Below, piece by piece: positions 1-64,000 of a stretch of DNA of 64,000 nucleotides. The notes under the pieces are model-generated. The model was not told the DNA's origin and did no database searches. It saw only the letters and a list, made by a program, of their open reading frames with translations. The stretch is taken from NCBI GenBank assembly GCA_018389105.1, contig JACATO010002730.1, positions 3,454,501-3,518,500 on the forward strand, given 5' to 3'. Position numbers and translations under genes: made by a program. The stretch comes from Nautilus pompilius (lineage: Eukaryota > Mollusca > Cephalopoda > Nautilida > Nautilidae). Numbering within the stretch: the first letter of the stretch is position 1; each line of letters begins with the position of its first letter.

Positions 1-3000
1 CTGTGTTAAGCTTAAATCTTTTGTACACTATGTGCTCATGATAAGTTCTATTAAAGGGGACATAATTCATTTTATTTTTTTTACATGGGAGTTAATTTAA
101 GAATCACCACTTTGCTACAAAAGATGTCTTAAAATCAGTCTACGGTTTTTCTACATCTTCGGTAGGAAATAGATTAGTGAAACAGATGACCCGCCATAAA
201 AGGAAGGTTAGAACAGAAAGTCAGCTTTAGCGGATCATACTGAATTGTGATCACGAAATCAAGCAGGCAGCATGATTTTAAAGAAAAACATATGCTCTGG
301 CGATTATTACATTTAGTATGCATCCAGTGTTCAGGTTAATAGAATTTGAGTATCTTTTTCAACTGGTTGAATAATAGTATAAATATTTGAAAATGTAATA
401 CGTAAAGAGACAAAAGAACCAAAGGCACAGTAAGCTGAAACAGTAGATGGAAACTTGACAGTTCATGGGGCGTTCAGATTTAGTAAAAATCTTTGTTTTT
501 ATTTGAATTTATAAAAAGATGCTAAACTTTAAACTTAAGTTTTAAGAAAAAATTAAGTTTCGGGTAGTTAAATAACATTTACTGAATTTGAACCTCTTTG
601 ATGTAAACAGACAGTAAAAAAAAACTAAAATTAGTACAGCTCATGAAAAACTTATGGTTACTTTTAACCAAAATTGTTATATAAATACTCGTGTCTTGAA
701 GATGCATCTGGTAAAACATTAATTGTACAGTTAGGTGATAATGAATTGAGAATGGTTTTGTTAATTTCTTTCTAAATCAATAGAAAAGTATATTTCTCAA
801 GGGTTTCCTTGAATGAATGAAAATCAAAAGCTGATAAGAGCACTTAGTGGAGTTAATGTGGGATTGAATAGAATTCCTCTGGATCAAAATAGCATCATTA
901 TTCATTAAACTGATTTTTTAGAAGAAAATAAGAAATGAAAGCTGAAAAATATGGTTACATTGTTCACAGTACAAACAAAAGCGTGGGGGAGACACCATTG
1001 TAGCTGTTCATTTTACGTACTTGATGTCTATAAAAGTTTTATTTTGGAAAGTTCAGTTTTTTTTTTCTGTTGGGACCAAACTAGTGAACTTAGTCATGAT
1101 GTATATCGTAGGGGAGAGCTGAGATTGCTGCAGGAGGCTTCAAGACAGAGCTGTGAGTTTGAAAGTTAACTTTTTGTTCCTTACTGAGCTAGGGACATCT
1201 CGTCTGGTCCGCGGAGCAGTTGGGACAAAGGCTGATTTGGGCCATACGTAGTCTCTTCTATTCTACCTAGTCCATTATTCGAAGCATTAAATGCATGCGA
1301 TTACGCATCCCGTATCTTTTTGTTGTTGTTGTAAAAATTAGCAATATTTTAATATCTTGTTTATGATAATTTGAGGTCTGCTTTTTAATTAAAAACATTT
1401 ATGTAATTGATTCACATTGTATTCCCTGTTACTCGGCATGCTTTATTTACAAAAAAGGGGTATAGATAAAGTTTCCTTAATAGTATTGTAACAGACTTTT
1501 CGTAAAATACTGATGGCCATTTTATATTAATTGTAATTTCCAAACATTTTTACAAAGATACATTAACTGGCATTTATTGTAACTCAGCAAAATTATAAGT
1601 TTTGTTTGGGTGAATAACTGCGCCAAAAAGGGAAAAAAAATCTTTCAGAAACTGAAAGTGAAACCACAACCTTCCCGGATCGGCAACAGTTGATGTATAA
1701 CTATGTAGAGACAAGGCTATATGAGAATATCTCCAATTGACAATGCAAACCAAATGGCAATAAACGTATCTGACAAACAGCATAGGTCTACGTGTAATGA
1801 AAGAATGGAAAATAAAACTTTTAAAATATTATAAAAGCAATTCTATTCACAGATGCTTTGTCTGTGACAAATATAAGAAGATGAAAAACGCACGTGATCA
1901 AAAATGTCTACTCCCCTGAAAATGCTGCTGCTTCAAAAGAAAAGGACAAAACAATGAAAACTAAACACGAATAAACAAAAATTACCTGCTCTGGTTTCTA
2001 GCCTTATCACTGGATCTAATTTCACTGAGCCATTTTTAATATTACTGAAGATGTTATAGTCCTTCACTTTTAATCCTCTGCCTATTTACATCTCATACTG
2101 CATTTCACACTTTTAACAATTTGCAATTATGGTTCCGCAACTGGTAATGTTAAATGTAATGTAGTTTATAGTACTTTATTTACATCAGAATGTCAGCAAT
2201 GACTCAGCGCATATTTTTTTGATTTCAAGGCCCTATAGATATTGAAACTTTCTAAATGAAATTTTGTTGCCAACCGAAAGGACCGTCAGCTAATGAAATG
2301 AATGCTGAGTGACTTTAAAAAAGAGCTAATAAATTTTTTTTTAACAACAAGGGGTGATTTTAGATCAGGTGTGAATGCTTTGAGTAATATAGCCCCTCAA
2401 GAACGGAATTTGTCTGAACTTTGGATTGACATTTGTAAAACAAGTGAGACACTGAGTGTCTGCTTCATCTTGGCAGCACCCTTCACTAGCGCCATAAGGC
2501 TAGTATTTTGAAAATAAAAGTATAGATGCCTTTTAATACACAGTGGATTTTGTCTCAAGCAGAAATATTTATTAAAGTCATCACGAATTTTTGATCGCGA
2601 CCCAGATTATATATATAGGATTAAGATAGCGATTGGCTTATGTTGAAGAGTTGAAGATTTTCGAACGGTAATGCAGGCAAAAGGCCAGCGTCTGGAAAAC
2701 ATTGCTGACAGGGAGTTAGGTATGTTTCTTCGCCAGATAATCCAGCATCTTTAAAAAGTTTTTGATCGAGAATCACTGTTGAGATTGCGAAATGTAGCGA
2801 TACATAATGTCAGTCAAGCATTTAGGATACATTTACAACGTTCGAAAACTTGAATGCTAAGAGGCATCGTTATCAGTGAAGGAAATATATTATGGTTTAG
2901 AAATTCTCAGAGACAGTGATCCTTTACTGCCTTCTTAAAAAAGCAATTACATCTTTAACCTAAAATAATAATAACAATAATATAATGGTAAACTACTGGA

Positions 3001-4340
3001 CTTCCATGATTAAAAGAGAAGAAAGTGTACAAATGCAACGAGTCCGCATAACACTAAATTGCTTACTGTAAACAACACGTTTTGTTTTCCCGTGATTTAA
3101 GATACAAAAATAATTAATTCATAATTATAAACTTTAATTTCCATGGTCATAAGTATATGCAATAAACGTGCTACTAGGTCGTCTTTCATGAATTCAGCCA
3201 TATAACGAGCTGTCATAAATCCCGATTAGGCGGTAGTACTTCTGATTTTGCGCCTATTTCGAAAAAAATCGTTTGATATGTCAACTGATAGAGGGAATTT
3301 CCCGTTAGACACCATTTTCAGAATTTTCAAAACTTTATGTTACTATTTAAATTTTTTTTAAATTTTAAAATTTTATTATCACATTTTTGTATTTGGTAGA
3401 TATAATTAATTAATTGTTTGAAAATCAACTAATAATATGTTCACAAAATACATTACAAGAATTTTAGTTTATTTGTGTTTCGGATGGTGAATAGTTACAA
3501 TATCTCCCTCATTTCTCTAGTAGATTTTTTCCTTATAAGTAAAACCTGTGTGGCAGCTCGCAGATGGAACCAGTGCTATGGGCTGTCAAGAAAAAGTAGC
3601 CATTGATTAGTGTGCCATATTTGATACAAATAACTAACTCAGTTTCGAAAGAATTCTGTTCTTAAAGCAATATTCCCAAAAGCACTGACGCCTAATCTAA
3701 AGCCTCTAACGTTATCTCATTAACATCTCTGGTTGATTTCTGCTTGACATCAACTTTTTTAAACACAGGTCTCTTCTTTACTCCTTGTGCGAGTTATTTT
3801 AAAATCACATAGCTTTTGTAAAATAAAAAAATGTAAAATGCTACTCAATATGCTTTCTAACTTTTGTGAAGTTGTTTCGTTTGCATTATTTAAACATACT
3901 TTGTGTTCAAATATATTTATCACCTTTGAGAAAGAGCAGTGCCAACATGAAAACGCAATTTCTGTTTTATTGAAGCCATTTATTCTGTTTTATTTTTAAA
4001 ACTTTATGAGAAAACTTACAATATCATACTAGTTTTAAGTATTAAAATTATGTAATACGAAGCAGATTTACGAAAAAAATCCATACACCAACCAGAGAAA
4101 ATAAATAGTATGTTAGCGATATATTCGTCTCAACATAATTGGTACAAAAAGTAAACGTTAGAACACTATTGTATCCGATCGAACCGCTTCAAAACATATA
4201 TAAATGTTTCTAATTTGTTTTATATCTTGGGGAGAACATTTTCGATAAACTGCTTTGTTAGCCGATTCAATACTTTCTTCTTATATGGATTCATAAGTTA
4301 TTTAAAGCGCCCAGCAGCTATTTGTTTTTGTTCAGTTTTA
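1..4340. other. AT-rich non-coding DNA, no gene recognised
   Basis: No open frame here resembles a known protein; all are short and AT-driven. The stretch around 1090-1260 is somewhat richer in G and C than its surroundings but has no long frame or recognisable repeat. No terminal repeats, RNA genes or splice-site pairs could be supported. Confidence 0.6.
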
Positions 4341-4349
4341 GCATTATAT

Positions 4350-5130
4350 TTCAAGAGTATTAATGTTTTTCATTGACATTTTGGAAAGACGATCATTAGT
4401 TTGCGTCTTGGAATTTCACAACGGCTATGAGCTGAACTTAAATGTTCGTATTAGTCGGTTATTTAACCCTCCACATTAAACATCAGTTTTTACAAAGCGT
4501 TCCAAATGAAACGCCATGACTTTACACATTAACATCTTTAAAATTTCTATGGTGATACTGAATTCTTTTTTTTATTCATTGTTTCATCTTCTTTCTTCTT
4601 TTCTTTGTTAGTACATCGAAAAATTTATCTTGATGTCATCTAATGTATAGCTTTTCTGTGTTAATGCCAACTGACAACTTGATAATACATGTTCAATAGC
4701 TCTCTCTTCTTACATTCCATATAAAAACTATCCTCCTTTTGCCCAAAATATGCGGGTCACTTCGTGATAGCAAGTAGTATGAACTGATTAAGAATCGTAT
4801 CCTTGCTTGTTACATTTTCTACTTGACTGCCCACTTTAACCTTTTGCCGTTTACACTCCCGATCTCATCAAAATCTTGATCTTTCATCGCTTCTACTTTT
4901 GTTTTTCTAGAATCTTCTATCAAGTCACCTTGATTTGTCATTGCCACTTCTTTTTAGATTCCTTTTCTATCGTTTAAATTTTTATCTTTTCTCTTGCGTT
5001 TTACAATAGAACTTCCTTGTTGTGAATTATATTCGTCTGCTTGTATTGCTTATTCCAGCCAAAATCTTGTATCATGAGCCTTTATTCTGCATAATGCAAT
5101 CCATTGTGTGCTGACTACTTTTTATTTGTT
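4350..5130 (-). pseudogene. Degraded non-LTR retrotransposon (LINE) tail, minus strand
   Basis: On the minus strand at about 4655-4710 a frame reads EHVLSSCQLALTQKSYT. This resembles the C-terminal cysteine-containing region of many LINE polyproteins, which reads roughly EHILSSC..AL.Q.RY..RHD after the reverse transcriptase. Upstream on the same strand, around 4920-4950, a frame begins MTNQGDLIEDSRKTK, like the stretch that precedes that region in the same proteins. Several stops and frame changes separate the pieces, and the catalytic reverse-transcriptase core is not visible. It is an old, 5'-truncated copy. The family assignment rests on motif memory only. Confidence 0.45.
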
Positions 5131-7290
5131 TTCTTTTCTAAATTTGCTTAATTTATTTTCGAGTGCGCTTAATTCTGTATTATACTTATTGCCATATGTT
5201 CTTTCCTACAGAAGATAGTGGTATTTGTAACTTACTGCTGAATATATAAAATAAAACGTGTTTCTGAAATACATGCGCATCATGTAGACAAAAAACTTCA
5301 AAGAACGGAGTTTGCTTTGACTAGTTTTGTATTTAGGAGTGAAAAAATTAAGATTACATTTCTTTGAAATGTGGTGATTTATTATAAACAGTTGCCTGGT
5401 ATTTTTTAGAAGAGATTCTATTATTACGGCGATCTTTAGTTTTATTTAAAACAGTGACGAATGGTTTGTACATAAAGCTTCGTAAATTGAAAACAGCTGA
5501 TATTTGAAGAATCATATTTAGCAAACTTTCTTCTATTTCCCAGATGCAAGCAGTATATCTTTCTAGAAAAGAATAGTCAGTTATTAAATCATAAGTGAGG
5601 TTTAATATTTTTTTAACAGATAAATTATTTTTTAATAAAATTCCAAATAATTGTGTACTCACACATTAAATTGTTGCTACAATAAATGAACGACCAAACC
5701 GAAACGTATTTATTATATATAAATATAAAATAAGAAAACAAATTTTAAATAAATTTTAGAAACAAAATTTTTTTTTATATATGGGGAGAATCATTAGCCA
5801 CAATGACATCCCAATATATTTGAATAAGTGAAGCAAGTTTAATAAATAAATAATTATGTTGGAAACCACTACAAACTCGCTAGCAGTTTATTTTTTTACC
5901 GAGAACAATAATGTGGGACTTAAATAATAACTTTTTTTTGATACTTGCAGTTACTTAAATTATATAAGAAAGCATACCGTTTACATGCATAAACGGAGAT
6001 AGAATTATTAAGCGGATTTTTCTAAAGCCTTGGTGCGCGTCAGAACATCATGGAGTAGATTCAGGATTGTTTATGGTAATTTTGATAATAATGTTTTAAA
6101 CAAGAATTTTTTGTTCTTCATCAGAACTCAATAGCTTCGAACTCTTCCTCAAAAGTGTGCATCCCAAATTTTAAAGAAGTTTTATTTTCAAAATTTTTAT
6201 ATTTAAAATTGATAGTTTTTTGTGTATTGGACCGTCTAAACATTAAACTTTTTAAAAGTTTATGACTAGATCCTGATTTAATCAAAAGATTTCCGGTCGA
6301 CTTCGGTATATTCAAATTGTTAAAAAGGGTGATATTCACATTAATCAAGTAAATAAACATTTTAAAAAATGGTAAGACAGCATTACAGAAAATTTAGTCT
6401 AAACATTTTGCTTGCACGTGTTATCTAAATAAAGTAAAGCAAGCAAATAAATGAATTAATAGATATTACTGAGTGCAGTTAACACAGAATATACAGAAGT
6501 TTCTAAATGATGAATATGCTGATATCCTTCATATATAATAAAATAACTGACATATTATATATGTAAATTTAAAGAAAATACAAAAACGAAGAAATAAAAC
6601 AATTATAAAAACAGTAAAAAAAAGCATAATATTTCTATTTATACGTAATGGAATAATGCAGTACGTTTTTCAGTTTTTTTCTATAAAGTTGATACTATGA
6701 TTGAAATATCTACTGGTCGAGTGTTATCGCCTCTTTTTGTCCAATAAAAAACTTCTATAATAAAGTAGACTGTTATGACCCTTATATTTACCTTCCGTTG
6801 AGTGACTTCATGAAAACACAAATGTGCTGAGCAGGCATTTAGACAATATTTTTCTTCATCGTAGAATCTTAAATAGGAGAAGAATTTAATAGCACTGTCG
6901 ATGAAAATCAACAAAAATGTGGAGACTAACAGATGTGTATAGCCTGCAGACTTTGATTAATATAAATTAAAACCATTTTACAAGTTGATTTATTTTCAGG
7001 GAGAACGGACGTACACCACTGAGATTTTGCATAACTTAAAGAAAGAGATGTTTTGTGTTTTATTTTCTAAAAGGGATGCCATGTAGGGGTTAGCTGAATT
7101 AAGTAAATAATTATAAATGTAGAATAAAACAATGTATTTAAAATAAATGTTTTTTGTAGTTAATATTGCTGAATTGCTGCATATGGTATAGTGAAATGAT
7201 TACTTGTGAAATCAGATTATGTAAATATGCTGTCAGAATGCATTCTGGTAAAGAATGCCAAATTATAGGATACATAAGGGTATTTGTTAT
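5131..7290. other. AT-rich non-coding DNA, nothing recognised
   Basis: Only short AT-rich open frames occur here, including a 102-codon minus-strand frame at 5354-5662. None has recognisable domains, codon bias or splice context. No terminal repeats or RNA genes were seen. Confidence 0.6.
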
Positions 7291-7298
7291 ACAGATAG

Positions 7299-7380
7299 AT
7301 TTTTATAGCAGCATTAATTCCTAATCTATCGTCTGCATGTTTAATTAGAAATTACTAGAGCTGTGACAACTAATCCTGGT
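7299..7380. repeat. Short inverted-repeat element (MITE-like), copy 1
   Basis: The right arm (7341-7378) reads AATTAGAAATTACTAGAGCT followed by GTGACAACTAATCC. It matches, with few changes, an arm at 24175-24212, and its reverse complement resembles arms at 38.5 kb and 48.1 kb. A weaker left arm lies at 7300-7326. The arms surround a very short spacer, as in a collapsed miniature inverted-repeat element. It encodes nothing. Confidence 0.45.
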
Positions 7381-8440
7381 CTGTATTTCCTACACTTAAT
7401 TATGGAGATGTCTTGATGCTAAAATTACAATTGAATTAGGAAAGCTGGAAATAACAAATAAAACAATTCTAATAAACACAGAAGTAATAAAAAACACAAA
7501 AATCTTATTTTATATGGTGTTATAACGGTTTTTATCGTATAAATGATAAGTAAAGGAGGATTTTAAATTTTTATAGCACCCAGCAAAAAATCAACCGAAA
7601 TTTTTTTTTTATGTCTTATTTAAATACACGCCCGCCAATAGGCCGGCTACGAACGTCATTTTAATTTACAAGTCTGTAATATTTGGATCGTTATTTAGAG
7701 AAAAAAATTATTTTAATTTAGATTTATGCAAGTAAAACAAACAAAACAACAAAACAGAGACTCAAAGACTCTGGCTGATTAGATTCAATGCCTACTGCTG
7801 AACCTTTATACGAAGTTTACTTGTTTTATAAAGAAATTAAGATTTTATGAATATAAAATTGTTTATTGCATTCTTATTTCTTGTTATTTTCCAGGTATCA
7901 TTTAGACTAAAACTGTCAGAGAGATAAAAGAATATAATCAATAATAAAATCAAAAAAAAAAATTACTGACTTAGCTTCATTGTGAAACTCACTTAGCATT
8001 TCTGTCCAACTTCAGTGTTGGATTTACATAATTTAGCACTTGTGCAATCATAAGTCAGCGGTATTTGTAAATATTCTAATTGAAGTGTTACCATTTATGC
8101 CACAGGTTATCTGTTTAAAATCAGGGTGAGTGTTGAATGAAATGAAAGCAAAATTTATAATCTAATTTACAGGCGAATTTTAAATTGTTTTATCTACAAA
8201 CTCACTGTTTGGTTATCCTCCAATGTCGACCAATTTATTTAAATAAAATCTCTGCACAATTTTTCTAGAACGTTTTATTTTAAAATGCAAATTATTTATT
8301 TTTAAAATTAATAAAGATACTTTTTAAAAATATATAGCTAAATAAATTTGAAGAAGAAACAACACCAGATATTAATAAGAAACGTAATATCTTAAAACAA
8401 AATCAATATAAATCCCTCTAATTTCAGATTCTTAAACCAA
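7381..8440. other. AT-rich non-coding DNA, nothing recognised
   Basis: No coding frame, terminal repeat or RNA gene could be supported in this stretch. Confidence 0.6.
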
Positions 8441-8449
8441 ACGGACAAG

Positions 8450-8610
8450 AATAAAGTGCAATCGTTAGTCGAATTTCTACCAGTTTAGAGGAAATCCACG
8501 GGGCTGGCTGGTAGAGAATAATGAGGTACGTCAAACTGAGTCGAGATTCGAACTTAGGCTTTTACCCTAATAGTCTAGTAGTTTACCACCGAACCTCAAC
8601 TTAATTACAT
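8450..8610 (-). repeat. tRNA-derived SINE-like fragment, copy 1
   Basis: Read on the minus strand, the piece begins GAGGTTCGGTGGTAAACTAC and after about 30 bases has GTTCGAATCTC. These are spaced like the A and B boxes of an RNA polymerase III promoter in a tRNA head. The body after the B box, including GACGTACCTC and the pyrimidine-rich stretch beyond, resembles sequences at 29.17 kb and 53.3 kb in the same orientation. This suggests one dispersed family. It does not fold into a convincing functional tRNA. The family is unnamed here. Confidence 0.45.
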
Positions 8611-10221
8611 TTTAATGTACTTTCAATAAACTCTGAACTTCACGCGGCGAAATCAAGCTCTTACATGTGATAATTGAAAATAACCTGTAATCTAGATTGC
8701 AGTTAATACGGTAATGAAAACAAAATATGATACTATGTTTATATATAATTACTATTATTAGTAGTAATTAGGGTTTTCCCTAACGCATTTATTACTACAA
8801 AGAATAAGTCTACGCTTCAACGATTTTCCTTGTCGGTTATCATTAGTCCCAAGAAAAACATTTGTATTATGAAATGTTGATATTTTTTCAGTGAATTCAT
8901 AACTTAGTTGTATTACCACTAATATGGTAAAATGAAAAGCCCGAAATAATAAACTAACGTTTGTAGACAGCAAATGACTCTTATCATCATTTATTGTTAT
9001 TAAAAGAAACTTTCAGAATCTCTTCTCTTAATTATGATCGTTCTTTTCTTTACCTGTACTCAGCCGGTATCACTTTTATTAACCCAATAGCAACAAAAAT
9101 ACTAAGTAAGCAAATAGACACAAAACAGAGAAGAAAAACGTTTCAATTGTTTTAGTGTTCTAATACCTATATTTGTAATGTTTTAAAGTTTGCGAACTAT
9201 GTCACTTTTTCTGCTGATTTAGTCTCTACTGTATAGTGCTTCCCGACTGTTGGTCGTTTGTACCAAAACACCAAAGATAAAACGTCACGCCTACGAGATA
9301 TGGTCAAGAAGATAACAACAACAACAAGAATAGCAATGACAAAAAAGTTGTCGCCTTTTCTTGGAGAGAATCGGTTACAATAGCTGCCAATGATTAGCAT
9401 CAAAATCCCAGTGGATGCTAGAAGAGTGGGCATGTAAACGTAGGGATACTGCACCAGGAATTATCATTGTAATGGAAAAAAACAAAACAATAAGCATTCT
9501 ACGGTTCTTCACTGCTGGAAAGTGACTGTCTTGGCTGAGGAGATATGCCGACCTCACGTATCAGAAAATATCAAATGCGGTGATTGTTTTTGACAAATCA
9601 GTAAAACAGTTCTGACTGTTGAATAGTCAAACATATCATAACGAAGAACGTCGGGCCATTACGGGGAGGGGAAATCCTCAAAGACAAAGTATATAACAAT
9701 AACGCAATAAGGAAGCTTTGCGTTGTGCAAGAGACTAATCGCGTTATTGCTTCATTTGATGAAAACAATTAAAAATTTTCTTTTCTTTCTTCCCCGCTCT
9801 CTGGAGAAATTTTCCCGAATCCAGTGAACAGTAAAACGAAATGTGTCGAAACCGATCAGTTTATTAAATCAGTTTGACACTGAGTTTGGAAACCTCTGAG
9901 AAGATAGCAGGTCGAATCCAGCTCAGATGACTGTCAGCGCAAAACAGTGTATAAATTGGCTTTGTCACTATGATGAAGATGCTTTCTAAAATTTGTAAAT
10001 GTACACAGACATTAAGATATTTGTGAAAATAAGGATAGTTTTCATAAAGAACGAAAGACAACAATGAATGCCATAAAGCAAACTTATTGACAAATGATTA
10101 TCGGATAGCACTCCGATGGACTTCACAAAATTGGAATATTATTCCAGTTATATTCAAGAGACAGAACACTTTTTGATCTTAGGCACCACTGGTACCTGTA
10201 TTTTAAAATATAAAATTATAA
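8611..10221. other. AT-rich non-coding DNA, nothing recognised
   Basis: Two overlapping minus-strand frames at 9197-9557 are hydrophobic but show no family motif and are probably chance. Nothing else could be supported. Confidence 0.55.
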
Positions 10222-10834
10222 GTAATTACTAGGGCAGGTCGATTTTCAACTTTTTTAAAAATCGCAATATGAGTAAGTATACAGTAGTTGCATCTATTCA
10301 AGTAGTACACAATAAAAAAAAAATTAGGCTTTTAGGTTAATGTTCCGCTTGCGGATTTGCGATTAAAGTTTAATTGTGTTTCAAGTTTATTTCATATTCT
10401 ATATTTTTTATCATAAGTTACATAACATTTGGAAAAGAGAACAATATATTTCCATAATGACCCAATAAAACTAGGAATATAAATGATCATATGACTGAGA
10501 ATAATGTCCTTTTGACATAAACACTGGACGCATTTTCCTGCTCAGCAGTTTCGTAAGGATAGATCTGTGTCGGGCCTCAAACCCATACACTGAATGAGAA
10601 GCTTCTGTCACTAACTTTACACTCCTTTCAACGCTCTGAGAATGACATGGTAGGTTTGGAATATCCGGCTTTGTGCTCTTGTTGATGAAGGTCTGGATTT
10701 CCTCATCAGAAAAGTGTTGTGTAGTTGGTGGCTCCATTGTACCAGCGTCAGGAAGGTCAATAAGCTCTGGCCAGGTGTCAGCGTCCCAGTTCACTGGAGG
10801 AATTTTCTTTTCCATTTCTTGGCTGCTGTTCATT

Positions 10835-11020
10835 CTGGAAATAAAAAAAAATGTATATTAATAATATCGGCCTAATAATCAAAACTATTTCCTTATTATT
10901 TTTGCTCTGAAAATTCGAAATATAAAAATTCCACAGACGTTGCCTAAGTATTCTGTTCAAATCTTAATATATTATTTTGAAAATAAAAATATCTAGAATA
11001 ACAAATTTTGCAAACACTAC
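10835..11020 (-). other. Intron 2 of the hAT-like transposase
   Basis: The donor is CGCAG|GTAGTG and the acceptor TTATTTCCAG|AATGAAC on the minus strand. Joining completes an Arg codon (AG+A) and continues into MNSSQEMEKKIPPVNW. The unspliced frame ends at the TAG inside the donor. Confidence 0.75.
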
Positions 11021-12289
11021 CTGCGTCTGAGAGTAAGAATTGTGTGAAGTCCAAGATTTCTGATCTGGTCATCATCATCTTTCACCATGGCGTAAAGGAA
11101 GTTTGCAGGTAGCAGGCAGAAAGCATTCCCCTGAATATTTTGTTTTACAATGCGTCTCACATCATCAAACTGAATCAGTTTCAAGTGGTTGATGGTAGAG
11201 AAAAGAATGCGAGGTGAATCATGTAGTTTAGAGGACATCTTTAAGCTGAACCATGAGGGAGCATAAACCTTGACGATGTATTGGATTAATTTTGTCAGAT
11301 TCTTGTTTGGACTGTTGTCTCGTGTGTATAGACAAAGAAGTCGTATAGCAAGTGTTAACCATCGTGCATGGTTGAGTGGACCTATTTTCCAGGCTGCCCA
11401 TCTATCATCTACTCTTCCCACTCCGATACCCTTACAATATTCATAGAGAAGCCTTTGATCATGACTGAGATCCTTCAGTACCTCATCTGGAATGTACTCA
11501 TCAGTAATTGGTGTTTGAACTGGCTCAAACTGTACTTGTGGTTCACCATGAATATCTTCTAAGCACCTTTTTCCCAAGGGGTCCATTGAAGCTTCTTGGG
11601 CCAGTTGTTGTTCCATCCAGTTTTTTAAATAGGGCTCTTAGTGGAAGTTCATTTTGATGAAGGGCACAGCCAATTGTGTGCAGCTTCCTCCCAAGAATTT
11701 CTTCTAGCTTTACCACCAAACCACTCTTAGAACCAGTGTTTGTTGCTGTATTGTCAAGAAGAATAGCATGTATACTCTCAAGGCTGTCATATTCTTGAAG
11801 AACACTGAATGCTTCCTGAGCAAGAACATCGCCAGTAGCACCTACAACAGGTATTGTTCTGTGGGTCAAATAGGTGCCTGGAGATTTTCCATCTTCATAT
11901 GTGAATGTGAGATGATGTTCTGTAGCAACACACTTTTTGAGAACATTTCCCCCTTCTTGCGCTTCTGTTTCCTTATATGTCAAGGTTTTATCATCAAGCT
12001 TTCCATCTACACCCATGCAAACGAGGTGTGTCTTCGTCTCTGACTCAACTTCTTCACTAATTACTCTTACTTTTGATTTAGCCCTGTCTAACTTACACTT
12101 GTCAATTAAGATTTGATTAATGTCAACCTCTGGCCTCAATAGGTGTTTGATGTCATAGAGCAAGGCATTACCAAGAGCTGCCCCAAGACTGGAGGAACAT
12201 TCAGCTCTGACAAGCTCCATAGCATATCTGGGAAACTTGAGAAGGTTGTAGTCTCCTGAAGTCCTCCTGTTAGGCTGCCATTCATCTCC

Positions 12290-12471
12290 CTGAAAATATA
12301 AGAATCACAAAAGATTAGATAGGGAATATTACTTCTTCAGCAGATTAAGATACAAGAAAAAATGCATTAATTTTTGCATGAAGTAGTTGTGATTCGAAAT
12401 ACTAACATAGCATACAAGGTAATGATCGTTTAGTTCATATATACTAAGGCAAAGAAAAAAAAAACACGAAC
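12290..12471 (-). other. Intron 1 of the hAT-like transposase
   Basis: On the minus strand the donor reads GAG|GTTCGT and the acceptor TATTTTCAG|GGAGAT. Joining them gives ...NSE-GDEWQPNRRTSGDYN... in phase 0, which continues directly into the frame at 12220. A stop codon follows the donor if the intron is read through. Confidence 0.75.
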
Positions 12472-14263
12472 CTCAGAATTTGATTGTTCAGGGATATCTG
12501 TAGGCTGTGTAGAAGGTCCTGCTAATTCAATGTCCTCCTGAGATAAGACATGTTGCTCTCTCAGTTTAGCTCTCCTATCTCTTTTGGCAGCAGATATGTC
12601 CACCGAAGACATCTGAAATGCTCCCTTGGGTCCTGTTTTTGAACGCTGATCTCGAAGATATGCTCTTTCTTCAATTGGCACCTTTGCAGCTGCTGGACAA
12701 ACGCAGATGATGTGTTCTTTTGTGCATTTGTCTTTTTTGCAATATATCCTAGAATCGTTGCAAGGCACAATTTCCAGAGGACAGGAACAGGCTGATATAT
12801 CAAAGAGTTTGTCCAACTTAGAATCCAGATTACGCTTAGCATTTGCTTTAGCATGCTTGCGATTTATGTCTTTCACAGTCACAAAGAGATCTTTAACTTT
12901 TCTGTCAATGGATTTTTTCATGAATTAATGGTAATCTTGGATTCACAGACAACCAAATTGATTTCAAGTCCCTGGTAACATGCTGCACTTTAGCCCAAAA
13001 ATCTGCACAGGGATCGGCACATTCTAGATAATAATAATATTGAATCAATTGTCTGTAGGTGCTGGGATCTGTGAGCACTAAATCACAAGGACCACCGCCA
13101 TATTTCTCTTCACTTTTCTTTCTTGTTAGCGGCGTTGTTTTCACTTTCGGCATTTTTTCAAAAATATCTCAGACAACCTTAAATGTAATTAAATTCAATA
13201 TTAAAATCTGATATATAAATTAATGATGTTACAAACTCTTGTCTTCAGCTTGTAATATACTCATAATCCTCCCCCCTTTTCCGATGATAATAATAGAAAC
13301 ACTCACTAAAATAATTATTATTACAGAGTAAGTTACTATGCAAAACACGGCCTCGCAATGACACTATAAGCAAGATTCCAGTCCGCCGTCGGCGCAAGGC
13401 AATACACCGTATATTTTCTAAAATAAACACAGAGAGAACCGTCCTTAAACTATAAATATATATATATAATAGGGGGCTGGACACGCAGTGGTCCGTAACA
13501 TTGACTTTTAAAGCATAGCAAGACAAGGACAGTTGAAAAAAAAATGGTTACATGCACCGAAAACACTAGTGAAAAAGTAAAATTAAACAGTTATTTCAAA
13601 ATCCGCAAAAAGATATTCAAGTTAAACTCATATATTTGTGATTTTAACGTATTATACATGGAAATGCAACTACTGATTGCTTACTCACACTCCTGTGTCA
13701 ACATCGACCTGCCCTAGTAATTACTCATTGAAAATACAATTTTAAAAAGCTTTAGGTTGTTTTATTTTATTTAAAGTCAATAAATTTTTTGGCACAGTCG
13801 TCAAACGCTAAGTTTAAGTGAACGATCCGTATTACCTTTCGAATGTGCGTGATTGTCTTTTATTACTGGAATATTTCATGTTGGAGATGAGTAAATTAAT
13901 GTTTAACCAAAGTAAGCTGGTGTTTAAACACTCATGCGTAACTTTCTTTAGAGCTAACCCGTCAACAGCGTAGAATAATCGATGCTCCGAAAAAATGATT
14001 TCGGTCTGGTCAATAAAGTGAGCTATTATTCAGCGCCATCTAGCGGAATAATCAAGTTGAACAAAATGTAAAATGTATTCCATTTTTAGATATTATTTAT
14101 TTTGGAAAATTTTTTATTGTCAAAGAAAATTATTTAACACACATATAGTATTAAAATTTCCAAAAAATCAACATTAAACCAAAGGCAACGAAACAAAAAT
14201 TAACTTGAAAACTTGGAAATGCTGTAAAGTCTTAACTCTCTGAGACCATTTTGGGTACATTTA

Positions 14264-15810
14264 CAGGTGAATCTCAAAAAATTAGAATATCGTGGAAGAG
14301 TTCATTTTTTTCTGTAATTTAATTCAAACAGTGAAACTTTCTATTCTAGATTCATTACAAATAAAGTGAAATATTTCAAGCCTGTTTTTGTTTAATTTTG
14401 ATGATTACGACTTACAGCTCATGAACATAAAAAAATCCACTATCTCAAAATAATAGAATATTTCATAAGATCAATAAAAGAAAGGATTTGTGATATATAA
14501 ATGACAAACTTCTGAAAAGTATGTTCATTTATGCACTCAATACTTGGTCGGGGCTCCTTTTGCATGAATCACTGCATCAATGCGGCGTGGCATGGAGGCG
14601 ATCAGCCTGTGGCACTGCTGAGGTGTTATGGAAGCCCAGGTTACTTTGATAGCGGCCTTCAGCTCATCTGTATTGTTGGGTCTGGTGTCTCTCATCTTCC
14701 TCTTGACAATACCCCATAGATTCTACATGGTGTTCAGGTCAGGCGAGTTGGCTGGCCAATCAAGCACAGTAATACCATGGTCAGCAAACCAGTTACTAGT
14801 AGTTTTGGCACTGTGGGCAGGTGCCGAGTCCTGCTGGAAAAGGAAATCAGCATCTCCATAAAGTTTATCAGCAGACGGAAGCATGAAGTGATCTAAAATC
14901 TCCTGGTAGACGGCTGCGTTGACTTTGGACTTCATAAAACACAGTGGACGAACACCAGCAGATGAAATGGCACTTCAAATCATTACTGACTGTGGAAACC
15001 TCATACTGGACTTCAAGCAACTTGGATTCTGTCTCTCTCCACTCTTCCTCCAGACTGTGGGACGTTGATTTCCAAATGAAATGCAAAATTTACTTTCATC
15101 TGAAAAGAGGACTTTGAACCACTGACCAACGGTCCAGTTCTTTTTCTCCTCAGCCCAGGTAAGACGCTTCTGATGTTGTCTCTGGTTCAGGAGTGGCTTG
15201 ACACTAAGAATGCGACACTTGTAGCCCATTTCCTGGACACGTCTGTGCGTGGTGGCTCTTGATGCACTGACTCCAGCCTCAGTCCACTCCTTGTGAAGCT
15301 CCCCCTAGTTCTTGAATCGGCTTTGCTTGACAATCTTCTCAAGGCTTCGGTCATCCCTCTTGCTTGTGCACCTTTTCCTACCACACTTCCCTTCCAGTCA
15401 ACTTTCCATGAATATGCTTTGATACAGCCAACCCTTTCAGCAATGACCTCCTGTGATTTACCCTCCTTGTGGAGGGTGTCAATGAGTGTCTTCTTCACAA
15501 CTGTCAAGTCAGTAGTCTTCCCTATGATTGTGGTTGTGTGTACTGAACCAGACTGAGAGATTCAAGGTATTTATACTGCATAAATAGTGATTTACTCAAA
15601 CTCGTAATGGAATATTCTAATATTTTGAGATATGTTTTTTTTTCTATATTTTATCTGTAGGCAGTAATTATTAAAATTAAAATTAAAAAATGCTTGAAAC
15701 ATTTTAGTTTACATGTAATGAGTCTAGAATATATGCAATTTTCACTTTCTGAAATAACTGAAAAAATATTGAACTCTTCCACGATTTTCTAATTTTTTGA
15801 GATTCACCTG
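14264..15810 (-). mobile_element. Tc1-like transposon, fish-type family, 1547 bp with both ends
   Basis: Both ends read CAGGTGAATCTCAAAAAATT followed by AGAATATCGTGGAAGAGTTCA, with one mismatch. They are flanked by TA at 14262-14263 and 15811-15812. Beyond about 45 bp the ends stay similar, imperfectly, to about 200 bp (shared blocks such as TCTAGA.TCATTAC, TTTCAAGC and TCTCAAAATA.TAGAATATT), so the inverted repeats are long. The transposase relic lies inside on the minus strand. The terminal sequence and protein resemble, from memory, a Tc1 family abundant in fishes. Confidence 0.9.
14537..15525 (-). pseudogene. Tc1-like (DD34E) transposase, inactivated
   Basis: The reading frame is recognisable from GKTTDLTVVKKTLIDTLHKE (about 15525) to PRRIDAVIHAKGAPTKY (14540). 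The likely start codon has become ATA. The N-terminal helix-turn-helix part is out of frame with the rest. From 15229 a single frame carries VLFSDESKFCISF (first catalytic Asp) and FLFQQDSAPAHS (second Asp). It has one TGA where the family has the Trp of the WGA motif. A TAG replaces the Glu codon in SPDLNxxENLWG, so the third catalytic residue is itself a stop. About 330 codons are present, the normal Tc1 length. The enzyme would cut the element's ends and insert it at TA. This copy cannot do so. Confidence 0.88.
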
Positions 15811-15902
15811 TACATCTCGCTACTTTTCAAATGTGAATTATTCAGCAAAGCTGAGCCTTAGGAGATGTGATACAGTCTTATTAATATAATTCTTTGTAAC
15901 AC

Positions 15903-15982
15903 AATTCTATACATAGCTTCAACTCTACTTTCTTGTATTAAGAAAATTCTATATATAGCTTCAACTCTACTTTTTTGTATTA
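15903..15982. repeat. Tandem duplication, 42-bp period
   Basis: Two adjacent copies of a unit containing TAGCTTCAACTCTACTTT (15903-15940 and 15945-15982) differ at two positions. The period is 42 bp, with only two visible units. It lies just outside the right end of the Tc1-like element. Confidence 0.85.
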
Positions 15983-16209
15983 CACATGTGATGACTTTAT
16001 TAAGAAGTGCCACTAGGCTGCGGTGTAGAAGCATCCCAGGTGGGATAAATAAAAAATGATGTAATATACGAAGAGTTAAAATGATATTTAATGTGTTTAT
16101 TCGTAATCTGAAGGTATTTTGGCCTTAACTATAAAATCTTATGAAAAATAGGTTCGAATTTTTAATATTTTATTTTTTTATCTTTATATTTTAAATATAA
16201 CCAAAATAG

Positions 16210-16306
<97 letters not shown>

Positions 16307-17862
16307 TGGGTTGTTAGCATCGTAATATTATATAAAATACCTAAGGTACCTACTTATATACTTGGCAAAATTCATAATTAGGTTGTGAAAATAAGAAAGT
16401 GTTAAGAGTGAAAATGTTTGTATAGGTTTATAGTTTTTATTATTAATTTTTAGTTAGTAAAGTACATTTTTGTTGTTTTGAAAACTTATTTAATTACTCG
16501 TTTTTTTTCTATCCTCCAGGAAAATTGATTAGATTCAGATTATTGGAAAAACCTAATATACCAGTTTTACTTTCTGAACTTATATTTCTTACTCTGAAGG
16601 ATCATTAAAGTATAAATATGTAATGTTTCCTTGCAGGCCACTACGACTGCTTAGAATTCTATCAGCACTTTTGATTACCGAATCTATAAAATTCCAGTGA
16701 TAAGCTTCGTTAAAACAGTTTCTTTTGATGTGCTGATATATCTTTCTATCTCAGTTCGCTCCCGTCTACAAATTATACACTTTGGCTATTCCCATTATTA
16801 TTATTATTATTATTGCTGCTGTTTTTTATTGTTGTTTTAAATTGATACTCGGCTTTCTTTGCCTTCATTCTCTTCAGTTTGTTCTATTAGATGCTAAGAG
16901 CAAGGCAGTCTGTTTTAAAGATGATTGGACATTTCCAAAATTAATCAAATAATTTCAGAAAAGCAAATGCTGATAATTATTTTAAATTTTTTACCATTTA
17001 TGATTGCATTCGTTTGAGCTGTTAAGTTTTTTCCTTAGGTTATCCAAGACTAAATTACTCAATTTGCTTTTCATTCAAAGATGTGGGTGTATCATATAGT
17101 GAAGGTAAAAAAAGTAGAGAGAGGCAAAAAATAAGCAACGTAAGTGTAGGTTCTTTTTATGAAAGGTCATGAGATTTGGTCAGCATTTAAACAGATTTCA
17201 TAGTAATAGCGTTTTAAAGAGGTTCTTAGAAAGGATGAAAGTCTCCTAAGAAACAGACCCTTTACTAAAATTATCAATCGTTGCTCTTTTTCACTAGGTG
17301 TATAAACTCAAATAAAGACGATCCAACTATTCTTATTTTTATGCTCTCTGGTACAATTTCTTAATTTGCTTTTAACTTCCAAAATTCTTCTGATATCATA
17401 TGCTCTTTGATGATATTTATTAAAATAGATATCTATTTGTTGTATAATGCTACTGCTAAGGCAATATCATTGATTGATCGGCGTGGCATAGATTGGATCA
17501 ATCAGATCGGTCGATATAACCAAACAACATTTCCATTTCTGTGTAATGTCGTCATTTTCACTGTAATACATTTTATCTTACACTGAAAATGTTTGAAAGG
17601 AAATCTAGTGTAGGAGGGATTTTTCGAAGAGTAATCGAGAAAATACCTTTGTCAGTACCACAAATCTTGGTCCAATAAATTTACAAGGATTAGTGATGGT
17701 TAAAGGGATGATATTTAACTAGTATAATTTTGTACTAAAAATACATTAGATTTCTCTGATATCCTTTTTATTCTTATGCACTGTTTCTGGGAGATCTTGT
17801 TTCTTTCCTACTCTCAGTTGAAACCTTTACGCACGCATTCAGATGATGGAGTCAGCCTAATA
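15983..17862. other. Non-coding DNA with a microsatellite
   Basis: Apart from the GA repeat listed separately and a short ATT run near 16797-16816, no feature could be supported. The frames are short and AT-driven. Confidence 0.6.
16209..16306. repeat. (GA)n microsatellite, about 98 bp
   Basis: An almost pure GA dinucleotide run, interrupted by GC at a few places (GAGCGAGA). The purine-only strand could form unusual DNA structures, but no function is implied. Confidence 0.97.
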
Positions 17863-17864
17863 TA

Positions 17865-19180
17865 CGAGGTCTGTCGAAAAAGTATCCGACTTTATTTTTT
17901 TCTCGTGGGAAGCAATGACATTAGGGAGGCAAAAGTGTGCATAGTGGAGCCGCATGCCTTCATGAGCATGCGTGAAGCGTGGTTTTTGGCGGGCTTGCTG
18001 GATGTGTCTGTCGCTGTCAGGAAGCCAGCGTGTGAGGTTCTGTACTACTTACTCGTCGCATTTTCATTTCGCCCGTGATGATGGAACGTGTGGGGCAACG
18101 ATCTTGCAACAAGTTTTGCCAAAAGCTTGGAGATACCCAAGCGGAGACAAATCGTAAAATTCAACAGCCTTTTGGTGACAACTATGGGTGTTATCCAAAT
18201 AAAGAATGGTACAACAGGCTCAAAGATGGCCACACATCAGTGGAGAGTGACCAGCATTCCTGGAGGCCGTCAACAAGCCACAATGCAGTTGTTATCGAGA
18301 AAGTGCGGACCATGATAATGGAGGATCAACGTTTGACGGTGCGGGAAATTGGTGATGAGGTTGGAATCAGTAAAGATTCTGCACATGCAATTTTAAAGGA
18401 AGATTTGGACTTGCGCAAAGTGGCAGCGAAATTTGTGGCCAAGCTGCTTTCTCAGGAACAAAAACAACTTCGTCTTAAGGTTGCGCAGGTCCTGCTGGAT
18501 ACTGTCAACAGAGATCCTGAGTTCCAGAATACCGTGACAACTGGAGATGAGACATGAATGTACGGGTGCGATCCGGAAACCAAAGCTCAGTCATCACAAT
18601 GGAAGCACCCAACGTCGCCAAGGTCCGGAGAAAAATCAAGGTGATGCTGACTGTTTTCTTCGACTACCAAGGCGTTGTGCATCACGAATACGCACCAGAA
18701 GGACAAACAGTTACAAAGAAGTACTATCAGGAAGTCCTCCGACGTCTTTATGATGCAGTTTGGCGCAAGAGACCGGATCTGTGGGCCTCGTTAAAACTGG
18801 CAGCTGCATCATGAAAACGCCCCGGCTCATTCGTCGCAGCTGATCCAAGGTTTCTTGGCAAAGAAATGCATTTCGCTCATTCGCCTGGCTCCCTACTCTC
18901 CAGACATGGCTCCTTCTGAGTTCTGGTTGTTCCCAAAAATGATGATGCCACTGAAAGGCTCCAGCTTTGAGAGCAGAGAGAACATCATGCGGAATGCGGC
19001 GGCAGAGCTGAGAGCCATTCTGGAAGAAGCATTCCAGACGTGCTTCCAACAATGGAAGGATCGTTGGGCTAAGTGTTGAGGCACACGGGGTCTATTTAGA
19101 AGGGGATTAGCAATTCAATCCCACCAAGTACGTAATTTTTTTTCCAAGTCTAAGGTCGGATACTTTATCGACAGTACTCG
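17865..19180 (+). mobile_element. mariner transposon (DD34D type), 1316 bp
   Basis: The left end reads CGAGGTCTGTCGAAAAAGTA then TCCGAC. The right end is its reverse complement with a few changes (CGAGTACTGTCGATAAAGTA). TA flanks both ends (17863-17864 and 19181-19182). The length is normal for mariner. The transposase relic runs on the plus strand inside. Confidence 0.88.
18075..19079 (+). pseudogene. mariner transposase, broken, with substituted catalytic residues
   Basis: The N-terminal part (18075-18557) has the paired helix-turn-helix region, with RPSTSHNAVVIEKVRTMI and LTVREIGDEVGISKDSAHAI. It reaches the first catalytic motif, TGDET, after which TGA replaces the usual Trp. The same frame continues MYGCDPETKAQSSQWK and then shifts. 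The middle part holds KVMLTVFFDYQGVVHHEYAP. The last part holds LHHENAPAHSSQLIQG and YSPDMAPSEFWLFPK. Family members have Asp at HDNA and APSD; here both are Glu, with the normal 34-residue spacing. The frame ends at RWAKC. At least one stop and two frameshifts make it non-functional. Confidence 0.85.
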
Positions 19181-19182
19181 TA

Positions 19183-20570
19183 TTTCTGAAATGAGAGAAG
19201 AAAAAAAACAAACGATTTCATTTCACTTCACAACTGGCGTTTTCATGATAATTATGTAACCAGGTTATTTTAAATACTACAAAGCAAATCATTAACTATA
19301 ACGGCTTAACGAACGTAATAATGTGGAACGTATCCGCTAATTTTACGTCTTTATGTCTTTTGTACATTAAATATACAGACATCTCCATCCGCCTTTTGAG
19401 TACCACGTTCATTTAACTGTTAATGTGTGCAGACTGGCTTTGTACCTTTACAAGATTTTATCTTCAGCAGTTAAAACCCACCGCTCTAGAAATAGAATCA
19501 ATTAAAAAAATTCAGTCAATAAATCAAGGATGCGGGTATAAAGCGAATTAGATATCAATCACAGCAGTCGTATAGAGTCCACGTCAAAGTTCGCTCACAG
19601 CACTGACAAATGTTCTGCTTATTTTACTTGGTAATGCACAAATAACTAAATGCTTAAAGAAAACCAGCGGTGAGCGCAGAGAAACAAGAAAAATCGGTTT
19701 AGTTTTTGCCTCTAAATACCACTGTAGTCAATTAAGCCTAAAGAATTTAAGGCGAAGCGCGTATTTACCAAGGTGACTGAAATCAATTTGTCTTTGTCTG
19801 AAGACAAGGAATACGTGTGCTGGAAATTAAATAAGAATTTTTACGACAGGTATTGGGTTTCTCTACTTAGGCATCATCTTGCCGACATTGAAAGGGAAGA
19901 AAATCGTAATGAAATTGAAATACTGCAAAAGGGAAGAAAAAGAATATAGATAAAGTCAAATGATATTGAAACTAATTTTGAACAAGTTTGCTTATTATTG
20001 TGTTTTATTATGCAAAACTCTCAACTATTGATATTTGCATATTTTTTAATATATATATAACAGTATATTTCAGAGACAACTGTAGTGTTTAAAGAATAGT
20101 TTTATCAGATACAAAGTAAACTTTAAGGTAGTTACACACTGTGGAAATTCGAATTATCGAAAACAAAAAAATTTATTTAGTACATTGCTGTTCGCTTCGT
20201 TATGTGCCACAATTCAGTAACATCCTGGTGACAACGGTCTTATCTTCGCTAAACAAACACGCCACGTTACGATCGCCTGATAGCCATTGTCGTCCGAATT
20301 ATAGCTTCCTATTGATTTCTCAACATCTTCCTTTTTCACTAAATGAAGTAACGAATTGCCGTTTTCTTAAATCGAAAAGCCTCTACACCGTGTATCCTGC
20401 CGACACATGCAGGTGTAGGTGTTGGCTAAGCGACTCCTTACTTTCTTTCCCTGACGATCAACACAATGTTTGTCAAACCGAGACATTGAACTTCTGCTTT
20501 GACGCTCACCGTCTTTCCGTGTGTTCAGTTTTGTGCAAGTTTGTATGTTTGAGCTTCAAATCATAGAAAC
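19183..20570. other. AT-rich non-coding DNA
   Basis: A plus-strand frame at 20141-20566 (141 codons, non-ATG start) has no family motif. A sequence near 20145-20170 (GAAATTCGAATTATCGAAAA) resembles pogo/Tigger terminal repeats and could be the left end of the relic that follows, but no matching right end was found. Confidence 0.45.
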
Positions 20571-20579
20571 CTGCGATTG

Positions 20580-21995
20580 GTAAAGGAGCGTCAAAATTAG
20601 CTATATACCTTCGAACCGGCAGAAATACTGCGAATGACTTAAAAGCAAAGCAGAAAAAGTGAAGGATTTCACGAGTAAACTCGAATCAGCTGAAGACAGA
20701 AAGGCTGGATAGACCATAAAATAGTAAGTGGTGATAAATAACATAATAAAGTATACACGGGAAATCGGTAACGAGATCATTTTTAATTGCAAACGCTTTG
20801 GATTTTTCAGGCTAAATTGCACCTAGACCTCTACAGGAAGTTTTGGATGGCTTATGAAACTCAAGTTACATCACAGAATCAGACAATTTACCATTTAGGA
20901 TAAGAACCTCTCTTTGGAGAGTAATGGCTCTGTTGGATATCAGAAAAATGTTTTGAAGAATTGTTGCAAAAGCAAGCATACTGCTGACCAGTTGTATAAT
21001 TTATAAAAGAAGACTTTACTGTTAATCTCACAACTTTGCAAGGTAGGTGGAAGCCTACTGCACCCGCAGACCAAAAAATGTGTAATGACGTTGCTTTGCA
21101 TTAATGCAAGCCATTCACAACTAGCATTTGTTAAAATTTCAAAATTTTTTTGATCCCAAACGAGCTTCCTTTGAAAGAGATCTAAAAAAAAAATCAAAAG
21201 TGCATATGAATAAATTGTATCGTGCTCCAGCTCTTATGGCGAACACGTCGAAATGGTTAAGAATGAGAAACTATTCAAAAGGTTTGTGATTTTTAAATAA
21301 AGCATCTTTACCCTCAAATGATAAAGGGTTGACGTCAACGGATTAAAACATATGAATTCTTTATCTTGTCAGAAAACTGATCTTATACAGCCTTGGGATA
21401 AAGGAGTCCTGGAGAACCTCAGGCATCGCTATCGTGCGGTACCGCTGGAGAAAATTGTTTTTGAATGTGATTCAGAACAATGTTTACTAAGTTTCTAGAA
21501 GTACCTAACAGCCAAAGGTGCATTATACGAGACCAAAGACGCGTGGGAAACTGCCGAATGATAGACACTGCAAAGCCGTCTGGAAAAAGTTCTGCCTGGA
21601 AGGATAAGATGAAGAGAAACAGTTCAATGCGACAAATGATAAGAGAGGTGACAAAAAAAAAAAACAACTTGTTTTGGTTTTGAAACGGATTCATGGATGA
21701 ATTGACTGCGAAGCATGTGATATAAATGAATGGCTTGGAGACGTCGATGATCTAGGTTGGCAAACTCAAAACAAATAAAAGGAATTGTGGCAGACCTGAT
21801 GATGAATAGTGACCATCAGATAAACGAAGATGAGAATGCAACCAGCGATGAAATGAGTGACACACCAATTCATTCCAAGGCTAAAGAGGTTTGAAAGCTG
21901 TTTGAAATTATTGGAACGGTAGAATGGAGCTGAAGCAACTCAATTTTTACTTATAAATCGCATTCATATCTTCGCAGCTGGTAAATGGAAAATAA
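20580..21995 (+). pseudogene. pogo/Tigger-family transposase relic
   Basis: Plus-strand fragments occur in the order expected for a Tigger transposase. KVKDFTSKLESAEDRKAG (about 20660) is followed by LKLHHRIRQFTI (20850) and TADQLYNL (20980, for ADQVYNADE). LIQPWDKGVLENLRHRYR (21380) matches the LIQPMDQGVI...YR motif after the catalytic region. DINEWLGDVDDLGWQ (21720) and ATQFLLINRIHIFAAGK (21935) match the C-terminal region. Many stops and frame changes separate them, so the copy is old. Such enzymes have an N-terminal CENP-B-like DNA-binding region, which is not legible here. No convincing terminal repeats were found. Confidence 0.8.
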
Positions 21996-24170
21996 AACTC
22001 AGCAATAAAAGCAAAGCGTTTAAAAAGAATCGTTGGCATAGTTTAACTGATTAATAAAGCAAACGTAAATGCCAACAGGCTTTTTCTGTTTCCAAACCTT
22101 CAGTAATTTTACATAACTTCCTATAAACGAGAAAAGCATGATGTGGCTTGATATTCCTTAACCTTCTTATTCAAAGATAGAATCTTGTTTATCCAATCAT
22201 TTATGTTTTTCGAGCACTTAATCTGCTCTATTACACTGGTTGAAAAAAAAATTTAAACTAAAGGAAATTTCTCTTTACTATCAAATGATTAAGGTTTATG
22301 AAAATTAACTGAATTAAAACAGTTATGGCGAAAGATGCCATTTTTTGCCATTTTAAAGTTTGAGTGCTTTTTCAAAGTGTCGTACGATAATTTATATATT
22401 ATAATAATTAGTTATATATAAGAATGAAGCATTGAAATTGCTTATTAAACTTTTAGTGTATTTGCAAAATTAAAATAAAAATGATTAACTAATCGTTTCA
22501 ATATTAATTGTGAAAAAAGCGTAGTATGGCGTAAAAGCAAACAATACCAAAATAATGAACATAAGAAGAAAAGTAATGCATAATGGCTAGCATTATCTGG
22601 AGTATTCAATCAAATGATCAAGAAAGACTAATAAAATATTCGTATTCCTGTACACTTTATTTACTGATGTTATTTAGAGATGAATTTAATTTTTAGATAA
22701 GTTATAATCAACGCAGATAAATAGTCATTAATAGTGTAATCTAGAAATACGTTGGTGGTTCAATTAAAATCTATAAAAAAGAAAAAAATGCTGCTGAGAC
22801 AAGATAAACGGATTATGGGTCTATCATATTACATTTTATTCAGACGAATAAGTTGAATATTTTTTCTTTAAAAATTACCTTTGCAATATTGTTCATTATA
22901 AATTCTAAGTGTATTTACCCTTCACTTAGAGTTTTGCTGTTATAAAATTATTGATTTATTTTTTATAATGGTATTAACGATAGGCTGATCCAACTTTTGT
23001 TATGTGTTAGTTATCCTTATATAAAAGACATACATTTTTGTCTGCTTTATTTAAACACTTCTCTCTGCATCATATCATCCTTTTACTTGCTTTGTAGGAA
23101 TTTTATTAAAAATGCATAAACTAATTTCTGCGTCTAATTGGACAGTCATTATACAATATATACTGATGCCCTAGCATTTCAAAATTATTACTCATCAATA
23201 TCGCTTAGTTGATGTTTCAAAGTCTAAAATCACCGACAAAAATTGTTTTAAATTACCAGGTATCTAACGTTGTTGATGAGTTAAAGCTAGTCTTTTCTCA
23301 CAGAATAATCCACTGGCTAAAGCTTAACAGAAATTTTCCATACTTTTTTCTTTGACTGCGGTTAGGCAAATATCTTTATTGGGCTGTATTTCCTATCCGG
23401 AGAAACTAACAGAGGGGGAAGTTTGTATTATGTGCGTGTGTGATGTATGAGAGAGACACTGGAAACCATCGCCATCACAAAGGTTTCCGGCGTACTCCGA
23501 CCTCGGCTGACCTACCGAAAGTTCTTGTTAGTAATCTTCAATTTTTTAGATGTTGGAGACAATCGAAATGACCGGAGGAAAGAGCATGGATGAGTGAAGG
23601 GGAAAAAAAACATGCTAAGGAAGTATAAAAAAATACGGAGCCGGTCTCAAGAGATTTTCGGAGTCAGGCTCTCCAGCAGTTCAATAGTTTACTACAGTTT
23701 CAGCCACACTCTGTTGTTTTCTTTGTTATGCTATCACCATTTGGTAGGACATAAATCCGACTGATGCCACATGAAACAATACCAGTTACTGAGCATTGAT
23801 TCAGTTTTTTAATCGGATAGGAATTTAGTTTTAACACTGTCGCCATAGATAAACTAATAGATTATTAAATTAATTTACCAGTGCTTCTACACAAATATTA
23901 TTATTATTTAAAGTAGAACTACATAGAGATTTTGGTTATTCAGTGTAAATAATTACTAATTTATTTCAGATCAGACAATTTAAATACATACATATTATAT
24001 ATAATTATTATAATTTTAGAATATAAGCAAAAAAAAAAACAATACTCCCACAAAAAAAGATATTTTCTGATAGGAATTTAAAATAAAGATAAAAATATTA
24101 AAGTATACAGTCGTGATATATAATTGACGTCATTGAAGGTAAGTGCATATATCAGATTACAGGCTCAGCA
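21996..24170. other. AT-rich non-coding DNA, one promoter-like stretch
   Basis: No coding frame was recognised. The only non-random stretch is the GC-richer region near 23380-23770, listed separately. Confidence 0.55.
23610..23700 (+). promoter_or_regulatory. Possible TATA-type promoter, weak
   Basis: GTATAAAAAAATAC at about 23622 is followed after roughly 30 bases by a GC-richer, CT-containing stretch (GGAGTCAGGCTCTCCAGCAG) that would suit a transcription start and leader. It sits in the only 300-bp region nearby with balanced base composition. No coding frame follows within view, and the motif is common in AT-rich DNA, so this is a guess. Confidence 0.2.
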
Positions 24171-24215
24171 TACGTTTAATTAGAAATTACTAGCGCTGTA
24201 ACAACTAACCCCAGT
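24150..24215. repeat. Short inverted-repeat element, copy 2 (one arm)
   Basis: Bases 24175-24212 read TTTAATTAGAAATTACTAGC then GCTGTAACAACTAACC, nearly identical to 7339-7376. The second arm is not clear. Confidence 0.45.
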
Positions 24216-25240
24216 TTGCATCTCTTATCTTGGGCATAAAATTTCTCATACGATTTTATATCGGTAAATGTCAGTAATTCGATGCAGTTGCACATTTTCG
24301 CTTTCGATTTGGCAAGCATGGTCATTTTTGAAAATTTAAAGACTATGTTTGCCATCAGGTATTAAAAGAAATTGGTAATATCGTTTTCATGCACCATTTC
24401 GTTAAAAAAAAAAACAATTCACAAAATATGAAAATATAACTCTGGTAAATTAGAAAATAAATGCTAGAATCGAGAACCTTTTTCATTTCTATACAGAGCT
24501 AGAAAAAACAAGAAACTAATGTTCTGTATCAAAAATAGAATGGATAATATTCCAACATTACTCAAAAGATTCTTACCTTCAAAAAAGACTCTTAAAACTT
24601 TGTTTTTCTTATTATTTTTTAAAAAAATATCTTTGATGTCTGAAAATTTTATTTAAATGCAACATTTAATTGACCCTGGTAAGTAAATAATTCAAACAAG
24701 AGTAAACAGCCGATAAGCCTACAGTTTCTGCGTAGCTTGATTTTTTTTTCATTTCTTAAGATTTTTTAACTGTACTATAAAGAAATCTCCAGAGAGAATT
24801 TAATTATAGAAATAAAAAAAGTTATGGGTAGGACTTGAATTAAATTGTTTTTTTTTTAACGTGATCAACCGGTTACTAAGTTTAGATTATCAATTCGATC
24901 TTAGCTGAGCAGAAACCGATTTAAAATTTTTTTAACTATAATGTTTTTCCATTGTGTGAAGAAAACCAGAAATCTTTCAGTAGCGTTTTTGAAAAAAACC
25001 TGACAAGTTTATTTGTACCATTAATCCGACATATATATTTTTTTAATAAATACGAAAATACAGTTAAGAAAGATAATCTTAAAATTTAGAAACACCTAGA
25101 TCATTGTTTAAATTGTATATAATGAAAGAGCACCGAAATAATTTAGCAGCTTTTTTCATCCAAGCGAAAAAACATAAGATAACGATTTTTTTTTTAAAGC
25201 TGTTGGGTATTTTCCATCCTATATAAATGAATATGCATAT
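24216..25240. other. AT-rich non-coding DNA, nothing recognised
   Basis: Only very short AT-rich frames and homopolymer runs occur here. Confidence 0.6.
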
Positions 25241-26027
25241 AAGTAGATTCTCGATAACCGAACATCAGATAAATGGAATATACTGTTTGACTCAAAGTGA
25301 CACGCAGTTTGGGGCAAAAAGCCTATTTCTCCCATTATAAAATCTATGAATAGCTCAAAGTTGCTTTAAGTCTAAAATTAGGATAATCGAAGCATTTTTT
25401 AGTCCCTTGAAGTGCAATTACATGGTAATTTTGCTATAACTTTATGTTTGTCAATAGACATTGAATAATTGATTTTGATTAAAATCTTCCATGCGTTTGT
25501 TAAGAAATTGTGAATTTCTTTTCATACGTCACTGATCACCAATGACGCTAATTATTTTACTAACTTATTGTCATATAATGAAAGGGTGGTTGGTTATTGT
25601 GATATTTTGTGACTGATGAACGTCTGATATATAAATAAAAGAAATAAGAAATCAGAGTTTATTTTCCTATCTATAAAAAACGCACAATCCTCTGCTTGTA
25701 TTACTTGTATTTAGAAAAATCCCTGCCGCACCAACGCGCACATCAATATTGCATTACAAAAACATAAACTGAGGATTCATAGACAATTTTCGCAGCGTAA
25801 AAGAGATTATATAGTAAAACAAAGAGAGTAAATTAGTTCCACATTCCTACAAATACTCTTCTACATGACATTGAATTGCTGATAAGACTAAAAATGCTTA
25901 CCTGAACAACGGAAATACAAGAAATATAAATCAGCATTAGATAGAAAAGTAAACTTCGGGTTAATCGAACTTTAGATAACTTGAAATAATTTGGGGGGTC
26001 CTTGAAATTTCGAGTTATCGAGAGAAT
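25241..26027. mobile_element. Tigger/pogo-type non-autonomous element
   Basis: The left end contains ATTCTCGATAACCGAACATC. The right end, read in reverse complement, contains ATTCTCTCGATAACTCGAAA. Inside each end are further GATAA/CGAA-type blocks (GGATAATCGAAGC near 25380; CGGGTTAATCGAACTT near 25957), as in the terminal regions of Tigger-like elements. The interior of about 700 bp has no transposase frame. It was presumably moved by a related autonomous element. The exact ends and TA duplication are uncertain. Confidence 0.4.
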
Positions 26028-26168
26028 AATGATAGCCTTTACACTTAAAGCATCTTTTGAAAGCAAAATGGATGACAAAATAAATATTACATTTTAAATA
26101 GCAAATTATGAAAAATACAGCAATGCTTTTCTTATCTTTTCATTATTTATAGAAAACTGCCTAACATA

Positions 26169-27790
26169 CAGTGCCGGACAAAAGAGTTGGGACACTTGCT
26201 GTGAAATTGATATTTGAGCTCCCTCGTTTTAACAAACGCTTTTAAATACCCATCACATTGTTTATTATATGCACAAAGAATGCCTTTACAATTTATGAAA
26301 GCAACACATGCTATATGTTTATATACTCTCTGGAAAAAATACTTGAATCGGCAATGTCCGATTTGTACCGCGACAAAAGAGTTGAGACAGTGAGCAAAAC
26401 CATAAATATTTTTCAACATTCCAAATTACAATCGAACAAATGCATGGAAATAATGAATTGACTAGTAGTGAGTGGCGTATCTGTGATTGTCGATCACTTC
26501 TCGATAACGACGGGGCATTGATTCGACCAAACAAAGGCAATCGCAATTGGCCATTTACTGCCAGTTTTTCTCGACGGCCTGCCAGAATTGGTCTTGGTTG
26601 AGATTCTTGTGTTTGGCCACTTTGACCTTCAGCTGCTTCCAAGCATTTTCGATTGGGTTGACATACGGACTTTGGGGCGGCCAGAGCATGACATTCCTAG
26701 TTCGGTGGTGAGGGAAGTGACGACTCTGGAGATGTGGATGGGGGCAATGTCTTGCTGGAAGATGGCGATGACTGGCATGTTCTCATCGATGTAGTCGACG
26801 ACGACATCCCTCAGTAAATTTCAGTAGGTCTGGGCGGTCGCTCTGTCCCTGATCAACTTGAGAAGGCCTGGTCCAGCCGCGCTCATACACCCCAAGACCA
26901 TCAACGATCCTCCTCCGCCCTGTACCGTAGGTCGGGTGCACTTTATATTGTATTTTTCGTCATAGTAACGTCGAACATATACTCGGTCGGTCAGCACTGT
27001 GAATGCGCATGATCATCGTTTCGTCGGAAAAGAAAACTCTAAACCATTGAACTTTGGTTCAGTTTTCGTGCACTTTAACCCATGCTATACGGATGCGCCT
27101 GTTCTTGTTGCTGATCAATGGCTTTTTTTGGGCGATTCGTCCAAAGAGATTTCCCTCGTATAGATGACGTTGTATAGTGTGACTGGAGACATTCACTCCA
27201 CTCAGGGAGGTTCGAGTGCCCGTCGCTGCCAGGAAACGATTGGCCCTAGATTTGCGACAAATGAGTTGATCCATTTTGTTGTCACATCTTCGCGGTCTTC
27301 CGATTCGCATTTTTGGTTTCGTGTTTCCCATCTCCTTGTACTTGTACTGTTTCAGAATGCGGTTTACAGTGCTTTTCGGGCGATTGACTCGATCTGCTAT
27401 CTCCCAACAAGGCAGATTTTCTTGGTTGTGCTCAACTATCAAGTCTCTGATTTCAGACGACGTTGTCTTGCCAGGCATGGTGCAAAAATGATCTTAAATG
27501 GTCTTAGATGATGTGATTCTATTCATTTGATCCTTTAAAAATGAGTATATTGAGGGGAATAAATGTATGCACAGATTTTTTTCACCGTCCCAACTCTTTT
27601 GTCGCGGTACAAATTTGACTATGCTAATTCAAATATTTTTCCAGATGACATTCGTTGTATTTACATGTTGTAAAGGCATGTTTTATACAACTTATGGACA
27701 ATAGGATGGCTATCTGTATGCAAATGTAAAAACAAGAGAGCTCAAGTATCAATTTCACAGCAAGTGTCCCAACTCTTTTGTCCGGCCTTG
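26169..27790 (-). mobile_element. Tc1-like transposon with inner and outer terminal repeats, 1622 bp
   Basis: The ends read CAGTGCCGGACAAAAGAGTT on the left and CAAGGCCGGACAAAAGAGTT (reverse complement) on the right. They continue for over 50 bp as GGGACACTTGCTGTGAAATT etc. TA flanks both (26167-26168 and 27791-27792). A second, inner copy of the motif, GTACCGCGACAAAAGAGTT, lies at 26365-26390 and, inverted, at 27584-27610. This is an IR/DR arrangement like that of Sleeping Beauty-type elements. The transposase relic is on the minus strand. Confidence 0.9.
26462..27478 (-). pseudogene. Tc1-like (DD34E) transposase, interrupted
   Basis: The frame starts MPGKTTSSEIRDLIVEH at 27478. It shows a first helix-turn-helix (WEIADRVNRPKSTVNRIL), the GRPRR AT-hook-like motif and a second DNA-binding helix set up to about residue 139. 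There TGA replaces the Trp of the HENW motif. The same frame continues through FFSDETMIM (first catalytic Asp). After a shift come FQQDIAPIH (second Asp), a further shift, and SPYVNPIENAWKQLK with the catalytic Glu retained. The C-terminus MPRRYREVIDNHRYATHY ends at 26462. The length, about 340 codons, is normal for the family. At least two stops and two frameshifts make it inactive. Confidence 0.85.
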
Positions 27791-27792
27791 TA

Positions 27793-29005
27793 TATGTATA
27801 TATATATTGTACAAGTTTCACGATTAATAAATTGCTCAAGTGTATTCAATCAAATGAAGACATTCGAATTTTTGCAGCGATTAATATTCAGATTATAAAG
27901 CGACAGTTTAGGCAGATGGGTATTTTACAATTAATAGTCATACTATAAAAATACACTTTCTGACCAAAAAAGAAGAAACGCATTATCTTTCATATCTGAA
28001 ATGTCTTCATACATAAGAGAAGCTCGCAATCAACACTTTTCTTGGTCATACAAGCGCTATAGGGAATCTGTGATTTTTGTTGGAATGTGAGCGTCAAAGC
28101 TTTTCACTCCTACGCCGTCGGAATTAGCTGATTTGAAGAAAAAAGTATTTTTGGGGTGTAAATAAAATTAAAACAAGATGTTTTTATCAGAATCCCGTGA
28201 AGCAAGGTTACAATGTATCCAGGCTATGATCGAGATGCATGATAATGCAATGAAATGTACAAAATAAGGTGGTGTTCATTTGTAACCAATCTATGCTCTT
28301 AAAATCCCAAAATCTATAAAGCTTTATTTTCATGTGATGTGAACACATTTACCATACTTGTAAAAAATGTAATGTATTTTAAAGCGTTAAAATAAACGGC
28401 AACAACTTTGTATGTATTAGGTAAAAACAAATTTACCTAAATAATATTTTTAAAATTTTTTTTTAGATTTATCAGACTTCAAAAACTGGACACTTATGAA
28501 TGCATAAAACGTTTATTTCCTTAGGCGCAAATCGGTCTCCCAGGATTTCCCAGTCGTCAGTTTGTCGACGAAATCATTTGCTGAGGTCGAAAGTCTCCAA
28601 AGATATGTTAGAGAATTTAAATCTATAAACAAAATTGAATAATCGACAAACGTTCACCCGATACAAGCAATTCTCATCTGTCAAATTAAAAATTCTCCTC
28701 AAGCGTATGTATTTTTTATTGTTTTGCTCTACTGATTATTTACCTGCAACTTCCCATGCTACATTACTTTTAATAAACTATTACAATTGGTAAAGTTTTA
28801 TGTATAAAAGTGCAATTATTTACTTTCATAAAAAGTTTAAAGCATAGGGCGAATTAAAAAATTTTCTAAATTTATTTCTCATAAATCATATTTTTATATA
28901 AATGTTAGATATCACTAAAATAACGAACAATACTAATTTAATTCTAAAGATTTTATTTTCTTCTTAATGCGAATTTCACTTTTGGTAAGCCTCCTTTTAA
29001 ATTGA
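27793..29005. other. Non-coding DNA, nothing recognised
   Basis: The region just right of the Tc1-like element holds only short frames. No repeats were identified. Confidence 0.55.
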
Positions 29006-29009
29006 AATT

Positions 29010-29245
29010 AGAAAACAGTGTAGGTGGGGTCATCTTCGACGGCGACCTAATCCAAATTGGAAGAAATATGTCCGCCTAGACTGGAGCTCTTAAATGTATG
29101 GAAATCGACAAAGCCAGCTAAGGAAGAAGAGCCAAAAGGAAACCATTTGGAAAGTACATGAAACAGAGTCGTTGCCAAACCGGTTTCAAATCCTACTTCA
29201 CTGCTAACAATCCAGTAAGTTATCCACTGGACTACCGTGCCATTA
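29010..29245 (-). repeat. tRNA-derived SINE-like fragment, copy 2
   Basis: On the minus strand GGCACGGTAGTCCAGTGGAT, then a spacer, then GGATTTGAAACC resemble A and B boxes of a tRNA head. The downstream body includes GGTTTCC and a stretch similar to the copy at 53.3 kb. It is flanked by ordinary AT-rich DNA. The tail on the left is not clearly defined. Confidence 0.45.
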
Positions 29246-30780
29246 AGGAAAAAAATGCATTGTAGATCATGTAAATATAAAGAATAAAATATTTTTGCAA
29301 TCGCTAGTGTAAGATGACTTAGTGTTCAAGTTACTTATTTAACATTAACTTAAAATGCTATTTCCTAGTCGACTAGATTTATATTTACTTTTTTTTTTTA
29401 AATTAGACTATTTTTAGTTATGATTATTAAATAGATCAGCAATAAATTTTAAAAATTTTTTTAAAAACTCCAACATGTAGTAACTCATGTCGGATTGTGG
29501 CTACTTAGATGGCTCAAAAGTGAAATTACATTAATAATTCTATGTAACATGAACGCGGTACTTTCATCTTAAAATCGTGAAAGTGTCATAAAATTGCACA
29601 ATCTGTGTATTAAACGTTTATTAAATACAGATTATCAAATAAGCGTTTTTAGTTTTAAATGTGAACATCTCTAAAATCAATAATGCATTTTACAATTTAT
29701 GTTTATTACAGACACCGAGTTTTCTTTGTGCTTATTAATTACTGAAACTATGCTTAACACAAATCTGATCTCTGACATAGTTACCAGAAACAACAGACTA
29801 TATTTTTATCCTTTTCTAATAGAATCATCTGTCTGATAGCAATATTTTTGAGACAAATAAAACTTTTAAAGGTTTATCCAAGTAACTTTACCACTGTTTT
29901 TTCTCTAAAAAATGGTTTAAATTTAGCTGATTATTTATTTTTTCTTTTATTGAGAAAAATAAATTTTACTGAATTTTTCCAGTGATTTTGCAATTTTAAC
30001 CTCGTTTTTTAACAAAGGCAAAAGAAAACAGTAACGGAAATAGCAGCAAAGATATAACGAAACAAATATATTTTTTGAACAGCTTAAACATACTAAAAGT
30101 AAAATTGGAAGACGTTCGCGCACCTGCGAAATTTATTAACTAAGTAATCATGAAGTTTACTATGTGTACTCATAACAATAAAAAATCTTCACAATTCCGG
30201 CATTAATGGTATAGGTATTGCAATTTACTGAAAAATTAAAGTTTACCGTCACTAGGAATCTTCATCACTATATGACAAGTAAAAATAAAGTCTACACAAC
30301 ATTGGTAAACGTGATATTTGTTTTGATATGTCAGTGGGGAAAATAATTCATTTTGTCTGTTCCTTACCCTCTGTCCTCACAGAATTTACTTCGAACTAAA
30401 TACTAAAGATTGTGAATGCCGTGTAAACACAAGTGAAGATGGTTTTATTTTTTTGGCTATTTAATGAAATCGCTAAAAAAAAGCAAGAACCAGATATTTT
30501 TAAAGAATACGTAATAATTTAATCAAAGATCGCCTTAACACTGGACAAATAAAATCATCTTTATCTTTAACAACTGCTATAAATCAAATGGTTCAACTTT
30601 ATCTTTTGTTAATAATGCCATCAGATACCATGCAAAGGTGATATTTTGTTATTTTCCAAAATTAATTTTTAAAATATATTCGTTTCTTTATATTTACTAA
30701 TGTTCAAGCATAAATAAAAGAGGATGTAAGGTCTACACAGTTCAAACACACACACACGCCCACACGCACGCACAAACATA
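29246..30780. other. AT-rich non-coding DNA with a short CA repeat
   Basis: A (CA)n-like run with CG interruptions lies at about 30747-30776, immediately left of the next transposon. Nothing else was recognised. Confidence 0.6.
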
Positions 30781-30784
30781 TATA

Positions 30785-32075
30785 CAGGGTGACCCAAAAA
30801 AACTGGCCACAACTTTCGATAGGCCTAATTTCTTAATTTTCTGCAAGAATTGAATGAAACTTTGGTGATAACTAGTTTATTGTGTTTAAAAACATCATAT
30901 AAAAACATGAGTCTTTGGACTTTTCTTCTTTATTCTAGAGCATGTTTTCGAGATGACCTCCATTTAGCTCTGTGCATTTCTTGAGGCGCAGCACAAAGTT
31001 GTCCATGACGTCTTACAAACCGACCGACTAATGGCTCTGACCTCCTCCCTGATAGCTTCCTTGAGTTACGTGATGGTCCTGGGTCTCCCTGCATACACTC
31101 TGTCTTTAAGGTAGCCCCAGAGAAAGAAATCTGGGGGACTAAGGTCTGGGCTGTGAGGTGCCCACTCAAAATCAATCTTGAGACTGATCACACAGCCACC
31201 AAAGTTCTCTTTCAGCCAATCTCGGGACAGGTTTGAGGTGTGAGAGCTTGCCCCATCTTGCTGGAACCAGAACTTCTCCATAAGCGATGGGTACAGGGTC
31301 TGCAGCTCACTCTTGAAGGTTTTGAGGACCTCAACATACCGCTCCTTAGTGACTGCCACTGTCGCGCCAGATTCCTGGAAGAAGAATGCTCCGATGATGC
31401 CTCTGGCTGAGATTGCAGTCCATACCGTGCACTTAGGGGAGTGTAGAGGCTTAGTGGCTAACTCATTTGGTCTGGAGGTCCCCCAGAAGACATTTTCTTC
31501 GAGTTTACCTTTCCTTCAAGATGGAAGTGAGCTTCATCTGAGGTCCAAAGGAGGTTAAGGAAAGTTTGGGTCTCCTGAATATTCTCCAGTATCTTGACTG
31601 CCATAGCCTTTCTCTGCTCCTTGTCTGAGGCTGTAAGGGTCTGTTTCCTCTGTATTCTGTATGAGTAGGCCTTTACATCCATTACTAGCACTCTCCTGCA
31701 AGTCTCACGGGATATACCGAGGGACTGACTTCGCTTGCGCACAGAGCGTTTCAGACTCTGCTGAACCGACTCTCTCACGCTCTCGACTATCTCAACTGTA
31801 CGCTTCCTGGGGCGTCCTGAATGGCTTGGACAGTTGTCACTGGCTGCATTGAGGTTCTCCACTGTCCCATAGTTCTCGAAGTGGTCTACCCAGTCCTGAA
31901 TTCTGCTCTTGGAGGGGGCTTTTTCACATTCCAACTGATGCACGAAAGTGCCCTGCACTTTCTTGAACGAGCCTGTCTTGTAGTAATGTTTGACGCAGTA
32001 TATTCTTTGCTGGAGCTCCCATTGAGATCTAGTTGTGTTCACAGGTGTTGCTATCGTGATAGTATACAGCACGCA
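30785..32075 (-). mobile_element. mariner-like DD41D-type element, one end visible
   Basis: The left end begins CAGGGTGACCCAAAAAAACT then GGCCAC, after TA at 30783-30784. This is the usual form of a mariner-superfamily terminus. A matching inverted end was not found to the right of the coding region, down to about 32300. The 5' side therefore seems lost or too diverged. The transposase relic fills the rest. Confidence 0.72.
30950..32075 (-). pseudogene. DD41D-type mariner-like transposase, broken
   Basis: From about 32040 the minus strand reads WELQQRIYCVKHYYKTGSFK and the helix-turn-helix region. It then reads SGRPRKRTVEIVESVRESVQ and RSVRKRSQSLGISRETCRRV. The first catalytic motif is TSDEAHFHLEG. 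After a one-base frame change come KCTVWTAISARGIIG, FWFQQDGASSHTSN (second Asp) and PHSPDLSPPDFFLWGYLKD (third Asp). I count 41 residues between the second and third Asp, the spacing of DD41D elements of the rosa/Visitor type. A TAA replaces a Gln codon at TIT(Q)LKE, and the C-terminus is also interrupted. It is inactive. Confidence 0.8.
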
Positions 32076-32109
32076 TGCTATTTAAACTGCCTCTGGAAGC
32101 TGAAGAGGA

Positions 32110-35100
32110 TAAAAGAAAAAAAAATGTAACTCGTGTAAGCAAAGGGACTTGATAATTTAGGGCATATCTTTGCACAGAAAAAAAAACAAGGAAACTCAAA
32201 AAACTTACAAAACAATTTGTTACATTGCACTAATCGCGAATTAACAAGAACCGAGAAACATATTTTATTGTAAGCTATCATAGTTATCAGAAAGTAAACG
32301 TAATTTATTTTAGTTTAGTTATTACAAAGGAGAAAGACCACTGTCGCCACTACAGGAATTATGTGCCACGCCAAGATTGATGAACAAAACATTCTTCCTT
32401 ACGTCATCTTTAATGACAGCCTAACGCAGCCATAAAAGCTAACACTTCGTAGTGCTTGCATACAATTTATTATCTCTCGAATTTAATGTCGCTAGTTAAA
32501 GATAGCCTTTTGGTTCTTTGAAAGATTACATATTTTTCGTCCAGTGTTGGCAAAATATGCTGTGAGGCAATAATCTTCCCGACGAAATGCTGACATCGTG
32601 GTATTCCACAAGTATTTCCTTTAACAGAAAAATGACGTTTCATACACATTGTCGTGGTTTTCTTCAATTTGTAATTTTTAATTGGAGCGTTTCGTATAAA
32701 AGTAAACATGATGTATTTTTAAATACTTGAGTAATGTATTATATTTCAATTTTACTAGGTAAAAAGCCATTGTTTCGTTTTTATCCTTTTGATCAGAATT
32801 TGCAAGGTTGTCTGTTGTCTATATATTAACTGAGCAAGATTTTAAAATGACATAGATATTAAACTAAATTAAATTTCAGTTCACAGTAAAGAAGAAAAGA
32901 AACAAAGGAACATAAATTTTATTAGGTAATGTGACTTTCAGTTTTAAGATAAACAAACGATGGTAATTCTTTTGCAATAATTAATGTTGAATTAAAGATT
33001 ACTTTGCACCAGTTGATATGACTCAAAATCTCTTTATAGAAATCATTGTTGTATGTTGATTGTGATGGGTCCGTCCAATAAAACAATTATTTGTGACTGA
33101 TATATTGCGTAAAAATTGTAATTGTTTTAAATTTTGTTTTTGTCTTTCTTAGTTTCTTATTACTGGTAGCATAAAAGTTAATTTGCTAGCAGAACTATAT
33201 ATCATGAATAAATAAAAAATAGAATTAAAGAATTCTACAGTATAACTGATTATAGCGGTCAAAACTATTTTAAATACTGCAAAGATGATTTCAGATTAAT
33301 CGACAATAAATTTCCTAAGGTCGATGCAGAAGAACTGCGCGCATGGAAAGTTAATTAAGTAAAAGATGTTGACTTTTTATGTATCTTTGAACGCATGATT
33401 ATAAACGCAAATAACGCAAAATTATACAATACAAATTCAATGGAACGGTAAATACGGAAAAAATTGCTAGCTAGCAAATTAACTGTACCGAAAAAAGAAA
33501 AATTATAGACCAATCTTACGAATGTCTCACTGAGCGAACAATTTTTGACAGTTTTTATTAATTGTATGGTAGCATTTCATCCTAAAGGTGAAAGTAAAGG
33601 GGTGTTAAAGTTAAAATAGCATGCGGCGTTACTTGAATCTGCGTACCGATTAACTAAAAAATCACTAATCCCCGAGCAATACTATGCTAAGGCAAAGTAT
33701 AGATATGTTCATCCCAAACTTGCAAGATTCCTTTTCAAAGTTCTCATATGTTACGAAACTATTTTTGAATGTTTTCGTATGTGAAGTTTATAATAATGTA
33801 TTTAATGAAATTAGAGAGAAAGTAATTATTTTGATTATATGTATGAAGACCTCGAGTAATCCAGGATTGCTTAGAAAAAACTCGTCATTACAACATTAGT
33901 TACTAACTGCCGAATATCTTGTCAAACGCTGAAGTGTTATATATATATATTAAAAACATTAAAATCGCAGACACGGGTTAAACAGTAAATTCAAATTTTT
34001 GCTTGATAATATAATGTAAATAATGTAATTTGAAACTAAATTACAAGAATAATCTGTGTTCAAATTCCAAAACGGATATTTTTCTCTTAAAATAAGTCTT
34101 TAGTCAAAACAGTTTTGCAAAGTATTCATTTATTGAAATTTAATACTCTATAGTTATATCTATTCTAGAAATTACCATTTAAGAGGGATGGATAGTACAT
34201 AGGTCATATGAATATCAAAATTTCGTTTCACTAGCTCCATTATGTCAAATACCTATATTTCGTTTAAGATGAAAAAACATCTAATAATTTTGGTCATCAC
34301 TGCCTGATTTTTGATATGTAATAAACATCGGTAAATGAATTATATGATAAAATAACATTTTTATTTCAAAATATTTTAACTAAATGACAATCTATAATAT
34401 TCCGAGTTAAAACGTTTACAAAATAGTTTGTTTGGGGATGTAAAATAAAGTCATTAGATAGAGAAACACATGGGAGGTGTCTACGAGTAAAAGTAAGAAA
34501 AAACCCAAATTAGCCTTTTCCTGGTATTCTTGCTTGATCCTTTTAGCACAGACTTACGAACAAACAACAGCAGCAACAAGAAAAGCCTTTCTAATCGCAA
34601 ATTAATAGAAGTCAGCAAAACGGAAGATGATCGAGAGTAAGTTCAAGGTTTAATGCCCTTCTAAGAGCTATTAATTATAACAGCGCACAACTTTTCGAGA
34701 ACTTATATATATAAATCAATGAAGTTTACTTAGCTCAGCATTTTCTGGACAGATGTAAATGGAAAAAAAATTTAAGTTAGCAGACAGTTGTTTTTTGTGT
34801 AATATATTTGTAGAGACAGGAGAAACAACAAAAGATAAAGAAAAAATTCGATGCGCATAATTTGGTTTATATCTAGGATAATTTAAAAGAAAATTAGGAA
34901 AAAAAAACTAGTTTTAAACCGCTAATTTTTATAACTAATATGAAAACTTTACTAATATTCTAGAATAAATGCCAGTTTCCAATGATGTTTGTTGTCTTAA
35001 ATACAGTTTATTTTTCAGCAGATAATCTTGGAGCATACAATTTCAGTTTTACAGTTAAACTATTTCAGTAACGGCGGAGAACAAAACCTACGTAGTTAGA

Positions 35101-38100
35101 AATAAATATTAATTACCGGGATTTTAACAAACCAAATGAACCGCTAACTAAAAGTACAAACTAAACCTCCGTAGTTGCAACAAGCGCATACAAAGTACAA
35201 GCGCTAAAATGTTTGTTTTAAAAGCCTAATGGAAAGAAGTTTCTTTGTTCCTCACAAACCGGTTTTATGTTAATAATTTGTAGTCTGTAAAAGAAATGGT
35301 CAGTATGTTCATGTGCTCCGAATATAATTCAGTGCAACGCGGTTAGCTTTGTTTCAACCACTATAATCGTTATTTTAAAATTGAATTTAGGTAATATATT
35401 ATATATATTATTAATTTATTAAAATATATTGTTTCAAAGACATGATGTCCTAATTAGCTTAATTAATGTCTTTTAAAATTCTGATAGCAAAAGTTGTCTG
35501 TTCAGGATTAAAAAAATATAACATATTCGTTATTATTTCTAAACCTTTTCTGTTTTCTTGCATTAATCTCACTCGTGTTCTTTGTCACTTAACGAGATTT
35601 GGGGGAGTTTAAAAACTTATTTAAGGTCAGATTTAATGGAATCTTTTCAGAAGAAAAAGTACATACTCGAGTAACTCCTTTTAAGTGATCTTTTGGATTT
35701 AAAGACCAGAAGCCATAAGTGTGGAAGTTGGAACACCAACGCGACAGAGAGGATTCTATCAAAAAGATCAGCAGTAGATATCGAATATTTTTCCAGTATA
35801 CGGGCTTTGTTATAACTCAGTAGTGAGTTGAGCTTATGTTCGCTGGAAGATGCATTTCTTTAGCTTAGTTACGTTTTGTTCGTCAGGCAAACTCAACTTC
35901 ACGTGGTGGCTTCCAACACCGTCAGGAACAAAAAAAAAAAAAAAAACGCTACGATTTATTTCGTGTAAGGCCATAAGCTGGAGAGAGCAGTTTACATGCA
36001 TTTTTTCCATAAATAATAAATAGCTAAATCGTTTTGCATCAGAGAAGGCGTTTGGATATTTTATCTTTTATTTTACATCGGCATGTAAGCTGGATTATAG
36101 CGTAACGAAGTAATAAAATTACAGTGGAAAGAAACTCTTGAGAATATACACAAAGCCCAAACGTTTGAGATTTGATAACCCAGTCATCTTACCAAAGAAC
36201 AAACTGACTACGAAACTTCTATTTTTTCTTTCTTTTTAAGGAATATTACAACAAGATACTTCCAGTGTCCTCTTCATTTGTTTCCACTATGGTCCATACC
36301 GCACAGCTTTTTAAGTAGTTTTTAAATGGCTTCTGTTAATAGACTTCAGTTATTTTTTAAATTAGATTTTATAGCAAAGATCAGACGGAGAGCATATTCA
36401 AACCGATGTGTTCTACGCAAATAGTAAAGAATTTCACTTGCTCTGAAATAAAACGACTTCGGCGAGCGGTTGGCGAGAGAACTCGTCTTTTCAATATATG
36501 AACATCATCAGTCGGAAATTTGAGGAGTTTAACATTCTGTACACTATCTGAGGCGCATTTGGATTTCACTACTCGTCAGATGTGTGTTATTTAATAGCGT
36601 TTAGCTTTAGGGGCTGTCATACATAGTACCTTTCTAAATTACTAACTTTTTGTAACGATAAATTCGTTTTCTCCAAACCCACATTTTTTGCTTTACTAAA
36701 TACACAGTCAATTGATCACAATCACTATCGAGTGTGTGTGTATATATATATATATATCTGGTGGTCTATGCCATGCAGAAACTTACGTAGAATACGGAAG
36801 GTTAAAACAGATGCCGTGTTGGAATATGTAGACGTCTAGCAATCAATGGATGATACACAAGCATACACATTTGAAGAATTTGCATTATTCCATTGACCAA
36901 GTGTAAAAAAACGTTTCTTGCGTACGAAGCTATCCAAGAGGTCTTTTTTTTACATAACGTCGTTTTTACGAAGTCTTTACAGAAACCTGCAGCACAGCAG
37001 AGTCTCGTCTAGTCTACTTTGAATGGGACCAAAGAACGACAGCACAAAACGCAGTTCTTTGTTGACGCCGTAACAGGCTCATGTATGCAGCTGAAATTAG
37101 CTCAGCGGCAGGAAATAAACTGTCGTCAGGATAAAAAATAAATAAAGGCTGTACAAAATAATTGACAAAAAAAAAAAAAAATCTTTCAACAGTCTAATAG
37201 AAAACAAGATAACTAAATAGATTACCGTTATTGTAAAAGAAATAACAACAACGAAAGCACAAGGATAAAATGTGAATAAAATGCTTAATAACAAGAAACT
37301 CAAAAGTTAAAGCGACGCAAAATACTTTTAATGTAGGTGAATTGACAGTTATATTGTTATGAAAATAAGAAATACAATTTAAAAGAAAAGAAACCTGCAC
37401 ATGGCGATTTTATAATTCAGTTAACGTTTTAAAACTTATTGTTTTATTTATAAATGTATTTAAAAAAGAAAGGTAGTTGTATTTCTCGAGAATTATCGTA
37501 AAAAAATTTATCGTAAAGGAATTAATCTCTTTCCAGAGAAAACATAATATGAATTAGTTACAAGAAATACTTTGCTCGATCAGTTTTAGCCAAGATAAGA
37601 TAACTGAGCGTATCATTTTATGCATTGCATAATGTTGCAAATGTTAATGTTTTTTTTCTAATATTTTAATTTATGACGAAAGTTGTGGTATAATGAAATT
37701 TTACGGAAGCAAAATGATTAATAATGGTGGAACTACTTTTATTAATTTTTCGTAATGTTACCTTTAAAGAAATATTTTAAACTGGTGTGGACTCTGCAAG
37801 TTGCTGGCAATGTTGTAGTTTAAAGCTTCCTTATTGATGCCATGCTGAATAAAGAAAATCGTTGATAGAAGTTCGGCAATATACATTTATGGCAGAACGA
37901 TGTCATTTGAAAGAGACTCTGAAATACACAGTAATTTTTCATTTAAACATTTTTAACCCCGCGTACCCGAAGACTGGTTTGAAAGGAATGAAAGAGGAAA
38001 TAACAAACAAATGTCGTATCAAAAAAACCCTCGACAAAAGCGTCTGCCATTCTTAAAGAACTATTTGTTTTAACATCAGTCCTGGATAATGAGTTCACTT

Positions 38101-38480
38101 CTACGTCACAGTGACGTATAAATGACGCACAGAATGGCGTACGCTATATACCTACCTCGGTCTTGATGTTTACTCTCTGCTATTTTCTAAGATTCCAGTT
38201 TTTTTTTTTCTTAATCAGAAAGTTAGTTTCAGTGCTGTTTTAATTGTTTTTAACATGCCTCTGAAAGTATTAACTCGCAAAATAAAAATTAAATATTTGT
38301 ATAACCCCTTATCTAAGCAGCAATAACAAAACCTATAAAAGAAAATTGAGGGTTTCTATACCCGGAAACTTTTAATTAAAATAAAGAAACCCTGAAACAT
38401 GTTTCTTAGAGAAGGATAATCTAAATTCCAAGTTTAGACTTAAATATCGTGAAAGTAAACGAAACCAAGTTGTGGAAGGT
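32110..38480. other. Long AT-rich non-coding stretch
   Basis: Over 6 kb without a recognisable gene. Minor features are a poly-A run at about 35930-35946 that might mark an old retroposed sequence, a GT/TA run at about 36731-36757, and many AT-rich frames under 80 codons. No terminal repeats, splice-paired exons or RNA genes could be supported. Confidence 0.55.
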
Positions 38481-38484
38481 AGTT

Positions 38485-38588
38485 GTTACAGCGGTAAATT
38501 GTTACAGGACCAGTAATTCCTACCTAAAAGACAAGTGACATGGGTGCTTGGCCTTAAATCTAATTACTGGTGCTATAAAAACAACGCT
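38485..38588. repeat. Short inverted-repeat element (MITE-like), copy 3
   Basis: The left arm at 38492-38520 (AATTGTTACAGGACCAGTAATT) is matched by an inverted right arm at 38555-38585 (AATTACTGGTGCTATAAAAACAAC). The spacer is about 35 bp. The arms are the same family as those at 48.1 kb, 7.3 kb and 24.2 kb. Confidence 0.6.
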
Positions 38589-39890
38589 CCAGAAAATAGT
38601 TTAGTTTTTCTGCTTAAATAAGTCTTCTAAAATCTGATTATTCACGAATATAAACTAATTCAAATCTCCCTAATCTGGGGCTTTGTTTAAGGTAAACTAA
38701 TAACAATTAGGGTTGCTTTAAACTGAAAGAAAATGGTAAAAAGTCATTATATAAAAAATGAAACACTATCTGAGCAAGGAACGATCTATGTTAACTTATA
38801 TTAATTAGAAAAATACTCTTTATTTAAATTAAGCAGTAAAATGTAACATATGGCGGTCAAATTGTGGCATTTTTGTTAACATCATTGTCGGATAAAATAA
38901 TACTGCGCACCTTTACCGTACGACAAAGAGTGGTGTTCACATAGTGTATTCCTGCCTGCTCACTTTAATTAAAGTAAATAAAATTTTACAACCGGAGGTA
39001 GCTTGTAACCTTAAACTATCACTTAAAAAAACAAAAGTAAACAAGACAAACCAAGGATTCGATAAAATTTGCGGCCTTATGAAAATGTCATTTGCAGGTA
39101 AAATGGACACCAATATTTGGACCTAAAGAACGGTTAATCTCGAGAACAACAATGATGTTATTGACATGATCAGTGAACTAGTTCTGTCAGTGATATCAAG
39201 GTTTGATAAAATCAACAGAAACGTTCTGGTTTTGTCATTAGATATAATAAATAATAATGTATAAGAAAAGTAATCAGTGATCTGATGACGAGATCAGAAG
39301 CTAACCACCCAAGTCAATCTGTCTGGTCAGCAAAACTGGCATTCTACAATCCTCCAGGTCGATGTGGAATGTTAGCTAAATCTGTGCGGAGAAGAGCAAA
39401 GAGGTGAGTTACAGCCGCGAAAGAAAAAATGTACATACTTGAACATTAGTTGTTTTTTAATTTAAATAAACATTTTGATTTCTCAAAATAAAAGATTCAT
39501 TATTTATTATATTCTTTATTTTTTTAATTTGGTAAATACACGTTTACGTTTTCACACATCTTTTATTTCGTCTGTATTCAATGTTTTCCGTCTTTCCATT
39601 TCATCGTGTAAAGAAAGGAGTAAAGTTTCACATCTTTTATTAAAATATTTAGTAAGTAGAAACATTAAACAGTACTCGGAAAAAATCCCATTAATTTTTG
39701 CGCTTTACGGATCGCTTTCTATTTCGATAAGACTCTTTGCATATTCATGTAGCAAAATATTAATCGAGAAGCTTATACAGACAGACAAATATAGGTAGGA
39801 AGCAAAAACCATAAACAGGCAATAAAAACAATTTGCTGTACCGGAAAATATTTCACAAAGGATACGTCTCGTGTTTCCAGCCACACTTGG
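38589..39890. other. AT-rich non-coding DNA
   Basis: No supported feature. A GC-richer stretch near 39340-39420 has no frame or repeat that I recognise. Confidence 0.55.
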
Positions 39891-39894
39891 TTAA

Positions 39895-40200
39895 GCGTTT
39901 TCTTTCCCTGCAGTTTTAACAGCGGCTCCTTTGAGATTAATTTTAGCCACTTCCACCACCTTAACGTTCGTTGGTTCCCCTGTTGCGCTCGAGGACCCGC
40001 AGCCATTTAACCAAAGAAATAAAACACTTGACATGTTTGGCATTAACAAGATCCTTACGTCTGAATGTAATCCGTTCCACCACTCTGATGCACCTGAATC
40101 TGAACTTAATGTTCTTCTGGATGATAAAGAACTTTCCATTGTAGTATTTCCCACTGTCTCTTTTACGTCCAGACGTTCAGCTGCACGTCAAGATGAATAA
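39895..40200. other. Candidate coding exon, strand unresolved
   Basis: This 300-bp stretch has balanced base composition and stays open on both strands. On the plus strand a good acceptor (TTTTCTTTCCCTGCAG, ending 39913) opens a frame to a stop at 40200. It contains MFGINKILTSECNPFHH and ESELNVLLDDKELSIVVFP, and AATAAA overlaps the stop. On the minus strand an acceptor-like GACGTGCAG before 40180 and a donor GAC|GTAAGG after 40059 bound a 122-nt frame. It reads ERLDVKETVGNTTMESSLSS and then DSGASEWWNGLHSD. Only one can be real, and I recognise neither product. It is the best candidate for a host exon in the window. Confidence 0.3.
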
Positions 40201-40204
40201 ATAT

Positions 40205-41440
40205 ATACTCAGTTCTATTGTTTTGGCTGATTTTGTTTATTAAAACTGTTAAAATACGTAAATATGCGAACAAGAGAGAGACACTTAACAGCAGTGTTAC
40301 AATTCTCATAGTAAAACTACTCTCCAATGATTATTTAAAATTTATATATCCGATCATTTCCGTGGCATTTAAAAAGTTTGAGTTTAAAACTTGCGCTAAC
40401 TACCACATAAAATGCAAATAGATAATCTCGTTACTCCTACTGCCAGAAAGCAAACAATTTATTCATTATGATTACATACATCTGTGTTTTTTTCGAGTAT
40501 ACAGTAAGGCGAAAAGACTATATGGGGAATTTCTTAAAAGAAACCGAAATATTTTGGTTTAAAAAAGTAAATGACGTGAAAGCTATGAAAAAATATGTTA
40601 ATACTTATTTTCTGCCACTAAGAAAATTTTCAAAAAATAAAGTTATAAGTTTATATATATATATTCATATTTTTCAATAATTAAAATATGTTATTTTAAA
40701 TTTATTTTCAAACTTTCTTTAAATATCAAAAAAGGGCAAGTCATTTATTATGTTTCTCAGTAACCGCTTGATTAAATTAAATTATTTTAGTTATAAAATG
40801 TTACAGAAAACCATTATTATTGCGTTTTGGAGGTAGGAAATTGCCTTTCCATCTTCTATTTGACCGGATACTATTTGAAAGACTTCACATTCATATCGTT
40901 GAAATTGTATTAAGGCATCAAGATAATTTTGTACGTTTTAACGACAAGAAGTGACGGGATGGAGAAATTTTGCATCAAAACGACCCATTTACTACTCGGT
41001 GTTATATTTTCTATCTACGCAACCTTGTGATGATGAAAGACGTATTAGAAAGAATCATAGCAAAGTAAAATCTTCTTCAGCGGTTGGCTGACCATGCATT
41101 TAACATTTTTAGTTTAATATCAATGAAATCTATTTTCTTTTTCATTTTCTTGCACCTCACAGTGGCAGGCCCATATTTTTTGGCCATTTAAAGAGTGATA
41201 ATATTATAGGTGTGAGTGAATGGAAATGAAGCAAATAAAATATTAATGTCTTTTAGATAGACAGTACTAATTTCATGAATGTATTAAAGTAAATTACAGA
41301 AAACCAAGAATGTTTTCTACTCATATATAATACATTTCGAAATCTCTCAAGCAAACAAGTAAAGTTAGTCAACAAATAAAGAAATTCCTGTTGTTATTCT
41401 ATTGGTCTTACTGTCAATGTAATAGAAATTATTCAAAGAA
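40205..41440. other. AT-rich non-coding DNA
   Basis: Short AT-rich frames only; no motif recognised. Confidence 0.6.
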
Positions 41441-41449
41441 CGACCCACC

Positions 41450-42060
41450 CGTTACAGATAGTGGGCAGCATTTAAGAATCACCTTTCTACTGTAAACAAA
41501 ATGTTACGGGAGTCTGGTCAAAGGATATGAATGGTATGACCTGCAGAATTGACGGCATTTGCGCTTTTTCGATGAGTCAAAGATTCAACATATACAATCT
41601 TGTCTTTGGAAAAGAGGTAACGAAGACCTTCAACCCCAATGTTTTCGGCCCACGGTAAAGTATGCAGTATGGAGGTGAAAATACCATGACTTAGTCTGCA
41701 ATATGACGTTGTGGAAAAAACAGAATTTGTGTTTACCGAAAAACAAGGTACATTGGCATTGTCATTTTAAAGATACATCTCTTATCATTTTATCAAATAT
41801 GAATAATGTTTCAGAGCCCTTATTATTCTGGTGGATGGCGATAGGTTCCACAGCACTGATATGACCACAGTCTGGAAGAGGATTCAAAGTATTCAGTCTT
41901 CTCTGGAAAACTCAATTTTGATATAAATTTGACCAAACACCTGTGGAATAGCTGGTTCGTCATCCGATTGTCTAATCCTGCCAATATGATGGAAATGAAA
42001 GAATCTCTAACATGAAGATAATGAAATCTAGACAAGATTTTGTTACAAAATCTGGGAATT
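41450..42060 (+). pseudogene. Tc1-like transposase fragment
   Basis: A plus-strand frame near 41560-41680 reads FFDESKIQHIQSCLWKRGNE followed by QCFRPTVKYAVWR. This matches the first catalytic block of Tc1 transposases (DESKI/F...PTVKYG), with the catalytic Asp kept. The sequence around it is too degraded to follow to the other catalytic residues, and no terminal repeats are visible. It ends close to the left end of the next complete element. Confidence 0.5.
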
Positions 42061-42157
42061 TAGCTAAATACTAACATAAATAATTTCACATTAAATTTTC
42101 TTCACTGCAGTGTTTTGAAGAAACTAAGCATTGTAATATAACAGGTAAATATATATA

Positions 42158-43746
42158 CAGAGGTGTGCAAAAGTCTTGCATAAAAATAATTTTTCCTGTA
42201 AATTAGCTCGCATTTTGTCGAAAGCAGTTGTTATCAAATCTTGTTCATTAAAGTATTTCTATATTACTGCTGTGCATCTATTCCAATATTATCAAGCATA
42301 TTGTTTCATTGTAAGAAAAGTTATAACTTTTAGAAAATCATTTGCATAAAATCAACGTGTACAGCTATCTAATCAATTCAGATTCAATACCAATTATGCA
42401 TAAAGTGATCAGATCTATCAATAATGAGTAGAATATCCGAAATTCTTGATAACTTGTTCACAACGGCGAGGCATGCTGGCTACCAAACGCTGACAATTGT
42501 CACTACTGAACTCCGTCCAGGCTTCCTCGAATTTCCGTTTCAAATCGGTTTTATTTTTCAGTTTTTTTTGGCACTAACGCTGAGTTTAATCGAGTGCCAA
42601 ATGTTCACGATTGGATTCAGATCCGGGCTTTGAGCCGGCCAGTCGAGGAAGGGGATTCGCAAGTCTGCCATCAAGGCTTTGACACTCCTAGCTGTGTGGA
42701 TGGGGTCGTTGTCCTGTTGATAGATGGAAGTCAGGGGTATCTGGTCACACATACACCGTTCGACAATGTTCGAGACGATCTTAGCATAGTCATGAGCATT
42801 CATTCGACCCTCCACGTGATGCAACGAACAGACACTGGATGATTGAAAACAACCCAAAACTATGGCCGAATCTTCACCTGCCTGTAGATTCCGTCGAGTG
42901 CAACTAGGATGGTATTTCTCGGACACCAATCGCCGAACGTACACCCGACCCGCCGAGTGGACCCTCACGAATTTGCTATGGTCGGAAAACAACACTCGGG
43001 ACCACTGGGCCACTGTCCAATGGAGATGGTCGCGAGCCCACTGCAGTCGCTTTCGACGATTGTCCAGACTGATGAACAGCTTCTTCTGTGCCGATCGCCC
43101 GAACAGTCCCCTGTGGATCAAATGCCGTCTGATGGTGCACGAAGCCAACTGGCTCCCATGGTGCCTGGACAAGGCGGTCTGGATGTCGGTGGAAGTGCGG
43201 AATCGGTCCGAGTTCGACGTGCGGGCGATCAGACGATCCTCTCGAGCCGTCGTTTTACGCGGTCTACCGGCTCTGCGTTTCGAAATTAGGCTTCCATCGG
43301 TTTTCCAACGTTTCAGGGTGCGAGATATCGTCGACTGATTGCAACCGATGCGATCCGCAATGAGCCACTCAGTTTCATCATCTTCTTTCATGCGAACGAT
43401 TGTGGTTCGCTGTTCGGGAGTCAAATATCGGGTTCTCGGCATCACTATATTGAACAAAAATAAATCAGAATAGTGGAAAATGACAGTTTTTCATATTTAT
43501 ATTCTAATGTCATAAACTATTATAGCACAAAATATATATTCTAATTTTTTGTAGTTTATGAAACACTTTTGTACACGCCGATTTAATGCAAATTATTTTA
43601 TTAATTTTTTTAAATTTTGACTGCAATTACAAAATGGTTCTTGGTGTTATAAATCGTTTAAAGACACCGATATTACTAATTTCTACAAAATAAGAACCCA
43701 TTTTCTAAGTCTAGTAATTTTTATGCAAGACTTTTGCACACCACTG
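42158..43746 (-). mobile_element. Tc1-like transposon, 1589 bp, both ends present
   Basis: The left end reads CAGAGGTGTGCAAAAGTCTT then GCATAAAAAT. The right end is its reverse complement with about two differences. TA flanks both (42156-42157 and 43747-43748). A related inner motif (ACTTTTGTACACGCCG, near 43563-43578) suggests an inner repeat on the right, with a weaker partner (CGTGTACAG) near 42356. The element contains the best-preserved transposase frame in the window. Confidence 0.92.
42418..43442 (-). pseudogene. Tc1-like transposase, near-complete frame, catalytic Glu lost
   Basis: The frame starts MPRTRYLTPEQRTTIVRMKE at 43442 (five upstream codons are also open) and runs 294 codons to 42558. 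It has two helix-turn-helix regions (EWLIADRIGCNQSTISRTL; HGSQLASCTIRRHL) and the GRPRK motif. First catalytic Asp is in VLFSDHSKF, where the neighbour is His rather than the usual Glu. Second is in IYQQDNDPIH. At the third position, SPDLNPIVNIW has Val instead of Glu, with the normal 34-residue spacing. A run of eight A after SVSA then shifts the frame. The remaining tail (KRKFEEAWTEFSSDNCQRL, then VASMPRRCEQVIKNFGYS) stays open to 42418. It would bind ends but not cut. Confidence 0.9.
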
Positions 43747-43748
43747 TA

Positions 43749-46700
43749 TATATAAGGTTCTCATTGTGGACTCGCCAATAAAATAACTTATGCATAAAAA
43801 AGATATTTAAAAAATAATTTTTATAAGTATGGATATTCTATACTTGTCAATAATAAATTGATTTAGATATGAAATATTGGATATTTCTTTCACTGATCCA
43901 AAGTTTGATCGCTTGAGTGTGTAAGAATAAATTATACGTTGCATATAAAATACATTAAATAGATTTAAAACAATTAAATTGGGATTTCTTTCAATATTTC
44001 TTTTAAAATAATTTAAATAATGTATATTTAAGATGCCAATTTGTTAAATTTAATATTAATTAAAAATACTGAAGAAAATTGTCGATTCAATTTCTGAAAT
44101 TGTTTGAAGTCTTCAAGAGTTTCCATTTACATGTTCGACTCTAATGTTTAATTCGCAAACATGAAGTGAACGTATTCTGTTTTATTCCACTCTGATATGA
44201 TAACTTGTATTATTATTTTAGGCAATATTGTGAATTTAATAAAGATTGCATTGTTTTTCAGAGACAAAAATGGTAGAGGTCTTATCAGTGTTTATTGGTA
44301 TTGTAAATGGATTATTGAACCAAATTAACGTGTACTCCAGGACTGCTTATAACAAAGGTTGTTTAGTAAATTATTTCGTGGACCGTTATAATAATAATTA
44401 GCGGTGATTTATATTAACGCGTTACCGCATTTTCAACTTGGAAGTTTGTGTTCCTGGTTCATTAATTAGTTAATATCAACAACCGAAGAATGCTCGTTAT
44501 ATAGATAATAACAACTCAGTAGCAGATGTCACAGAAATGTTAAAAGCAACCTCCAATAGAGGTTAAAAGCATCACATTGGTGGTACCTTTATGTGTTATC
44601 ACCATTATTGCAAGTTAGCACTCAACCACCAAAATACTAAGAATGCACTTAGAAGAAAAGATTTTCTGGACGGCTTTTTTATCTGATTTCTTTCCGATAC
44701 ATTTTTTTAATAAGATTTCGGATGATCTAATAGCAACAATGATTTTGCCAAACCAAACTTTTAAAACCACATTATTTATAGCAGATACTTAAAACTTCAG
44801 TTTTTCAATGATTCTGTTTTAAAAATCTACTTGCAATTGAGAAGAAATTCTAAATTATTTTATCATTACTTCTTATGGTAGTGGCTAGCAAGAGGTTGAT
44901 AGCATATATATGTTTCAGTGGTGCGGCGAAGAAAGTATGGTAATCGAATTCTCCTTTAGTGGCGACAAAGAACAGTATCCTAAATAGTGTTAGAGCACTT
45001 CAATGTGATGTGGTCGTGCTACACGCAAAGAAGAGACGGTGTAAGTAAAGGATAAATATTGTGTGTGTGTGCGTTGGTGGGTGTGACACAGAGAGACAGT
45101 TTTGGCCTTTTTAAAAAATACTGATTTGCGAAAAGAACTATTTATCGTTGCCAGCAAGTAAAATATTTTCTACGTAAAAGTTATGGATGAATCTGTTATA
45201 TCCACTTTGGAGGCCGATAACTTGAAAACAATTTATTGTGTAGTATTTTTCAAAAGTTTCCAAGTACATGGACAGGGTTAGGCGGATAGGTAAATGCTTC
45301 TTTTTTCTGGCTTCACTTTCATTCATTTAAGATTCTCCAGCATACTTAAATGTTTGACGACTTGTATTACTTTAAACAAAGAGCGTGTAGAAAATTCACA
45401 TAAAGTATATATCAATTATACATTAATCTTTCTATTTTTCTAGTGTATTTCTCATTTCGAAATTTTTTCTCCAGTGGGTAATGAAACATCCGGACAAATG
45501 AGTTGTTTATTGTAGAAAAACACTTTCAGATATTATACGATGTAACTTAAAAAGAAAAGAAAATTAGGCAAGAGAGGAAGACCACATCCGTGTCGAAGGG
45601 GCGGCGCTTAGGGCTGTTTTCATTTCCATCTCGGGAAGCGGACAGATTTGCCGACGCCAAGGCACAGTTTGATTTAAACAATCCTCGTCTCATTAGCTGA
45701 GAACAGCAGATGGTGTTTTCAACGAATTTTTTTAACGCAGACTTACTTGTATATTGCTGGATTTTTTTTTCTTATTCTCCTTTTCGTTTAGGCACCGATT
45801 AATCCTAAAACACTTTGGATTTTCATGCTAACGGAAAAACAGATTATAATTATACTTGAAATATATCTACCGACGCAAATTATTTTGCCTGGGAGGAATT
45901 CCTGATTTTTGTTTTGTTTTTGTTCTTTTCGTTGTCCTCTCTCCGTTCCAGTAAATCGTTTTGCATTAATGTTTGTCCAACATAATTCCAATGTGCATAC
46001 AAATAATAACGATTCATAAATCTAAACGTAAATGTAAACAGAAAGGAAAAAAATTAAAACGAAATACATATATAAATATATAAACGAGTGAAAAGCGCAC
46101 AGAAAACTATGCAAAGCAAATAAACAAACCAAAAATAAAAAGGGGCATTAATCTTATTCCGTTCTGACCTATAGTTATAGTAATTTTAAATTGACAATTT
46201 CCTTTCGGTGTACGAAGGTGCTCAAAATTTCTGTATACACTATTTAAAATAATTATGAAAAAGCACGAGAGACGTTTTTAATGCATACAAAATGCATTAT
46301 TACAGAAAATATAAAAATCAAAATGAATAAACTGTACAATGCATTATTATTTGAGTTCTTTGCTTTATGTAGGCCATGCCACCTTGTTTTCATGCTCTTA
46401 TGCAGATTATTAATGTTTGACTGTGAAGGAGTGTATTAGTTATTCTTTAGTACTTTTCACACTTTATCCCAAGAGTTCCGTTGCTAATCGACTTTCTCAA
46501 TAGCCATATAACTCCATAGAACATCATTGATGTTCGTATCAGACCTGCATAGACCAAGGTATCTTTGTGTGATTTATTAATCTAATTACGTTCCAGATAA
46601 TATTTTGCCATAGTTGCTACATGCCTCTCAGTCAATGTCATGTATGAAAACGAATATCCGCTTCATGGGGTTTCTCCCTGACAGATTGGTATGATGATTA

Positions 46701-46790
46701 TGAATCTGCCTGCACCTCTATGTGCTTAGTATAGTTTGACATAATGCAAATCTTCGACACCCTTTGGTTGATACACATTCTACATTTGTT
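43749..46790. other. AT-rich non-coding DNA with one GC-richer patch
   Basis: The patch at about 45580-45720 (GGGGCGGCGCTTAGGGCTG and nearby) stands out from the AT-rich surroundings but contains no long frame. It could be a conserved non-coding element or an old repeat. A short GT-rich run lies near 45060-45085. Confidence 0.5.
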
Positions 46791-46799
46791 TTTATCTAC

Positions 46800-47275
46800 C
46801 TCCATGTTTCAGTGTATCTGTTGTTCACTGACTGTTATACAGCTTTCCTGTCCACCTTCGAACGAACTGCCGTCACTGATTTACTTCTGCTGCCTATTTC
46901 AACCTTTCCGTTTGGTTCCCTTTCTTTAGCAAAGGTTTTCGGGCAGCTACACATCCAGTTAAACCAACTTGGGGCTATGTACATTACTGTCCTTCAACAA
47001 GCGTTAACACCCGTATTTGCAAATATGTAATTTGCGAGATCTCGACTAGCTCGTTGTTTATTACGCAGAGAATATACCCAGAAATACCTTACGTCACTTA
47101 TTGAGAGATTGAGCTTTCTTCCTCGATTGTGTCTATTGTCAACATTGCTAGTTTCCCGTATCTTCATTAAACTCTTACATACAGCTCCTCCTGAAACATG
47201 AAGTTGGGCCGCACTCTGCCGCATTAAGTAATTTTCACTAGCCAAGATTTGCATATACGATTACACATTCATTAC
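46800..47275 (-). pseudogene. Tc1-like transposase relic, copy A
   Basis: On the minus strand, 47254-46994 reads MQILASENYLMRQSAAQLHV, then SGGAVCKSLMKIRETSNVDN, RGRKLNLSISDVRYF and SLRNKQRASRDLANYIFANT. This is the N-terminal helix-turn-helix, linker and second DNA-binding region of a Tc1-type transposase. Downstream, after frame changes, CPKTFAKERNQTERLK follows as the lead-in to the catalytic domain. The catalytic motifs are not legible. A homologous copy lies at 62.05-62.65 kb. Confidence 0.7.
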
Positions 47276-47510
47276 ATTACACTATATCACCACCTATACT
47301 TTTATAGTGTTTATACAAATGTGGTACTTCCGGTTAGCTTACATGACAACAGATCTACTATCGTGCATTTATTTTTTACGCAAGATGCGATTCTTTCACG
47401 TGTTATTTGCATTATTTTATACCCAATTTTTTCCACTGTTTTCATATTTATTTCTAATACTGTACTTAACTGTTTTTTTTTTTTCATACAGTATCAGCTG
47501 TAATAACGCA
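46850..47510. repeat. Dispersed repeat pair, copy A
   Basis: The transposase relic and the AT-rich flank to about 47500 align with 62270-62920. Shared landmarks are TTTCGGGCAGCTACAC, CTGAAACATGAAG, TTTTCACTAGC, ACACATTCATTACA and a CATGTTATTCGCATT-like block. Both are therefore copies of one element, and its 5' flank (right side) is preserved in both. Confidence 0.65.
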
Positions 47511-48080
47511 CTTTTATTTAGTATATTATTTCATTCATTACCAATAACTAACTTGGAATTTCTACACGATGTTCAGTAAAGTTCAGAGACAGGCTCCCTT
47601 TCAATAGCCAGTAAGGTGTCGTTGCTGAAACAGTTCTGAACACCTTTAGTATTGTGTGGGTAGCACAGTATTAGTATGGATTTTCCGGGTACTTTTGATA
47701 GACATTTTGAAGTAGCTCTTGATTGGCTTACCGCTGGAAAGACCAAACCATACCCTGTTAACTTGCTGGTTCACTCAGCACCTTTCCGCTTTTAGTTCAC
47801 TTGTTTGCGATCTACTAAAAAACTCTAAGTTAGGGAAAGGGTTAGCAAAGAAAGAAAATATAAAGTATTTCATGTTTACAAAGAGTTTTTGTGTTGCTAA
47901 ATGTTTACTGATTCTGAATTAATGAGTAGATATAGGATATAATCTTGTTTGATCCTTGCCTTTGGATATTGACGCTTATTATTTATTATACATCTGTTAG
48001 CACTGGACAAAAAGCTTGTTTTTACAAAATTTGTAAAACTAAGCAAAGCCCTGCTTGCTGTTTAGGGGAATCCGGAACTT
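47511..48080. other. Non-coding DNA, nothing recognised
   Basis: Short frames only. Confidence 0.55.
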
Positions 48081-48084
48081 GTTT

Positions 48085-48235
48085 TTACAGGGGTAAGTTG
48101 TTACAGTACCGATAATTCATAATGAAACGTATATATGATCCATATTGGATCAAACGTCGAAGCACGAGAAGTCGATCGTAGCTGGTCCATAGGTTTGATT
48201 GAATTACCGGTGCTGTAACAATTAGATCCGGTCAT
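48085..48235. repeat. Short inverted-repeat element (MITE-like), copy 4
   Basis: The left arm at about 48092-48118 (AAGTTGTTACAGTACCGATA) is matched by an inverted arm at about 48198-48228 (GAATTACCGGTGCTGTAACA). About 80 bp separate them. This is the clearest member of the four-copy family. Confidence 0.65.
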
Positions 48236-48239
48236 CATT

Positions 48240-49455
48240 ACCAGTATTTATTGTTTACGATGAGCTTTAAATGATATTTAACGACACATTAAATCATTCA
48301 GCTTTTATTCTTTAAGAAACTGCACAAAACAGCACGATTAATTTATCATTAAAATAATATAATTAACATGAATTCATAACGTCGATATAAACAACCTCAA
48401 CAAGGAGAACAGATATTACGTTGAAGGCAAAAAAAGCGAAGTTAAGCAAAAAAAAAACTCGTACATAAACACCGAGAAGGTTGTAGCTCTGACGAAAAGT
48501 GTCATTTTCTTGATCAAATTCTTTTATATTTTTGCTAAATTTCTGTTATAGTTGATGTCTGAATGAAACGCTAAAGAGTTATCTTCCGTGCTATGGTTAG
48601 TGACTTTGATGTCTCATTGTTTCGAAGACAGATCAGATTGCGGATGCTGCAAAGAAATTGTAACATTAAAATGAATTTTCCAGAAAAGTTTCACTATTTT
48701 CATGGGAGAGAGATTTTAGTGCTGAACATCGCAGACCACAAAAGACGGGTTATAGAATAATAATGACAGGATTAATGGTGGTGGTTCGTTTGATGTCTTC
48801 CTTTCAATCTAGACGCGGTTCTCTAGTCTCTCGCTAAAGACCTTCTCCGAAAACTTAATTCAAGCGAGCAGAAAGTATTTTATACCATTTGCCACACACG
48901 TCGGAGTTTATTTTCCATTACTTTCTTCTTGCGCACTCACACGCACACACACTTGGCAGTCACACCTCGGAATTAGGCCAGATGCCTTCTTTGTCGGCCC
49001 GTCTATCTTTTCTTCATCTGCCGCCTTCTATCTAGACAGGGCGCTCCTCCATTCCCAGATATCGCCGAACTGACTCCCTGATGAAACAGCATGATAATTC
49101 TACTGTTTTTTCCCTAAACAGTGTCGCGCTTTGTGTGACCGATATAGTTGCCAGTTATTCGAAAGCGTGTAAAAAAATAATTTAAAAAAGGAAATAAATT
49201 AGCTCCTGATGGTGCGTGACTGGAGTTATTTTTTTAACCGGTGTGGTTCAAACCGGCCATAGCTTGAGTCGATCCCTTTTACGTATCACCGGAACTGCTG
49301 CCGGAAATTGTTGGCATGCAATAGGACAAGAACTGCAAAACGTACCTCACTATTCACAGCTTGTCTCGTACTCAGCAGGTCGGCTGACCTCGCCAAATAC
49401 CTTTTGAAATTATTTGTTCAAGACCAATTGCTTTTTTGTTTGATAAACAACGAAG
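48240..49455. other. Non-coding DNA with a pyrimidine-rich, GC-richer island
   Basis: Bases 48800-49110 are unusually rich in C and T with balanced GC and include a CA/CG run (48935-48952). No frame over 65 codons is present. It might be a leader exon, a conserved non-coding element or an old repeat. Confidence 0.45.
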
Positions 49456-49464
49456 CCCGTTTAA

Positions 49465-49660
49465 ATGCTCCGGTGTAAGCGATCGTATTTATCAAATAAA
49501 ATGTCAGGGGTTAAATCCTGGCGTGTACAGGGAAAGGCACTTGTATTTCGTATCGGCTGTGGTCCATGGTTCCATTTCCCTGTCCACCTAAGAGCGCGAT
49601 TCATCATTATCGGTATTGTAGCGAATAAACACTCGCTTGGTGTATAGAGCCCTGACAAAC
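49465..49660 (+). repeat. Possible SINE-like fragment
   Basis: GTGTAAGCGATCG and, about 30 bases later, GGGGTTAAATCCTGG are arranged like the A and B boxes of a tRNA-derived head. The GC-balanced body after them differs from the AT-rich surroundings. No second copy was found in the window, so the call is weak. Confidence 0.25.
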
Positions 49661-52600
49661 CTCCCTGTATGTAGCTGTTGTTTTGGATTTCTTCAAACAC
49701 ATGACGGGTTTGATCAGATGGGAATTTTCTGAAGTCTTATTGGATAAAATGAGCTGTCACGTACATATTAAAACAGTTGTCGGCAGTCAGTAATAATTTA
49801 TATGAAAAAGATTAATAAAAAAGCCTTTGTACGAACGAGAATAGACATAAATAAACGAAAATGTATAGCAACCGAGCCTTATTATTCTTAAAGGCAGGTG
49901 TTTCGTATAACGGTTTTACATACAGGCATTTCATTTCTTTATGAAATCTGTAATTCAATCAGATGCAAATAGCAGTAGTCTAGGTTAGGAAATCGATCTT
50001 TAATAGACGTTGGACTAGATAGATGTGTTGCTATGTTGAAATTTGTTACACAGCGAATAGTAGCAATAGAACAAACTAACTCGTAAAATTACTGAATGGC
50101 AGTTAAGATCTAGTAGCACTAAAAATGGTACTATGACCATATTAGTGCTGCTTCTTTCAAAAATTCACCGCCAGTGTTTTTTTTTTTAAAATTCAGAAGA
50201 CAGAAACCAACTTACATGGGAGAAAAGAAAAGAAAACAAAGTTCATAGTCAGGGATTTCTTTTTCATAAAAAAAATTTGAATGAAGATTTGTGAATGCGT
50301 CGATGAATGCGCACATCAACATGAATCCTGTGTTAAATAAATAACATTTATATAGCCTTTCTAAGTAGATTACGTATACGCATGTAAACTTAATTATTTT
50401 TTTGGCCGGCATTTAATCATTTCTTTGTCAATGAGGTTTTACCTGTCGAAATATTTTTTTCCAAAGCAGGATAAACAGTGTCAGAAAAAATTTATTACTT
50501 TCTGATTTTAATTTTAATCTGAAATTTTATTGAATTCGCAAACAAAAAGCAGGAAATCGTTTACGATACTGAATGATTACCTGGGCGTCAACAACACAAT
50601 TTACTGCTCAGAGTGACATTACCTTTTTTATCATTATAAAAGCGTTTTTTTTTAAAACACACGTATATAAAGTCATTCCCAGTGACTAGTACTTTCCTGA
50701 GAACAAAAATAAAAGCATGAAGAAACTGTTTAAAATATTCTAAAACGCCTAAACCTCAATTTATATTATCTAAACAATACCCAACAAGTCTATGTTGTAA
50801 TAATTTGTATATTTAATTTCACATTATTGTTATTGTTTTAGAAAGTTATAATAAAAACTTCATGATTTTATTAAATGGCCAAATTCGAAGGCTAGCCTTG
50901 CTATATTAATCTTTTTCGTTATTAATCACGGAACAATGGACTCGGTCAGATTGTAAAAGTATCCTCAGCACACCTCTCGGGGTGGCCCAACGACCTATGG
51001 GTTATGGGACAAATGAGGTGAAGAGATCCTTAAAATGTGTTTTACATTATTATTTAAGTCGTTGAAAAATTTACAGAAAAAAATCTTCAGTTTTCTATTT
51101 TATCTAGCGTATTTAGATTTCAAAAGAACTTCAAAGAAAGCAGAACATCTGAATAATCTTTTGAACACCGAAAACCATATATGTAAAATGATATTTAAAA
51201 ACATTGTTAACAAGACTAGAATTTGTGTGCAATTACTGTACACTTAAAGACAAACACTTCTGCTTAATTAGTTTATACCTATAAACGTTAGTCCGCTCAA
51301 GTAGCAACCACCATCCCAGGTAAGCTTTCAATTACTTTCTTTTTTTAGAAAAATGGCGAAATCTTTGCTTATGTGAACATCAAACATTACTTTTCATTAA
51401 CTGATGGAGTAACATCAAAGTTAATTAAGATTTATTTTTCTTTGTGAAGATATTTTCTAATTTCTCTCAGCTCCCTTGTTCTGATAGTGTCGAGTTTCAG
51501 CCGTATTCCGACGTTTGATAAAATATCAGTTGGAAATTTCTTCGGAAGTTCTGGACTCAGAAGTTAGAAAGATCTAATCGTAAAATTTGTAGGCGAACTC
51601 AGATTTCCTCGTTGTCTTTGTATACCAGGGATTCTAAAGGAAAACCCATGAGTTTTATCGAATTTTAATCATCACTTGATGCTTTTTTTTTTGTGAATCC
51701 AGTCAAGAGAAATTATACAAATATATGTGAAAACACATCATACTCGATAAACACATTTGCTAAAATGCATCTTTATAAAATAAAATAAAAATTGAAGAGT
51801 AAATAGGCAAAAATCTGTATAAAGTATTAAGTTTATTTAATTTAAATTCCCGTGGTGATGATGAAAAATATAAAATAACTTTCTGCCTGGTGCATTTGGG
51901 TATCAAACAGAGCAAGTTAGATATATCGCTGGTATCTCATATCAGAATTATTTCTGAGCAAGGGTTTCAAATTTAAATCCAGCGTGGCTAAGTTGCAACT
52001 TTTCTTTATGGTATCGCTCCCAGCATTATTTTTCTGCGAAATTGAAATATTACTAATCTATGCATCAAGAACTTAACTTCTAGAGGGAATAAAAAGTTAC
52101 ATAAAAATGTAATTTTATCTGGAAATTTCTTATTTAGGAAATAAGATTTATCTCCCGATTATAGGCATTTCTAATAAAAGTGAAAAAGTAACACTGCAAC
52201 TCCAGATTGCCTTTGTTGGTCAGGCCTTGGTGCACGGTTTTGTAGTCAGGAGGAAATCTGACAAATCGGTACTTGAGTCGTTGATTATACTGGGAGACAA
52301 ACTGATTGGTTTCTTGCAACAAAGTTGTTCTAATATTTAGAAACTCAAAGGGAATACAAGCAAACAAACGAAAATAATCCCAGTAAATCAATTAACCCCA
52401 TAGAAGGAAAATAAGGAAGTTTTCTCAACAGTCATCGAATCAACGCAGAAACTGATCTGGCATATTGTATTTCGTTAATGCTTTGTGCTCACATGACTCT
52501 CTTTCATAGTATATAAAATGAAAAACCATCTTTGGAAAGAGTTGTGTTTGTACTGCAAGTTTTGCTTTCGTCAACAGCTGTCTTCAAAAGAAAAAAATGG

Positions 52601-53195
52601 ATCGGTCCAAAGTGGACGCACGCGGAGCTAGCTAAAATGATCATACAATAAAGGACAACTCTCACTGTTGTCGTGCGTCATCTACTGTGGTAAGAAAACC
52701 CCACGCTTACCGAATCAATACCTTCTCGATGTAGTTGTAATGCATTCAGTTCCCATCAAATGTAATGCCGCTTTCTGGAACACTGAATCAGCATGCGTAA
52801 CAAGAAATCGCTGTTGTGACTTCGATATCCCTTCGAGAAATATACTTTGTTCAACAATACCCGCTATCATCCCTTTAGATTTTATTTTACAAAAATTCCG
52901 ATTCATTTAGTTAGCGATGATTTCTGTGAAGGGAGTCCTCTTCTGATTCTGTGTTTTGCTTTTCATATTTCATTTACTAGTGAGATTTTGCATCACTTCA
53001 ATAGGAAAGCTTTTGGGCATTTTAAACATGTTTACTGACATCGATTTTAAAAAGGGCTTTTGCCTTCTACTGATCATTAGACCCTTAAAAATTGCCTCTA
53101 TAAATGACAAATGAAGCTGAACCACAATCTATGATTTAGATGATACCGCGTTTAACCGCTAATGATCGTTGCCTGCCGCACTTCCGAATTTGATT
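49661..53195. other. AT-rich non-coding DNA
   Basis: No supported feature. Frames at 52134-52391 and 52668-52910 have no recognised motif. Confidence 0.55.
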
Positions 53196-53224
53196 TTTAA
53201 AAAATATCCTAAAAGTCTCTCAAT

Positions 53225-53390
53225 TTTATGATGTGGTAGGAAACCAGCCATTCCGGATAAAACTGACACGACCAGGTGGTAAAAAAGTGCGGAAGGAAAC
53301 CATGTTAGAGAGGTACGCCAAGCCGAAACTGTTTCGACCTTGATATGAACTCTAACACTTAGCCATACTAGTCCAGTAAACTAGTCACTG
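53225..53390 (-). repeat. tRNA-derived SINE-like fragment, copy 3
   Basis: On the minus strand ACTGGACTAGTATGGCTAAG and, after a spacer, AAGGTCGAAAC stand in for A and B boxes. The body TTTCGGCTTGGCGTACCTCT is close to the stretch GTTTGACGTACCTC of the copy at 8.5 kb. GGTTTCCTTCC matches the copy at 29.1 kb. Confidence 0.45.
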
Positions 53391-53399
53391 ACTTCAATA

Positions 53400-54630
53400 A
53401 ATATTATTTCATTTTACAAAGCAAACATCTCATGGAAAGGCACCAAAAAATTAGTATGCAAATAATTTAAAGATGTAAAACGTAGGAAAATTTTAACTAA
53501 AATTTTCAAATAACAAAATGAAAATGAGACATTAACAACAAAAGGAAATTCGGGAAGACTACTGAGACCAGACTCTGGAATGTTTCCTATTTTAGAATGC
53601 GAAAAAGTTGTTATTATTTTTAGAAAAAAATAATTAAGAAAATAAATATGGATAAATAGTTGTTATCGTAAGAAAGTAAATTGTAAGTAAACTTTTACGA
53701 AAATCTCTTTTTCAAACTTGAAAATGTCAGTGAATTCTAATAAATTATATATATATAGGGTTAATTAGTAAAACCTACCTCACACCCACGTAAAGGAGCT
53801 AGTAAACATTTACGATCTAAGGGGATACACCGAAAAAGAGAGCAAATAAAAGGATTAAGTTTTATATATATATAAAAATGATCAAACCTGAATAAGGAAC
53901 GGCACGTGAAATCAAAGTACACCTTCTAAGGTTTAGCAATAGGTTGTGTTCTTTACCTGTAATCTACGTCAGTTAACAAGTGAAACTTGTGCATTGAATA
54001 TAAGATTTAATGTGGTTTGTTTTGATTTTGATTATTTCATTGTTTTAACATAATTTATTTTATGATAATGCTATATAGAAGTATGCACGATCAGAAATAA
54101 TTAATGTACGCTAAATAAATAAAATATCATGGAGATTAAACTGAAGAGTACATTTATCAAAATTATTATGAGTTTACCAAAATGTAAGTTACTATCTGGT
54201 GTTGTTTACTTACAGCGTTAAAAAGATAACTTAGAATACATGTGAAACAACTACTCACTGACAGAACCTGCTTCTATGTAACAGCAAATTTTCCTACCCT
54301 ACTAAAAAATAACATGGCAGCCAAGAAGAGGAATTTTGAAATAAGTATACAAATTTAGATACGATGCAGCCGTCATCATTTGTATAACAAAACTCATAGT
54401 AGCAGTCAGCAGACACAGAGTAAAACCAGTATCTGCTTGCAAATTATGAACACAAAATACCGTTAGGCAATTCAAAGCATTTGCAATTTTTAATGTTTTA
54501 AAGTTTGTCTTTAGCTGATCTCCAACTCCAGGCGGTTGCCACCAATAACACAGGTCCGACAGTAGTCGTACTTAGTTCTACACATGTTCAGAATGAAAAA
54601 GATAATTAAAGGATTAGCCCTACGGATTAA
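53400..54630. other. AT-rich non-coding DNA
   Basis: No recognised feature; several short TA runs (near 53748 and 53865). Confidence 0.6.
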
Positions 54631-54639
54631 AGTATTCAC

Positions 54640-55220
54640 TTTTCCCAAGATTCAACAACTCATGCTGGCGCTCAGAACTCGACTTCATCATTCGAAAATA
54701 CACGTTAGACATGTAACTGCTGGTCTCTTAGCTGTCAACAACTACTGTTATATTTATTTAGCTTTGCCAGGTTCCATCATTGCTAAACGATTGTCTAATA
54801 GCTGCAAGTGATAATTTCTCATGAAATTCGGTTCAATTTGAACTTTGAAGTAAGTTACGTGTAAGACGAGTTAGGGTTGGCTCGGTCTGTAGAAAGCGAT
54901 CGCGAAGCTGTTGTCTAGCACAATAGTTATCAGGCGGAAATGTCATGGAGTAAGTAAGAATGTTGAACAAAAGGAAGATTCTTTTGTCGATTCTATTATA
55001 ACGCCTGATTAGTAAAAGTTACTTGTGGAAGACTGTTGTGCTGTTAGTCGTCACGCTTCTTTATCAACAAAGTGCACCAAGGTTAAATGCTCCAACAAGA
55101 TAACGCCAGGTCATCACCTTCCCGAAACATCACCACAGTGAACTGGCCACATAGGTCTCCAAACGTTTCACTTAATGAACATCAGTAACACATCTTTGGC
55201 AGACGTGTGAGGCTGTAGAA
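54640..55220 (+). pseudogene. Tc1-like transposase relic
   Basis: Plus-strand pieces occur in family order. LRTRLHHSKIHVRHVTAGLL at about 54670 matches the second DNA-binding region (RRRL...GI.AR). A degraded block at about 54900-54950 corresponds to the ER..GGGSVM.W region. LQQDNARSSPSRN at about 55090 has the second catalytic Asp. NWPHRSPNVSLNEHQ then GRRVR at about 55140-55210 corresponds to DWP.RSPDL.PIEH..D.LGRRVR, with Glu kept. Stops and shifts are frequent. No ends were identified. Confidence 0.65.
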
Positions 55221-55224
55221 TCGC

Positions 55225-56284
55225 TTTTTTACAAGACAGACAGTCTGTAATGGGCTAGATAGACTAAATACCAACAAGCAATACCAGGCAGTATACGATC
55301 GTACATCTTGACTGAAGCATGCGTTGACGACGGGCCAGCTTCATGTATTCCAGAGATGGCTGCGCCCCACCCTGATTAAGCCAACTGATATGGTATTTTA
55401 TGCACCGGAAGTGTCTGTCAAAATGATGACGACTTTTTCCTATTAACACGCAAGGACTAATTTAGTTGATGGGGGGGAAAATAAGTTTATAACTTCCGAT
55501 TGCTTTGTTTTTATCCATACGTATATTTAAGTATGTGATGAAAAATTTCATTATCCAAGAGTTTGGCTGTCAACATTGTACGTTTTTATAGCTTCTTTTG
55601 TACTAAATGCTTGCGCAGCCTCCTTCCGACCAGACTGACTGCGTTTGGCGCATCTTAAAAAAAAGTAAAATTTGCTTGCGTTCTTCTTCAGACAACTTTT
55701 CTTTAAAACGTAAGAAAGTAAACGAATAAGCATAGTGGGATACATATGATCTAGAATCAGTAGCGCTACACCACGGAGCTATTAATGTGTAAAATGAAGG
55801 AAAAAAACAAACAAAACAATTTCCTTTTCTCTTGAAGGTGAATCTGTTTTATTTGTTTTATTTCTTTTATTTGTTTGGATACTGTTTAACATTGCGCCTA
55901 GAAAGAGTAGATTTTAAATTAGTCTCCTCCAGAGCCAAATTTCTGTCAGTAAAATCTATAATCAGGTTTTCAGCTACACATTTATTGATTTTAAGTCAGT
56001 GTGTTATTGCGGCTTGTACTACAATCTAATTCGGGAAACCATGCACAGGTTTTTTGGCGCCATACACCCATGTTTTGTTTACCACTATGCAACATGAAAT
56101 CTACCTTTTTCGAAATGTTCATCTTTATGAGTTGAGCTTGAACAGGTATTTTGCACATACATTTAATTTCATGTCCGTATCATCTGGTTATTTGGATATG
56201 CAGGTTTTTCCGTAAAAAATTGAAATTGATTGCTCTTTCTTCCTTTCTTGCTCTTAAACACACCACACACACACACAACACACA

Positions 56285-56343
<59 letters not shown>

Positions 56344-58420
56344 GTAGTAGTACCTAGAATAAACCGAAACCTGAACAGTGCATAGAATGAGGAAGACCAA
56401 AAATATCACGAAGCATGAGAGAAGCAAATCTAAAAGATATTAGAATGTTATGCAAAGAAGTAAAGATGAGAGTATACGACTGTCAAGAGTGAAGATAGTA
56501 GTGAAAGATTTTTGTTTTGTTTGGAATTTAAAAGCTTTTCAAGGAAACATTGCTTTCTGTTAAAAAATTACATCTTAATATACTTCGCATAATTTTTTAT
56601 ACATCTATATTGGTAAAAATCCTTTAATAAAAATAATTTCTTAGCGAATGAATTTATTTATAATGGAATACCTAATACTATTAATTCCATATTAGTAATT
56701 ATTTTAAAATAAAATCCTGTGCTTTCGAAATATCTGTTGTTTGCAGTCATTTATACGAGATCTGCGCATTTGTGTTATTTCTACCAGTTCCCAGTGTTTT
56801 ATTCTCTTGACGACCAAGTGTCATTAGATTATACATTTGTTCTAAAACGTATTTTTAAAGTGACAACAACCGATAAAAGTAATTGTCTTGAAGCTTTTCT
56901 TTGCAATATATTAAACAGAATAGATAGCTAATTATTACTAAAGATTCGGTAGTTAAAGATCAGTGGCTTTTCTCGTATGAATAGTAACAAAAAGTACAGC
57001 AGCATTACTATGGCGCGAAGATCGAGGATATTTCCAAGAATTTTGACGATATCGTGAAAAGTTTTCAATACAGGTCTCCACTCATGATCAACAGAGACAC
57101 GAATGGTGTCAAGCACAATCATTAAAATAGCCTAGTAACTACCATGATCGATTATTCAAAAAGTGGAAGGTACCAGGTGCGCTGTTTTTTTTGGTGCAAT
57201 GATCCTCAAGAAGGCAGAGCATAGTTAGATTACCGTGAAAAGAAAGGAAAACAACACATCTATGTGGAGCCAGAATATTCATACACAACTTTTAAAAATG
57301 TTTCTACGCTTATAAAGTTTGTTTTCCAAGTTAGCATGCTAGAATATATATATAATTTAATTTTGGTGAAGATGCTTTTTTCTGGACAAATGTTATGGTA
57401 AGTGAAAAGATTAAATTTTCTGGTTCGATCGCCGGAGCCTAGTTTGGATGGCTTGCGCCTCAGGCAGGTTAAGGAAAGGTATCCGTTAAATTGGTTAAAC
57501 ATGACTTGGGTAAGAATACTGTTCATATATTCTTTTTTAAAATGTCAACGTAGCAAGTATTTTGTATTTTTTATAAGCAAGAAAATCCATTACCTAGATT
57601 TTATATTTTAATGCCAAACGACTTTCTTATTTAGGTTTTTCAGATAGCCTGTGAACATTTACAGATTTTCTGTACCAACGTATGAAATATAGTAAAAAAA
57701 TAAATTTTTAACACATTTTCACCGATCATCAAATTAACGGACTGATGAAAATCTGGGCACGTCTTAGCATTGCGGATGGTGAACATTGTACGAGTTGTTA
57801 CCATGTGTTTTCAGTAAAGGCAGACAATGGTAGCGATATCACTTCATTTGTTTCTTCTGATTTATTTTGCTATTTCATATGAGCCTCAAAATAAGGTTGA
57901 TGAGTACATCATTTACGCTGATTTTCTTATCAGGGTAATTTATCGTAGTTTAAACCGACTGGCAATGGGATAACATTAAAAATAATCAATGTTACATCAT
58001 GTTCAAACAACATTTTTATAGAAATATGGTTAGAGTTAATTATCTAGATACAAATTAAGTACCTGGAATATGGCAATAATGAATAAAACTTTTCGATTAT
58101 TGGTGTTCTACACGATAAATATCTTCATGAAAAAGCGACTTTATCAACTCTGGAAAATGTATTTTCAGAGTTGGTTTTACCAGGGATCTACTAAATGATC
58201 AATTTAATTATTTTCATTCACAGGCGCAAATGATATTTAAAGAATTTTGATGAAGCTTCCATTTAACATTTTAAAATAATAAAGTGCAAGCGTAATAAAA
58301 TGGAAAATAATATACTTTCTGATAATAGTGTCGATATTAATTGGAATCTTTCTAAAGAAAATCCATTCCAGGTAGATACATTAAGCTAGGACAAAAGATG
58401 TGACCTACATTATTGTGCAA
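55225..58420. other. Non-coding DNA with a compound microsatellite
   Basis: Apart from the microsatellite listed separately no feature could be supported. The GC-richer stretch at 55300-55440 has no recognised motif. Confidence 0.55.
56258..56354. repeat. Compound microsatellite (CA)n-(ACT)n with terminal inverted turn
   Basis: A short CA-rich run is followed by about 18 ACT units (56287-56341). It then switches to the complementary order, AGTAGTAGTA (56343-56352). The junction TACTACTACTAGTAGTAGTA is a perfect palindrome and could form a hairpin. Confidence 0.95.
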
Positions 58421-58439
58421 ATTAATATGAACAGGATGG

Positions 58440-59290
58440 AAGAAAAGTTTTAATAAATCGTATATTTTGAAGACTGGAGCAAACTTTAATATTTTATATG
58501 ACTACCATTAGCTCTAATAATGCCCTGAACACGTTTTGGTCGGGAATATGGTATGCATTAGCTTTTCATAGATTTTCTTAAAATTTCTTTGTCATGAAAC
58601 CAGAACTTGGATTACAACTTGATCATTTTTAAAATTAATTGTACAGTTCAGTTTCTGATGTCGAATCTTACATGTAGCCCTTAGATTTTCAATTGGATTT
58701 GAATCTAGCTACTTTCCTGGCCAATCTAAAGAGTTGATATTTTTCATCCTAACGTACTCTTTGATAAATTTTAATGTATAGCATGAAACCAAATCCTGTT
58801 GGAAAACCGTATTCGGGGATAACTTCAGCAGTTCCGGTTTGACAAGACGTTCTGTTCTATAACCTCATTATACTTCTTTAGCATTGGCACTAATGAGCCA
58901 GTTCCTAGTGCAGGAAATCACCCCCCAATATTCTTTTTTGGATGCCTCACAGTTTGGTTACTGTGAGAACCGATCATTGGATTACCGGGTGAATAGTGTG
59001 CAAATCGACATTGTGACATTGTTGTTTTTGAATAGAAATGACATTCGTCTCAAGATAGCAAATTGTACGAGTCTTCTTTTGACCAACCAGCATATTTATG
59101 GGTCCATGTATACCATTTTTTCTTCAGTGTTTTTGTTAACAACTGATTTTTCATAGGTTTCTTGGCTTTACGCCCCATCTAATACAATCGACGTCTTACA
59201 GTTGATGCTGATAACTAGACATCTACTGCTGTTACTTCCTGATTAAGCATGTGACTATTTTTTGTCACCTTACTTGCTTATTTGTACTAA
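58440..59290 (-). pseudogene. Tc1/Tc3-like transposase relic
   Basis: On the minus strand from about 59200 downward: a piece like VRRRLYDMGRKAKKPMKN (first Trp/stop positions lost), then LLTKTLKKKWYTWTHKYAGW and DECHF (first catalytic Asp). These are followed by VRHPKKNIGG, GTGSLVP and FPTGFGF (remnant of FQQD). Near 58720 come LDWP and SNPIENLRATCKIRHQKL, with the catalytic Glu kept. Many stops and frame changes are present. The order and motifs are those of Tc1/Tc3 transposases. Terminal repeats were not recognised. Confidence 0.7.
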
Positions 59291-59294
59291 CTGT

Positions 59295-60080
59295 GCATCA
59301 TTGTGATGTTCTTTTTTTTCCCTTATTTACGATTTACCTTTCCTTGTTGGAGATAATGATCCCGTGGTTTGTTTCTATTTAATAATTTTCCTTACCTTGG
59401 CAACTTCTCGGTGTGAGAGAAAAAGATGTGTTCATTGAATACGATTATATGAGTTCTTTTCTTTGGTAAAATGTCCTCACCCAACTTTTAAATATACAGA
59501 AATACAGACATCACACGTTTTTCTTTCTGATGACTGAAAAGAATATGATAAATTATACATACACTGAAAGACAGGGACATTATAATGCATTGTATACCAT
59601 AAATAATTGTTTATTTATAAATAATACAATATTTAAGAATCTTTCGTTTTTTAATGAAAAGAGATTAAAAACCACATTTTTGTTTGATTTTGACATTGAT
59701 TTGCATAATACTGAATATGGGAGAGTCGTAAAATACTGAACAAATTTTGCATAGTTAAAACTGTTTAAATGAGATAAGATTACGATTAGGACAGTTACGG
59801 TGGAAAATTAAACCTATCGAAAATGAGTATAATGATTAAAGTTTTTCCGCTATTACAAATTACAAAAAAAACAATTAATAGATATTTAGATATTGGTAAA
59901 TGTAAAGCTGAACAATTTTATGCTTATGACAAATAATTTTAAAATCTCTGAAAGTAAAGGTAGGAACATTTAACGGCGACAAGAAAATTTAGCTGGTATT
60001 ATTCTGGGAAAAGTTGATGTTTATAATAATCATTTTTCCAATCTTTCCCTAAATATGTGAGCAAGATCATTGAGTAAAAA
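59295..60080. other. AT-rich non-coding DNA
   Basis: No recognised feature; a 69-codon frame at 59530-59739 is AT-rich and probably chance. Confidence 0.55.
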
Positions 60081-60089
60081 TCTTAGACG

Positions 60090-60520
60090 CACATGTTAAT
60101 ACAAAAAATGATCAGCTGTCTTAAATCAGACAAAACGTTAGGTTCCAATGATATTTACCACAGATTATTTAAATTTACTTCTCCACAGATATGTTACGGT
60201 TTTTGTAGATATTCATGAAATCATTACTTAGTGGGTATCATCAAAGTTAAAACGGGAACATGATATTTTTCTCTCTCTTTCTTTATTGCCAAACAGACGT
60301 AATATCTCTTCGGAAAGTGATTACCTTTCTTTCTTGGATTACTGACTGTTTACGTAAAAGCATCTGGAAAACAATTAAATTATGCTTTGTCCGGCTCAAG
60401 TGGGCTACTTCAAGGTTCCATTCTCGGGTCTATTATTTATCTCCAGCTCATAGATGATACTGAAACCCGAATCTAACAAAGTTATGAAGTTCTAGATGAT
60501 ATTGAATTGTCACACTTGTA
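60090..60520 (+). pseudogene. LINE reverse-transcriptase relic
   Basis: The plus strand reads LKSDKTLGSNDIYHRLFKF near 60120, corresponding to the LK..KSPGPDGI..ELLK motif at the start of non-LTR reverse transcriptases. Near 60395 it reads SGSSGLLQGSILGSIIYLQL then IDD, corresponding to GVPQGSVLGPLLFLLYINDL. The catalytic FADD box that should follow is not legible. Spacing between the two motifs is about right. It is a short, decayed fragment of a jockey/CR1-like LINE, in the opposite orientation to the tail at 4.7 kb. Confidence 0.7.
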
Positions 60521-60524
60521 AGTT

Positions 60525-61169
60525 TTACCACTTAATAGACTTAATTACACAAAAAATTAAAATATCCATCAATACTTGAAGTATAACGAGCAATAAGTTA
60601 TTACCGGCACATAATTTACAAATGTAAAATGTAAATGGAAACTGCAGGAATAAAAACTCTACAATAAATAACAACACCTGGGGATAGGTAGATAGGTAAT
60701 AAGACTGCTAAACTACTAAATAAAGTGACTGCGATTACCACATTTCTCTTGCATTGTCAGTTTGTCGTTAGAATAAAAGAACTACATGTCTTTCAAAAAT
60801 TATTAGTGACGCATATTTTATGTATCTAGCATTCGGAAAATATTATATTTTCCAGACCCAAAAAATTTCTAACTACGCCACTGAGTAAATGATACTGAAT
60901 ACTAGGGCGAGTCTAACAATGGTGACAATGTTCAGTGTATAGTGGGATCAGCAGAAATGCTCATAAAGAAAGAATCAAATCTTTCGGATTCTTTTAGCAA
61001 ATTAATACACGTAATGAATAATAATTACCTATAAAAGAGTGACTTTACCACTAAGCTAAAAGTTACATCCCAATGTTTTCTTAATCCTGGAGATATGTAG
61101 CCATAATTTCTTGTAAAATATCAACTACATATTAATTCTATCTAATTAGAAGATTCATTTCTGAAAATA

Positions 61170-61200
<31 letters not shown>

Positions 61201-62040
61201 TAGACTGGTCAAGAAAATTTTGACTATTTTTCTATATTTCTGGAATATGATTCATAAGATTTATTTCCAAATATTAGTATTAAGTGATGTGCAAAATATT
61301 TATAAATATGTTATTTTGAAATAAGAGAAAAAAATTTAAATGTGATATTTTTTTTCGAATTGCTTGTTTCATCAACATTTCATGTACTATACAAATGTTC
61401 CCTTTTTTCTCTGCCCTGTGCATAAGGTAGAAAAAAATCTACAGAAATATTTTTACATTGCCCATAAAATGTCTGCGCAGAAGTAATCTATCATACGTGA
61501 AATAGCCACTATCTTCCTGAAACGACGCGATCTGTGCACTAATAGGCAGTTTATGAGGTTTTTCCAAACTCTTATTTTCGAGATGTAGATATTAAACTAA
61601 TATAGTGGAATTACTAGTTCAGTAGACGTGCCGCGCTTGCTAGAAGAAATGACTTTGCATACTAGACAGAGAGACTCTTAAGAAATTAATTTCTAAAAGA
61701 ATGATCAAAGAACGAATCCTTCGGGGAAAAAAATCTATGCGAAGTTAATAGCCTTTTCAAGCAGTCACTGGTCACCTATATCATAAATAGTTCTGGGTTC
61801 AGGGTTATATGAACAGTCCTGTTTTTGTTTATTTTATCATTGTTGCATTCAAAATTTCTTTTAGTACATTGCATTTTCTTACACACACATATATACATAC
61901 ATTTATATAGTGTGTGTTTTTCGTGTTCAAATCCAACTGTTTTAATTGATTTCTGTTTATTAATTTATAAGTATACAGAAAAATGTTATATCCACACAAA
62001 TAATATCGACAAAATAATGAGTAATTGCAGCTGAGGGATG
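60525..62040. other. AT-rich non-coding DNA with a TA microsatellite
   Basis: A (TA)n run lies at 61169-61202 after a poly-A stretch. Short CA/TA runs occur near 61882-61915. No gene was recognised. Confidence 0.6.
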
Positions 62041-62049
62041 TATATAATA

Positions 62050-62650
62050 CATACACATTCCATTATTTTAAAAGTTGATATGCAAGCCCACACCTGTGTT
62101 TATCGAACCCCAAAGCTTAAATATAGCGGACAGTTATATCGCTTTTCGATTCACCTTGGAACAAAGACTCAGTGATTTTTGACAAACAGTTCAAACAGGA
62201 ATTCATCGGTAAAGAGCATTTTCTTTCAAATTTGGTCATCCCACTGTTCATTTTATCCTTTTCGTCTAGTTGTCTTTTTAAAGCAGAGGCTTTCGGGTAG
62301 CTACACGCGCGTAGATTCTGTAATTTGCGCTGTGTATCTTATGCAAAACTGATACTGTTGACAATAGACAGACGTTGACGAGGAAGACACCACGAACATT
62401 ACAAAAGTGATGTTAAGTACCGCAGGGTATATTCTCTATGTGATAGACGACAAGTCAATAGAGATCTTGCAAATGTCCTAGCTGCAGGAACTGGTGCTAA
62501 TGTTTGTTTTATTTTCAAGAGCCTATTTTTCTCAAAATCTTCAATTCAGCTTCTTCTGAAACATGAAGCCGGATTGATATCTATCACGTGGAATGGTCTT
62601 CACTAGCTAACGCTTTGATTTTTATTCGTTTTCATATGATATTTTTTTCC
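62050..62650. pseudogene. Tc1-like transposase relic, copy B, with inverted internal segment
   Basis: Most of this relic reads on the minus strand. At about 62640-62560 there are ALASEDHS and LHVSEEAELKILRKI (the N-terminal region), and at about 62240-62190 the piece MLFTDEFLFELF has the first catalytic Asp. The middle part (about 62350-62515) reads on the plus strand. VDNRQ is followed by DVKYRRVYSLCDRRQVNRDL and ANVLAAGTGANVC, which in copy A at 47.0 kb is on the same strand as the rest. The segment has therefore been inverted in place. Confidence 0.65.
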
Positions 62651-62925
62651 AAGTTGCCATAGTATCACTACACATTCACCACACTACAAAAATATCACAT
62701 TTACAATCCTTTGGCGTGTGTCGTACTTTCTGATTTCTGTCATGAAAACCATTCAGTGTAATATACCAACACATGACCGTTATGGAGCATTTCATTTTTA
62801 CATATGTAATGTGATTTTATCATGTTATTCGCATTTTATACTCAGCTTTTCTCTTGTTTTAATAATTATTTTAATACTGTTTGTCTGAAACATTTTATTT
62901 TTTTAATTTTAGGCAACAATTCGAA
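62270..62925. repeat. Dispersed repeat pair, copy B
   Basis: This aligns with 46850-47510 through shared landmarks on both sides of the inverted segment. These are CTTTCGGGTAGCTACAC at the left, CTGAAACATGAAGCC and CTTCACTAGCTAACGC in the middle, and ACACATTCACCACACTACA and a CATGTTATTCGCATTTTATA block at the right. Confidence 0.65.
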
Positions 62926-63589
62926 TACGTTTACTGTTTCAGCGGAGAAATTCATATTTTAAGAAAACTCTATCTCTCCATAGGTTGATCAATTTTAAGG
63001 ACTACGCAAATATAATTAACTAATAAAAATTGCTTGATGTGTATTTTAAAAAAATAAGAAAAATATCACATAGTATGCGGAGTCCACGCAATTAATGTCG
63101 TAATTTTTCAGTTATTTTTGTTTTCTAAACATTTGCTCTATCCTGTTTCGACAATCGTCAAAACATGGATTGAAAAAATGCGATGAATATATTTATATAT
63201 TTGCTTTCGGTTTCTCTGTTATTTACCTTTAAAATCGCCGGTGATCAAACGGTTTGAATTGTATGTGAAGAACGCCCATGAAAAAGGGCAATCTTTGATC
63301 GTCGCCATATCTAGCGCTCCCCTCTCGAAATAGTGCGTGGTTAATCATCTGCGAGGAGTTATGAGGTGATAAATGCCAGCTAAATAGAAAAGTTAAGGAG
63401 TGGAACAGGTGAACAACGGCTAAACTAACTACAGAGGCCAAAGTAATCTTTTCACCTGATTTACTTTCTTCGCCCAAAGGATTAAGTATACAAACAAAAC
63501 ATTTCAGAAATAATGGCTTATTTTTAACAACTCCGATTACTTTCCTGATATTTAAAACGAAAGTATTTTTACAACAATAATAATTTATT

Positions 63590-63620
<31 letters not shown>

Positions 63621-64000
63621 TTATTATTCCTTAAAGAAGTGCTAAAGTCAACAAATTTACTTTAACTATTTATATTAACTTGTTCTGTAATGATTGCATT
63701 AAGAAATAAAAAGGGAGTTTACATTAAATATTAAACCGTTCATAATTAGTGTTAAGTTAACCTAATCTAAAGATGGTGTTTAGGTTATCCGGACAGTCAT
63801 TAAGAAACAATTAAAGTGAAATGTATTTTGCATTTCTCAACTTACTAATTACCAATTACCGAATACATATAACAAATAAATGAATATTCTAATATTTACT
63901 TTGAGAACAACCATCTTGTGATTTTTACTCTTTTGTGGCTGGAAGTAGAACGAGTAACCTCAGAAGCCGTATGTATGACCGTCATGTAGTACACCGTGTC
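62926..64000. other. AT-rich non-coding DNA with an ATT microsatellite
   Basis: (ATT)n at about 63579-63629 is the only clear feature. The minus-strand frame at 63229-63477 has no recognised motif. Confidence 0.6.

Follow-up and report, generated by a model that had tools for sequence, protein, structure and literature searches.

A young, probably hAT-like DNA transposon of Nautilus pompilius with a non-BED cysteine cluster and offset subterminal blocks

Introduction

A stretch of 64,000 nucleotides from Nautilus pompilius (contig JACATO010002730.1, positions 3,454,501 to 3,518,500; hereafter "the window") contains an element that an initial annotation, made from the sequence alone, had described as a complete, divergent hAT-like transposon with a spliced transposase and a cysteine cluster where hAT proteins usually carry a BED finger. 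This description raises the question of whether the element belongs to the hAT lineage, and how its protein might recognize the transposon ends. It was followed up here in the 728 Mb genome to which the window belongs. The explanation that is considered probable is a young, autonomous 3.48-kb cut-and-paste transposon of a divergent hAT-like lineage, operating by the mechanism proposed in the Discussion section. Two of its features are unusual: a conserved cysteine cluster that the BED profile does not match, and subterminal blocks that are offset between the two ends.

Structure and Target Sites of the Element

Window positions 10230-13716 hold a full-length cut-and-paste DNA transposon, bounded by a 14-bp perfect terminal inverted repeat (TIR), TAGGGCAGGTCGAT, at 10230-10243 (plus strand, 3' end of the gene) and 13703-13716 (minus strand, 5' end of the gene). 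The inverted ends reported initially are thereby verified; they form part of the longest inverted repeat listed within positions 10000-14000 (10218-10246 and 13700-13728). The consensus of the family, termed A, measures 3479 bp. Both this length and the short TIR fall within the ranges described for hAT elements, whose TIRs span 10-25 bp and whose total size is 2.5-5 kb (PMC3942097).

Direct copies of GTAATTAC flank the element at 10222-10229 and 13717-13724. From the window copy alone, a duplication of 8 bp is indistinguishable from one of 10 bp, as the palindrome AGTAATTACT stands on both sides, adjoining TAGGG and CCCTA, and the length was fixed by other copies. Forty of these were fetched besides the window as the best of 153 reported exon-2 matches, so that young and intact copies are over-represented in the sample. 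Both ends were found in 39 of the resulting 41 loci, which correspond to 38 independent insertions since L028 and L029 represent a single one. In 29 of the 38, an exact 8-bp duplication adjoins TAGGG and CCCTA. The motif nTnnnnAn, with T at position 2 and A at position 7, occurs in 25 of these 29 duplications (expectation from composition 11%, binomial P 2e-20) and in 21 of 25 when ATATATAT is left out; it is the target preference described for Hermes (PMC10368747). The initial annotation had named 10-bp duplications in other copies as evidence against its reading. Identity over 10 bp in the flanks is confined to three of the 39 rows (the window, L023, and L036), and a 10-bp duplication is ruled out by the other copies, which agree with the 8-bp repeats and the nTnnnnAn pattern claimed at the outset.

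Copies and Age

Relative to the consensus, family A copies show a median of 5 substitutions over about 3479 bases (~0.1%), a small divergence which indicates that the family spread recently. A pattern combining the tip and the subterminal motif was found 86 times in forward and 84 times in reverse orientation across the whole genome, its reversed control not once; the ends were counted singly and unpaired, and the counts fit about 85 two-ended copies. The assumption that the lineage is widespread thus holds inside this genome, where dozens of near-identical copies exist, and this is the extent to which it is demonstrated. L028 and L029, at about 317 kb and 350 kb of C2124, share the same insertion plus flanks in inverted orientation at a distance of ~33 kb, which points either to a genuine inverted duplication or to an error of assembly.

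The Transposase Gene

The gene lies on the minus strand and comprises three exons. Exon 1 (12472-13153) encodes the N-terminal part with the cysteine cluster, exon 2 (11021-12289) contains most of the putative catalytic residues, and exon 3 (10471-10834) includes E719 within HSQSVER as well as the stop codon. The two intervening introns (12290-12471 and 10835-11020) are bounded by GT-AG; in the consensus, they are 181 and 185 nt long. Two older families of the same genome, B and C, are uninterrupted at both sites: one B copy (L056) reads through both intron positions, while C copies read through the positions of intron 1 (L055) and intron 2 (L052). This continuity provides independent support for the splice junctions and upholds the two introns of the initial annotation.

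The resulting frame of 770 residues is encoded by the consensus of the 39 rows and by 20 of these rows (19 of the 38 independent copies; L028 and L029 are both intact), nine of which give an identical protein. Dozens of nearly identical copies exist, and many of them retain the frame, which makes family A a candidate for an active transposase. The protein of about 770 residues proposed earlier is therefore found in the consensus and in these 20 rows; the window copy itself lacks an open 770-residue frame owing to one-base insertions of A within A-runs at about 12913-12918 in exon 1 and about 11568-11572 in exon 2. Compared with the consensus, this copy exhibits 8 small indels, 6 of them in homopolymer runs, and 2 substitutions, whereas the 38 copies together show 155 small indels, 80 of them in homopolymer runs, and 175 substitutions. 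Given this high number of indels and their location, the two extra A's may be assembly errors, the alternative being true frameshifts.

In the consensus protein, D322, D406, C435, H438, E719, C122, and C152 occupy the residue numbers originally assigned to them. The corresponding window positions, all on the minus strand, are 12005-12007 for D322, 11753-11755 for D406, and 11657-11668 for C435-H438 (exon 2, counted by hand), and 10627-10629 for E719. A second acidic residue, E727 (exon 3, window about 10603-10605), is located 8 residues past E719 and is kept in families A, B, and C; it may take the catalytic role in place of E719.

Two Older Families

Families B (L049, L050, L051, and L056) and C (L052, L053, L054, L055, L057, and L058, with L052 and L057 being the same place) are older and decayed. 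Identity to A over exon 2 amounts to 49-54% for the four B copies and to 28-31% for the longer C matches (L053, L054, and L055). Majority residues common to all three families are DGK, containing D322, D406, CxLHxNELPxRA (435-446), RW (536-537), and HxQxVERxxKLxxEA (714-728). Losses are restricted to single copies: L058 is without D406 and CxxH, L053 and L054 are without RW, and L056 is without H714. The CxxH motif (C435/H438) is accordingly kept in A and in every B and C copy that covers it except the decayed L058.

The three families also have TAGGG ends in common. Flanking duplications, read by eye, are less uniform. L049 and L050 carry GTGTGTAT, which fits nTnnnnAn, and count as one insertion as their flanks align too; no duplication is recognizable at L056, so that 8 bp are seen in one of two B insertions with both ends. 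In family C, all four readable insertions show 8-bp duplications (TCAAATAT in L052, TTATTTCT in L053, TAGTTCAC in L054, and ATATAGCT in L055), and none of the four follows nTnnnnAn. The lack of this motif in C and the single readable duplication in B lower the confidence in a hAT-like origin.

Comparison With hAT Transposases

Searches of Pfam at E <= 10 with the full A protein gave no match, PF05699 included, and neither PF05699 nor zf-BED matched the scanned pieces of B and C. No transposase emerged from Pfam, PDB sequence, and profile searches. Weak matches to TRPM_tetra (0.084), nitrilases (0.066 and worse), ATV_ORF273 (0.064), P33MONOX (0.21), Mad3_BUB1_I (0.049), and KARI_C (0.28) were taken as chance. 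The genome also contains canonical hATs, namely L059 (zf-BED and PF05699), L063 (PF05699), and L064 (PF05699 and a 791-residue open frame). As controls, L059 and L063 were detected by PF05699 and L059 by zf-BED, and L059 matched Hermes in the PDB sequence search at 2.8e-14. A diverged version of the PF05699 dimerisation region in the A protein is possible.

Profile comparison, a kind of check suggested by the initial annotation, likewise brought no significant match. Using hhalign, alignments with single hATs were not significant (P 0.039 for L063, 0.063 for L064, and 0.16 for L059), nor was the comparison with the three aligned to each other (P 0.7). Within the aligned region, the stretch from the second Asp to CxxH is in register for L063 and L064 and out of register for L059, which has no CxxH His at the corresponding place. 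The distance from the second Asp to the His is 32 residues here versus 31 in L063 and L064. Other spacings differ more strongly: the two Asp residues are 84 residues apart versus 68-70 in the hATs of this genome, and the His precedes RW by 98 residues versus 55-58 (49 from the corresponding L059 position). The CxxH motif has been reported from helical-insertion transposases generally, not from hATs alone (PMC7780238).

Two predicted models of the protein, with pLDDT values of 40 and 38, show an RNase H-like topology at low confidence. By residue counting, D322 is situated near the position of the first catalytic Asp in both of these poor models, while E719 could not be placed. The best Foldseek match of model 1 reached E 0.011, with none at E <= 0.001, and Hermes did not appear in the rows displayed for either model. 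The same matches include non-DDE folds such as Argonaute, pantothenate and sugar kinases, actin-like proteins, and ribosomal protein chains. In topology and in the location of D322, these low-confidence models fit the RNase H fold suggested earlier, and the wide separation of D322, D406, and E719 named as evidence against it was not encountered, E719 having no position in them.

The 8-bp duplications with the nTnnnnAn of family A, the TAGGG termini, the size, the order D-D-CxxH-RW-E, the distance from the second Asp to the His, and the VER motif support a hAT-like element; the silent PF05699 and zf-BED profiles, the non-significant alignments, and the longer Asp-Asp and His-RW distances speak against it. 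In view of the missing Pfam match, the hhalign results, and the wider occurrence of CxxH, the element is referred to as hAT-like rather than as a proven member. Relatives were not found in the viral_contigs, genome_contigs, and phages collections, which says little since the first two collections consist of viral and of bacterial/archaeal contigs, respectively. The motifs CxLHxNELP and HTQxVER seem to occur often in animal proteins without a name, and Repbase may consequently list relatives under plain hAT names.

The Cysteine Cluster

Residues C122, C124, C131, C138, C143, H147, C150, and C152 form a cluster encoded at 12697-12789 on the minus strand (coordinates counted by hand). Its seven Cys and one His would suffice as ligands for two zinc ions. 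All eight are present in the three B copies covering the region and in one of three C copies (L058); L054 and L055 each miss one ligand. No zf-BED match was obtained for the A protein or for the C piece holding the cluster (L055); among hATs of the same genome, this profile matches L059 and does not match L063. A cluster at residues 122-152 in place of a BED finger, as originally noted, is consistent with these findings and recurs in three families. Titles and starts of abstracts, covering a literature that excludes most subscription papers and Repbase, contained no hAT-like family carrying a cysteine cluster other than a BED finger.

Subterminal Blocks

A feature absent from the initial annotation is a subterminal block that is shared by both ends and located 11-12 bp further in at the 3' end of the gene in all three families. 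In family A, the 24-bp block STR1 occupies positions 30-53 from the tip at the 5' end of the gene (13664-13687, minus strand) and 41-64 at the 3' end (10270-10293, plus strand), a shift of 11 bp. The B block of 17 bp is found at 30-46 and 41-57, and the C block of 28 bp at 22-49 and 34-61, respectively. In each family, 11 or 12 scored highest among the 51 offsets compared; the block score was reached by 0 (A), 0 (B), and 4 (C) of 2000 shuffled ends, and by 1 of 2000 for a second B 5' end. Ends from different copies were combined for B (3' end of L051 against the 5' ends of L049 and L056) and for C (5' end of L052 against the 3' end of L054). This test is a check rather than a blind search, as the offset had been spotted by eye beforehand.

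An earlier free block search recovered the offset in A and in three of four C copies: L052, L053, and L055 gave 11-12, with 1, 22, and 0 of 500 shuffles reaching the score, and L054 had its best block at offset 13 (2 of 500). In B, L049 and L050 were not significant (246 and 424 of 500), probably due to a decayed 3' motif. Counted across the genome, the B motif ends at position 35 in 5 ends and at 45-46 in 8, and the C motif at 38 in 7 ends and at 49-52 in 8; since the motifs were picked after the ends had been seen, these counts indicate consistency rather than significance.

The offset might carry no recognition rule at all and stem from one ancestral indel, with the long inverted repeats of the two ends drifting apart thereafter, a serious possibility that is nevertheless doubted here. 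A single old indel predicts that sequences further in are displaced as well, and such blocks exist. Family A shares a second block, TTGCGGATTT, at 109-118 from the 5' tip (13599-13608, minus strand) and 120-129 from the 3' tip (10349-10358, plus strand), an ungapped match at offset 11 with coordinates counted by hand. Family C (L054) shows one at 96-117 versus 109-130, an offset of 13, and family B perhaps one at offset 14, which is not significant (246 of 500 shuffles). The length of the 3' spacer furthermore differs among C copies. However, the block sequences have diverged among A, B, and C, yet their position (30 and 41 in both A and B) and their offset have remained unchanged, which speaks against this reading.

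Discussion

For the hAT-like transposon favored here, the following mechanism is proposed. The two-intron gene encodes a 770-residue transposase, and an RNase H-like core in it would contain D322, D406, and probably E719, with E727 as the alternative. Equipped with CxxH (C435/H438) and an insertion composed mostly of helices, this core would excise the element at TAGGG and join it to staggered 8-bp targets. The N-terminal 7-Cys/1-His cluster may take over the role of the BED finger of Hermes and bind the subterminal block. As the block is displaced inward at one end by 11-12 bp, or about one helical turn, unlike ends would probably be paired. A further-reaching version is tentative and judged rather unlikely: a hAT-like lineage would have exchanged the BED finger for a cysteine module with two zinc ions, and a one-turn rule that forces the pairing of unlike ends would have arisen in it separately from P elements and RAG.

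Among hAT elements (Hermes, Ac, Buster, Tip), 8-bp duplications with nTnnnnAn are shared with Hermes (PMC10368747), and the D-D-CxxH-RW-E order is shared with L063 and L064; BED finger and PF05699, by contrast, were undetected in the present element. The ends of Hermes are described as carrying many 4-bp AAG(T/C) repeats (PMC10368747), whereas the present element has a single long subterminal block whose offset is fixed. The hATm family resembles the element in its TAGGG termini and duplications of 8 (or 9) bp (PMC6004678). According to the same source, its termini read TAGGGTG/CACCCTA, compared with TAGGGCAGG (A), TAGGGTAGG (B), and TAGGGTACA (C), and its transposase has PF05699, which is unmatched here; this comparison rests on the published description of hATm rather than on its protein (PMC6004678).

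The offset ends also invite comparison with the P superfamily. A divergent P-type element with an 8-bp duplication, an offset internal site, and another N-terminal zinc domain replacing THAP would account for part of the observations, although this is considered improbable. The P-element plan, as reviewed in PMC7776569, comprises 8-bp duplications, binding sites separated from the TIRs by 9 and 21 bp, and subterminal repeats of 11 bp, and is similar to the ends described here with respect to the duplication, the 12-bp difference in spacing between the ends, and a further internal repeat (PMC7776569). The blocks shared at offset 11-12 in A, B, and C are candidate sites of this offset internal type, as judged by sequence. 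P elements possess a THAP finger and a GTP-binding insertion, but no THAP or P-element Pfam match was detected in the A protein, and CxxH 32 residues past the second Asp followed by RW, together with the nTnnnnAn of family A, fits hAT. The target preference of P elements differs from nTnnnnAn. Equally little credence is given to a different DDE group (Mutator/IS256-like, KDZ, or Merlin), one that combines CxxH with a helical insertion and makes 8-bp duplications by coincidence, as none of these families is matched in Pfam, by which alone they were judged, and as the sharp nTnnnnAn of family A, the TAGGG termini, and a VER motif past the insertion that by eye resembles the C-terminal region of hATs all fit hAT instead.

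With regard to the hAT-like reading, the one-turn offset has a counterpart in the 12/23 signals of RAG, where the paired ends likewise differ by about one helical turn, a likeness of geometry only; the 9/21-bp spacings of P elements have been likened to these signals in a review (PMC7776569). Pairing of asymmetric ends by a one-turn rule is known from RAG and was proposed for P elements, and if the suggested roles of the ends and the cysteine module are true, it would extend to hAT-like elements. A hAT-like core would then also work without the BED finger, which is stated to be universal. Within the literature scope given above, no one-turn offset of hAT ends was found. Since Pfam is blind to the protein, such elements may stay unclassified in genome annotation.

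Other Elements in the Window

Several Tc1/mariner-type remnants accompany the transposon. Those at 42561-43490, 27062-27493, and 14978-15304 were identified by Pfam (HTH_Tnp_Tc3_2, DDE_3). In the remnant at 31069-32081, the part from 31461 to 32081 matches DUF4817, and 31069-31515 was recognized by eye only, as was the remnant at 18036-18554. The Tc1-like piece at 27062-27493 is flanked by inverted repeat arms (152 and 65 nt, 76-83% complementary) at 26166-26399 and 27576-27793, with which it probably constitutes a Tc1-like element with long TIRs.
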